DNA of 64,000 nt, taken from Ceratotherium simum simum (taxonomy: Eukaryota > Chordata > Mammalia > Perissodactyla > Rhinocerotidae). A program made the translations under genes and the position numbers. The notes beneath the pieces are model-generated. The model made no database searches. It worked only from the letters and a program-made list of their open reading frames with translations, and was not told where the DNA came from. Shown in pieces: positions 1 through 64,000 of the stretch. Each line of letters begins with the position of its first letter. Position 1 is the first letter of the stretch. The stretch covers positions 18,702,736 to 18,766,735 of the forward strand of contig NW_004454170.1 in the NCBI RefSeq assembly GCF_000283155.1. The letters run 5' to 3'.

Positions 1-1179
1 ACATGCCTCCCAGCTCAGCCTGAACCTGAGGATTAATCATTTCACTTTATCTTATGGACTGAGAGTAGTGAGAGTGGTGGTGCCAGGACTAAAACCGGAA
101 GAAAAAAATTGTATGCTGAGGTTGCTAAGACCTACGGTAACTTTTAGTATAGTATATTGTTATAATTGTTCTATTTTATTATTAGTTTTGTTGGTAAATC
201 TCTTACTGTGCCTAATTTATAATTTATAAGCTTTATCATAGGTATGTATGTATAGGAAAAAACATAGTATATATAGGGTTTGGTACTATCCGAGATTTCA
301 GGCATCCCTTTCAGACAAAGGGATGATTCACATCCTGGATGGGATGGCACAAGATTTCATCACCCTACTCAGATAGGTACATAATTTGAAACTTATGAAT
401 TGTTTATTTCTGGAATTTTCCATTTAATATCTTTGAACTGTGGTTGACGGTGGGTAACTGAAACCGTGGAAAGCGAAACTGCAGATAAGGGGGCACTACT
501 GTAGTTCTTTCTTCCAGAGATAGCTGCAGCCTTCCTTATTATCATCAAGGTTTTATTGTTAATTTACCCCCGCAAAAAATTAAAAGATAATTAGGTGTTA
601 GCATATTAATATCTTCATCTCTTTCTTTCATTATTTTTTCATTTGTGCATTTATTCATTCAACAAATATTTACTAGCTGCCTATAATATACCAGGCACTG
701 CATATTTTCATACTGTAATACAAAGTACCTCTTTATTCACATGCAGTATTTAAAGATGCAAATGCCTAAGAAAGAGACAGTCTTTAAAGGTTATTAATCA
801 GACCACTTAGAAATGCTTAGATTCTCTCTATACTATGCCTACTAATCATCTTTCTAAGCTTGAAAAGTTTCAGAGATAGGGAATTCAAGGAATTTTAAAG
901 CAGCTTTTTTATGTTTAGAAACATCTTTCTTTTAGAAAATTACGTATCTGATTCCCTATAATTTTCTCACACTCTTCCTAGTTCTACACTGTGTAACCAT
1001 ATAGAAGCAAACTTAATTCCTCTGTTTTCAGACATTTCTCTTTCATACCTAACATGACATGATTTAAAATTGTTTCACCATCAAACTAAAGCCTTTTTCA
1101 AGCTCTTTATGTATACCTTTTACCATTTTACACCCAGATTCAATACTCCAAACACTGCAGGAATCCTCTGACCCAAACA

Positions 1180-1665
1180 GAGAATAGCACTGTATTAGAT
1201 TTTTATTGCTGCATAACACATTACCACAAATTCAGCAACTTAAAACAATACATGTTTATTATCTTACAGGCTCCAGGGGTCAGGAGCTGAGGCCTGGCTT
1301 ATCTGGGTCTTATGCTCAGGATCTTTCAAGGCTGCATTCAAGGTGCCAACCATGCTGTGTTCTCATCTGGAGCTTGGTGTCCTCTTCGAGGTTCATTCAG
1401 ATTATTGGTAGAATTCAGTTACTTGTGGTTGTAGGACTGAGGCCCTCAGCTTCTAGAGGCCACTCGTCTCCATAGGTAGTTCACAACGTGGTTAACACAG
1501 CTGTTTGCTTCTTTAAGGCCAGCTCTTTCCGTTCCATCTCTGTCCTCCACCATGGAAGTGGTGTTCTGTCATATTCACAGGTCCCGCTTACACTCAAGGG
1601 GAGGGGATTATACAAGGATATCGGTCATTGGGGGTAATCCTAGAATTCTGCCTGCCACGGGTACT
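1180..1665. repeat. Old interspersed repeat, family uncertain
   Basis: The stretch from TGTATTAGATTTTTATTGCT through ACAAATTCAGCAACTTAAAA, GGTCCCGCTTACACTCAAGG and GAATTCTGCCTGCCAC follows a widespread placental repeat consensus I cannot name with confidence. The 89-codon frame in it is not a gene. Confidence 0.5.
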
Positions 1666-3235
1666 ATCACTTCTAACATTATCCATTCCTCATTCTAACA
1701 TTATCCAACTATTAATACATTTCTAAAATTTAATTTGTTTTGGAGTAGCTACATCAAACAAGTTACTGACTGAGCTTACTGCCTACTAAAGCCCCTGCAT
1801 TGTCTATTTATGCTTCTCCTAAGATATTTCCTCCACACTGTAGTTTGTGACTATTTGTCCTTAGTACAGGATCTTATATTATCTCTGTTAAATTTCATCT
1901 TGTTAGATTCCACTGATCTAGCCTGTCAGTATTTGATACCTATTTCTCTCATCTGATATTCTTACCATGTTTCTCAACTTCAAATGGATTTCTAAAATTT
2001 TAGCTTCAGAATTCTAAATTTCCAGCTAGTTTTCAGGGAGCTGCTATAGGCCAGACTTGGCTATATTGTAAAACAATGTAACTTTGAAAAATTCAGGGTG
2101 TTTTATTTTTCCATTATAAAGGTAGTACCTCTCATCATAGAAATCTTAGAATATATAGAGACATAAAAAGAAGAAAAAAACTACGTGGACTTATACCTAT
2201 TATTTACATTGTAGTAGATTTTTAAAAATGTTTTCAATATACCATGGGGGATTTTGTTTCTTTGCTTGCTTTACCTAGTTGAGCTCTTACTATAAAAACA
2301 TTTTTTATTCCTCCATATTACCCTAATAATATTGGGATGATTTTCTAAGTTATAAATACTTTATGACCATCATTTTAAATTGCTGCATAATAATCAACTC
2401 AATTTATGTATTGTTAACTTTTCCTATGTTGTTGGATATTAAATTGTTTCCAATTTTTTGTTATTCTAGATAGTACTGAAATGAACTCTTGTTTCATAAA
2501 GCTTTTAAAAATATTTGAAGTATTTTTTAAAATAGATTCCAGAAGTGCTAATCCAGAGGCAATGAACTATTTCTAAGTGTTATACTAATTTATGCTCCTA
2601 CCAACAACAAATCAAAGTGCCTATTTCATAGCACCCTCTGTGGATGGGGAGCTGTTCTGTGGACCTTGCAGACTCTGAAAATTTTCATTGTGAAAGTGAA
2701 GAGTGAATGAGTATGAACGGAAAGAATAATTTCTTGGATTTCTCCATTGTATGTCTGATTATTTATTGTAAACAGGATTTAGAATAGAGTGGATTGAGGT
2801 GGATTGAGTTTTTACTGTATAGTATTATAGAGCAGAAATGCAGGAAGCAAAACACCCTTCAGAAGAGAAAGCAGTTTTGCTCTGTTATCCTATGTACATA
2901 ACTGAATGCTAGACCGTTTTAGTAAGTTAATTATTAAAAATATATAGACTAAGCATCTCAAAATATGCTTACTTGAAAAAGTACAGCAATCAGTCGAGGA
3001 GAAGTAGAGATAAGTGTGTAGTCCTGAAGAGTAAGATTAGTCACTCTCGGAATGTGATGTGTCAAATTTTGAGATTATGGTTAATAGGAATTACATAATC
3101 ATGCTGTACGTGAGACTGTAACTTAGGCTACCTATTGTCTTTAACCTGCAAAAATTAAAATTTTAACACATTTCTCCTTGTATTTGTGTTGCTCCTTTTT
3201 CAGTAACCTAGTATAGTTAAGAAGACATGGATTTT

Positions 3236-3479
3236 TTTTTGTTCTTGTGAGGAGGATCAGCCCTGAGCTAACATCTGTTGCCAATCCTCCTCTTTTTGCT
3301 GAGGAAGATGGGCCCTGGGCTAACAGCCATCCCCATCTTCCCTCTACTTTATATGGGACACCGCCACAGCATGGCTTGACAAGCAGTGTGTTGGTGCGCG
3401 CCCAGGATCCGGGCCTGCGCACCTCGGGCCGCCGCAGCGGAGCGCGCTCACTTAACCGCTATGCCACCAGGCCAGCCCC
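3236..3479 (-). mobile_element. ERE SINE (tRNA-derived), - strand
   Basis: The - strand starts GGGGCTGGCCTGGTGGCATAG with tRNA-like promoter boxes, followed by the CCCATATAAAGTAGAGGAAGA-type body and an A-rich tail (T run at 3231-3240). Near-identical flanks (GAAGACATGGATTTT before, GAAAACATGGATTTT after) are the target duplication. It interrupts a MIR whose remainder begins at about 3497. Confidence 0.9.
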
Positions 3480-3496
3480 GAGAAAACATGGATTTT

Positions 3497-3662
3497 GATG
3501 TCAGAAAGGGCCGAGGACCTTGGGCAAGTTATATATAATCTCTGAGTAAAAAGTAATTTTACTCAGCTTGAAAATGGGAATAAAAATGTTTATGTAACAG
3601 GTTGTGAGGATTAAAAGAAATGAGGTTCATAAAATTTCTGGCACACAATAGGTATTCAACCA
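3497..3662 (+). repeat. MIR SINE fragment
   Basis: It carries the MIR core and tail pattern: CCTTGGGCAAGTTA, GTGAGGATTAAAAG, then CTGGCACACAATAGGTATTCA. The ERE at 3236-3479 is inserted at its left edge. Confidence 0.75.
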
Positions 3663-5409
3663 GTTTGTTCCTTTTTCTTTCCTTACTGTAATAAACTCTC
3701 AACTATCTAGCACCTTTTGGAAAGTTAAACATTCTAGATTTGTGTTGGTTTCAAATAGCTGAACAGTTACATTCTGCTTTTTATTTTTTAACTGTTTTTC
3801 TGTAAAATATTTTTTCCTAAAACATATTCTGTACTTCATTGCTTCCTTCTTCAGTCATTTTACTATACCACAGGTATTTATAGATGGTGTGAAGCATAGG
3901 GCTAAAGCTTCTCCTTCTCTCTTGAGATTGCTAAAATCTACTGGCTGGCATGCAGCCCAGCCCTTTTTATGGCTGGCTTTTCTCTGTGGTCTAAAATGTC
4001 CGCAACTTGCCCCTTCTGTCACAGCTTCTAATTTCTGCTGGCTGCTACTACTGCTGCCCCCATTTTTTCTTCTAATTACCATTAGGCTCTGCTGCCCTCT
4101 TACCATTTCTGCTCTCTACTCCTTGCTTTCCTTCACTTTTCACTTTCCATGTCTCTTCTGCCTCCTGTTGCATCTCATATGTCATAGGCAAGGACTGGCC
4201 TCGCATTGCTTTCTCAAACCAGCTGGAAGAATCCTTCTGTACAGTGAGCCAGCTAGGCACAATATGTTCAATGTGGTCCTTATCAGCGCTTTTCCCCCGT
4301 ACTTTGGGCCCTATTCCAAGCACTTGAGAATGCCAAAAATCAAGTGCCTGAATTAGTGAGGTATAGCTATATTTGGTTTTCCTGCAAGTAGTTTATTTTT
4401 CTTTAGTCTTATTTAACTTATTTCATGTAAAGTTTTGTGCTAGATACAACGGATAAAGGAAAATAGGGCTCTATCAAGTTAAACTATGCCATGGTTCTTA
4501 CCTTCAAAAGAGCAGGAGAACACAGACGTGTTCATAAATAACACAAGGTAAAGCATGAAGGGGGATGAGAGAAAGTTTTAAGTAAGGATTGTGAAGGCTC
4601 AAGGTTCTACTTAAAGCTATAATGAAGAGTGGCTGCTTTGAACCCAATCTCAGAGTGATGAATGATAGTTGAGAGTCCTGCAAGAGTCAGAACAGAGGAG
4701 CAGGCCCGATGGAGGGGGCTCCATGCTTCTTTGCCACTTTAAAAGGAAGGATAAAGAATCACAGGGTGATCATGGGTGCGTTTTTCCTTTTCTTACTTGA
4801 GAATCTGGATCTTTAAATTTCCTGTATTATTTTATCATGTTCCTTATGTATTTTTATTATTTATTTGGCAACAGAAAGGATATGGAGTTATGGTGTAGGA
4901 GTTGCATGTTTCTATGCTTTTGTAGTTTGAATTTTAAGCATGGTTGAATTCTTCTACATTTTAACTTTATTATGTGATTTTGTTTATTTTTAATTCAATT
5001 GAGTATTTTAATTTTACCCTAATGCATAATCCCTTACAAAGATTTCAAATGTATGACCAATTTTTATGTAGTGGAATTGTTTTGCTGCTGTTTATAACAA
5101 CTCTATATTTATTAAATTTGAACATTTCTTTTAAGCTAAAACAGAAAGGAAAAGCATAAATAACCATGACAAACAACCCTCTTCTAGTGTCGTCATTTGA
5201 AATGAAGCAACCAAAAAATTTAATCAACTTAAATTTAGAAAAATTAGCTGATATAAGTTGTAAACCAGATGAGTAAAAGCTTTCACTTACTCATTCTTGA
5301 CATTCAATTCCATTTATTCTTTGTAATATATTTTAAAACAGAATGTTTGTAAAGACTATAGTTTGGGTTCCTATATCCTATTTTGAGGTTACCAAGAAAA
5401 GATGTTTGG

Positions 5410-5718
5410 GGGCCAGCCCCGTGGCTTAGCAGTTAAGTGCGCACGCTCTGCTGCTGGCGGCCCGGGTTCGGATCCGGGCGCGCACAGACGCACCGCTTCT
5501 CCCGCCATGCTGAGGCCGTGTCCCACACACAGCAACTAGAAGGATGTGCAGCTATGACATACAACTATCTACTGGGGCTTTGGGGAGAAAGAGGGGGAAG
5601 AAAGGAGGAGGATGGGCAACAAATGTTAGCTCAGAGCCGGTCTTCCTCAGCAAAAAGAGGAGGATTAGCACGGATGTTAGCTCAGGGCTGATCTTCCTCA
5701 CACACACACACACACACA
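5410..5718 (+). mobile_element. ERE SINE, long form, (CA)n tail
   Basis: The head GGGCCAGCCCCGTGGCTTAG and B-box-like GGTTCGGATCC are followed by the CAGCAACTAGAAGGATGTGC body and two GATGTTAGCTCAG modules. The tail is a (CA)10 run at 5699-5718. Flanking GATGTTTGG (5401-5409) and AAATGTTTGG (5721-5730) form the target duplication. Confidence 0.92.
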
Positions 5719-7199
5719 AAAAATGTTTGGAGTCATATTCTTGCTTTAATACAAATTCCGCTTTAACACACAGAGGGATAATAGAGGTAAAGATTTTGCA
5801 AATGCAAGATGATGTGTTTTGTTAAAGCATCGTAATCATAATATTAAGAGTATTGTAATAGAGTAGTTGATTTAAAATAACTATTAATAGTGATTAAAAA
5901 CGAACAGGCTTTATGTTAGTGAATCATAAAGAGTTCATTGGTTGAACATTTCTTGAGTGCTTATTATGTACTAGGCATACAAAAGGTAATAAAAGAAGAA
6001 GAATTTACATTTGGGTCCCTAAAGACTACAATTTGATTAGAGAGTAATTTAAAATAGTCGTCCTTTCTCTGTTTCACCCAAATACCTATTCTTTAGACAC
6101 ATCAAGGTACTTAGACGTGTGAACAATTCAGAATTGAGGAAAATTCTTGATGTCTTTTTAAAGCCTGCTCCTTTTCTCTAGTGCTCTTGGAAGACAGAAA
6201 AGATAATGGGATTAGAAGACAACCTGGTTGTCCTCTTGTCTTTCTATTCCCCACTTGCAAATCAATTTTGTGATTGGAGTCATGGTTCTTATGTTCCTGT
6301 CCCTGCTCTAATTGATTTCTGGGTGGACATGCTCTAAGTTGAGAGATGAAAAATCTCAATATTTCACATTAAACACATGAACACTTCAACCCACAGCATC
6401 TGAACTCCAAAGCCCCAAATTAGACATGGTGATCTGAGGAAGATGGCAAACAAGAAACAGAGGGTGGGGTGGGAGGTAACCCTATCATGCTTGTAATTGT
6501 AAAGAGCCATTTATAAGTAAGCATGATTTTAATTGGTTTGATCAATTTTTATTGGAAATAGCTAAGTAGTAATTATAATCTCTGAAAAATGTTTGTAAAC
6601 ATATAGATAGTATTCACAGAGAATACAAGTAAATACTATTTCTTATTACAAAAGTAATATCAATATATTTTAAAAATTTTTACAAAATGCAAATAGTATA
6701 AAGAAAAATATTTCAGTCATCCATGATCTTAGCCTCGAGATAATCTCTGTTACCACTTCTGATACTTTCCTTATTTTTTTTACAGGTAGATAACACATTT
6801 TAAAAACAAAAATGAGATCATACTATACATAGTTTTATAATCTACTTTATTTACTTATCATGAATATCTTCTCATATCCATAGATATTCTTCTTTAATGT
6901 AATTTCTAATGGCTGCCTAGTATTCTGTCATATAAGTATATCATATTGTAGCCATTCTACTGTTAAGATGTTTGTTCTCTTTTGCAATTTATAAGCTAGA
7001 TTGTAAACTCCATGAAAGCAAAGACTATAACTGATTTATTTATCATTATGTCCCTGGTATGTAGTAGACTTTCAGAAAATAGGTATTTAAATTAATTCTC
7101 CTACTCTTCCATGTCTGTACCTATACAGCTAAACATGACAGTAGAAAAATACACAGCTGTGCTCACTTCAGGTTTATAATCACTAATCTCAAGTGGGCC

Positions 7200-8395
7200 C
7201 TCAGTGCTGCTGAACAATCACACTACATTTTCGGAGAAAGTATGAAAGAGCTGTCTAACAGAGTGGAAGAGTTGATCCTTGGATCTCTTCTTTTCTCTGT
7301 ACCCAATCCTTTGGTGATCTCGTCCAGTCTCTGGGCTTTAAACATATGCTCACAAATCTCAAATTTATATCTTCAGCTGATACCTGTCTCCTGAACTTCA
7401 GACCCATATATCTGACTGCCTACTTGACATCTCTCTTAGCATGTCTGATAGACATCCCAAATTTAGTGTATCCAAAACCAGACTCCTGATCTTACCCACA
7501 AAACCTGCTTCTCCCCATGTCTTTTCCATCTTAGTTAATGGCAATTACATCCTTGTTGCTCAGGCCAAATTCTTGGTGGAATCCTTAATTTCTTTCTTTT
7601 TCTTACATTAATATGCAATGTATCAGCAAATCCTATTCCTTCTACCTTCATACTATGTCCAGAATCTATGACTTCTCGCTAGCACTTTGGCACAAGCCCC
7701 CATCATTTCTTATCTGGATGGTTGAAATAAGCTTCCTCCTACCTGGTCTTCCTGCTACCCTTCAGTCTGTTCTCAACCTAGCAGCCAGAGTGATCCTCTT
7801 AACCCATAGATAAAATCAAGTTACTACTCTTCTCAAAACCCTCCGGTGACCTCCCATTGAATTCAAAATAAAGCCCAAATCCTTACAATGGCCTACAAGG
7901 CCCTTTGCTGTCTGGCCTTCTATTACCTCTCACACCTCGTCCCCTATTACTGATCTAACTTGTTCACTCTGCTCCAGCCACACACTGGCCCCTCTTTAAA
8001 TGCTAGGCACATAACCATTTCAGGGCCTTTCTACTTGCTCGTCTTGCTCCCTCTGTAGCTTTCTCCCCAGATAGTCATACACCTTGTTCCCTCACCACCA
8101 TCAGGTTTTTCACTACCAGTAATCTTTTCAGTAAGGCCTACGCTGACTACCTTATTTTAAATTGAAATCATTCTACCCTGCCTCCAGAGTTCTCTATCCT
8201 TTCCTGCTTTATTTTTCTCTATAGCAATTATCATCATCTAACATATTATGGATTTCACTTAGTTTATTTCCTATATCCCCTTCCTTCAAAACTAGGGTAG
8301 AGATTTTTGTCTGTTTTTATTTACTGCACTTAGAACAGTGCCTGGCACATAGTAGGTACTCAGTAAATATCTGTTAATGAATTAATGTAAGCAGT
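7200..8395 (+). repeat. L2 LINE 3' end block
   Basis: It contains the typical L2 series CTCAAAACCCTCC..., CCTACAAGGCCCT, CAGGGCCTTTCTACTTGCTC, a CAGTGCCTGGCACATAGTAGG motif and AGTAAAT near the end. Divergence is high, as expected for an ancient element. The boundaries are approximate, and the 66-codon frame inside is not a gene. Confidence 0.7.
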
Positions 8396-8820
8396 GAATA
8401 TCCTTGGCAGATAAATATTTGTACAAATCCATGATTCATTTATTCTTTCACTCAGTAAAATATTTGAGTGTTTACTGTGTGCCAGACACTATGCTAGGTG
8501 CTATGAGTGTAATAGTCAAAAGTCAGACATGGTTCCTGCCCTTATGGAGCTCATCATCAAATGAAGATGACAGATAAATACATTTTTAAACTACATTTGT
8601 AATAAATGCTATGAAAGAAACAACCAGGGCATTGAACTGAGGAATAACAATAGGAGGCAACCTCTTTGAAGCAAGTAGTCAAGGAAGACTTTCTCTACAG
8701 AGAAGACTGGCTGGGACTTGAAGGATGAGGAAGGAGCCAGCCATGCGGAGCACAGAAAGAACATTTTATGAGATCACATTAGAAAGTTAGGCAGGGTTAG
8801 ATTATGCAGGGTTTCCTAGG

Positions 8821-9308
8821 CCCAGTGGTTCTCAAAGTATGGAATGGGAATCCTTGGGAGTCCTTGTGATCTTTTCAGGGGATCCATAAAATCATTACTG
8901 TTTTCATAATAATATTAAGACATTATTTGCCGTTTTTACACTTATTCTTTCATAAGCATGCAGTGGCATTTTCCAGAGGCTGCATGACATGGTATCACAA
9001 CAGATGGAATGCAGAACTAAATATGAATATCCAGTTATTTTCTATTTAGCCAGACATTAAAGAGATTTGCAAAAATGTGAAATAATGCTCTTCTTCTTCT
9101 TATGTTTTCTTTTCTTTTGAAAAATATATTTTCATTTAAAAAATTACCTGTAGTAACATATAATGGTTTTTAAATTTTTCAACTTTAATTTCTAATATGG
9201 TAAATATTGATAGATTTAAACCACATAAGCAAAAGCTCTGTGAGCTCCTCAGTAATTTTGAAGACTTACTGTAAAATGGCCCTGAGACCAAAAAATTTAA
9301 AAACTGTT
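8821..9308. mobile_element. hAT-type DNA transposon remnant
   Basis: Starts CCAGTGGTTCTCAAAGTATGG and ends with an inverted, diverged counterpart (GACCAAAAAATTTAAAAACTG). It is flanked by exact 8-bp copies of TTCCTAGG (8813-8820 and 9309-9316), the duplication size of hAT elements. The older repeat it interrupts resumes on the right. No transposase frame remains. Confidence 0.75.
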
Positions 9309-12300
9309 TTCCTAGGTCATGGTGAGAGTTTTGGACTTTAAGAGCAGTGGGAAACCATTGAAGGGTGTTAAACCAAGGTAGTGATATGATCTAATTTAAT
9401 TTTTGAAAAGGTCGCTCTACCTGCTGTCTGAAGAATGGACTGAAGTGGGCCGGCAGTGGGAGGGGGAGAGGGACAAATATGAAGTCACTGTATTAGTCCA
9501 GGAAAGGCATGATGGAGGTTTGTACTGAGGTGGTGTATTAGATAGTTAGCAGGGGTTCTAAGCCAAGATAGACCCCACATCCACCAGTACGGATCTCTTC
9601 TCCTTGCTCCTGAGCTATGTCTCCTGGAGAGAAGATAGCTCCTAGACGGCGGGGCAAGCTGTCACATGAACTCCTGCAAGGACTCCAGTCTCACGCTGCC
9701 CTGATGGCAGGTTCTGAATGGTTTCTGTCTGAAGTCCTTCTGAATAAACTGACGCCAGGTGTATTCAGTGGTAGCCTTAGGAGTCTAAATGATTATATGA
9801 ACCTAAGAAGACCACCTTGTGGGCACAGCACATACATTATCCATTCTTTAGTTTCAACTGCTCACTTATACTGTGCCTGTTTTATTCCAGTCCCCTTCTC
9901 TCAGCAATTTTAGTAACATGTTGAAGTCAATGCAGTCACCTTAGCTTCAGTTCCCAAAGCAAACTTGTTCTGGAGACCATTTGTGTAGATGTGAATTTGC
10001 TCAGTTGCCTTAAAAGGGATGAGTAATCAATAAGTGCTGCCTTTGATTATTTTCCTTTTAGTCATTTTCTTGTCATGTTCCACTGTTTTGTGGAGGATTA
10101 GACAAGTGTCCAGAGACAGAAAGAGAGCAAGTGAAACAGTGACATCCTACTTAGCCAGAAGCTTGTTACCCAGCATTCTCAAGTCTCTAGAAAGTGATTT
10201 TCAAACTCTGCACTTTGGGGGCCCCTTCTGGTGATGCTGCTGGCAACTGGTGGAGAGGCAAGGATGCCAAGTGTTCAAGGGCTCAAGGTTGCTCCCCTTC
10301 TCAGCCGAAGCAGTGCCGCTTTTATATTTGTCTCAATTACTTGTCACTCCAGATTCCATTTGCACAGAAGCTTCCGTAGTGTAAGAAATATACATATATT
10401 GAAGGTTACTTATCGGGAATATAGTTCAAAACCCAGATAAGATAAAATACACTGATCTGTGATAAAGCTTACCACAGACCATGTTGTGAGACCATCACTC
10501 AAAGACTATTTCCTAATTTTAGACACAACTTAAGGAACTTACTTGTCTGATTACCAGCTCTCAGCAGAAGTAGCGAATGTCAGGAGTTTAGGCACACTGA
10601 CAGTAATAAAGGATATTTGATAATCCTATAACGAAGAAAAGCTGTGAAAAAAAAGGCTAAAATAAACTCAACAAAAAGCAAAAGTAGTCCGGGGCTGTTT
10701 AGTGAAGGCCAAATAGCTTTATATACCTTGATGAAGACCCTGTGAAGGCATCATTTATATTATAGCATGTACAATATATGATGTTTTTGCTCACTCATAT
10801 TCCCAGACTTTTACTTGGTGCCAGACATAGAGGGAAATCATCAGTTTATGATGTTAACTCTGAATCATCAAGAAAAGGTTAAATCGTCTTCCATGTTCTC
10901 CATGTAGAATGATAAGGAGAGGTAAGATACTTGGGAAGGTTTATATGGGTGATGTGTTTAATGTTTGTGTGCTCAAAGGGCAATGTTGCCATTCTTTGAA
11001 AAAGCTGCTGACAGGTTTTTCACTCTCTAAAGATACCAATTAAGTGAGATGTTACTATATCTACCTTTTTTTTCTTTTCAAGAAGGAAAGGAATATGCCT
11101 GTAACCTTCAGCTGAAGGCTTAACTCAGGTGTCTAGAAAAATTCTTAGAAGAATAATCATAACATACATTTGCAAACATCCAAATTGTCAGATTAGTTTA
11201 ATCATATTCTATTATAAAGTTACAGATCTTATAGATAAAGAGAGGCAATACATTCCAAGCTTAGAAATAATATTAAAAGTTATTCAAAATTATATTAACT
11301 GATAATTTTTATCACTACTTTTAATTCCTCACAACCAATTTTCTTGAGTGCCTCCTATATCATATATTCACTTCAAGTACTATTTTTAAAATAAAATTTA
11401 TATTTTAAATACCAAATTACTGGGTAAGAATAAAATCTCTCATTAGCCACATGGGAAAATCCATCCCCCTGTGCAGCTCTGTTATTACTCTTTAATGGTT
11501 TGTGCTGCCTTACTACTGTATCTGCAGAACTAATATTGGTAGAGATGGTAGATCAACTCTGATTTGAATAATAGTATCAATATCTCTATGGTCACAAAAA
11601 AGAAATTGAGTAACACTCAGGAGAATTCTGTGCTCATAGAGAACATCTAGGAAGCATGTTATTTCCATGACTGCAAAATATGTATGTATCTTGACTTGGA
11701 ATTATGGCTCTTGATTCAGTTTAATAAAATGCATTTAGCAGTAGAAAAAGAAAGCAGGACTTGGCTACAGAGTTCTGTGCACGAGAAACAGCGGTGTTAT
11801 CAGTGGCTTAATGTTAAAGGGATAAAATAAACAATGTTTCCTATGTATCAGTTCTGAGCAAAATATTTAATTATTCATCAGTACTTCATTTTGTAGAATA
11901 AAAAAGTATACTTGTAATGTTTGATAGGGTACTCAGTCTGGAGATAGAAGAAAAACAAGTCCTTAAAGAAAATAATTACTAATAAAATGGAGACATAAAA
12001 ATAAAGGATTAGTGCAGAATACATGTGGGGAGAGAAATAATCTGTATAAATTCAAGAGAGATCAACTTGTTCTGTGCACATATCGAAGAAAAAAGAATCT
12101 AGAAGTCAAACTGACGATAGTAGTGATTTTGCACTTAGTTAACTGTAAACCAAGTCTCCTGTTCATGATTTTTTAGGCCCTCATTGGATGATTACGTCTG
12201 GCATTATACTCTGCACTGTACAAAATGTGTGGGGACTTTTTTTTTTAGAAGTTAAGGTAAAAGAAAAAAGGTAGGTCAAGGGATTAAAGAATAAACTGAT

Positions 12301-13434
12301 GAGGAAAGATTAATATATTCATTTGCTCATTTCATGAACATTTATTGAGCACACACTATATGCAAGACAGTGTGATAGGCGTTCAGTGAAAGATATAGTA
12401 CTTGCCTACAAGAAGTTTACAGTCTTAGTAGAAGAGACAGGTAAGTACATATAGTGTATGCTCTGCCACAGTAGTTGAAAAGAGGGGCACCTAAATCCCA
12501 TCTGAGGAGTTGGGGAGGTTTCCTGAAGAAGAGGAACTGAGTCTTAAAGGTTGACAGGGTTTCCTTTTCCTATAAGATTCCAGACTAAATAATCTGAAAA
12601 TTCTTCCACCACACAACACCCAGAAATGCAGAATAAAATATAACAAGCATCTCTTTAAATGCATAACAGAGTTTACATAAAGGCAAGGTAACTCTCCAAG
12701 GGCCAAAACAAACACAGCTAAGAAACAAAGTAGTAAGCCTTAAAGTTTTAAAAAACCCAAAGCTTTAAAAAGAAAGTGATGTGTCGTCGCTGGGCTGCAC
12801 TGAAAGGATTTGTCCATCTCAATTCCCATGGGGTGGAGATCTCAAAGAACGTCAACCATCATCAGGGAAAAAGTATACTAAAAAAATCTGCCCATCAACA
12901 CAGAGTTGACATGGAGAGTTTGTCTTGGCCTGTGCTCCAAGCCCAGGAGTGGGAGGTAGAGTGGGAGAGATGTTTGCTTTTTTTAAATTTACACTGCTTA
13001 CATGTTCAAAAATCTCCAAGCTAAGAAATTAATATAAGGATCTCAGACTGAATATCTCTGCGATGCCTGGCAGAAATAAAAGCAAAATCTTTCTGACGGG
13101 ACAGATCTTCAATCCAGGGAACACAGCACAGAACTTTTCACAGATAAAGGCCCACTTAAAATGAATTTACAGTCCAAGATTATAAAGCACACAGGAAGCA
13201 ATCAACAATAAGCAAATCTCAAGCGGCACAACAGACATCATGTGTAGCATCACCCTGCCTCCTCTCAGTGAACTCAAAATATAGGGACTATAAAATAAGA
13301 CTGTTTAAAATGCTCAAATATATAAAAGATGAATCTGAAAATATTTTCTTAAGACACTATCTTTGAAAGGTTGGAGGATAGTTTTCAAGAAGAGTGAAGA
13401 GCGTTTATAGCTATGGGAGTCCAACAGGTATTCT

Positions 13435-13740
13435 TTTTTATTTTGTGAGGAAGATCAGCCCTGTGCTAACATCCATGCCAATCCTGCTCTTTTTGCTGAG
13501 GAAGACCGGCCCTGAGCTAACATCTATTGCCAATCCTCTTCCTTTTTTTCCTTTTTTCTCCCCAAAGCCCCAGTAGGTAGTTGTATGTCATAGTTGCACA
13601 TCCTTCTGGTTGCTGTATGTGGGACCCCACCTCAGCATGGCCTGACAGGCGGGGCATCGGTGCGCGCCCGGGATCTGAACCTGGGCCACCAGTAGCGGAG
13701 CGCGCGCACTTAACCGCTAAGCCATGGGGCCAGCCTCGCA
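13435..13740 (-). mobile_element. ERE SINE, long form, - strand
   Basis: Both body types are present: CCCCAAAGCCCCAGTAGGTAG and the CTGAGCTAACATC modules. The element ends in GGGGCCAGCC. AGGTATTCT occurs at 13426-13434 and 13743-13751 as target duplication. Confidence 0.92.
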
Positions 13741-14101
13741 ATAGGTATTCTAATTGGGAATTTGCAGTCACAAAATTGGGAGGAGAAGGAGTTGGAAAGA
13801 TGACCAAGGCTCAGGTCATAAATTGCCTTGTGTTCTGTATTAGTGAGAACTCTTGTTTGTAAGTGACAGGAAGATCACATTTGGGGAGTATTTTGTTGTT
13901 TTTGCCTAACCTAACTGAGAAAGGCAAGGCTAGAGTTGGAATGACAAGAACCAGAGACTCCCATTCTCTCTTCGTTTCTCCCTGCTGCTTTTTTCTTTGA
14001 ATACTTCATTCTCTCCTGCTGCAGAGAGGTTTTCTCCAAGAAGTGAGGAATGTTGCCACTTACAATTTTTGGCTCACACCTTTTAGTTTTTCTTTTCTTT
14101 T

Positions 14102-14403
14102 TTTTTTTAAATTGTGGTAAAATATACATAACATAAAATTAACCGTTTTTAAGTGTGTAGTTCAGTGGCGTTAAGTATATCCACGTTGTTGTGCAAACAT
14201 CACCACTGTCCATCTCCAGAACTTCATCACCATCCCAGACTGAAATTCTGTACCCATTAAACAATAACTCCCCATTCCTCCCTCCCCGGCCCCTAGTAAC
14301 CACTATTCTGTTTTCTCTCTCTATGAATTTGACTACTGTAAGTACTTCATAAAAGTGGAATAATGTCCTTTTGTCCTTTTGTGTCTGTCTTATTTCACTA
14401 TAC
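14102..14403 (-). repeat. LINE-1 3' UTR remnant, - strand
   Basis: AATTGTGGTAAAATATACAT, GTTCAGTGGCGTTAAGTA and CTATGAATTTGACTACT match the well-known antisense of an old mammalian L1 3' UTR. The boundaries are approximate. Confidence 0.65.
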
Positions 14404-14629
14404 CATTTTCTATTGATCAGAGAGGAAAGGGCCTTCTCTGTACACACATTTCCCTCCCCTAGCTCCATTTTTTAAAATCCTGAGAGAAAACTCTTAATTG
14501 GCTTGGCTTGAGTGACATGCTTACTTTCAGACCAGGAGGGCGATGGGTGCTCATTTGCTCAGCTTGGGTTATATGGCTATCCTAGAATCTCCCCCAGATC
14601 TCTGTGTAAACATACTTTCTCATAGAGTC

Positions 14630-14865
14630 CTTCCTTGTCCTCTCTATCTAAAATAGCACCCCACATCACTCTAGACTCTTATTCTGCTTTTTTTTTCAGA
14701 GCACTTATCACTGCCTGTTAAATATATTTATTTGCTTATTACTTCCCCTACCACTAAAATGTAAGATTTATAACATCTGGGACCTTCTCTGTCTTGCTCA
14801 CTTCTGTGTTCCCAGTGCCTACAACAGTGAATGGGACATAATAGGAGCTCAATAAATATTTTTAA
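14630..14865 (+). repeat. L2 LINE 3' end
   Basis: The pattern TCTAAAATAGCACCCCACA, GAGCACTTATCACTGCCTG, TCTGTCTTGCTCACTTCTGT and GAGCTCAATAAATATTTTTA is a classic L2 3' terminus. Confidence 0.75.
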
Positions 14866-16828
14866 TTAGTTAATTGGAAATAGGGCTAGAGACATTCATT
14901 TAGTATTCACTGGTAGAGTGATTAAAAGAAATTAAGTATGCTTCCACTTCCCTAGTGAAGATAAGCAATTAGAAATCGAAAGAAACTGAACTTTGAGTAT
15001 GTTATGAACACAGTGATTAAACAAGAAAGTTATGCACAAATAGCAAGAGAACTACACCTTCTAAAGATGCATAATTGTAGAAAATAGAACCTTGCATGAT
15101 GGATGCATAAGTAGAGTCCTGAAATGGCAATAGATTAAGCCCTTTCTGCAATTGCTTTCTATTGCTGGACATTGAAACTATAAATGTGAATGTATAAACC
15201 CATGAGGTGTGTGTATACGTGCACACACATATCTACACACATACATATACTTTTACTGATTAACATTGGAAACTGGCAAAGTAGGTAAGAGTCTAAAGCC
15301 ATAATGGCCAGTACAGTTCTTTCAAAATTGCCCTTGGCTATGGCCAGGCACATCAAAATACTCTGGAGCACAACTTCCCATTGCTGCGCTGCCCTACATA
15401 AGCATCACTTGGATCCTGTTTACTCTAGCTGCCTGAGCTCTCTTCTCCTACCTGTCCTTAACCTTAAGGGCAGGGCAAGGCAAGGGGGGGAGCAGGGAGC
15501 AAGGTAGGGACTGTATCGAAAAAGACCAGAAAGAAGTTGGCAAAACTGGTCTCTTCCTGACTTCTTGGTGCTGTTTTCCATCTTTTACTCCACTTAGAGT
15601 TCATTATTCTTATGATGCTTAATGGACATCCCAAACTTAGCCACTGTTGCCCCTCAGCCAAGTCTACCCTACTCTCAGGGTCCTTTTAAATTACTTCTTT
15701 CATATCTCCGCCCACCCACCCACCCACACCTCACCTCCAAATCCAATGAGAACTCCCATGTCCTGGTAGGAGAACAATTTAATTAAACTATATTGCTTCA
15801 AGATTGTCTCCCCACCCCCACCAGCTGTCACCCCTACCAAGCTTCTCCCTTACTATCTATATGAATCAGAAAATAAGTTCCCATTGGCAGCTTTTTAGTT
15901 TTTTTCTAAGGAGATTAAATAGAACCATAGCCAAAGAGTTCTGAGAGCCAATCGCCACATTCAGCTTTTAGGAAGTGGGAAAGGTAGATATGGTGTGCCC
16001 AAGAATAGTTGATTTGTCATAATACCACCCTCTCCCGGTTATTCACAATAATAGTTAAGCATTTATTCTTGATTACCAGGGCCATAATAATGGCCGTGCA
16101 TATTACTAAGTGCATATCAAATTAATTACTAAATTCTATTTTTCACCTGTACTTAAGAAGTAGCAGTGCTAAAAAGTACTCATGTGCTGTAATTAGTATA
16201 TATAGCTAGAATATCTTGATTTTTGAAAGAATAAAAAAATTAACTGAACTGTTGGAGTTTCCTGAGTTATCTATGGGAACATTTGATTTTCTTAACTTCT
16301 GGGACTTTATGTGCTTTGAAATCACATTTCTTTATGATATTTGATCTGATTAGGAAACCTAGTATTATGAACATGGAATTTGTGAATCTTTGAAAACGGA
16401 TTTAAAGAGCTACTAACTCTTACTATAAATCACAGACTTCTTACATAGATTTGAGGATAAGCTTAGAAAAACATTATAATACTAGCCAAGGTAAATGATG
16501 TACAGTGTCAATTTTTCTGCCACTAATTTGGTAATCAAACTGCTATATTTTAATGGGTTCCCTTTGGTTTAGTATTTGCAGATCTGGTTATCCTGTCACT
16601 CTACTGTAGCTGCTGCAATGCACAAGTTACCATTCAACATTCTCCTCTTCTCCAAGATAGAGAGCTCGGGCAAAAGTTACTGTGAGGCTCCAAGAACTGA
16701 CTTCTTTTCCTGTATCTGATAAACCTATGGAACTTTGGTATATCAGATATATTTGCTATAGCTTATGTACTTTCATACTTTTGCAATAACTTAAAACTTA
16801 TAAAATGTATTATTTGTTTCTTTTATAG

Positions 16829-16859
16829 GACAATGAAGGTCAAACAGCTCTGCATTATG
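16829..16859 (+). CDS. ACBD6: ACBD6 penultimate coding exon (31 nt, ankyrin repeat)
   Basis: This 31-nt exon encodes DNEGQTALHY plus the first base of the next codon. It is preceded by a pyrimidine-rich acceptor ending in TTTTATAG and followed by a GTAAGA donor. The peptide is the opening of an ankyrin repeat (the TALHYA signature) and joins in phase to the exon at 44208, giving ...TALHYAAACEFLDIVELLL. ACBD6 is known to bind long-chain acyl-CoA through an N-terminal ACB domain and carries C-terminal ankyrin repeats; it has been linked to N-myristoylation. The ACB domain and the first ankyrin repeat must lie upstream of this window. The length is not a multiple of three, so skipping it would shift the reading frame of the last exon. 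Numbering as exon 7 of 8 is from general knowledge of the gene. The identification rests on the peptide and on the neighbouring LHX4 gene. Confidence 0.93.
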
Positions 16860-18067
16860 GTAAGATGTTTCTAAACTTTTAGTAATCATATTTGAAACTT
16901 TTCTCTATTTGTTTATCTCAACTTCGTCTAACCCTATGTAGTGCTTAGAAAAATGCCTGGCCAATAGCAGAGATACAGTAACTTTTTGCTTAAAAAACAG
17001 ATTAATAACCTCTAAAGCTGGAGATATATTAAAATTCTTATGGGCACATTCATACTAGATTGAGTATTTCTATACTATCAACAGAAATGGAGGCTCCTCC
17101 AACCCCTCTTTGAAAATTTATTATTTCATTCTTGGTACTGTCAGTGACAACTAAGATGCCAATCATTGTCACTGTAGGAGCTAGAATCTTCTCCCAAAAG
17201 AAATACTTTCTTGATATAATTGAAGTGAAAAAAATAGATTTTGTTTTTTAACTCTTTTTCCCAACTAGCTGATTAGCCTATTTAAGTAATGTTCACTTAA
17301 GTAATCTATAAAACAGAGGAGGATAATCTGTAAGGTGGAAATAATATGGCTCTTAAAGAGCTACTGGGTAATTTCAGTGAGATATAAGATATTGAAGTAT
17401 TTGTAAACTGTAAGGTATTAGTAAAAGTATTCTTTTATTCTAGTTGGGTGTGAATATATTGAATAAAAGACAGCCATCAACATTTAAACCAGATTAGGGA
17501 TCAGCCACCTTCAGACTTTTTGGGAGGGAATTCATTAGGCTGTTTTGCTGGTTTTGGCAATTGTAGACCACCATTTAGCAATAAGTGGCCCAGGTGCCCC
17601 CGGGCACTTTTGTCCACTGCTTAGCATTTGGTTGGTCAGGACCCTCACTGACTATTGGGAGTCTAGGTAGGAGTGTAAACTATTGGGCTAACTATTATGC
17701 TAACTATATTTATCAGCCTGATAATGAATAGTGAAATGTCACCAAACGCGCATGCCCCAACTCATTTATGAGTTTAGCTAGCTATAACCTGAGTACCAAA
17801 ACCAGCAGGAAAAGGAAAATTGTGAGTCAGTCTCATTTATAAACATATATGTAAAAATCATACATAAAATATTAGCAAATGAAATCCATCGTATTTTAAA
17901 AAGAAAGATATGATCGAGTTGAATTTATCCCAGGAATTTAAAGATGATTTAACATTTTAAAAATTTATTAATATAATTTGCCACATTAGCAAATTAGTTG
18001 AAAAACCATATGGTCAAATTAAATGCAGAAAAAGCATTTAAGGAAATTCAACACTCATTCTAAGAAG

Positions 18068-18303
18068 CAGTATAGAAAACTGATTAAGACTCGGGCTCTT
18101 AAACCAGACTTCTGGATTCAAATTCTGATTCTACTACTGAATGTGGACAGATTATTTTACTTCATTACACCTGTTTACTCATGGTGAAATAGGGGTAATG
18201 ACCTCAGAGATTTGTTATGAGCATATAATGAGTTAATCCATGTGAAGTTCTTAGAACAATGTCTGACACCTGGTATGTACTGAATAAATGTTAGCTAATA
18301 ATA
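18068..18303 (+). repeat. MIR SINE, near full length, nested in L1
   Basis: It runs from the tRNA-like head (AGAAAACTGATTAAGACTCG) through GGATTCAAATTCTGATTC to GAACAATGTCTGACACCTGG and AATAAATGTTAGCTA. L1 sequence continues directly on both sides. Confidence 0.8.
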
Positions 18304-18683
18304 TTTTTTATGATAAAAGCTCTTAATGAACTACAAATGGAAGGAAACTTCTGTGGCCTGATTAAGTTATATATCAAAAACCTAGTGTGAACATTATTAT
18401 TAAAGGTGGATTATTTGAAGCATTTCCTTTAAAATCAGGAACAAGAAAAGGATGCCTACCATAACTATTACTCTTTAATATTGTATTGGAATTCTAGACT
18501 ACACAGAAAGAAAAGCAAAAGAAATAAAAGGTACATGGGATAGATAAAAAGAAAGAAAATCATCATTAATCTCAAACAATGTAAGTTGCTACATAGAAAT
18601 CCAAGAGACTCCACAGTCAAGTTATTAAAACTAATAATATAGTTTAGCAAGGATGCTGAATACAAGATCAATTTTTTAAAATT

Positions 18684-18934
18684 ACTTTTTTTTTTTGGTG
18701 AGAAAGATTCACTCTGAGCTAACATCTGTTGCCAATCTTCCCTCGTTTTTTTTGCTTGAGGAAGATTAGTCATGAGCTAACACCTGTGCCAGTCTTCCTC
18801 TATTCTGTATGTGGGTCGCTGGCACAGCATGGCTTGACGAGTGGTGTAGGTCTGCGCCTGGGATCTGAATCTGCGAACCTGGGCCGCCAAAGCAGAGCAC
18901 ATCAGACTTAACTGCTACGCCAACGGGCCGGCCC
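18684..18934 (-). mobile_element. ERE SINE, short form, diverged
   Basis: Ends in GGGCCGGCCC and has two GAGCTAACA modules. TAAAATT flanks at 18677-18683 and 18935-18941. It is inserted in an L1 ORF2 fragment and more diverged than the other copies. Confidence 0.88.
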
Positions 18935-19369
18935 TAAAATTGCATTCTTAAACATTGGCATAAAAAAATAGAAAACAAAAAATTTTAAAGATACCACTTA
19001 GAACAGCAACAAAATCCTAGAACTCTACCTAACAAAAGATATGCAAAACCGTCATAGAAAAAATTACATTACTTTTTTTAAAGACTTTTTTTTTAAAGAT
19101 CTAAATGAGAAATAATCCATGTTAATGAATAGGAAGACTCAGTACTGTAAAGATGGGTTCTCCTCAGGCTAAACTACAAATTCAGAGAATTTTCATAAGA
19201 ATCTCAGCAAGTTAACAAGCTTGTCCTAAAGTTTGCATGGGACAACAAAGAGCCAAGAATATCTAAGGCACCTGGAAGAAAAATAAGGAAGAGAGACTTG
19301 CTCTTCCAAATATCAAGATGTTATTTTAAAGCTATAATAATGAAGGCAGAGATTGAAGGCAGAGATTGA

Positions 19370-22300
19370 CTTCTGCTGTGACAGTGTGAGAAGCTCCACT
19401 GACCTGCCCCCCTGTGAAACTAAAGAAAATTATTTTTTAAAATACAACCATTTAAAGCTTCTAGAAGTGGTCCTAAGGAAAAACAGCAAATGAAGAGACA
19501 TTTCTTCAGAAAATCTGTGAAAATTTGGTGAGAAGGTAAGAGTCTGTGGTATTTGAAACAGGATCACTCCCTCCCAGCTCAGCAGGGCAGAGTCTCTAGT
19601 CCAGAATACAGTAGCCGAGAACACAGGACGCTCTTCTCCCAGCTCCCCATCAAAGGGCTTTCTTCCTGGGAGGAGTAGGACTTCAGCATTTCTCATCTTG
19701 CCTTCAGCTGTCTGTTGCTGGGGCTAAGTCCTGGGGAAGTGCAGTCAAGAGATGGGGGCTCCCTTATTCTGCCCAGCCTGCTGGGGTGAAATGGAGGCTC
19801 TACCTTGGATGTGGTGCGCTGAGAATACTGAGGCCCTGATCACCATTGCCCTGGCTGTGAGGTGATGGTTCCATTCCAGGAGATGCAAGCCAAGGGGCCC
19901 TCAGGCTGCTGCCCCCACCATCACCACCAAGCACTCAGCTCCTAGAACATGGGGGTATTACTCAGAGAGAAGTTTGCTGTTGTCCGCACTCCCAGCTCCA
20001 GAGCTCTGGCTCAGACACTTTCCCTGCGGAAGAAGCAGGCCGTAAAACAGATAGCTCTTAATCTTTTCCCGAAGGAACCAACTTCATTTGCAACAGAGCC
20101 TGGAGAAGTTCAAGGCTAAGGGTACTCTCAAGAATAGTAGGGAGAATGGGAGAATAAGATAGCTAGGAGGAGGCTTCCTGGGTCAGAACAAGTATCAAAC
20201 ACTGTTGACCTTCAGAGAAACCACAATTTGATTAGATTAGTTGATAGAGCAATTTATGCCCCAATTGAATGTTTTTCTTTGAGCACTTTGAATATATTAT
20301 CCCATTGTCTTCTGAGCTTGAATATCTATTTATAGATACAGAAAGAAATCTATATCTCTAATATATATCTAGCAAAGCTATCTTTCAAAAATGAAGATGG
20401 GATAAAAGTTTTCCCAGATAAACAAAATCTGAGAGAATTCACTGCTAGCAGACCCACCTTACAAGAAATACTAAAGAAAGATATTCAGATTGAAAGCAAA
20501 TGACCCTATATGGTAATTCAAAGCCACATGAAAAAACAAAGAGCACTCGTAAAGATAATTATGTATTTATAAAAGACAGTATAAGTGCATGCTTTTTCTC
20601 CTTTCTTAACTGATTTAAAAAGCAATGTGTAAAATAATATGTATATAATGTATTTTTGGGCCTATAACATACAGAAGTATAGTATATTTGCCAATAACAG
20701 CCCAAAGGAGGTGGATGAGAGCAAAGTTACAATGGGCTAAGGAAATGACTACAGATGTTAAAGTAACTGTAACAATGTATTATTGGATTTGTAACATTAA
20801 TAGATACAACATATATAACAATACTACCACCAAAAGAGGGAAAAATAGAATAGAGCTATATGGGAGTAATGTTTCTATATATCACTGGAATTAAGCTAGT
20901 ATAAATCGGAAGCTGATTCTGATAAGATGCATATGGTAAACCCTAGAGCAATCACTAAAGAAAAACTTAAAATAGACAATTCAAAAATAATAGTTGGAGA
21001 CTTCGGTACCCCACTTTCAGTTATGAATGGAACAACTAAACAGAAGATGAACAAGGAAATAGAAGACTTGAACAGCACTATAAACCAACTAGACCCAACA
21101 GACATCTATAACACACTCCATCCAGTGACAACAAAATATACATTCTTCTCAAGTACTCACAAAGCATTCTTCAGGATAGATGATATGCAGGCCATAAAAC
21201 AGCCTCAATAAATTTAACAGGATAGAAATAATAAAAAGCATATTCTCCAACCACAATGGAAGGAAATTGGATAACAAGAGCAGGAAAAAATTTGAAAACT
21301 CACAAATATGAGAAAACTAGACAACACACTCTTAAATAACCAATGAGTCAAGGAATAAAGCAAAAGAGAAATCAGAAAATACTTTGAGATAAATGAAAAT
21401 GAAGACAAAACATACCAGAACTTCTGAAGTGCAGCTAAAGCAATGCTTACAGGGAAATTTATAGCTGTGTAAATGCCTATGTTAAGAAAGAGGCAAGATC
21501 TCAAATTAATAACCTAATTTTCTGCCTTAAGACACTGGAAGAGAATAGCAAATTAAGCCTAAAGAGGGAAATAATAAAGATTAGAGTAGAAACAAATGAA
21601 ATAAACAATAGAGAAAATCAACAAAACCAAAAATTAGTTCTTTGAGGCAGAAGAACCATCTGGTCAACCCACAGAATTGTGAAAAATAATGCATTGTTGT
21701 ATTTAAGCCATGAGATTTTGGGTGGTTTGTTACACAACAATAGATAACCAAAACAACTCATCCTACACGTAAGTGAGTTTCAGGTAAATTGAATACGTAA
21801 ATAGGGAAAAGCAAAATTTTAAACTTGTAGACGAATATATAGAGTAAGGAGTGATTTCTTAACACACAAAAGTACAGATCATAATTTAAATTATGATAAC
21901 TACATAAAAATTTTAAACTTCTGTAAAACAAAAGATAGTATAAGCAAAATAAAAATACAAGACAAAGATTGGGAGAAGATAGTTAAAATGCAAATAATCT
22001 ACATAAAATCATTATTCAGAAGATATCAAGAACATCTACCCAGTCAGTAAGAAAGACAACCAAATAGAAAAATAGACCCCAGAAAACAGATAATCCAGAA
22101 GAGCCAAATAGCCAGTAAACAACAAGAAAATGTGCTCAACTTCACTAATAACTGTCAGGAACTATGAATAGCCTGAAATTATACCCTACTTACAAGCTAA
22201 CAGGTTAGCCTGACACAGTTTCATGGATGCTGGCAAACAACACAAAACTCCTGGATCAGAGACAAAAGACTATTATTCACAGCACAGTAAGCAGCATGAG

Positions 22301-22965
22301 CTTCATGTTTGTGTCCTTTCCCCTTGAGTCCCAGAGGAGCTATGCAGAGAAGCCCAGGTAGATCTCGCACACATAGTATGTGATAGCTTAGGAATCCTAA
22401 ACCAAGGGAACTCCAGTCTTTTATAATGAGTCGCAAGCAAACCTGCCCAACCTTTGCCCTGGAGAACATATTATCTTTATCAAACTGGACAGTAAACAAA
22501 CCTGCCCTCTATTCTGGAAGGAAATACTACCTCTTGTCCAAGGCTGTTCACCATACAAACATCCTCGAAAAGATAGTTCAGAACAAAAGCTGTCATTCCC
22601 TCTGCTCACAAGAGGTGCAGAAACATGAGAATCCCTTGGAAATTGTCTCCCAACAATAATCAAGGAATGCAAATTAAAACATTTAGATATAATTTCACAC
22701 TGGTCAGATTGGCAACATGTAAACATCTAAAAATATTAGTATTAGGATGTGTGGAGCAACTCTCATACATTGCTGATGAGAGTGTCACCTGTTGCAACCA
22801 CTTTGGAGATCAGTTTGGCAAGATCTAGTGAAGTTGAAGGTACACATACCTACAACCCAACAATTCCACTTCTAGGTATACCCTAGAAATATTCCTGAAC
22901 GTGCATATAGTGAGACATGATTAAGAGCATTTATTGCAGCATTATTTGTAATAGCCAAAAATTTG
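19370..22965 (+). repeat. LINE-1 copy with 5' UTR-like and EN remnants
   Basis: GC-rich 5' UTR-like sequence (19370-20200) is followed by ORF1-end sequence, an endonuclease remnant at 20927-21211 (IIVGDFGTPLSVMN, where L1 usually has GDFNTPLS), and ORF2 C-terminal sequence. A solo LTR candidate interrupts it at 22153-22655. Frames are short and broken, so the element is dead. Confidence 0.7.
22153..22655. mobile_element. Solo LTR candidate (503 bp) inside L1
   Basis: A TG...CA-bounded block that is not L1, with L1 ORF2 sequence resuming on both sides. It is flanked by ATAAC and ATAAT, a 5-bp duplication with one change. The L1 target would have read ATAAT. No internal retroviral sequence is present, consistent with recombination to a single LTR. 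The family is not identified; a 5-bp duplication is usual for class III (ERVL-type) elements. Confidence 0.6.
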
Positions 22966-23111
22966 TTTTATTAGCCTTTATATTCCTCTGTATGCCATAC
23001 TTAAAATACTTGTTAATTAATATTACATATATGCACACACACATATACATGCATACATATTTTCTGTTACCAAATGCTCCTGAAAGATGGACCATTAAAA
23101 ATGTGCATATA

Positions 23112-23407
23112 GGGCCGGCCCCATGGCTTAGCGGTTAGGTGTGCATGCTCCGCTGCTGGCGGCCCGGGTTCGGATCCCGGGCGCGTACCGACGCACCGCT
23201 TGTCCGGCCATGCCGTGGTGGCATCCCACATACAGCAACTAGAAGGATGTGCAGCTATGTCATACAACTGTCTACTGGGGCTTTGGGGGAAAAAAAAAAG
23301 GAGGAGGATTGGCAATAGATGTTAGCTCAGAGCCGGTCTTCCTCAGCAGAAAGAGGAGGATTAGCATAGATGTTAGCTCAGGGCTGATCCTCCTCAAAAA
23401 AAAAAAA
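23112..23407 (+). mobile_element. ERE SINE, long form
   Basis: The head GGGCCGGCCCCATGGCTTAG is followed by body CAGCAACTAGAAGGATGTGC and two GATGTTAGCTCAG modules, with an A tail. GTGCATATA flanks at 23103-23111 and 23408-23416. Confidence 0.93.
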
Positions 23408-23577
23408 GTGCATATATGATATAGTATACAGATAAAGTAACCTCTAGGCTCCTTTTCCTTTCTATAAACACCTCTCTAATGTAGTTACTGTTTTCCCCGT
23501 TTTATAAATGAGGAGACCAAAACTCAAAGAAGTTAATAAACTTACCTAAAGGAGCCAGAAATTCGAACCCATGTCTC

Positions 23578-23835
23578 GGGGCCGGCCCAGTGGCGCAAGC
23601 AGTTAAGTGCGCACGCTCCGCTGCGGAGGCCCGGGGTTCGCGGGTTCGGATCCCAGGCACGCACCAACGCACCGCTTGTCAAGCCATGCTATGGTGGCGT
23701 CCCATATACAGTAGAGGAAGATGGGCACACATGTTAGCCCAGGGCCAGTCTTCCTCAGCTAAAAAAGAGGAGGATTGGCAGATGTTAGCTCAGGGCCGAT
23801 CTTCCTCACAAAAAAATTAAAATTAAAATTAAAAA
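23578..23835 (+). mobile_element. ERE SINE, short form, (TTAAAA)n tail
   Basis: The head GGGGCCGGCCCAGTGGCGCA is followed by the CCCATATACAGTAGAGGAAGA body and two GATGTTAGC modules. The tail is an (ATTAAA)-like run. AACCCATGTCTC flanks at 23566-23577 and 23836-23847. It sits in a MIR-like sequence only 170 bp from the previous ERE. Confidence 0.93.
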
Positions 23836-25079
23836 AACCCATGTCTCTAGATTTACTAGGAAAGGAGAGGAAAACAAATGCCTTCCCATGCCTTCTTCCA
23901 CAGCACTCCCATCTCTCACTCCTCAAATGTTTATATGATAGTTCTGTCACAAAGCTTCTCTAACATCACTAAGAGTGGGTTATTCTAAATCCTAATTTTT
24001 GCCCCAGAAAATAAAACGTTTCTCAGCCACCGCCACAACTGCGATGGCAGTCTGGGACAACCAGACATAAGTCAAACAACCACAGATAATCAGCAAGGAC
24101 AAGGAAGAAACTCTTCACAGTGATTGTGAGGCCTTCAGTGCAGAGTTCACGGCTACTTCTTTTTTCTGATGCCTGGTTTCAAGAAGCAAACTTTCTTTTA
24201 TTCCGAAATGTTTGTCATAAAGTCCAGAGTTCACTGCTCAGCTTAGAAAGACAGCCTCTTCCAGTGCATCCACATGCTGTGCTAAATCAGTTCTTATTTC
24301 CTTCCCCTCGTTCCTTCTTTAATCCACTCATTCAAACATTTCTTAGTGCCTTCTCTGTAGCATGTTGTGTTTTCCTTTCATTTTTCCATCCAGAAAATGT
24401 AGAAGCAGCTAAATTAGACTGAATGTGCCCTTGAGAATGTAGATGAGTCACTGTCATCCCTGGTTAGCCATTAGGAGTGAATGCCTTTATGCATGTGGGA
24501 ATATGTCCGCTTAAGTTTGACGTATGTAAAATGCATTTCTAGATAGCAACAAGGTTGGGATTTTTCAAAAGGTCTTTCTGACTGGCTTCAAAATAAGCTA
24601 TATTTTCTTTATGTACTAATATGGAAAAATCTCTAAGATACATTCTTAAATAAAAGGATTAAGGTGTAGAACAGTGTGCTGCTATGAATATATCTGTACA
24701 TATCTCTCTACATATTTGCTAGTAAATGCATAAGGTATCTTGGGAAGGATACCCCAAAAGCTAATGTTGGTTGCGTAAGGGAAGAGGAACTATGGGGCTA
24801 AAATACAGGCATAGGATAAAAATTTTTTCCTGGAAACCCTTTAATAACTTCTATATTTGGAACCATATGCATGTATTACCTGTTTGATAAAATTAAATTT
24901 ATTTTAAATCTAAATATTGTAGGGTCTATTGGTACTGTGAATATGACTTAGGTTCTTAATTATACTTCATTCAACAAATATTTATTGAGCACCTGCTATT
25001 TGCTGCATAGAATATACCAAACATCCTTTTTAAGGTGAAGTATGTCCCCAGACTTTGCGTGTCCTTCACCTCTCACCCA

Positions 25080-26765
25080 ATAAACAAGGACTTGATAACC
25101 GTAGTGGTAAGTGTGTGAGCTAACACTGTATCTAATCTGGGAAAACTAGCTTGGGAAAGCTTGGGTATCAATGCCAGCAAACCCTGGAAATGATGCTTTT
25201 TGAGCCAGAAGTAATGAGGAGTTGGAACTGAGACCTTGCGGGCAAGCTAGGACCTTCAAAGGGTTATACTCTCAGTAAAAAAAAAAGAAAAAATCAAATT
25301 AGATCAGAAAAAGTTGGCCTGCTAATATAAGTAAGGAAGACAAAGAAGCTTATCTGCCACAAATCAGAATCTGGGTGGGAAAAAAAGCCCCACCTCGTGC
25401 AAGTTTGGGGTTTAAATTTATACTCTCTAATTGTTTCAGAAATCCTCAAGTCAAGAATTTAACATAATAAGTATACTGGTCTGGTTACCTCTGAGGGACC
25501 TGGCAGAAGCAAATACTAAACTTCTCTTGAGGGACACATCCTCAACTAAGGCAGCACAAAATTCCTACAGAAAGAAACCCTGCTAAAAATGAACTCACAG
25601 TCCAAAATGACAAAATACTATGTCTGCTGACATTCACTTAGTGTAACCACAGGATTAGACGTTGAGGAACTTTAGTAAAACTATTGAATAGAAATTATCA
25701 GAATAAGTCTGTATAAACAAAATCAAGGAATCAAAAACACAAGAACAAGACACTCCAAAAAGAGCAGGCAGATTTGAAAGAGAACCAAATAGAACTTAAT
25801 AAAAGAAAAAATACAAAAAAGAAATTTTATAATGAATAGGTTAAAGTATGAAATTGACACAGGTAAAAAAAAGTTGGTGAACTGAAAGATAGTTGTAAAA
25901 GGCAGCACAGAAAGATAAAGAGATGGAAATGTAAAAGAAATGCTGAATGTAAAACGAGAAGATCCAGGATTTTAAAATAGGAGTTCCAAAAGGAGAAATT
26001 AGGGAAGAATCAATATTTGAAGATATATTTACTGATAATTTCCATAATTGATAAAACATTAAAATCTTCAGATTCAGGAATTATGAGATCTCACTCATAA
26101 GTAGAAGATAAAAACAACAACAAACCATCACACAGAGACAGAGATTGGATTGGTGGTTACCAGAGGGGAATGGGAGAGGGAGGAGGGCGAAAGGAGTGAT
26201 TAGGCACCTGTGTATGGTAATGGATTGTAATTAGTCTTTGGGTGGTGAACATGATGTAATCTTTACAGAAATTGAAATATTATGATGTACACCTGAAATT
26301 TATATAATGTGATAAACCAGTGTTACTGCAATAAGAAAATAAGTATGCAAAAAAAAGGAATTATGAGATCTGATCAGGATAAGGTATTCATACAATGGAA
26401 TACTATACAGCAATGAGGAAGAACTACAGCCTACACACAACAACTTGGATAAATCTCACAAACATACTGTTGAGTTCAAGATGCCGGACACAAAAGAGCA
26501 TATACTATATGCTTCCGTTTATATAAAGGAGAAACAGGAAGAACTCATCGCTAGCATTAGTAGACAGGATAATGGTTACCTTAGGGAAATGGGTAGGTAG
26601 CATTTGGAAGGGGTTAATGTGGCGAGAGTGCTTCTGAGATTCTAATAATGGTCTGATTCTTGATCTGTGTGCTCGTTAGTTACTTCGATAAGTTCATCTT
26701 AAGAAAATTTGTATATGTGATTTTGGTACTCTTCTGTATGTATTTTATATTCTAATAAAAAGTTT
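25080..26765 (+). repeat. LINE-1-derived block ending in a 3' UTR
   Basis: L1 5'-type sequence up to about 26075 is joined to an L1 3' end (ATACAATGGAATACTATACAG at about 26391, ending TATTCTAATAAAAAGTTTAC). A second, tiny L1 tail (26092-26355) is inserted within. There is no intact frame. Confidence 0.7.
26092..26355 (+). mobile_element. 5'-truncated LINE-1 tail (264 bp), nested
   Basis: This is the last 264 bp of an L1, from the TTGGTGGTTACCAGAGGGGA region to TACACCTGAAATTTATATAA and a short A-rich end. It is flanked by exact 16-bp copies of AGGAATTATGAGATCT at 26076-26091 and 26356-26371. Confidence 0.85.
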
Positions 26766-27582
26766 ACACACAGGAAACAAGTCCAAACCTGGACAGACAT
26801 AAGGTGGTGATGTTACCTTTTTTATGTATATCATCTCGTAACCTTTTCAACAAATGTCTGAGTTAGGCCTTGTTTTCCTGCATTTGCAGATGAAAAACTG
26901 AAGGCCCGAGAGGTGAGGGGCCTGGACAGGGTAACACAAGTTGTAGGTGACAGAGCCGAGGTGCTTGTCCAGGTTTCCTGGTTCCGTTTCCAGTCCTCGT
27001 TTCATCATTTCATACCTAATCACAGTCCCAGTATCCCTTTAAAGCAGACGTTATTCTGTGGAAGATAATCTTTAATAGAAATAAAATAAATGAAAATTCT
27101 TTGTCAATGGTCGCCTCGGTCAGTGAGTGAAGGCTGTTTTTCAAACTGTACTTGTGAGTAAACACATATGTCAATATCTGTATCCACCTACATGCTTTTA
27201 TATTCTTTTTTTATATTCTGTTTACTTAGACATCAATAAAAATTATCCTTGAATCAGGAATCCTGCCCAAAATTGATCTAGTAAAACAACCTCTATTTCT
27301 GTCTCTCAGATTATATTATTTGTTGTAGAAAGAACAAAACAAATACCATTAGATATTATTATCTAACTAATAATATCATTAGTTAGAGGTTTTGACATTA
27401 CAAATATATAAAACTAAAATATTCTAACAGCTCAGGAATGTTTTGTGAAATTAATATTTTAAGTTTAATAGTCACTTATAAGAGTGATTAGTTTTTAATT
27501 AGATTTTTTTACAAGGTCACTAGACTTGCCGTTTTCAGGTCATCAAAACAGAGTTTGGCATGTAATTATAATAATAATTACC

Positions 27583-27792
27583 TTTTTTTTTTAATTTTAT
27601 TTATTTATTTTTTTCCCCCAAAGCCCCAGTAGATAGTTGTATGTCATAGCTGCACATCCTTCTAGTTGCTGTATGTGGGACACGGCCTCAGCATGGCCGG
27701 AGAAGCGGTGCGTCAGTGCACGCCCAGGATCCGAACCCAGGCCGCCAGTAGCGGAGCGCACGCACTCAACCACTAAGCCACGGGGCCGGCCC
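27583..27792 (-). mobile_element. ERE SINE, single-module form
   Basis: The element ends in GGGGCCGGCCC and has the CCCCAAAGCCCCAGTAG body, but lacks the GATGTTAGCTCAG modules of the long form. AATAATTACC flanks at 27573-27582 and 27793-27802. Confidence 0.92.
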
Positions 27793-30599
27793 AATAATTA
27801 CCATTTGTTAAACACTTACATATGCCAGGGAGTCTGCTGGGCATATTTTTTCCATTTAGTCACTTAATATTATTTAACCTTTTCTATTTAATAGGCACTC
27901 AATAGCTATTTGTTGATTTGATTTGATTTGATTTTAGGACCCTTAACCTATTCTTGGAACTTTCGTAAAACTGTAAGTATAGCTAAGTCCAGTGAGTGCA
28001 GACAATGTTGGGGATGTCTTGGGGGCTTAGCTATTACTTTTTATGAATTACGGTTTGGCTTGACAGCTGTCCTTGTGTTGACAGCTCTTCTGATTATAGC
28101 AGTTGTCAAACTCCATCCTTAAGCAGGTTGTAAATCCTGGCTTCTTCCGATTAAAACTGGGTCAGAGCCAATGGCAGGTTAACTAGAGGCCGGTATTCTA
28201 CTGTATGTCCTCACTAGTTCATTCTACATCGGCTTTGCATAGCAGCATACTAAAACCCTTATTTTCCTCTATTTTACTTTGATGTTTTTGAATCTTCAGA
28301 TATTGGTCCTCCTGTGATTTTGTGATTAAATATGGTCCTTGCTGAAGAGTATATCAGTATAAGTGTGGTCTTCCTTGTAAATGGCCTGTTAGCCCTCCCC
28401 TCTTCTCCCTCCACCGGGAATACTAACATCATTGCATCTGTGTCTCCCAGGGGAAATCAAGGCTTTTCCTTGCACGTGCAATCATGTGATTTCAGAGTGG
28501 GCAGGCTTTGTATCCTCATGAGCCGTCGGTCTTCCACGTAAAGCACCATCTGTTCTGTTCCTTCCACGTTCTTACAGGGCAGTGGGAGGAGGCATTAGAG
28601 TGCAAATAAATAAAATAAAAAAAAGAAAGAAATTCATCATCAAAACCCTGAGGATTAATGGAGTCAGAAGGCTCACTGCTCTAAATGAAAATTCATCTTC
28701 ACCTGTGCCAGTGTCAGGGCTGCCTCTATGGCACTTGACAAATAGAGGTTCCCAGGGTACCATAAATTCAGCAACTGTTCTAATCCCTATAGACCTGCTC
28801 AAGCTTTTCCGAGATGGGCTTATGACTGTTTTTGTATTTCCCAGCACATTGTGGGCACCAATATATCCTCTCATTAATTTGGTAAAATGTTAGCACCCTT
28901 TCCTTCTCATGCTTCTCTCATCTTCTTTGCCTTTGTCCATTTTGAGGGGATGGGCAGCTCACATGTTTCTGAAAGACGACTCTGCCTTATGAATTGTGCT
29001 TCACTGAAGACGCCAAAGGCAGAGAAATCAATTAACTAATGAATTTTGAGCAAATACTAAGTTCTCAGCACTGTGCTAGATGGAGAGGAGAATATTAAAA
29101 AAAAAAAACAAACGCATGATCAAGTAGCTCACCATCTAATTGGGAATACAAAGCATGTTTTTTCAAAAACTGTTAGGCACCTGTATGTGCCAGTAGGCAC
29201 TATGCTAACCATAAACATAATTGATGCTTCTCAACAGTGCAATCTCCAAGAGGTATTGCACATGCCCTCCTCATACTGGGATAAGATGCACCTGTGTGGC
29301 TTCCCCTTGTCGTTTAAATCAGTCTCTTGCTTCTCTTCCTTTTCTTCTCTCTACTACAGCTTCCTGATTGCTTATGCTCTCATATCAGTCTGTCTTTGCT
29401 TAAATCCCAGGTGTTTGTTAATAAAACTCCTTTCCTTATGGATACCATATCCCTTACTCTGAAGTACGGTTTTGCAACCCTTAAATTCCAAATGTAAATC
29501 TCATTTTATAGTTAGACTTGGGCTAAAATTTCATTCACATTTGTTAGGTTAGGAGATTGTTATACAGCCCAGTTAGCCTTTTCTCAGCTGGTTGGGTGTA
29601 GTCCTCTAGATGTGAAACAAAAATTTAAGCTCTGTTCCTGGGTTAGTACTCATAGATTATATTGTATCTCACTGCTGGAAAGGTCACTCCATACAGCATA
29701 TATATGAAATTAATGCCCCTTTGTATGAGATGGCCAACTTAGTGTCTTCAGCCACATCTGTTTAGCCTTGATCTTCATGCTTAGTAGTCTCAAGTGTTGG
29801 GTTAGATTTGAGCTAAGTGTGATCTGACAGACCATAGTAGTTATTATCCTGTATTACAGATTTACACGCTTGGAAATTTATTCCTTTGATACTGCTTTAA
29901 AAGTTCCAATTTTAAAACCTAACTAAGTGTTTCTCACAATAAGTTGAGACTGATAGCTGCGGCAAAAAGGTTAAATGATTATTTTTCAAAATATAAATGT
30001 CATGTAGCTAGTTCTATGCAGAATAAACAGCCTCTTCTCGCAGCTACTTGATACTAGGCAGTGTGTCTTCAACTGTGTTATATTTTGTAAGAGACTGTCT
30101 TCCATTGGAATCTAATTCCATGTACAGTGATTCATGGTAAAACTTCTCAGAAACTTAAAAATGTTCATTGTATTATTTTGGGAGATAATTTTAAATTCTC
30201 GAAGGGATGTTATAATCCTGAACACTTTCTGTTGAATCTTGGGCCGTGGTCAAGATGTCCTCTCTGCCTTCCTCCCTATCTGTGGCATACCCCAAAATAT
30301 GATCTCAGCCCATCAACACCTGTCCCAGGATTGGAATAGGCAATTCTTGCCTTTCTCTACCTTTACTCCTACTCTGCATTCATTCGTTCATCAAATGTTA
30401 ACTTAGCATTTATAATCCTGGTAGCCTTCTAAGAAATCCCACACCACTGAAGGCAGAGATAGGGTTCCCAAATGGTCTGATTTTAGCTCAGAAAAATGTC
30501 TGCCCTCCACCTCTGTTCACTTAGAACCACCTCTGAACCTATGTTATTATGGATTGGAGTTTGGTGTCTAAGTTTGTCAAGATGGGTAATATAAAGGAC

Positions 30600-32000
30600 C
30601 ATCAAAGCTGTCCCAACTCATCACAACCTAGTTTTTGCTGTTGGCTCTTTGCCCACTTCACAGCATATAACCAGGGAGCCCTGAGCTGGAAGAACCCACC
30701 AGACGAGTGAAGACAGTCAGGGAGCCTTATCTTTACCTGAGTACCAACAGAGATCAAAAGAAGAAATATCACTACTAAATCATTTAAAACCAAACTCCCA
30801 GAGTTCTGCTTCTACTTAAGACAGAGAAAACTGCAAGAGAACGTTGCTCCCACACTAACAAGAAGAAAAGGCTAGAAATCTGCAAAATCTTAACTTTTCT
30901 TGAACCCATCAGATAGCAGAGGTTGCATTGGCAGCAGAGTAAACTGGATTTCAAAGAGTGACAGGCCTCTACAAGACAAACAGACTGTTTTACCTTTGGT
31001 GAAGCACCCAGGGAAGAGGCAGACACCATAAAAGCAGATAAGAAGAAAACAACTAAAATTAACAAATTCTTAAAGTGAGCTAGTATAACATTTTAGAATA
31101 ACTGGAAGCCTCAGACCCAAGAACAGTCCTCACTCATATGCTCTGTTTCGTTAACTGGGTGCTCATAAGAGAGATTGAGAACAGAGAGAGCCCTCCTCAG
31201 TGGCACATAGACATGAAATCCTGCCAGTTCCCTGGACTCTTATTTCATATGAAGCAAAATCCTTAAGCAACTGGGGAAGAGCAGAAAACTTCTTTATCCT
31301 CTTCTCCTCCCCCTCTCTGGGCCCAGACAGATAGCCCCTCCTTTTGGAGGAGGAGTAAAAGCAAAATTGTCTGTTACTGGGGAGGGGCAGGGCAGGAAAC
31401 TCCCACTCAAGACATGTTCTCCTTCCCTCAGAGGAGGCAGAGTTTGACTGACATTGAGTGAGTGGTTGTAGGAACGCTGAGAAATTGCCACCCCTGAGGG
31501 CCTGCCTAAGACTTGAGAGTAGCCCAAATAGACAGAGAACTTCATCCATCTCCCACCATGAGCCTCACCCTGAGTAATAAGCAATAGCAGTCTTTTCAGT
31601 GGGGGAGGGGCACGAATGTAGAGAGAGACTCCCTCTGTGAGATTACTGAAAGCTGAGAGTGAAGCAGGAATACTTAAAAAACTCTCTGGCACCCTAGGCC
31701 GCACACTAAACATAAAGTACCAGCATCGCACAATTGGAGGAATCTGAAGCATGTGATGCGTTGAAGTTATCTATAGCAACAACAAAATCCAAACCCAGTT
31801 CAACTGCTCACCAGATTGACTCAACACCCATACTAATGACATGACAGAAGAAGAAGCATACCTATTTCTGGGTATAGATAGTATTATTTACTTCAGCCTC
31901 CACTGTCCTACGCACAGTGTTCTGCATTCAGTCGAAAATTATGAGATACAAAACAAGACAAAAGCAGTCCGTTGTCAAGCAACACATTGGTAATTGATAG
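30600..32000 (+). repeat. LINE-1 5' UTR-like sequence
   Basis: GC-rich sequence with the old L1 5' UTR pattern: CTTAAGCAACTGGGGAAGAG, CTCTGGGCCCAGACAGATAG, GAGGGCCTGCCTAAGACTTG, CATGAGCCTCACCCTGAGTA. Antisense open frames of 128 and 152 codons at 31163-31752 are by-products of its composition. Confidence 0.6.
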
Positions 32001-32019
32001 AGCAGGTAGATAAAAATTC

Positions 32020-34150
32020 ATCAAGGATATGAAAGATTTGTGTCTAGATTCCTGTTTTGCATATGGATGTCTAGTTGTCCCTGAACCACTTGTTTAAGAG
32101 ACAGGCTTTACTCCATTGTATTACCTTTGTCCGTTTGTTAAAGATCAGTTGACTATATTTATGTTGGTCTCTTTCTGGCTTCCCTATTCTGTTCCATTGA
32201 TCTATTTGTTCTTTTGCCAATACCACACTGTCTTAATTACTGTGGCTTTATAGTTAAGTCTTAAAGTCAGGTAGTGTCTGTCCTCCAACTTTATTCTTCT
32301 CCTTCAATATTCTGTTGGCTCTTCTGGATCTTTTGCCTCTCCATATAAACTTTATAGTTTGTCAATACCCACAGAATAACTTGCTTGGATTTTGTTTGGG
32401 AAGAACTGACATCTTGATGATATTGAATCTATCCATGAACATGGAACATCTCTCCATTTGTTTAGTTTTTTGATTTTGTCCATCATAGTTTTGTAGTTTT
32501 CCTCATATAGATCTTGTACATGTTTTGTTAGATTTATACCCAAATATTTCATTTTTGGGGTGCTAATGTAAATGATATTATGTTTTTAATTCCAAATTCC
32601 ATTTGTTCATTGCTAGTATATAGGAAAGCAATTGACTTTTCTATATTAACCTTGTTAATATAGTAATATAATTATATATATTATATAATAATATATTAGT
32701 ATATTAACCTTGTCCATGTTAATATAGAAAGCAAGGTTATTATAACAATTATATACTAGTTCCAGGAGATTTTTCTTTTTTGTCAGTTCTTTTTCATTTT
32801 CTACATAGACAATCAAGTCATCTGCAAACAAAGACAGTATTTTTTCCTCCCTAATCTGGATACCTTTTATTTCCTTTTCATGTCTTGTTGCATTGCCTAG
32901 AACTTCCAGTACAATGTTGAAAAGGAGTGGTGAGAGGGGATATCCTTGCCTTGTACCTGATCTTAGTGGGAAACTTTTGAGTTTATTACTGTTAAGCATG
33001 ATTTTAGCTGTAGGTTTTTTGTAGATGTTCTTTATCAAGTTGAGGAATTTTCTTCTCTATTCCTATTCTCTATTCCTAGAGAATTTTTATCACAAATGGG
33101 TGTTAGATTTTGTCAAATGCTTTTTCTGCATCTATTGATATGGTCATGTGATTTTTCTTTTTTTGCCTTTTGATATGATGGATTACATTAATTGATTTTC
33201 GAGTGTTGAACAGCGTTGCATACCTGGGATAAATCCCACTTGGTTGTGTTGTGTAATTCTTTTTATACGTTGTTGAATTCAATTTACTAATATTTTCTTG
33301 AGGATTTTACATCTATGTTCATGAGAAATATTAGTCTGTAGGGTTTTTTTTTCTTGTAATGTCTTTGTCTGGTTTTTGTTATTGGAGTAATGCTGGCCTC
33401 ATAGAATAATTCAGGAGGTGTTCCCTCTGCTTCTACCTTCTGAAAGAGATTCTAGAGAATTGGCATAATTGCTTCCTTAAATGTTTAATAGAATTCACCA
33501 GTGAACCCATCTGGGTCTGGTACTTTCTATTTTGGAAGGTTGTTAATCATTGATTTAATTTCTTTAATAGATATAGGCCTATTCAGATTATATATTCTTT
33601 TGTGAGTTTTGGCAAATTGTTATCTTTCAAGGAATTTATCCATCTCATCTAGGTTATCATATTTGTGGGCATAGCGTTGTTCATAGTATTCCTTATTTAT
33701 ACTTTTAATGTCCATTGGGCCTGTGGTGATGTCTCTTCTTTGATTTCTGATATTAGTAATTTGTGTCCTCTTTCTTTTTTTAGTTAGCCTGGCTAGAGGC
33801 TTATTGATTTTATTGAGCTTTTCAAAGAACCACCTTTTGGTTTTATTGATTTTCTTTATTGATTTCCTGCTTTCAGTTTCTTTGATTTCTGCTACAATTA
33901 TTATTATTTCTTTCCTTCTGCTTACTTTGGATTTAATTTTCTCTTCTTTTTCTAGTTTCCGAAGGTGAAAACTTACATTATTGATTTTATATCTTTCTTC
34001 TTTTCTAGTGTATGCATTCAATGCTATAAATTCCCCTCTAAGCACTGCTTTCAATGCATCCCACAAATTTTAAGTTATATTTTAATTTTTGTTTAGTTCA
34101 AAATATTTTTTAATTTCTCTTGAGATTTTTTCTTTGTCCCATGTATTATT
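32020..34150 (-). repeat. LINE-1 ORF2 remnant, - strand
   Basis: The - strand frame at 32655-33038 carries reverse-transcriptase motifs GYPLSPLLFNIVLEVL and LFADDLIVY (the FADD catalytic box). The frame at 33620-34066 carries the RT-preceding segment (KRWFFEKLNKINKPLARL). Stops and an AT-rich insertion near 32650-32750 break the reading frame. The element lies head-on to the next L1. Confidence 0.88.
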
Positions 34151-35575
34151 ACTTACTATAAACTTACTGTAAAACTACAGAAATCAAAACAATGGGGTAT
34201 TGGTGTAAGGGTAGGTGTATAGATCAAAGAAATATGATATAGCCTAGAAATAGGCCAAATCACAAATGGTCAATTGATTTTTGACAAAAATGCCAAGGTA
34301 ATTCAGTAGAGGAAAGGATAGTCTATTTAACACGTAGCATTGGAACAGTTGGACGCACATATGCCAAATAAAAAAAAAAAGAGCCTCAACTCTTTCCTCA
34401 TACCCTCCACAAAAATTAACTTGAAATGGATCAGGGACCTATACGTAAGAACTAAAACTATAAAGAACTAGAAGAAAATGTAGAAGAAAATCTTTGTGAT
34501 TTTGAGATAGACAAAGATTTCTTGTATAGGACACAAAAAGCACAAACCATAAAAGAAAAAAACTAATTGGACTTTCATTCAAAATTAAAAACTTTCACTC
34601 TTCAAGAGGCACTCTTAAGAAAATAAAAGACAAGTCACAGACTGGGAGAAAATATTTATAAAACATATATTTGGGAAAAAACTTATATCCAGAATATATA
34701 AGGAATAATTCTGACTTTATAAAAAGACAAGCCAATTAATAAATAGACAAAAGATTTGAACAGATAAATCACCAAAGATAGATGGTTGGTAAATAAAAGC
34801 ACTTAAGATGATTTTCATCATTAGACTTTAGGGAAATGCAAATTAAAAACCACAATAAGAAGACCTGACTATACTATATTACTATATAGTACATATATAC
34901 AGTAGGTACTATAGACCTGACTAGAATGGCTAAAAAGAATTTTAATGATAATAACAAGTGCAGCTAAGGCTGCAAAGCAACTAAAATTTATACTTACTGG
35001 TGGGAATATAAAGTTGGGAAGTTTGGTGGTTTCTTATAAAGTTAAATATTCACTTGTCACATGACTCAGCAATCCCACTCCTAGATATTTACCCAAAAGA
35101 TGTAAAAACATAAAAGGTCCACATAAAAACATGTATCCAAGTGTTTATAAGATCTATGTTCATAATGGCCCAGAACTGGAAGCAGCCCAGATGCCTGCAC
35201 ACATCCATACGACAGAATACAGCTCAGCAATAAAAAGGAAAGAACCACTCATACTTGCAGCAACATGGATAAATCTCAAAAGCATTATGCCAAGTAAAAG
35301 AAGCCAGACATAAAAGACTATATGCTATATGATTTCCATTTCTGGAGAAGGCAAAACTGTAAAGACAGAAATCAGATCAGTGGTTGCCAGGGGTTGTGGG
35401 TGGGGGTAGAAGATTGACTGCAGAGAGGCAGAAGGGAACTTTTTGGGGTGATGGAAATGTCCTATGTCTCTATTGTAGTGATAGTTGTACAAGTAGATAC
35501 ATTTGTCAGAATTTGTTGAATTTTTTTAAGTGAATATTACCTCAATAAACTGGAATGAAGAAAAACCAGAGAATC
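34151..35575 (+). repeat. LINE-1 ORF2 C-terminus and 3' UTR, + strand
   Basis: It starts in the ORF2 C-terminal region (AATCAAAACAATGGGGTATT) and runs to the 3' end with CTCAATAAACTGG near 35540. It overlaps in L1 consensus with the end of the inverted L1 to its left, so the two are more likely separate insertions than one twin-primed copy. Confidence 0.8.
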
Positions 35576-36179
35576 TCGTTCTGTATATTAATTGGCACAA
35601 TCCAAAGGGGATAAATGTAAATTATAGTTAAAAATACAAGTGGAAATTTAATAACTAGCATTAACAAGTTTGGCCTCTTAAGCTTTTTATTTCCCAACCT
35701 CATAAATGTGTCTACTGGTAAGGACACCATTAGGAGTATTTAATAATCCATGTGTCTCTTTCAAGCATATTTCCCCAGCATGGTAAGGGAGACTACCGTA
35801 GGTAGATAGCTCTTCGGCCAAGGTGGTCATGTAATACAAATATATTTAACAGAGTGTCCAGAAAACTTGCTAAAACTCCTGAGTCCCAAACATGTGTCTT
35901 CAGAAAATCGCATAGTACAAGAAAAATAGAGACAGCAATATGTATGGAATGGCCTTTTTTTTCAGATTCAAATTTTACCTCCTTGCTAAATTTATCAGTA
36001 TAGATATCCCCTAGCACTACATATTTATTGTGTCTCAAACCAAGATTGTTTTTTCTTCTCCATAATTTTCTGTTTCTGTTCCCCTCCAAAAACTCCTGCT
36101 CTGCCTTCTGGTTCCTTATTTTGGAGATAATGTCACCAACATCTGAGCGGTCTCTCAGACTAGAAACATAGGTGTCATC

Positions 36180-36480
36180 TTTGATTCTTCTAATTCTTTT
36201 GCTCATTGTTTTTTTGGACCGATTTGTTAAAGCTTTTTAGATATTAAGGATATTAGCTCTTGTCTGTCTTGTGTATGTGACTATGTTTCCCAGTTTATGG
36301 TTTACCTTTGTATATAGTATTTTTGTCTGTGTGGTATAGCTGTTTTAAATTCTTATGTGATAAAATTTATGAATTTTAGGTGTCTATGTATTCAAATTTA
36401 TGAGTAATTTTTTTATGGTGTCTGGGTTTCATATCAAGTGTAGGAATACTCAGATCATTTTATTCAGCAAACGTTATGAT
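36180..36480 (-). repeat. LINE-1-like 3' fragment, - strand
   Basis: AGATATTAAGGATATTAGCT, TTCCCAGTTTATGGTTTACC and TTCAAATTTATGAGTAATTT resemble the antisense of an old L1. The boundaries are approximate and the family is not resolved. Confidence 0.5.
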
Positions 36481-38738
36481 TACAGGCATTGGCCTATGAG
36501 CTTTTCAAAAACCTAGAAAAATATTTGAGAGTGACATCAGCATCATGGCAGAGTGAGTTACTCCCTTTGTTTCTCCCCTCTAAGTTACAACCAGTGGGGC
36601 ATCCATAGACCAACAAAAGGATCCTCTGCACAGCACACCGGAAAGCCTGAGAAAGCCATACATCTATACATCTGAAGATGGGTGGACTGGACCTCATGGA
36701 GGCGGTGGAACAAGGGGGACAGCAGCAGTGACTTCTGAGACTGGAGGCTTCAGAAACTGCAGCAGCACTCATGATTAGAGGCTCCAGGAACCTCTGCAGC
36801 ACCCACAACCAGAGGCTCCAGGAACCACAGCAGTGCCTGCAACCAGAGGCTTGAGGAACCACTGCAACGCCCACAACCCAGGTACTCCTCCCCCTGTGGC
36901 AGTGGTGCGACCCCAGCCCAGCTGGTGGCAGCAGTGACATTCATGAACCCAGTGCCCCTGGCAGCAGTGGTGCCAGCACCCCCAGAAAACCCAGGAGCAG
37001 CAGCGGAGGCAGCATGCATGGCAGTGGTCCCCTGGCCATGGCAGTGCCTGAGACCATGGAGAGCTCAGTAGCAGCAACAGCAGAGCCTCTGACCCTGGTC
37101 CCCCCCAGCTGCAGTGGCACCCACAACCTCGGCCCCTCCACCCGCAGTAGTGGCACCTGTGGACCCAACAACCCCAGATGTGGTGGAGGCACTCCTGATC
37201 CAAGCTCCTGCTCCTCCCTTCTCCTCCCCTTGCCACAGTGAGGGAACCTGCAACCCAGGTGACCCCAGAAGCAGCAGAGGCCCTTGCTAGCCCAGTGACC
37301 CCAGAGGCAACACTCACAACCACGACGACACTGGAAGCAGCAAGGCGAGCAACCTCAGGCGCAAGCAGCACAGCAAGGGCGCTGACGACACCTCTGGCAG
37401 AGTCAGTGGAGGGTGGAAAGTGCTGACTCTCAACTACAACCAGAACCAGCTCAGAATCAAAGTAAACAAAGCCTTACCTAAATAAGAAAGGTGTTTGCTA
37501 CTATAAAATGCACCAGCAGAGGAACAACTCATCTAGCATCATGAAAAATTTTGGTAACATGGTATCACGAAAACAAAATGGCAACTCTCTAGAAACCAAA
37601 CTTGAGATCATGGAGGATTGTGATTTAACTGATAGAGAATTCAAAAGAGCTATCATGAAGAAACTCAACAAGCTACAAGAAAACTCAGAAATACAGTTCA
37701 TGGACCTCAAGAATAAAATTAATGAACAAAAGGAGTACTTCACCAAAGAAACTGAAACTCTAAAAAGAGCTGAAGAACTCAATAAATGAGATGAAGAATA
37801 AAGTAGAAAGCATTGGAAATAGAGTAGACCATATGAAAGAGAGAATTAGCAACCTCAAAGATAGAAATTTAGAAATGATTCAAGTGGAAGAGGAGAGAGA
37901 ACTAAGACTTAAAAAAAATAAAGAAATTCTACGAGAAATATCCAACTCAGTTAGGAAATGCAACCCAAGGATAATGGGTATCTCAGAAGGAGAAGAGAGA
38001 AAGAAGGGACAGACAGCTTATTTAAAGAAATAATATTTGAGAACTTCCCAAACCTGGGGAAGGAACTGGATATACAAGTACATGAAGCTAATAGAACACC
38101 CAATTATCTCAATGCAAAAAGACCTTCTCCAAGACAGATTATATTGAAACTGTCAAAAGTCAATGACAACAAAAGAATATTAAAGGCAGCCAAAGAGAAA
38201 AAAATAATAACCTACAAAAGAACCCCTATTAGCCTATCAGCAGATTTCTCAGCAGAAACTCTACAGGCCAAGAGAGAGCAGAATGGTATATTCAAAATAT
38301 TGTAAGATGAAAACTGTCAGCCAAGAATATTCTGTCCAGCAAAGTTATCTTTCAAATATGAAGGAGAAACAAAGCCTTTCCCAGACAAACATAAGCTGAA
38401 GGAGTTCATTGCCACTAGATCTGTCTTACAAGAAATGTTAAAAAGAGCTCTCCTACCTGAAATGAAAGGCAAAGGTAAACAAAGCTTCAAGCAAGGTAAT
38501 AGACAGAATCAGAAAATTGAAATTTTATATCAGAATAGATTAGTAAACAATTATAACATAAAGGTTAAAGGGAAAGAAAGCATTAAAAATAACTATAACC
38601 ACTTCAATTTGGTAACAAACTCACAATACAAAAAGGGATAATTTGTGACAACAAAAACATAGAAGAAAAAGAGGAAAAGGGTGGAAGCTGCATAGGCAAA
38701 TGAAGATAAGATGCTATGAGCAGAAAAAGGACTGTCTC

Positions 38739-38984
38739 GGGGCCAGCCCAGTGGTGTAGCAGTTAAGTGCACGCGCTCCGCTTTGGCAGCCCAGGGTTCA
38801 CAGGTTCGGATCCTGGGCGCGCACCGACACACCACTTGTCAAGCCATGCTGTGGCGGCGTCCCATATAAAGTAGAGGAAAATGGGCACAGATGTTAGCCC
38901 AGGGCCAATCTTCCTCGACAAAGAGAAAGAAGAGGATTGGGATTGGATGTTAGCTCAGGGCTGATCTTCCTCACCAAAAAAAAA
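38739..38984 (+). mobile_element. ERE SINE, short form, inside L1
   Basis: The head GGGGCCAGCCCAGTGGTGTA is followed by the CCCATATAAAGTAGAGGAAAA body and GATGTTAGC modules, with a poly-A tail. GTCTC flanks both ends (38734-38738 and 38989-38993). It lies between the ORF1 and ORF2 remnants of the L1 at 36520-41955. Confidence 0.9.
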
Positions 38985-39259
38985 ACCCGTCTCATCTATG
39001 AGATCTTTTATCTTTTATGGTAACCACAAAACAAAAATTCAGAGCAAAGTCACAAAACATAAAACAGGAGGAAGCTGAGAAATACATCACAGCAAACCAG
39101 CAAACTGAAATAGCAGACAGAAACATGAGGAAAAAGAAACAATGGAAATATAAAGTAACCAGAAGACAAAAGATAAAATGATAGTATTAAATCTTCATAT
39201 ATCAGTAATCACCCTATATGTAAATGGATTGAATTCACCAATCAAAGGATACAGAGTGG

Positions 39260-39357
39260 AACATGATATAGTCTATACAGAAGTCAAAATATAATGATGT
39301 ATGCCTGAAATTTATATAATGTTATAAACTGGCGTTACCTTAATAAAAAAGAAAAAA
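39260..39357 (+). mobile_element. 98-bp LINE-1 tail nested in L1 ORF2
   Basis: The last ~98 bp of an L1 (ATGATGTATGCCTGAAATTT, GTTATAAACTGGCGTTACCT, A-rich end) is inserted in the endonuclease region of the larger L1. The host sequence ACAGAGTGG is repeated at 39251-39259 and 39358-39366. The same L1 terminus occurs at 26092-26355. Confidence 0.75.
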
Positions 39358-41238
39358 CACAGAGTGGCTGGATGGATTAAAAAACAAGACCCAACAATAT
39401 GCTGCCTCCAGGAGACCCTTCTTAGCTCTAAAGACAAACATAGGCTCAAAGTGAAGGGATGGAAAATGATACTCCAAGCAAATGGCAACGAAAAGAAAGT
39501 GAGTGTAGCCATACTTATATCAGACAAAATAGACTTCAAGCCAAAAAAGATAACAAGAGACAAAGATGAACATTATATAATGATAAAAGGGGCAGTCCAT
39601 CAAGAAGACATAACATTTATTAATATATTTGCACCTGATATAGGAGCACCAAACTATATAAAGCAACTATTAACAGACCTAAAGGGAGAAATTGACAACA
39701 ACACAATAATGGAAGGGTTCTTTAATACCCCACTTACATCAATGAATAGATCATCCAGACAGAAAGTCAATAAGGAAACATCAGCTTTAAGTGAAACAGT
39801 AGACCAAATGGACTTAATAGATATATAGAGAACATTCCATCCAAAAGCAGCAGAATACACATTCTTCTCAAGACCTCATGGAACATTCTCAAAGATAGAC
39901 TATACATTGAAAAACAAAACAAGCCTTAATAAATTTAAGAAGATTGAAATCACTTCAAGCATCTTTTCTGACCACAATGGTATGAAACTAGAAATCAACT
40001 ACAATAAGAAAGCTGGAAAAGTCACAAATAAGTGGAGACTAAACAATACGCTACCAAACAGCTGTTGGATCAACGAATAAATCAAAAATTTCCTGGAGAC
40101 AAATGAAAATGAATACACAACATACAAAATATATGGGATACAACAAAAGCAAAAGTAAGAGGGAAGTTTTTAGCAATACAGACCTACCTTGAGAAACAAG
40201 AAAATCTCAAACAATATAACACTACAGCTAAAGGAGCTAAAGGAGAACAAACAAAGCCCAAAATCAATAGAAGGAAGGAAATAATAAAAATCAGAGCAAA
40301 AATGAATGAAAAGAGACTAAAAAGACAAGAGAAAAGATCAGTGAAACTAAAACCTGGTTCTTTGAAAAGATGAACAAAACTGACAGACCTTTAGCTAGAC
40401 TCAAAGGAAAAAAGAAAGAAGGCTCAAATAAATAAAATCAGAAACAAAAATTATGATAGATACTAAGAAATATAGGGATTATAAGAGAATACAGTGAAAA
40501 GCTATATGCCAACAAATTGGATAATCTAGAAGAAATGGATAAATTCTAGAATAATATAACCTTCCAAAACTGAATTAAGAAGAACTAGAGAATCTGAATA
40601 GAGCAATCACTAATAAGGAGATTGAAACAGTAATCAAAAAACAAAAGTCCAGGACCAGACAGCTCTGCTGGTGAATTCTACCAAACATTCAAAAATGTAA
40701 TACCTGTCCTTCTCAAACTCTTCCAAAAAATTGAAGAGGAGGGGATGCTTCCTAATTCATTTTATAAGGCCAACATTGCCTTGATACCAAAACCAGACAA
40801 GGACAACACAAAAAAAGAAAATTACAGGCCAATATCACTGATGAACACAGATGTAAAAATCCTCAACAAAATATTAGCAAACCATACACAAAAAATTAAC
40901 TCAAATTGGATTAAAGACTTGAATATAAGACCTGAAACCATAAAACTCATAAAAGAAAATATAAGCAGTACCCTCTTTGACATCCATCTTAGCAGTATCT
41001 GTTGTAATATGTCTCCTTGGGCAAGGGAAACAAAAGAAAAAATAAACAAATGGGACTACATCAAACTAAAAAGCTTCTACACGGCAAAGGAAACAATGAA
41101 CAAAACAAAAAGACAACCTACCAATTGGGAAAAGATGTTTGCAAATCATATATCCAATAAGGGGTTAATATCCATAATATATAAAGAATTCATACCACTC
41201 AATGACAAGAAAAAACCTGATTAAAAAATGGGCAGAGA

Positions 41239-41481
41239 GGGGCTGGCCCGGTGGCGCAAGTGGTTAAGTGTGCGCGCTCCACTGTGGCAGCCTGGTTCAC
41301 TGGTTCAGATCCTGGGCGTGCACCGACGACCGCTTGGCAAGCCATGCTGTGGCGGCATCCCATATAAAGTGGAGGAAGATGGGCACGGATGTTAGCCCAG
41401 GGCCAGTCTTCCTCAACAAAACAAAAAAGAGGAGGATTGGCAGATGTTAGCACAGGGCTTATCTTCCTCACAAAAAAAAAA
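41239..41481 (+). mobile_element. ERE SINE, short form, inside L1
   Basis: The head GGGGCTGGCCCGGTGGCGCA is followed by the CCCATATAAAGTGGAGGAAGA body and a poly-A tail. The L1 sequence AATGGGCAGAG/AATGGACAGAG is duplicated at both ends (from 41228 and from 41484). Confidence 0.92.
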
Positions 41482-42129
41482 ACAATGGACAGAGGATCTG
41501 AACAGAAATTTTTCCATTATCCAAAGAAGATATACAGATGGCCAACAGGCACAGGAAAAGATGTTCAACATGACTAATTATTAGGGAAATGCAAATCAAA
41601 ACTACAATGAGATATTACCTCACACCCATCAGAATGGCTATTATTTAAAAAGTCAAGAAATAAGTGTTGGAGAGGACGTGGAGAAATGGGAACCCTCATA
41701 CACTGCTGGTGGGAATGTATATTGGTGCAGCCACTATAGAAAATAGTATGGAGATTCCTCACAAAATTAAAAATAGAACTACCATGTGATCCAACTATTT
41801 CACTTCTGGGTATTTATCCAAAGAACACGAAAACAATAATTCAAAAAGATATATGCACCTCCATGCTCATTGCAGCATTATTCACAATAACCAAGACTTG
41901 GAAACAACCTAAGTGCCCATCGACAGATGAATAGATAAAGAAGATGTGGTTTCTTCCCAAGCCCCGTAAAAGACTACCACGGTATTATAATTGGTCTGCC
42001 TGCGACAAATTTCTAGGCCCTCCATGTCACTATTTATAGAATTATCATCCTAAAGTAGAGGCCAAATTATGCCGCTCACCTCATAAATGCCTTTATGCCA
42101 TAATTTCGTAATATGACACTCAAAACCAA

Positions 42130-42540
42130 ACACCTTAATATGGCTTTCAAGACCCTGTATAGTTTGACTTAAATCCAGGCTCTGGATTGCTTCTCTGAGC
42201 CAGCAGATGTTCCCTGAGCATTCTCTGTGCTCTCATGCCTCTGTTGCTCACTCTGCAGTGCCTTTCCTTCTCAACTTACCTGGAATTTTATTCTATCCTT
42301 CAGAGCTCAGCTACTTGTGTTTTTCCTGATCCCTCAACTTCCTCCACCCCACCTCACCCTACCTTTGCAATTGTGTGCGTGTGTGTGCCTGCCACAGTAA
42401 TTATACATTTTATTGTGTTAGAGTTGTCAATTTACATATTAGTTTCCCAGCTGTTTTATAATAAGTTCCCCAGAGCAGGAATCTTACCTGTATCCTTGAT
42501 AGGACTGGTATAGTACGTACTCAGTAAAATGGCCATTGAA
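42130..42540 (+). repeat. L2 LINE-like 3' fragment
   Basis: TCAAGACCCTGTATAGTTTG, CTTCAGAGCTCAGCTACTTG and CAGAGCAGGAATCTTACCTG with a terminal GTACTCAGTAAAATG follow the L2 pattern with high divergence. Confidence 0.55.
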
Positions 42541-42579
42541 TCAAGCTCCTTACCCTTCTTTCTTTCCCTTTTATTTTTA

Positions 42580-43450
42580 GTCTTTTGTTGTTGCTGTTGT
42601 GTAACATATCACACTACAAAAGAGTGTATAAAATATATATGAAGAATTTAAAATGTAGCTTTAAAAATATGTACCCACCACCTAGCTTAAGAAATAGAAT
42701 CTTGCCAATATCCTTGAAACCCCATGTGCCTATCCAATCACATGACCTTCCCTGCACACCCCCACCCCTAAGATTAGCACTATCCCAAATTTTATATTAA
42801 TGATTTCCCTTATAGTTTCACTACATATTTGTATCTCTGAACAGTAGTGTTTTGTTTTGTCTTTTTAAATTTTTATTTAAATGGAATCAATACTGAATGT
42901 ATTTTTCTGACTTGTTTTTGTCCTTCAACATTATGTTCTGTAGATAAACTCATGTTGTGTGAAACTATAGTTCATTGGTTTTCAATGTCGTATAGGATTT
43001 CATTGTATAAGTAAAGAATAGTTTATTTTTACATGTTCTTCTCAATGGGTATTTGGTTCGTTTACATTTGGAGTCTATTAGGAACAGTGGTGCTGTGTAC
43101 ATTCTTGCAAATACCTCCTGGAGAACACATGCTCAGGTTTCTCTAGAGTACACAACTAAGAGTACAGTTACTGGGTCAGAAGGTCTGCATATGTTTAGGT
43201 TTAACGTGTAATGCCAAACTGTTGTCCAGAGTGACTGCATCAATGTACGCTGTCCGCAGTACATTGATGTACACTCTGTGGAGGGCAGTTTCCCTTTGAG
43301 TCCTCCTCAGTGCTTGGTACTGTCTAAGCTTTTAATTTTCACCTATCTAGTGGATATAAAATGGTATCTCCTGGTTTTAATTTTCATTTCCCTGATTACT
43401 GATGTGGTTGCTCATTTTTTCCTATGTTTATTGCCGTTTATGTTTCATCT
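42580..43450 (-). repeat. LINE-1 3' remnant, - strand
   Basis: TTACTGGGTCAGAAGGTCTG, GCCAAACTGTTGTCCAGAGT and TTTCATTTCCCTGATTACTG are the usual antisense of an old L1 3' region. A perfect 11-bp inverted repeat has been added at 43238-43269. Confidence 0.6.
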
Positions 43451-44207
43451 TGTGTGAAATGCTTATTTTTGCCTTTAGCCCAGTTGTCTCAGCACTGTCT
43501 AATTAATGGATCTTTGTTTCCCACTGATCGGCGATGCCAGCGTTGTCTTAAATCAAGTTTCCACATACGTGGAAAAGATCAGACACTGTTTTAGCCCTTT
43601 GGTCTGTTTGTTCATCCTGGAGGCAGCACCATACCATCTTCTTAATAAGTCTCCATGTCTATAGGTCCTTTTCCCTTCCCTGTGCCTTGTGTGATTGGTG
43701 CCATTTTTATTTAAAAAAAAAAAAAAAATCTGTAGAGGGATGGCTGATTACTAGGCCAGCTTTTTTTTTTTCATTTACAAATGTTAAAGTTCAGTTAGTT
43801 ATCCACTTACCCCCTCTTCAAAGATAAAACAAATATTTTATTTGACATTTATAATATTTTTAACCTTTTGACAGCCTACAAACCTATCATTATTCTGATC
43901 AAAGTAAAATACATACTTGAACTCTCTTTTTGTTCTTTTCCTTCATCCCATCCTTAAGAATAGAGTCCAAAAGCCTCACAATTTAAAAAATGTATTTGTT
44001 TGTTTGTTTGCTTCTAGGCAACCAAAAAGGTAAATTTGATTTTCCTGGCACTTGCCAATTCGCTGTCAAGGCACAGTTCTCATCACCTTGCCGCCACTGG
44101 TGCTCAGGATTCCTTATTGCGCCTTCCTTGCCTTTCCTGCTGAAGTATTGTGCTTTATCGTTGTCTCATGGTGACCTGGTTTTCATATTTGTCCCTTTTC
44201 CTGTCAG

Positions 44208-44362
44208 CTGCTGCCTGTGAATTTTTGGATATCGTGGAGCTGCTGCTCCAGTCTGGCGCTGACCCCACTCTCCGAGACCAGGACGGCTGCCTGCCAGAGG
44301 AGGTGACAGGTTGCAAAGCGGTTTCTTTGGTGTTGCAGCGGCACATGACTGGCAAGGCTTAA
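44208..44362 (+). CDS. ACBD6: ACBD6 last coding exon (ankyrin repeat and C-terminus)
   Basis: The exon begins after a CCTTTTCCTGTCAG acceptor and completes the split Ala codon left by the 31-nt exon. It then encodes 50 residues, from AACEFLDIVELLLQ to LQRHMTGKA, and a TAA stop at 44360-44362. LDIVELLLQSGADPTLRDQDG is a textbook ankyrin-repeat helix pair and hairpin, followed by a short C-terminal tail. The exon is the 3' end of ACBD6, an acyl-CoA-binding protein whose ankyrin repeats are thought to mediate protein contacts. The preceding intron is 27.3 kb long and interrupts an ankyrin repeat. Other frames open across this exon on both strands, but only this frame shows protein-family similarity. 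No frameshift or early stop is seen. Confidence 0.95.
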
Positions 44363-44495
44363 TCAAAAGACTGGAAAACCACAGTCTGTAACAGCATAGG
44401 GCTTGAATGATGAAAGAAAACTGCAAAAATAATACTTCTTTTACCACCCATCTTTGGTATACATTGACTAATAAAATCAGTTCTGAGGAACTTGG
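44363..44495 (+). other. ACBD6: ACBD6 3' untranslated region
   Basis: Short 3' UTR following the TAA stop. It contains a canonical AATAAA hexamer about 110 nt after the stop, so cleavage is expected near 44490. The exact cleavage site cannot be read from sequence, and longer alternative 3' ends are possible. Confidence 0.7.
44470..44475 (+). terminator. Polyadenylation signal AATAAA of ACBD6
   Basis: Canonical AATAAA in the sequence GACTAATAAAATCAG, the first such hexamer after the ACBD6 stop codon, at a typical distance for a short 3' UTR. Assignment to ACBD6 is inferred from position and strand. Confidence 0.7.
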
Positions 44496-45085
44496 ATTTT
44501 GAAGTCTCAGCAATTCATTCTCCTTGCATACATTCCGGCGAGTACAGTTTTGGTGATGAACATGTGTACTGTGCATAATACAATCCAATTCTGCTGAGCG
44601 CGCTCTGAAATTTATCACTGTTCTAGAGGGTGGGGAGAGGAGGAGACACATCGTATTTCACAATATTAAACATGCTGCTCTTTTAAAAAACATACAGAAG
44701 CAAAATATGACCAATAGTACTACACTGATAATTAGGGAAAGTTTCATGAAATCCCAATATGGTGGAGGTCAGATGATCTTGTGTCATTTTGTACAGCTGT
44801 TCTGAATAGGTAGCTAAAATATTTAATCTTTTGGCAGACAGAATTGGGAAGACAGGAAAGAAGAAGGGTGTTAAGAAAAAGAAGGCAGAAGAGAGAAAGG
44901 GCAGAATTTTGTCACATGAGTATAGAAGAAAAGAACAACCAGATTTACTCAAAACCTTGGGCATTTTAAAATAAGATTCAGCAACCTCACTCTAGGATTG
45001 AAAATTCTGGAGAATTTACTGGTTGAGTCAGGATTCCTTAAACTCACCTTCACAAAACAGGGAGGAATTTCCCTAGGGCCCTTTT

Positions 45086-45332
45086 TTTTTTTTTTTTTTT
45101 TTTTATGGTGAGGAGATCAGCCCTGAGCTAACATCTGCCAATCCTCCTCTTTTTTCTGAGGAAGATTGGCCCTGGGCTAACATCCATGCCCATCTTCCTT
45201 CACTTTATATGGGGCACTGCCACAGCATGGCTTGCCAAGCGGTGCGTCGGTGCGCGCCTGGGATCCAAACTGGGGAACCCTGGGCTGCCGCAGCAGAGTG
45301 CACGCACTTAACCGCTTGCGCCACCGGGCCGG
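45086..45332 (-). mobile_element. ERE SINE, short form, - strand
   Basis: A run of about 20 T at the start is the tail; the element ends in GGGCCGGC. CCTAGGGCCCTTTT is repeated exactly at 45072-45085 and 45333-45346. It lies about 0.6 kb past the ACBD6 poly(A) signal. Confidence 0.93.
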
Positions 45333-48300
45333 CCTAGGGCCCTTTTAATTGGCTACAATGTCCCTGTTGCTTATGCCAGCAGTCTCTGTAAAAGAGCTCA
45401 GCCCTGAACTGTTAGGCCTGTTTGGTCTACTATGAAATAGCCGTAATGCCCCAATACTTCGGTGTGATTGAAGTTATTTCTGGATACCAGGAGAGCTTTT
45501 ATTTTTTATTGAAAGCATAGACAAGTACACCACAGTTTTTATTTAAAAGATAGACAAGTATGCCTGTTGAAACTGGCTCCTTACATTTTCCCTTTTAAGC
45601 CTCAAGAACTCCATCTTGACATTTCTTATAATATAAAGAAAGTAGATAGTTGTCATAGGAAAGGAAATGAAGTAAGAAACAAGTTGAGATGCAAAGATAA
45701 CTATTTAGAAGATAATTTTTCTAACATGTCACTAGTAAGATAACAAGTAATAAACTTGCTTAGTGGAGCCCTCAGCAGTGGACAAGATTTTCATCAGCTC
45801 AAGCTAACCTGTCCTTCTGGCACAAGCCCTTCAGAACAGAAAGGAGGCATATTAATGCTGCTCATTTTGTGATTTTTCTAACCTAACTTCTTATTTTCTG
45901 AGATGTAAACCAAAATCATTCACCAAGATGATTCATTTTTTAAATGACTTCTTAATTATCTGTGGAGGTGACATACATGTTAGTACACTCAGAAGTGTTA
46001 CTGTGATTCTAGTAGAGCCTTCTCCTCATCTGCTCTTGTCCCCATGGCAACCTGTTGTTGAGCTAAACTCGCTCATCTTCCGCTTTCATTGAATGTGTTT
46101 TAAGAAACATTCATTAGGAACAGTAAAAGTGACCAAGATGTTTCATGCAGCTAATGTTTCGTGTAGTACTTTGTACATTTTTAGGACATGAGCAAATCAA
46201 AAAGTGCTTATTCATTTCAGATTTACAGGGTAGTTATCTGAGCAAGAAGCTGTCAAGGAATTCCTTTTTCATCTCTCTCTTGTAATTTAGTCTTGATATT
46301 TCTTAGACAAGTTTTTTATAACCTGTTTTGCCACATCTAAAACTATATAGATTGTTTTTAAGCAAAGAATATAACTTTTTATTAATTTCATTTCAAAGGT
46401 TTTACATTTACATTCAAAGCTATCACTAAAAACAGTCATCAGCTTAACATTTTCAAGTGCATTCTAAAATCAGTTTCCAAATCTCTATTCTTTTGTCACC
46501 AGTATCTGAGTTTTCAAAAACCTTACTATCATATAACAATCTATGGGTCATCTCCCTGTGCCTTAAGGGGAAGATTTCATCCATAAATATCAGAGAAAAC
46601 TGGATCTTGGTTTGTTTTCATTCCCCTTAAATTACTGAATTATTATGTAGTACGTCACACTTCAGCCGGATCATGAGTTCCGTTGCCAAAAGCTGCAATA
46701 GTTCCCACCAAGCGAAGAACACAAATTTACTGGAGCAGAAAGCCAGCTAACTTCCCCAGATATATGGGGAGCCATATTTTCATATAGTTCAGCAGGATAA
46801 AACTGGGACATACATTAATTTAGTGTAAGTCTGGTTCTGGTATGCATAAATTTTTTTTCCTGGACAGATTATAGTAATGTTCAAGCCAATCAGTATTTAA
46901 AAATATCATAGAAAACCTTTTTCTGAAGGTTCATTTCTGGTCATAATTCAATAAGAACTTCAAAATAGTTATTCAGCTTTATTTTTTTAATGTTAGTGGG
47001 ATTGGAATTCAGTTTACCTCATCTTTGGTTCAAACTCTTTGATTTGTTGTTTTTAGTGTACATGAGGATTTTAAAAATTGTCTCCACTGTGTTCTCAAAC
47101 TGGAAACAAGTTGGGTTGGAGGAGTCATGAAGTGGTGGATAACTAAAGACATTTGTGAGAGTAGTTGAGTAGTACTATGAGTAATTACTTTCTGCTACTT
47201 TACCACCTGCATTTCCTAGACAGTTTATTATTGCCTTTCTACTCTTACCTCATTCTCAATTCCACATTTATTTTATTGTCTTGTCCTCCAGCCACCTCTG
47301 TAGATGTGTTTCTACACATAAAAACGTACCTAGCCCCATTTTCCTATGTCCTTAAAAAAAACAAAAAAGGAAATTTATTACTTTTTCTTTTTTTTCTTTC
47401 CTGAAGTTATTGTGATCAGAACAACACTAACAACTCTTTCTGTTTAATACTTTTTCATAACTGTCATTTACTTTGCCCTCTACCAGCTGATCTAAGAGGC
47501 CCTGATGGCCTTCACAGTAGTTTTGATACACACTATTGAAAAATGCAGACTAAAAAGAGATCACGTAAACAAACATTCTTAAAGAGGAGGCAAAGAAAAG
47601 TATCTGAATCGCTGTTATCCTCAGAACTCCTGCTTGAATCTACTAAATCAGTGTTCTTAACTCTTGGGGAGTTCCAGATCACTTTGAAAAACTGTGAACC
47701 TCTTCCCCTAGAACATAGTATTGGGCGTGGAATTCTGAGGAGTTCATAGCTCTCTTGAAGCCCATCTATGAATCCCATTTAGAACCCTCTTTTATGGCTC
47801 CTTGTTACAGTATTTCAGGTATGAGAACTCTTTTGTTGACTGACCCAATTTTCATAGTTTTAAGTGCTCCTACCAAATGATATATGGGATGTTGCCATGC
47901 CTATTTGAAAGAAGGGGAAAAGCGCTTTTTTTTAATAACCATGGGCCAAGATTTCAACAATATACATAGACTACAGTTTTATCACTGATCACCACATTGG
48001 GAAATTTTGAAAGAGGCACTAGCCAAAAAGTTGGATTCTGACCATTTGACCTTTGATTCTGCTGCAAGGCAGAAATAAGCCCAAGTGGTCTATACAGTAT
48101 GACTAACGATGCTTTTTTATATGCATTTAGCTTTTTTGACTTTTCAGAATGATTTCATGGGCTTTATTTAATCTATCATCCCTCCACAGTAACCCTGTAA
48201 AGTAGGTAGTGCAAGTTTTATTAAGGCCAGTTAAATGAGAATGAATCTGAGACAAAAACAGGTTACTTAAATTGCCCAAGATACAGAGTAGTAGTAGAGC

Positions 48301-48368
48301 CATAGTTAGGACCAAGTCTACTGAATCTCAGTCCTTCCTATTAGACCACAGACTCATGTGAAGTTTTA

Positions 48369-48681
48369 TTTTGTTTTGTTTTGTTTTTGTGTGTGTGTGA
48401 GGAAGATCAGCCCTGAGCTAACATCTGTGCTAATCCTCCTCTTTTTGCTGAGGAAGACCAGCTCTGAGCTAACATCTATTGCCAATCCTCCTCATTTTTT
48501 TTTTCCCCAAAGCCCCAGTAGATAGTTGTATGTCATAGTTGCACATCCTTCTAGTTGCTGTATGTGGGACACGGCCTCGGCGTGGCCGGAGAAGCGGTGC
48601 ATCGGTGAACGCCCGGGATCCGAACCCAGGCCGCCAGTAGCGGAGCGCGCGCCCTTAACCGCTAAGCCACTGGGCCAGCCC
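48369..48681 (-). mobile_element. ERE SINE, long form, - strand
   Basis: The long form has both body types and ends in GGGCCAGCCC. CTCATGTGAAGTTTTA is repeated exactly at 48353-48368 and 48682-48697, which suggests a fairly recent insertion. Confidence 0.94.
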
Positions 48682-49434
48682 CTCATGTGAAGTTTTAAAG
48701 CTCTTCCTCCGTTTAATCCACAAATATTTCTTGAGAGCCCGCTAAATGACAGGCACTGTTCTGGGCCACTGTCATTCCCTTTTCCCATTATTATGGATAT
48801 TTAGAATTACTTATATGATGTTATCTCAAGACACTGCATGAGATGTCTTGAAAAGTCTCATAGAAATTCATAAATTACCAATCAAAAGCTAAATCTTTTA
48901 AACCTACTATAACTATGTCTCTAATAAAGAATAAGAAGTCAGCCAACTGCCCAAATACTGTTCTCTCTTATACTTGTCAGGTAGAAGAGTAACAACCAAA
49001 GCATAATATCTGGAATCGTATCTATTATATATTTTTTTAATGTTTCAGCATTTTTCAGCAAAAGGGTTGCCATAATCCAGTGAACCTTTCTATTAAATAG
49101 GTATTTCTTAGCTTCCTGCCAGGTTTAACTACGTGGCCATAGGTTATTATTCCGTGTACAGTTCAGCATCTCTGAGGATTAATGAACAAGGTGGGTGGCT
49201 GCAGCAGAGCTGAGAAGGGGTGAGTGCCCAGGCTAATTAATATATGCTTCAGTTAACCATGAAAACTTTTAAATGTTTAACATTTAACAGTTGAAACATG
49301 AAGGCTTTGTCATCAAACTTCAAGTCCCTAAAAGATCCCCTTCATAAATAAATGTTTATCACAGAATAGGTATGTAACCCACCAGCCACAATTTAGTAAT
49401 GAAAATAATTGAGTTTAAATATGAGTGAATTTCA

Positions 49435-49758
49435 GGGCCGGCCCTGTGGCTTGGTGGTTAAGTGCGTGCGCTGCGATGCTGGTGGCCCAGGTTCGGATCC
49501 CGGGTGCGCATCGAGGCACCACTTCTCCGTTCATCCTGAGGCCGAGTCCCGCATACAGCAACNNNNNNNNNNNNNNNNNNNNNNNNNNNNNNNNNNNNNN
49601 NNNNNNNNNNNNNNNNNNNNNNNNNNNNNNNNNNNNNNNNNNNNNNNNNNNNNNNNNNNNNNCAGCAACTAGAAGGATGTGCAGCTACGACATACAACTA
49701 TCCACTGGGGCTTTGGGGGGAAAAATAAAATAAATAAAATCTTTAAAAAAAAATAAAT
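49435..49758 (+). mobile_element. ERE SINE interrupted by assembly gap
   Basis: The head GGGCCGGCCCTGTGGCTTGG and the CAGCAACTAGAAGGATGTGC body lie on either side of a 100-N gap. It has a single-module form with an (AATAA)-rich tail. AAATATGAGTGAATTTCA is repeated exactly at 49417-49434 and 49759-49776, so the gap is entirely within the SINE. Confidence 0.93.
49563..49662. other. Assembly gap (100 N)
   Basis: Exactly 100 N, the conventional placeholder for a gap of unknown size. It sits inside an ERE SINE. The 7 bases before the gap and the 7 after are the same (CAGCAAC), so the real gap may be zero or negative. Confidence 0.98.
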
Positions 49759-52700
49759 AAATATGAGTGAATTTCAAATTCCAATTCCTAAGTTTGGGGT
49801 CAAATGTTTTAATATTATTTTTAACACTATATTTGATCAATTCTAATGCGCACATTTTTTCACATTTTAACGTATCCGAAATTGGACGTCTTTTACAAAT
49901 GATGGCATGTCATAGCTGAATTCGCAGCATTTTCTTTCTTAGTGATACATAATGTATGTTATAATCAATATATCTTAACCTCAATGACATAACAGTAATT
50001 ACACCTTACTTTTGTATAGGACTTTATACATCTTAATTGAACATCAGAATAATTGTAAAAGTAGAAATAATTGTTATTTTCTCTATTTTACAAATGAGGA
50101 AATTGAAACTCATAACTGTTAGGCAGGTTGTCCAAGGTCATAGAAATAGAAACAGTAAAAATGCCCATCTTTATACAGACTTTATTATATATAAAGTACT
50201 TCCATATACATCATCTTATTTTTTTCAGAATCAGGGTGATGATCCAAGCTTTGTGATACCGAGTCCAGAAGTTTCCCTGCACCCTGTGATCAGGACAAGC
50301 TGAAGTGCAAACAAAATCAGCCACACTCAGAGATGCATTATCAAGCCACTTCATGCATGTTATACGTACACATTGCACGTTCTCCTTACAGCATAAAAAG
50401 CCTTCAATGCAGTCTTTTGTAATCATGTGATTTGAAAAATCATTATGATCATTATTAGAGCTTTACCCTGAGCATCTTTATTTCAGTAACCATTCACAGT
50501 TCCTTCATCAGAGAGATTTGGGGTCGAAGTATACTGATTATCAGACTGAAGAAAAAAAAAAAGCTCCCTTGTTATCCTTATCACCTAACATTTATTATGC
50601 ACCAAGTATGATCAATTCTTCAAATATGCATTAATTGGCATTACACTAAAGGATTGAACTGGAAAAGCTATTTAACCTCATCTTTATTCGCTTATCCTTG
50701 AAATATTCTTGTCATGCTCCTCCCTGAAAAGCAGAACTTAATGGCTTGATCCTCATATAGATCATCATAGTTATTGTGAGTTTATGGCTTTTTATTTCTT
50801 ACTGTTTTTACTTTTATAATAAATTCTTCAAAATTTTCTTTCCTTTGTTTCGTTATATCACTTTTTCTTGGCACAGTTATAAAATAAATGATATTATTTT
50901 ACATTTTTTACTCTCTCTTCTTTTGGGATTCATGTACTAGAGTCACTTCTGAGGACAGAATTCCTTCCTCCAGCAATAGAAAACCTCCCAGCCCTAAACA
51001 CCCAATCAGGATGTTCACAAGGTGCATGCTCAAGACCGACTCTTCCTTGCTAATGTTCTTCCTACGTGTTGTAAAAGGAATGAACATGAGTTTGCAATAG
51101 AACACTGAGGTTAAAAACCAGTTGGGAAACATCCAAGGAGCTGCCCCCATAACATGCATTTGCCTCATGGTGGAACTGTAGGCACTCAGTGTGGATTGCT
51201 CTTGTAGGTGGGAAAATGACCATTTGAACCTAAAACTACTGAATGCTGTGGCTGAGCATGAGGAACCATGAGGGCATTAAGGAAGAGAGGTGCCTTTCAA
51301 TGGGCTGCCTTAGCAGCAGCAACAAATTCATCAGCTGCACTGCAGCCAGGATTTATTTTTCCTCTCACTTGTGTAGCAATCCTAGTTTCCATTTTAATAT
51401 TGAGAAGGTAAGTTCAGTTGATGGACACTTTGTGTAATAAAAAGCTCTTTTAAAGTACGTGCACACATACACACACAGGATAAAAAGTGGCACCGCCACT
51501 GCCCGTGGCTTTCACGGAGTACATTTGTAGAACCCAAAGCTTAGTCCTGGATATGTTTATAGCACTTTAGCTCCGTTTGTGAGTTTGGAACCCTTCCAAA
51601 AAAAGAAGAGAAAGACATATATTATTGTTTATAATCTGCTTTATTCCACCAAACCTTGACTGAACAGACTTGTGGATTGCTGTTTAAATCCCTCAGTGCC
51701 TTTAACTACCGATACAGAAAGTGGTTAATGCGCATTCTAAACGAAGCTTGGCATCCACTCCAGGAAATCACTTTAATTGAGGAGCATTAAATGTTAAAAT
51801 GATTCTAAAAACATAATAAAGCCAGCACACATATTGAGTATAAAAGTCCTAGCCCATCAGTAATATAGGTTCTTGGTTATCGTATCATTCTAGCCTGGGT
51901 GAGCTTTAAGCCTGCAGTTTGACAGGTGTCGAAAAAGTGACTTTCAATTCCCTAGGCCACTATCTGCAGGCAGCCACCCATTAGCTGGCCAGTGAGCAGT
52001 CAACCTTTAAGGGCTCCACTTTAGAGAAGGGGAGGAAGCTGTCAACTTTATAGATGTTTGTTTTTCTGGAATAGTAAGCTGGTCCCAGGTGACTAAAATA
52101 GGAAATTTAACCCCAAAGTCCTTGCCTGGGCTTTTCCATTGCTGTGCTGAAGCCATCTGTTGAAACCTATTTACCATTTTAATGGCCTTTTTTAAAAAAA
52201 CTGCTTATTTCCAACTCCAACTGTGTGCCAAGACCACTTTTTTGGACCTATATTTTATCTTTCATGAAGCAATTCCCAGTCTTTCCAAAATCCCCAAACT
52301 CCTCCCAACCAACAGGAGATCCTGATCCAGGGTTGGCAAGCAAGTGAGAGAAAGATAAATCTTTAAAAGCTACCCCCCAGCTCCAGAGACAGCTCAGCCT
52401 GTGTCAGCCTTGAAAGTTCTGGCCAGTTCAGTGGTCTGCTGAACAACCTGCAGTATGAATGAGTCATTTGGAAACCTTTTTCTCCCAGGAGCCCCTCCCG
52501 TGAGAAGGGAAACGTGCATCCTGTCAGGGACAGCCTGTGACTTGTTCATTTAATTACAGAATAACATACCAGTTAATAACATACCTAAATTCAATTTTTG
52601 TGTTTAACGGGGGAGACGGCCAAAGGAAGAATCACCAAAGGAAAGCGTTCTAAAGGAAAATGCTGAAATCACATTGGACAAAAATGAGAGAAGAAAATGA

Positions 52701-54457
52701 ATGAAAAAGTCATAGAGAGACAAACGCTACATGCAAAAGCCCACGCCCACCTTCTCTGAAAGGCTTGATATTACTCTCCTAGGGCAGGAGCTTGTCATTT
52801 AGAAGAGCTTTATTTAATAGTTTGGGTGGGTTATTTTTATTACTCCTTTTAGAAGTATGATAATAAAAAGTTCTCTCTTCCTAGTGATTTGGCCCCACTT
52901 TATAGATGTTGGTGTTTTTCTCTCTCCTAGCTCACAGTAGTTCCCCAGAAGCAGGGGCTCACCATTGCTTACTTCCCTGAGGCAGCCATGACCCAAACGA
53001 GCCCCATCGCTCACCGCCCCCACATAGCCGGCAGAGGACGATCGAGGAAAGGCGCCAGGAGTTCCAAATGATAAAGTTGAACTAGCATTCTTCTCAGGAG
53101 GTGTGGCACAGGGATGCAGCAATTTTCCACTTAGACTCTAAAGGACAATTTTTAAACTGTCTCAAATATCGAATCCAAGGAAATACATTCCGATACGTTG
53201 AGGATCACCTCTCTTACGATTTTACTTCTAGTTTGGCAATCGGTTAAAATTTACATCACACTGACTTGCCTTTGGTCTCTTTTTATCCTTTTCTGATTTT
53301 TGCTGAGAAGAGACCTGGCCCAAAAAGAAAGAAAGCTAGGAAAGTGTTCCTCTAAAACATTGACTACTGAGCCTCCAGTTGTTCTCCTGAGTTTGTCTTA
53401 TTCTCTGGCCAGTGATTTCTCTCCTTTATTCTTTAAGCAGCTGTCCTTTTGAAAAGCCTCTGTCAGAAAGAGAATCACACTGCTGGGGAGCTGGTTTCTA
53501 GTGACGAAACCAAAAAAAGGACCAGATCTTCTCCTGCCTTTGTGAGCCGAGAACACATTTTATAATTCCAAAAAGTTACTAGATTCGCTTTGTGGTGGGG
53601 GCTGTGTACACTGCACAAAGTGGAAAGGGTCCAATGAATTGTCAGACTGATACACTCAAAACGATTGTGTACTGACAGCAAAGACTATACAGACAGGCTA
53701 GTGATGAGGGGTTTGAGAATGGAAGACTAAAGACATGGAGTAAAGTGCATACACTGCCAGAATTCTCAGGCCCCGTTATTAGTGCCTCAGGGATACTCAT
53801 GAGTAATTAAATTTAGGAGCAACAGAGCCCTTCACAGCCACTTTGCAAATTTCCCTAACAACCACCCAGGGACTGAGCTACTGAAGAAAAAAAAAGTCCT
53901 CACGTACAGCACCTCCTGTGCTCCTCTACCAACACCCCACTCCCATTCGATGCTCTTGTCTTCATCTTCCTTGGTACCTAACCCAGTACAGTCTTTTGCC
54001 TTTCTCAGCCTAGTAAAACATTGACCACAGGAGATCATATGGCAAATGACCATCAACCCCTTTCCTTGATAGCAGAGATTTGGGTTTCCACTAAAAGACC
54101 CTGAAGCCTCCAAGAATCTCACTAGACATCCTGCAGGGAGGTAGTATCTTTCCTGTTTAATGGGTAGACTATGGGGCAAAAGTGGGTCTAGGACTCAGAG
54201 TCACAACAACATGGTGGCAGCATTAGACTGAGAACTCACAGGCCCAGCCCCCCGCTTTGTACCTAAGCAAGTCATTCTTGTGTGTAGTGCCACACTCAAA
54301 TATGATGGCAGAGAAGTTGGTGCCACCACTGTCTAAGGAGTCTCAGAATACTTCACCAAGTAAACAGGTGATGAATGAGTTTTCTCTGCCCTTTCTCCTT
54401 AGCCAGTCTATCAACACTGTAGAACTTTCTGCAATGAGAGAAATGTTTTATATCTGG

Positions 54458-54612
54458 TGTGTCCCGATACAGTAGCCACTAGCCACATGTAGCTACTGAG
54501 CACTTGAAATATGGCTAGTGTAGGAACTAAACTTGTAGTTTTATTTAATATTAATCAACTTAAATTTAAATAGCCTCCTGTGGCTAGTAGCTACAATTTG
54601 GACAGTGCACCT
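54458..54612. repeat. Palindromic DNA-transposon-like element
   Basis: The left end (ATACAGTAGCCACTAGCCAC) and the reverse complement of the right end (TGTAGCTACTAGCCACAGG) match, giving a short near-palindrome with an AT-rich centre. This is the layout of a non-autonomous inverted-repeat transposon. The family is not certain. Confidence 0.6.
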
Positions 54613-57600
54613 CTGTTTGGATCTTCTCTTCAACCAAACAAAGCTAATCACTAATGGAAAAAGCACTCTCGTTTTTCCTAGATGGAACCTCGGGTCTAAA
54701 GATATGCTACAACTTTGATTTTTTTTTTTTTAATGAAAGAATCTCTATTGCTGTTGCCATTCCAGCTAAACTTCAGGTCCTGTGTGCTGATAAACCCTCC
54801 CGCAGAGGAAAATCCTGAATGGAGATTTTCCTAGAAAAGCTTGTCCAGGAGCCCTGATGACTGATGAGGTGTCTCTATCCTTCTGTCCACCTCTCACCCA
54901 GATATGGATATTTGCACTTACTTTCTCTAGGGGGAACTGTATAAGTGTGAAGGACTTTAAAAATGCAACAGGACAAACAGTAACTAAAATGATGTGGTCA
55001 AAGGGTTTTCACTGCCCATTCCTTAAGTCTTGGAGCAGAGGATTCAGCCCCAGAAAATTGCTGTTAGAAAAATCAGAGCACTTCCTCTAGTCAACCCTTG
55101 GTTGAGTAGCTCTGGTTTTCATGCTTGTAAGTAGTTCTGGCATTCAGAGTTGTGTTTTGGGTTTCCTTCTGATGATGAAAGGATCCCATGTTAGCTCAGC
55201 CTCTTATTCTATTTATGTCAAGAGAAAAAAATTCCAGAGAACCAAATGAAAAGCAAGACACATCAGCCTCTAAAGAATTTGCATATTTATTTGACATAGT
55301 TTTACCGTACACATCTCATGCCAACACACAGGAGGCACATACAAACAAACGCACCAGCTTCTGTGTTCCAAAGTCACATGGCAATAAATAAGGATGGGTG
55401 GGTCCTTTTTTTTTCTTTTTCTTTTTTTTTCAGGAAATGAGACCCTTTCTTTTTAACTGTACAAAATTTACACTGTGAAGGGTGAGGGCCACAATCCAGA
55501 GCTTAGGGGGTCTGGGGCTTTAAGGTCTGAATTCAAGTTCGGAGCAGCTTCTGGGATCCTGCAGCCCTGAACCTAGTGTTTCGCTGAATGCTGTCCTCAA
55601 GTGGGGAAGCACAAATGGCTTTTGTCTCTAGATGGGCCGCAGATGAGCGTGGGGTGCCCTTCTCTGTCCACCTGTGCTCTGCCTCCCTAAGCAAAGGAAT
55701 GCTTGGCGCCCCTCCCAGACCTGCAGCTGTCTCCTCACCAGAGCTAGCAGCATGAAACTGTGCTTTCAATGTGGTCCTACCAAGCCGGGTGTGGAGGGGA
55801 TGACTTTGCTGTGCTCTCTCTTTTTGGCTCCAGTCACCGTGTTAGACCAGTTGGAGAAACTACTGCAAAAAGGGCCAATGGACCAATCCCAGAAAGAGAG
55901 AGCCAGTGATGTGCTTCTGATTTAGCTTTCAGCATGCCCAGAGCCCTTCAGCAGCAGGCAATAAAACAAAACTCATTTCCGCTTAATTGAATTTTTCTTC
56001 ATCTCACCGTTTCCAATTTTTAAAGTGCAATGTTTAAAAATGAGCCTCCTCAGGCCTTCCAGCCCCTGCTGGCTGAGGTGGTATGGTCATTATTTCCATG
56101 GTTATAACCAAGTTGTCAGGAGTGGCGTGTGGGGGGTGGTGTGGGAGTGTGGGTGCCAGACAGCGCACGGTCACACAGCCCACAGCTTTTGCCGTGCTGA
56201 CGCCTGAAAGCCTCTCCTGCAAGGAGGCAGTTAGTTATTTCAAAATAACCAGCTTGAACTTCAGAGTTGGTCATGTCTGTTGTTCTACAGATTTTTCATA
56301 CTTCTTGCAAAGTGAACTTAATTATGAAGATCTAATGGCCCCCAGTGATCTTATTAGATTTCATGTTTTACATGGGCAAAAAAAGAAACCTTTTAAAGAC
56401 AAATGCTTTTCTTATGTCTTAATGTTGTCCTCTTTCCCTGATGTTTTACTGTATTAGTTTGCAGGAATAATGTTATCAATATGGTAGTTGATTTTCATTT
56501 TACATTATATTCATAACTATCAGATGAGGCAAGAAAGAGAAAGCAAAGAGACAGAAAGGAGTTTGCCTCAGGTTGCACAGCAAGTCCCTAAAAGGAGCCA
56601 GGCTTCCCAACAATGTGATTTACCCAGTGGGCCAGCTTGGCCCCTGCATTTGGTATTTCCTCCAAGGTTTTATTACTTTTCAGCAAATATAGATTCTTTC
56701 ACAGCCCCACAGGTCCCATTTTTGCTTATACCAGTTACCACTGGAATCTTGGGGGGTTGCGGGAGTTATTATTAATTTGCTCCCGGATTCAGCAGCCTCC
56801 TACCCTAAGGTCTATCAGCCAGGCACTGCAGATAACGGTTGCTGTTAATTGCTCTCTTGGAGTCAAAGACAGGTCCAAATATTGTAAATGCCTCTAGAAG
56901 GTCTCATTTCATGTTTAAAATTCATCCATGTCGTTTTAGCAAGGGAGAAAACAGCTCCCGTATAGCACCTTATACCTCAGTAGTAGACTCCTGAGCAGGA
57001 GAGGAGTGCCGGGAAGAGAACCTCGCGGTAATGTTCTGTTCTTCTCCATCTCTGCACCACAGAAGAGCCAAGGAACAGTCTTGGCATGCAGTGGCTCATT
57101 GGTGGCACCGGCCCATCCATAATGCTAACCCCACTTGCAAGGAGATCCACTTAAAATCGGAGACCTGTTGTGGCTGTTTTGCTGCTTTCTGAAGAGGTGG
57201 CTCTGGGGAACTTAAATCAAGCCCTGCTGGCTTTCTGGCCAGTGCCCTCTCAAGAGCTCGTCCAGTCGGCCAATCCCTCCAAACCAAAGAAGCTACTACC
57301 AACATCAGCTGCACCACTCTCTGAGTTCCTCAAGACACTTCTGTTATTAGTGTGAATAAGGCAGGCCTCCTATTCTCCCACCATTGAACAGGGAGTGAGC
57401 ATGAATAACTCGCATACAAAACCAAAAACTGGTCAACTTCAATTCATCTTAAAAAATAGTGCTACACAGAGGGGTTACCCCCTTTAGAGAGCCTGCTCTC
57501 CCGGCGCTACACTCACCAAAACTACAGAGTGCCTGCGAGATCCCATGAGATACCACGCCAAGTAATCCAGCCGAGTCAGTGGTCTGGGTGGACAGTTTTT

Positions 57601-59011
57601 AAGTGGTTCATGGCCCAGCAGTCTTTCTCCCGCGTATTGTAAGCAGCCTGCTAAGAACTGTGTGTTTGAGAAACTGTCCTCAGAAAAGACAGTTCCTTTT
57701 TCCTTTCCTTCATGTGGCTTGCTATCTTGCATTTGTGTCTCCATCCCCACCCCCAACGTTCACATTATTGAGGAATTCTCAATAGTACAGAATTGGCTTA
57801 ACACACCATCATCTACACCTGGAACCTCGAGAAAAAAGTCTACATTTGCAGGCTCCCCAAGCAAAAATCACGACAGTTGCAGCACACCAAAAAATAAGGG
57901 TACACTACAAAATTGATCAGAGAAAAGATGGTCCAAAGGCTGATCCCAGGAATTTGCTGACTAGATATTTTAAAGAAGCTTAAGTGACCTTAGTTTAGTC
58001 CTGGAAAAGAGTTTACAAAAGATGCAGCAGCCAGAGGCTGCTACCACATGCATGAATCTTTTCAGTCCTCAAAAGGTGACAAACCATTCGCAGAAGGAAG
58101 GGTCCATAGGGACTTTGGCCCCATCACTTCATATGAAGAAAGGCAGTGCCTTGTTACCCTTTCCTACTCTGCTGATCTTGTCTAAGAGAATGGGAGGCCA
58201 GAAGAGGCAAAGCACTGTTTCTCCAGGGGAGTGGAACAAATTCCACCTGGCTAAATTCCAGTGTGCACAGGGAGCACTTCCTGATGGACAGGTGTGTTGT
58301 GCATAAAGTGGGAGTCACAACACCATTCACGATGGCATTTCCCACAGAAGTGCAGTCTGTCGCAGGGGTGGCAGCTCATAAAGCAGGGGGTGGCCTTTCG
58401 GGCTTGGTGATGTGCTGTTACAAACCCGCAAGCCGAGAGTCTCCGCACTGCCTTTAAGGGCTGGAGAGCTCTGTCCTGAGCGCAGGACCGGAGCACCACA
58501 GGGCCTGGCAGGAGTCTAGCCAGCAACCCAGAGAGATGCAGCCCAAGGACCACTTGGAACACTTTGGACAATTTTAGGGCTGCACCCTAAATTATTCCTT
58601 CCAACCAAGATAGGCAAAAAAGCATTGCTAGTACTTGGATGAGACCAAGACTATACTCCAATGAGCAAGCTAGCACAGCAGAGAAAGCTCTCATTTGTAA
58701 AGGGCTGGGGAGGGTTGGCTGCAGGTGGAGGTGGGCTACAAACTCATCTAAACCAACTCCCTCAAAACAGTCTCACACTATCCTTTCACCCTACAGGATG
58801 GGGAATGCTGGGAGACTGGTATCTGCTGATTCGGCTAAAGAGACTGCAAGTCTGGAATCCAAATGTGTCTACAAACATTTTCACTGATTGTCGTTCTGTT
58901 CTCTCCATATTTTAGCTTTGATCATTTTGTAACCCACAGCCTGTCTTCTGGAATAAATGATACGAGCAAATTAAAAAGGCACATTGTGCACTGGGGGGAC
59001 TCGTTGGGCAG

Positions 59012-59077
59012 TCGCTGTGATGGTCCAGGGCCACTCAGCTCCAGCCTCAGAGTCACCTGCAATGAAAACCACTTCTT
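59012..59077 (-). pseudogene. Relic of LHX4 intron 3/exon 4 junction
   Basis: These 66 bp align to 63017-63085, the end of LHX4 intron 3 plus the first 48 bp of exon 4, in the same orientation. I count 58 identities, 8 mismatches and one 3-bp gap. On the - strand it still has a TTTTCATTGCAG-like acceptor followed by a frame reading DSEAGAEWPWTITA where exon 4 has [15 protein letters not shown]. Four mismatches are CpG-to-CpA/TpG changes, as expected for a methylated, unconstrained copy. The similarity stops sharply on both sides, so no full homeodomain is present. It lies about 700 bp past the LHX4 stop, possibly within the 3' UTR. Confidence 0.75.
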
Positions 59078-59274
59078 GCCATCAGGGATTCAGTGACATG
59101 GATGGGATTTCTTAAAAACAAAAACTGACAGATAGTCTCTGGCTTGTATTTCTGGGTAGGGAGGAAGTCTTACTTTCCACAGGAAAAAAAAAAAAAAGGA
59201 GGGAGCATGTTTTCAGTATCAAACTGGCCATCAAAGTTTTCACGGACCTTTAATAAGTGACTTTTTTATTTTGA

Positions 59275-59280
59275 AAATTA
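59275..59280 (-). terminator. Candidate proximal polyadenylation signal of LHX4
   Basis: The - strand reads AATAAA here, the nearest canonical hexamer I found after the LHX4 stop, about 480 nt downstream. Use is unproven. Confidence 0.4.
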
Positions 59281-59759
59281 GGGTTCAATAACGGTGGTCC
59301 AGAAATCACTTTTGTTATACTCAAGGGCTGGGATGCCTCTACTTCAGAAATCTCAGTTCTGGCGACAGCAGTGTTCGGGAGGCATCTCACGAGACATACC
59401 AGTCAGAGCAGAGTTCCCAAAGGCCAAGGTGGTCTGACAGTCACCTCGTGTTACCAAGCACCGAGCAGCCAAAGCCTGTAAGCAGGGCAGGGGAGGGAGC
59501 CAACAAGCCAGCACCCTAGCGCTCTAGGCTCTGCACCCCTGTGCTGTGTTCTAAGAGGAGGCTGCTCTCCCACCACTTCCCTGGGAAAACAATGCCCTAA
59601 TGCGGTCTCGCGACCTCCTATGGATCAGCAAAGGACTTCCATTGAAAATAATGGAAATTCACATTGGTGCACTTTTGATCCTTAAAAGGAAAGTCTCTTT
59701 TGATCCTTGAAGACATTCTCTCAAGCCAGAAGGACTGGTAGGTTGGGAAGGAGAGATGT

Positions 59760-60176
<417 letters not shown>

Positions 60177-61439
60177 TTATTGTCAGCCGCCAGGACTCCA
60201 GTGGTCCCCTGCTCTTCACAACCTAGGAATACACATGACCAGGAAAGAAGCCCCAGGATGGCAGCTGCCTTGCTGCCAAGTATGAGTCAGACACCAACAT
60301 GGCATCCTGACATCCAGAGTCTGACCCACATCAAGGAGAAAAACAGAAGGAATACCTGCAAAGACTAAACGCCCAGGTCCCAGAAGGCTGGACAAATGTT
60401 TGGTGAGCTTGCTGGTCCCACGTGGCTGGTGTACTACGATACCCTGGCTATACTGAGGAATGTGAATGCCTGGGATTTGGTGGGTCACATGTTATCCACA
60501 TCACAAATGGAGACTATGTACTGACAAGATTTAATCTGAAAGCTTTCAAGCTGAGAAGTGTTTGGTTTAGTTGGTTGGGAGATAGGCAGGACCGAATGGT
60601 AAGGGCGGCTGAGGACCACTCTAGACTTGTGTACACAATCCTTCTGGTCTACCTGGAAAAGCGGTTCAATATCAAAGGACTTGGTGTCTGTCTCTATGGA
60701 ATAAGCTCTTCACTAGGGACAAAGTATTGACTTGATTAAGGCAGATGGGCCTTCTGGTTTCTTGAAGAGTTTCATTAAGGGGATCTAATGGAATCTTTGC
60801 ACAAGGAAGAATTCATCTCTCCAACAGAGGTGAGCAGTTTCTCAAGAAATAAAGGATTATATAATTACCTGGAGAGACCAATGATATGTCAACCTGGGGA
60901 CCCACCTGCACTCAACAGAAAGGAGCTACAAAACAAGATTTAACAATCCCGTATCTTCCATATGTGGATTTCAGCAGCTCAAATGAGATTAAGTGGCTAT
61001 CCCAACACTGCCAAAAGGCCTGGAAGATGAGCATAAGGCCCTTGTGCCCTTCCCAGAGCCCCACAGGGCACACCTCTAGGCTGAGCTACAGTCCTCTCAG
61101 GGCATCGTGCTCCTGGCAGGCAGCTTGTTCCATCCTCTGCCCCACGAACTTCCTTTTCTATTCCCACCGGGGCCTGGGCATCAAGGCCTCCCCAGACTAG
61201 ACACCTTATCCCTGCTGACAACCTGCCCTAGGCCTGCTCCCCATTCCACCCGTGAAAATGCAGAGGGGGGAGGGGAGCTCATGCCTTTTACAGGAGGCAG
61301 GAAGATGAAGGCTTGGGTCACTGTAAATGGCCTTTATTTGTCCTTTTGCCTATTGCTGTCATCCCATATGCCCAGGGCCCTCTGTGGGAGCCACTGTGGG
61401 GACAGTCATGTCTTCCAAGAATAAAAATGTGCTGATCTT

Positions 61440-61595
61440 TCCCCAAACACATCCACAGTCAGTTGTGTTCATTGATCTCCACAACAACACTGTGAGATGG
61501 GCAAGGATGTGGTTATTCCCCATTTATAGGTGGGGAAACAGGCTCAAGAGAAGTGAATCGATTTGACAGAGCCACAAGTGGAAACCAGATTTCTG
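61440..61595 (+). repeat. MIR-like segment in LHX4 intron 5
   Basis: TTATTCCCCATTTATAGGTG, GGGAAACAGGCTCAAGAGAA and GACAGAGCCACAAGTGGAAA match the common MIR-class pattern (fraction of gut-level divergence not measured). The boundaries are approximate. Confidence 0.5.
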
Positions 61596-61597
61596 AC

Positions 61598-61645
61598 CCC
61601 CAGCTCAGTACTCTTCCTCCCCCCAGCTCAGTACTCTTCCTCCCC
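61598..61645. repeat. 23-bp tandem duplication
   Basis: CAGCTCAGTACTCTTCCTCC occurs at 61601 and again at 61624 with flanking C runs, a direct repeat of period 23 in LHX4 intron 5. Confidence 0.9.
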
Positions 61646-62288
61646 CCCTCCACAACAGAAGACCTTCCACATTTGAGGACTCAATAAAGGAGAACAGTTA
61701 CGGCTATTTGCAAACAACCTGAAGACCCAAAACATGCAGTAATTTGCAATTTTGCTGATGCACAAATTTGAATGTAGCACATGCGCAAAGCTTAGGTGCA
61801 GGGGACAGGATGAAGTGAGCGGTGGGGGAAGGGATTTCAGAAATGAGCCCAGTCCCCACCTCGCGTGCACTCACAGTATTGAGTTCCCAGGGCAAAGGGC
61901 CTGCCGAGCATGTCCTCCCCACCCACAAGGGGAGAAAGGGGTCACTCTAGGGGACCACAGGAGGGAGACCAGTGCCCCTCCGAAGGGGAGAAATGCAAAA
62001 GAGGGGCCAGGGACACAAGGCTAAGACAGCTACCCGTTCACAGCTGCAAGGGCTGGTGAGGGAGCCCCCAGTCAGCAGGAGAGGAGGGGAGGCCTCGGGG
62101 CCCGCGGTCCCAGGGAACCCAGCTTCTACGTCTCAGCAGCAGAGCTCTCTTGCTCTCTACTTCTTGTCCCATCTTGAAGGGTCACTACCATTTCCCCTAT
62201 CCTTTACTGCAAGTCGCAGGGAAGAGCCTGTGTTCAGGAGGGAGTTGTCAAGGCCTCAAGAAAGATCCCTCCTGAGTGTCAAGGATTA

Positions 62289-64000
<1,712 letters not shown>

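Follow-up and report, generated by a model that had tools for sequence, protein, structure and literature searches.

A decayed local copy of the LHX4 intron 3/exon 4 junction downstream of the LHX4 stop codon in Ceratotherium simum simum

The 'doublets' of Thomas et al. 2004 are reportedly pairs of identical sequences, 25-100 bases long, that often lie about 1 kb from each other and preferentially on the same strand. They are said to have many attributes in common with a class of proximal duplications, 50-619 bases long and within 5 kb of their donors, of which 824 were collected in human and which Pace et al. 2009 (PMC2671141) attribute to synthesis-dependent strand annealing. In that collection 753 of the 824 lie under 3 kb apart, the median insert measures 147 bases, four donors are partial exon/intron sequences, two acceptors lie in a 3' UTR, and none of the 39 proximal pairs inspected carries a tail. 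The class is found also in dog, cow, mouse and rat, with a density outside primates of 0.18-0.26 per Mb of transposon DNA, a count limited to recent inserts inside transposons that passed strict filters. The Discussion of the same paper treats such duplications as known raw material for new exons (PMC2671141).

We analysed a 64,000-base stretch of the Ceratotherium simum simum genome (hereafter the window), in which LHX4 lies on the minus strand and a short relic of one of its own splice junctions sits past the stop codon. The event appears to belong to a kind that is already known, of which the relic is a further, decayed example: with a probability of roughly 0.84, we consider it a local repair-mediated copy of the LHX4 junction that has since decayed without function. 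The features on which the argument draws are as follows.

44207-44359, converging on LHX4 from the left: last coding stretch of ACBD6
62910..63064, minus strand: LHX4 exon 4, covering positions 1 to 46 of the homeodomain profile, which has 57 (Pfam PF00046, E 4e-12; PDB 5hod, LHX4 homeodomain, E 9.4e-26; donor site read from the sequence)
about 62345..62516, minus strand: LHX4 exon 5, with the end of the homeodomain and what follows it (limits taken from the sequence)
59760..60154, minus strand: coding portion of LHX4 exon 6, ending in the stop codon (59760-59762; from the sequence)
59265-59270 and 59249-59254, minus strand: AATAAA and ATTAAA, two putative poly(A) signals of canonical sequence located past the stop codon and ahead of the relic (hexamer scan)
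63017..63085, minus strand: donor stretch, made up of the final 21 bases of intron 3 (63065-63085) together with the first 48 of exon 4 (63017-63064)
59012..59077, minus strand: relic, a decayed copy of the intron 3/exon 4 junction (alignment, blastn, shuffles, genome search)
59012-59056, minus strand: exon-derived part of the relic, 45 bases
59057-59077, minus strand: intron-derived part of the relic, 21 bases
59057..59058, minus strand: AG of the copied acceptor, which forms AGGT together with the two bases that follow, in formal terms both an acceptor and a donor site

The nearest solved chain to the exon 4 homeodomain is that of LHX4 itself (5hod). Outside the window a search located stretches of exons 3 and 1 but not exon 2.

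A sequence-only reading of this DNA had reported 58 identities among 66 aligned bases with a 3-bp gap, and pairwise alignment of 58900-59150 with 62900-63200 reproduced the match exactly: 59012-59077 pairs with 63017-63085 on the same strand, with 58 of 66 aligned bases identical, eight mismatches, one 3-base gap and a score of 83. A chance origin is excluded, as the highest score among 1000 dinucleotide shuffles was 28; the blastn E-value of the pair within the 64-kb window is 2.4e-15, and for the 500 bases surrounding the relic the next-best partner reaches only E 0.09. The anatomy proposed in that reading, about 20 bp of intron with the acceptor AG followed by about 48 bp of exon 4, agrees with the 21 intronic and 48 exonic bases of the donor, of which the relic retains an exonic part of 45. 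Relic and donor are separated by 3,940 bases (about 3.9 kb).

When the 191 bases around the relic were sought in the 2.45-Gb genome, two matches were obtained, the relic itself and exon 4, and the relic is therefore no common repeat; this removes the explanation by a repeat present at many loci that the sequence-only reading had raised against itself, in a search that skips very common words and gives lower bounds for large families. An interspersed repeat family would have many copies; the relic has two places genome-wide, by the same lower-bound count. The interval from the relic to the stop codon (59078-59760) matches nothing but itself. The 281 bases around exon 4 map to five genomic places, namely exon 4 itself, the relic and three other loci, which from their alignment and from what is known of the family we take to be LHX3 and other LIM-homeobox genes. 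Derivation of the relic from one of these related loci was rejected, since it scores at most 25 against the three and 83 against LHX4 exon 4. Among viral contigs the relic core found nothing and a degenerate exon-4 pattern found seven matches; among genome contigs the core pattern produced one 21-base match, in a bacterial MAG, with surroundings that are unrelated as read. Among the LHX4 papers listed, titles and abstract openings make no mention of such a relic.

To polarise the differences, exon 4 was aligned with the LHX3-like locus as outgroup and the states were read by eye, the two intronic differences being left out of the count. Five of the six exonic substitutions, and likewise the 3-base deletion, show the exon 4 state in the LHX3-like locus, which has a third base at the sixth substitution; the relic is therefore the changed copy and exon 4 the donor. 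All six informative differences fall in the relic, and exon 4 carries the relic state at none of them. The earlier proposal of a partial local duplication inside LHX4 is supported, and its direction, from exon 4 to the relic, is now backed by an outgroup. The relic has lost four of the five donor CpGs, all by G to A on the plus strand, and the proportion of CpG changes noted before, four of the eight mismatches, was confirmed (CpG to CpA on the plus strand). Four of the six exonic substitutions change the amino acid, and two of these four lie at CpGs (read by eye). Divergence amounts to 12.1% (95% interval 5.4-22.5%), or 6.5% (1.8-15.7%) without the CpG changes. If the 2.2e-9 per year given in PMC2671141 is applied, a rate that may not be that of this species, and if the relic alone has changed, its age would be, very roughly, 30-55 million years, the intervals spanning about 8 to 100. 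The decay, which affects CpGs above all, looks neutral.

With the stop codon at 59760-59762, 682 bases lie between it and the relic, against the approximately 700 bp estimated earlier. The same estimate had placed the relic probably in the 3' UTR, which is now doubtful: on the minus strand AATAAA, ATTAAA and the variant hexamer AATACA (59145-59150) all come before the relic, and none of the eight poly(A) hexamers scanned occurs beyond it down to 57000. Because these signals precede it, the relic probably lies outside the LHX4 mRNA, past the poly(A) site that they predict.

Two other origins have to be weighed, and both turn on the ends of the copy. An older or larger duplication, with flanks decayed past recognition and 66 bases kept by constraint, would account for the fact that the surviving core is a splice junction with an exon edge, which is a piece that could be kept. 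Similarity, however, ends abruptly on both sides, the 300-base flanks scoring no better than shuffles under two scoring schemes, and a longer duplication with visible flanks was rejected on this result; moreover, the core has decayed at CpGs and amino-acid sites alike and shows no constraint. We regard this origin as unlikely. LINE-1-mediated insertion of an LHX4 pre-mRNA fragment would fit the orientation of the relic, which is in the gene's own sense, and the pre-mRNA could supply the piece of intron, but the flanks as read contain no poly(A), and the longest direct repeat common to the 40-base flanks is 5 bases long and away from the ends, so that neither the tail nor the target-site duplication of a LINE-1 retrocopy was found, although such marks could have decayed in a relic this old. 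A retrocopy was rejected on these two counts, and in PMC2671141 a tail is likewise reported for 0 of 39 inspected proximal pairs; such an insertion seems to us very unlikely.

A role for the relic after its formation was the subject of two further suggestions of the sequence-only reading, a cryptic splice acceptor and a template for gene conversion with exon 4, and neither found support. Its retained acceptor did prove correct in that the copied AG is kept, at 59057-59058 and not at 59059-59060. By a weight matrix, this acceptor scores 6.1, as compared with 3.7 for the real acceptor of exon 4, 6.4 for exon 5 and 13.1 for exon 6, and an A to G substitution at the first exon base has turned CAG/AT into CAG/GT (the slash marks the exon edge). 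The relic thus has CAG/GT at the copied acceptor, as do the dual-specific AGGT splice sites described in PMC10809524; the relic site is of this type in a formal sense, and equally strong sites are common here. Exons 3 and 5 end in phase 1, as the relic requires (read by eye), and the frame is open for 27 further residues before a stop. Readthrough LHX4 transcripts that spliced exon 3 or exon 5 to this AG would thereby acquire an alternative last exon encoding a 28-residue tail; from exon 3 the product would be a lineage-specific, LIM-only LHX4 without a homeodomain and from exon 5 an LHX4 with a new C-terminus, and either product of this 66-base repair scar would compete with the full protein. 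We hold this to be highly improbable. On the minus strand of the window its score is equalled or exceeded by 352 of 4428 AGs, a count that takes in the relic itself (at 58000-59760 ten lie above it and one equals it after rounding), and AGGT sites that reach both relic scores number 10 of 438 in the window, the relic included, and 27 of 2251 in 324 kb; the poly(A) signals stand ahead of the relic with none of the scanned hexamers after it to 57000. Furthermore, with replacements at four of the six exonic substitutions (two of the four at CpGs), the relic gives no indication of constraint on coding, although the sites are few and the test is therefore weak; coding use was rejected. As for the exchange of sequence between relic and exon 4 as gene-conversion partners, the two are neighbours with the same orientation. 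Roughly 100-200 bases are required for ectopic conversion in mammals, and the idea is implausible because the longest exact run shared by relic and donor is only 13 bases (9 within the gapped alignment). In addition, the translation of exon 4 equals human LHX4 over 53 residues, and all six informative differences lie in the relic with no relic state in exon 4, which leaves conversion with next to no credibility.

The reading that we prefer, a repair-mediated local copy, would begin with a double-strand break or a stalled fork at a site 3.9 kb downstream of exon 4. Repair synthesis on a nearby template, by synthesis-dependent strand annealing or template switching, would then have copied a piece of the LHX4 intron 3/exon 4 junction in the same orientation, after which the functionless insert would have decayed neutrally, particularly at its CpGs, with exon 4 remaining under selection. 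That there is a single donor and a single copy, their shared orientation, the direction of copying, the pattern of decay and the lack of retrotransposition marks are observed, and we infer both the repair step and the neutrality of the relic, which looks like an ordinary kind of DNA repair or copying scar with no sign of function.

The relic fits the proximal repair-mediated duplications of PMC2671141. Microhomology, filler or small deletions at the breakpoints, judged against the empty site, are the hallmarks of that route. It measures 66 bases, against a minimum of 50, and has one other genomic place, exon 4; its donor is 3.9 kb away, within the limits of more than 50 bases and less than 5 kb; and the flanks, as read, show no poly(A)/T tail and share no direct repeat of 6 or more bases within 40 bases, in keeping with the lack of tail and target-site duplication in the class, in which partial exon/intron donors are known (4 of 824). 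Unlike the published cases, which lie inside transposons of known consensus with the empty site visible, the relic is classed by length, copy number, distance and absence of a tail; compared with the typical case of the same source, its distance of 3,940 bases falls in the tail of the range and its 66 bases are fewer than the median of 147. As an example of a short local duplication the relic is clean and well polarised; it took with it a splice acceptor and the adjoining exon edge from a developmental gene, and, once dated in relatives, it might be useful as a marker of lineage. It also resembles the doublets in being a short paired local duplication on the same strand, and differs from them in being 12% diverged and 3.9 kb apart, where doublets are said to be exact and often about 1 kb apart. 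The relic seems to have stayed inert, although its class is known raw material for new exons, as the Discussion in PMC2671141 has it.

The neighbourhood was surveyed for low-copy pairs within 5 kb over 324,000 bases (23,258 of them N) of one contig. Blastn at word size 11 misses the relic pair and at word size 7 reports it, and the survey figures come from the version that lists it. Five pairs were obtained, one inverted and four direct, the relic included; the direct pairs measure 36, 66, 69 (the relic, with gaps) and 100 columns. Four direct pairs in 324 kb correspond to roughly one short direct duplication, its copies a few kb apart, for every 100 kb here. Two of the other three were sought genome-wide and have two places each: L034:1613-1712 with 6310-6409 (100 bases, 88%, 4.6 kb apart) and L035:6668-6730 with 9350-9415 (66 columns, 86%, 2.6 kb apart). 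Both are of the same kind as the relic, and the pairs of the survey may have arisen by the published route. The survey density of about four pairs in 0.3 Mb lies far above the 0.18-0.26 per Mb of transposon DNA in PMC2671141, which speaks against simply equating the two, although criteria and ages differ between the counts.

The inverted pair, at about 6830-7152 of L025 (G000:C15:18903565-18903887), is a perfect inverted repeat with arms of 139 bases and a spacer of about 46, and represents either a recent hairpin or an assembly foldback. Strong dual AGGT sites are unevenly distributed between the strands of the window (10 of 245 on the minus strand, 0 of 193 on the plus strand) and evenly at 64-324 kb (7 of 947 and 10 of 866), all of these being small numbers. 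Within LHX4, a long array of ATGGG-type pentanucleotides occupies 63670-64000 in intron 3, ahead of exon 4 by some 600 bases, and may continue past the window, beyond the end of which, after the array, 251 genome bases are N. Intron 5 contains a tandem duplication of period 23 at 61597-61647, in which 28 consecutive bases equal those 23 further on. Finally, tRNA-like SINEs are present in the window, which would fit an odd-toed ungulate, and the 100 N at 49563-49662 mark an assembly gap inside a SINE-like repeat.
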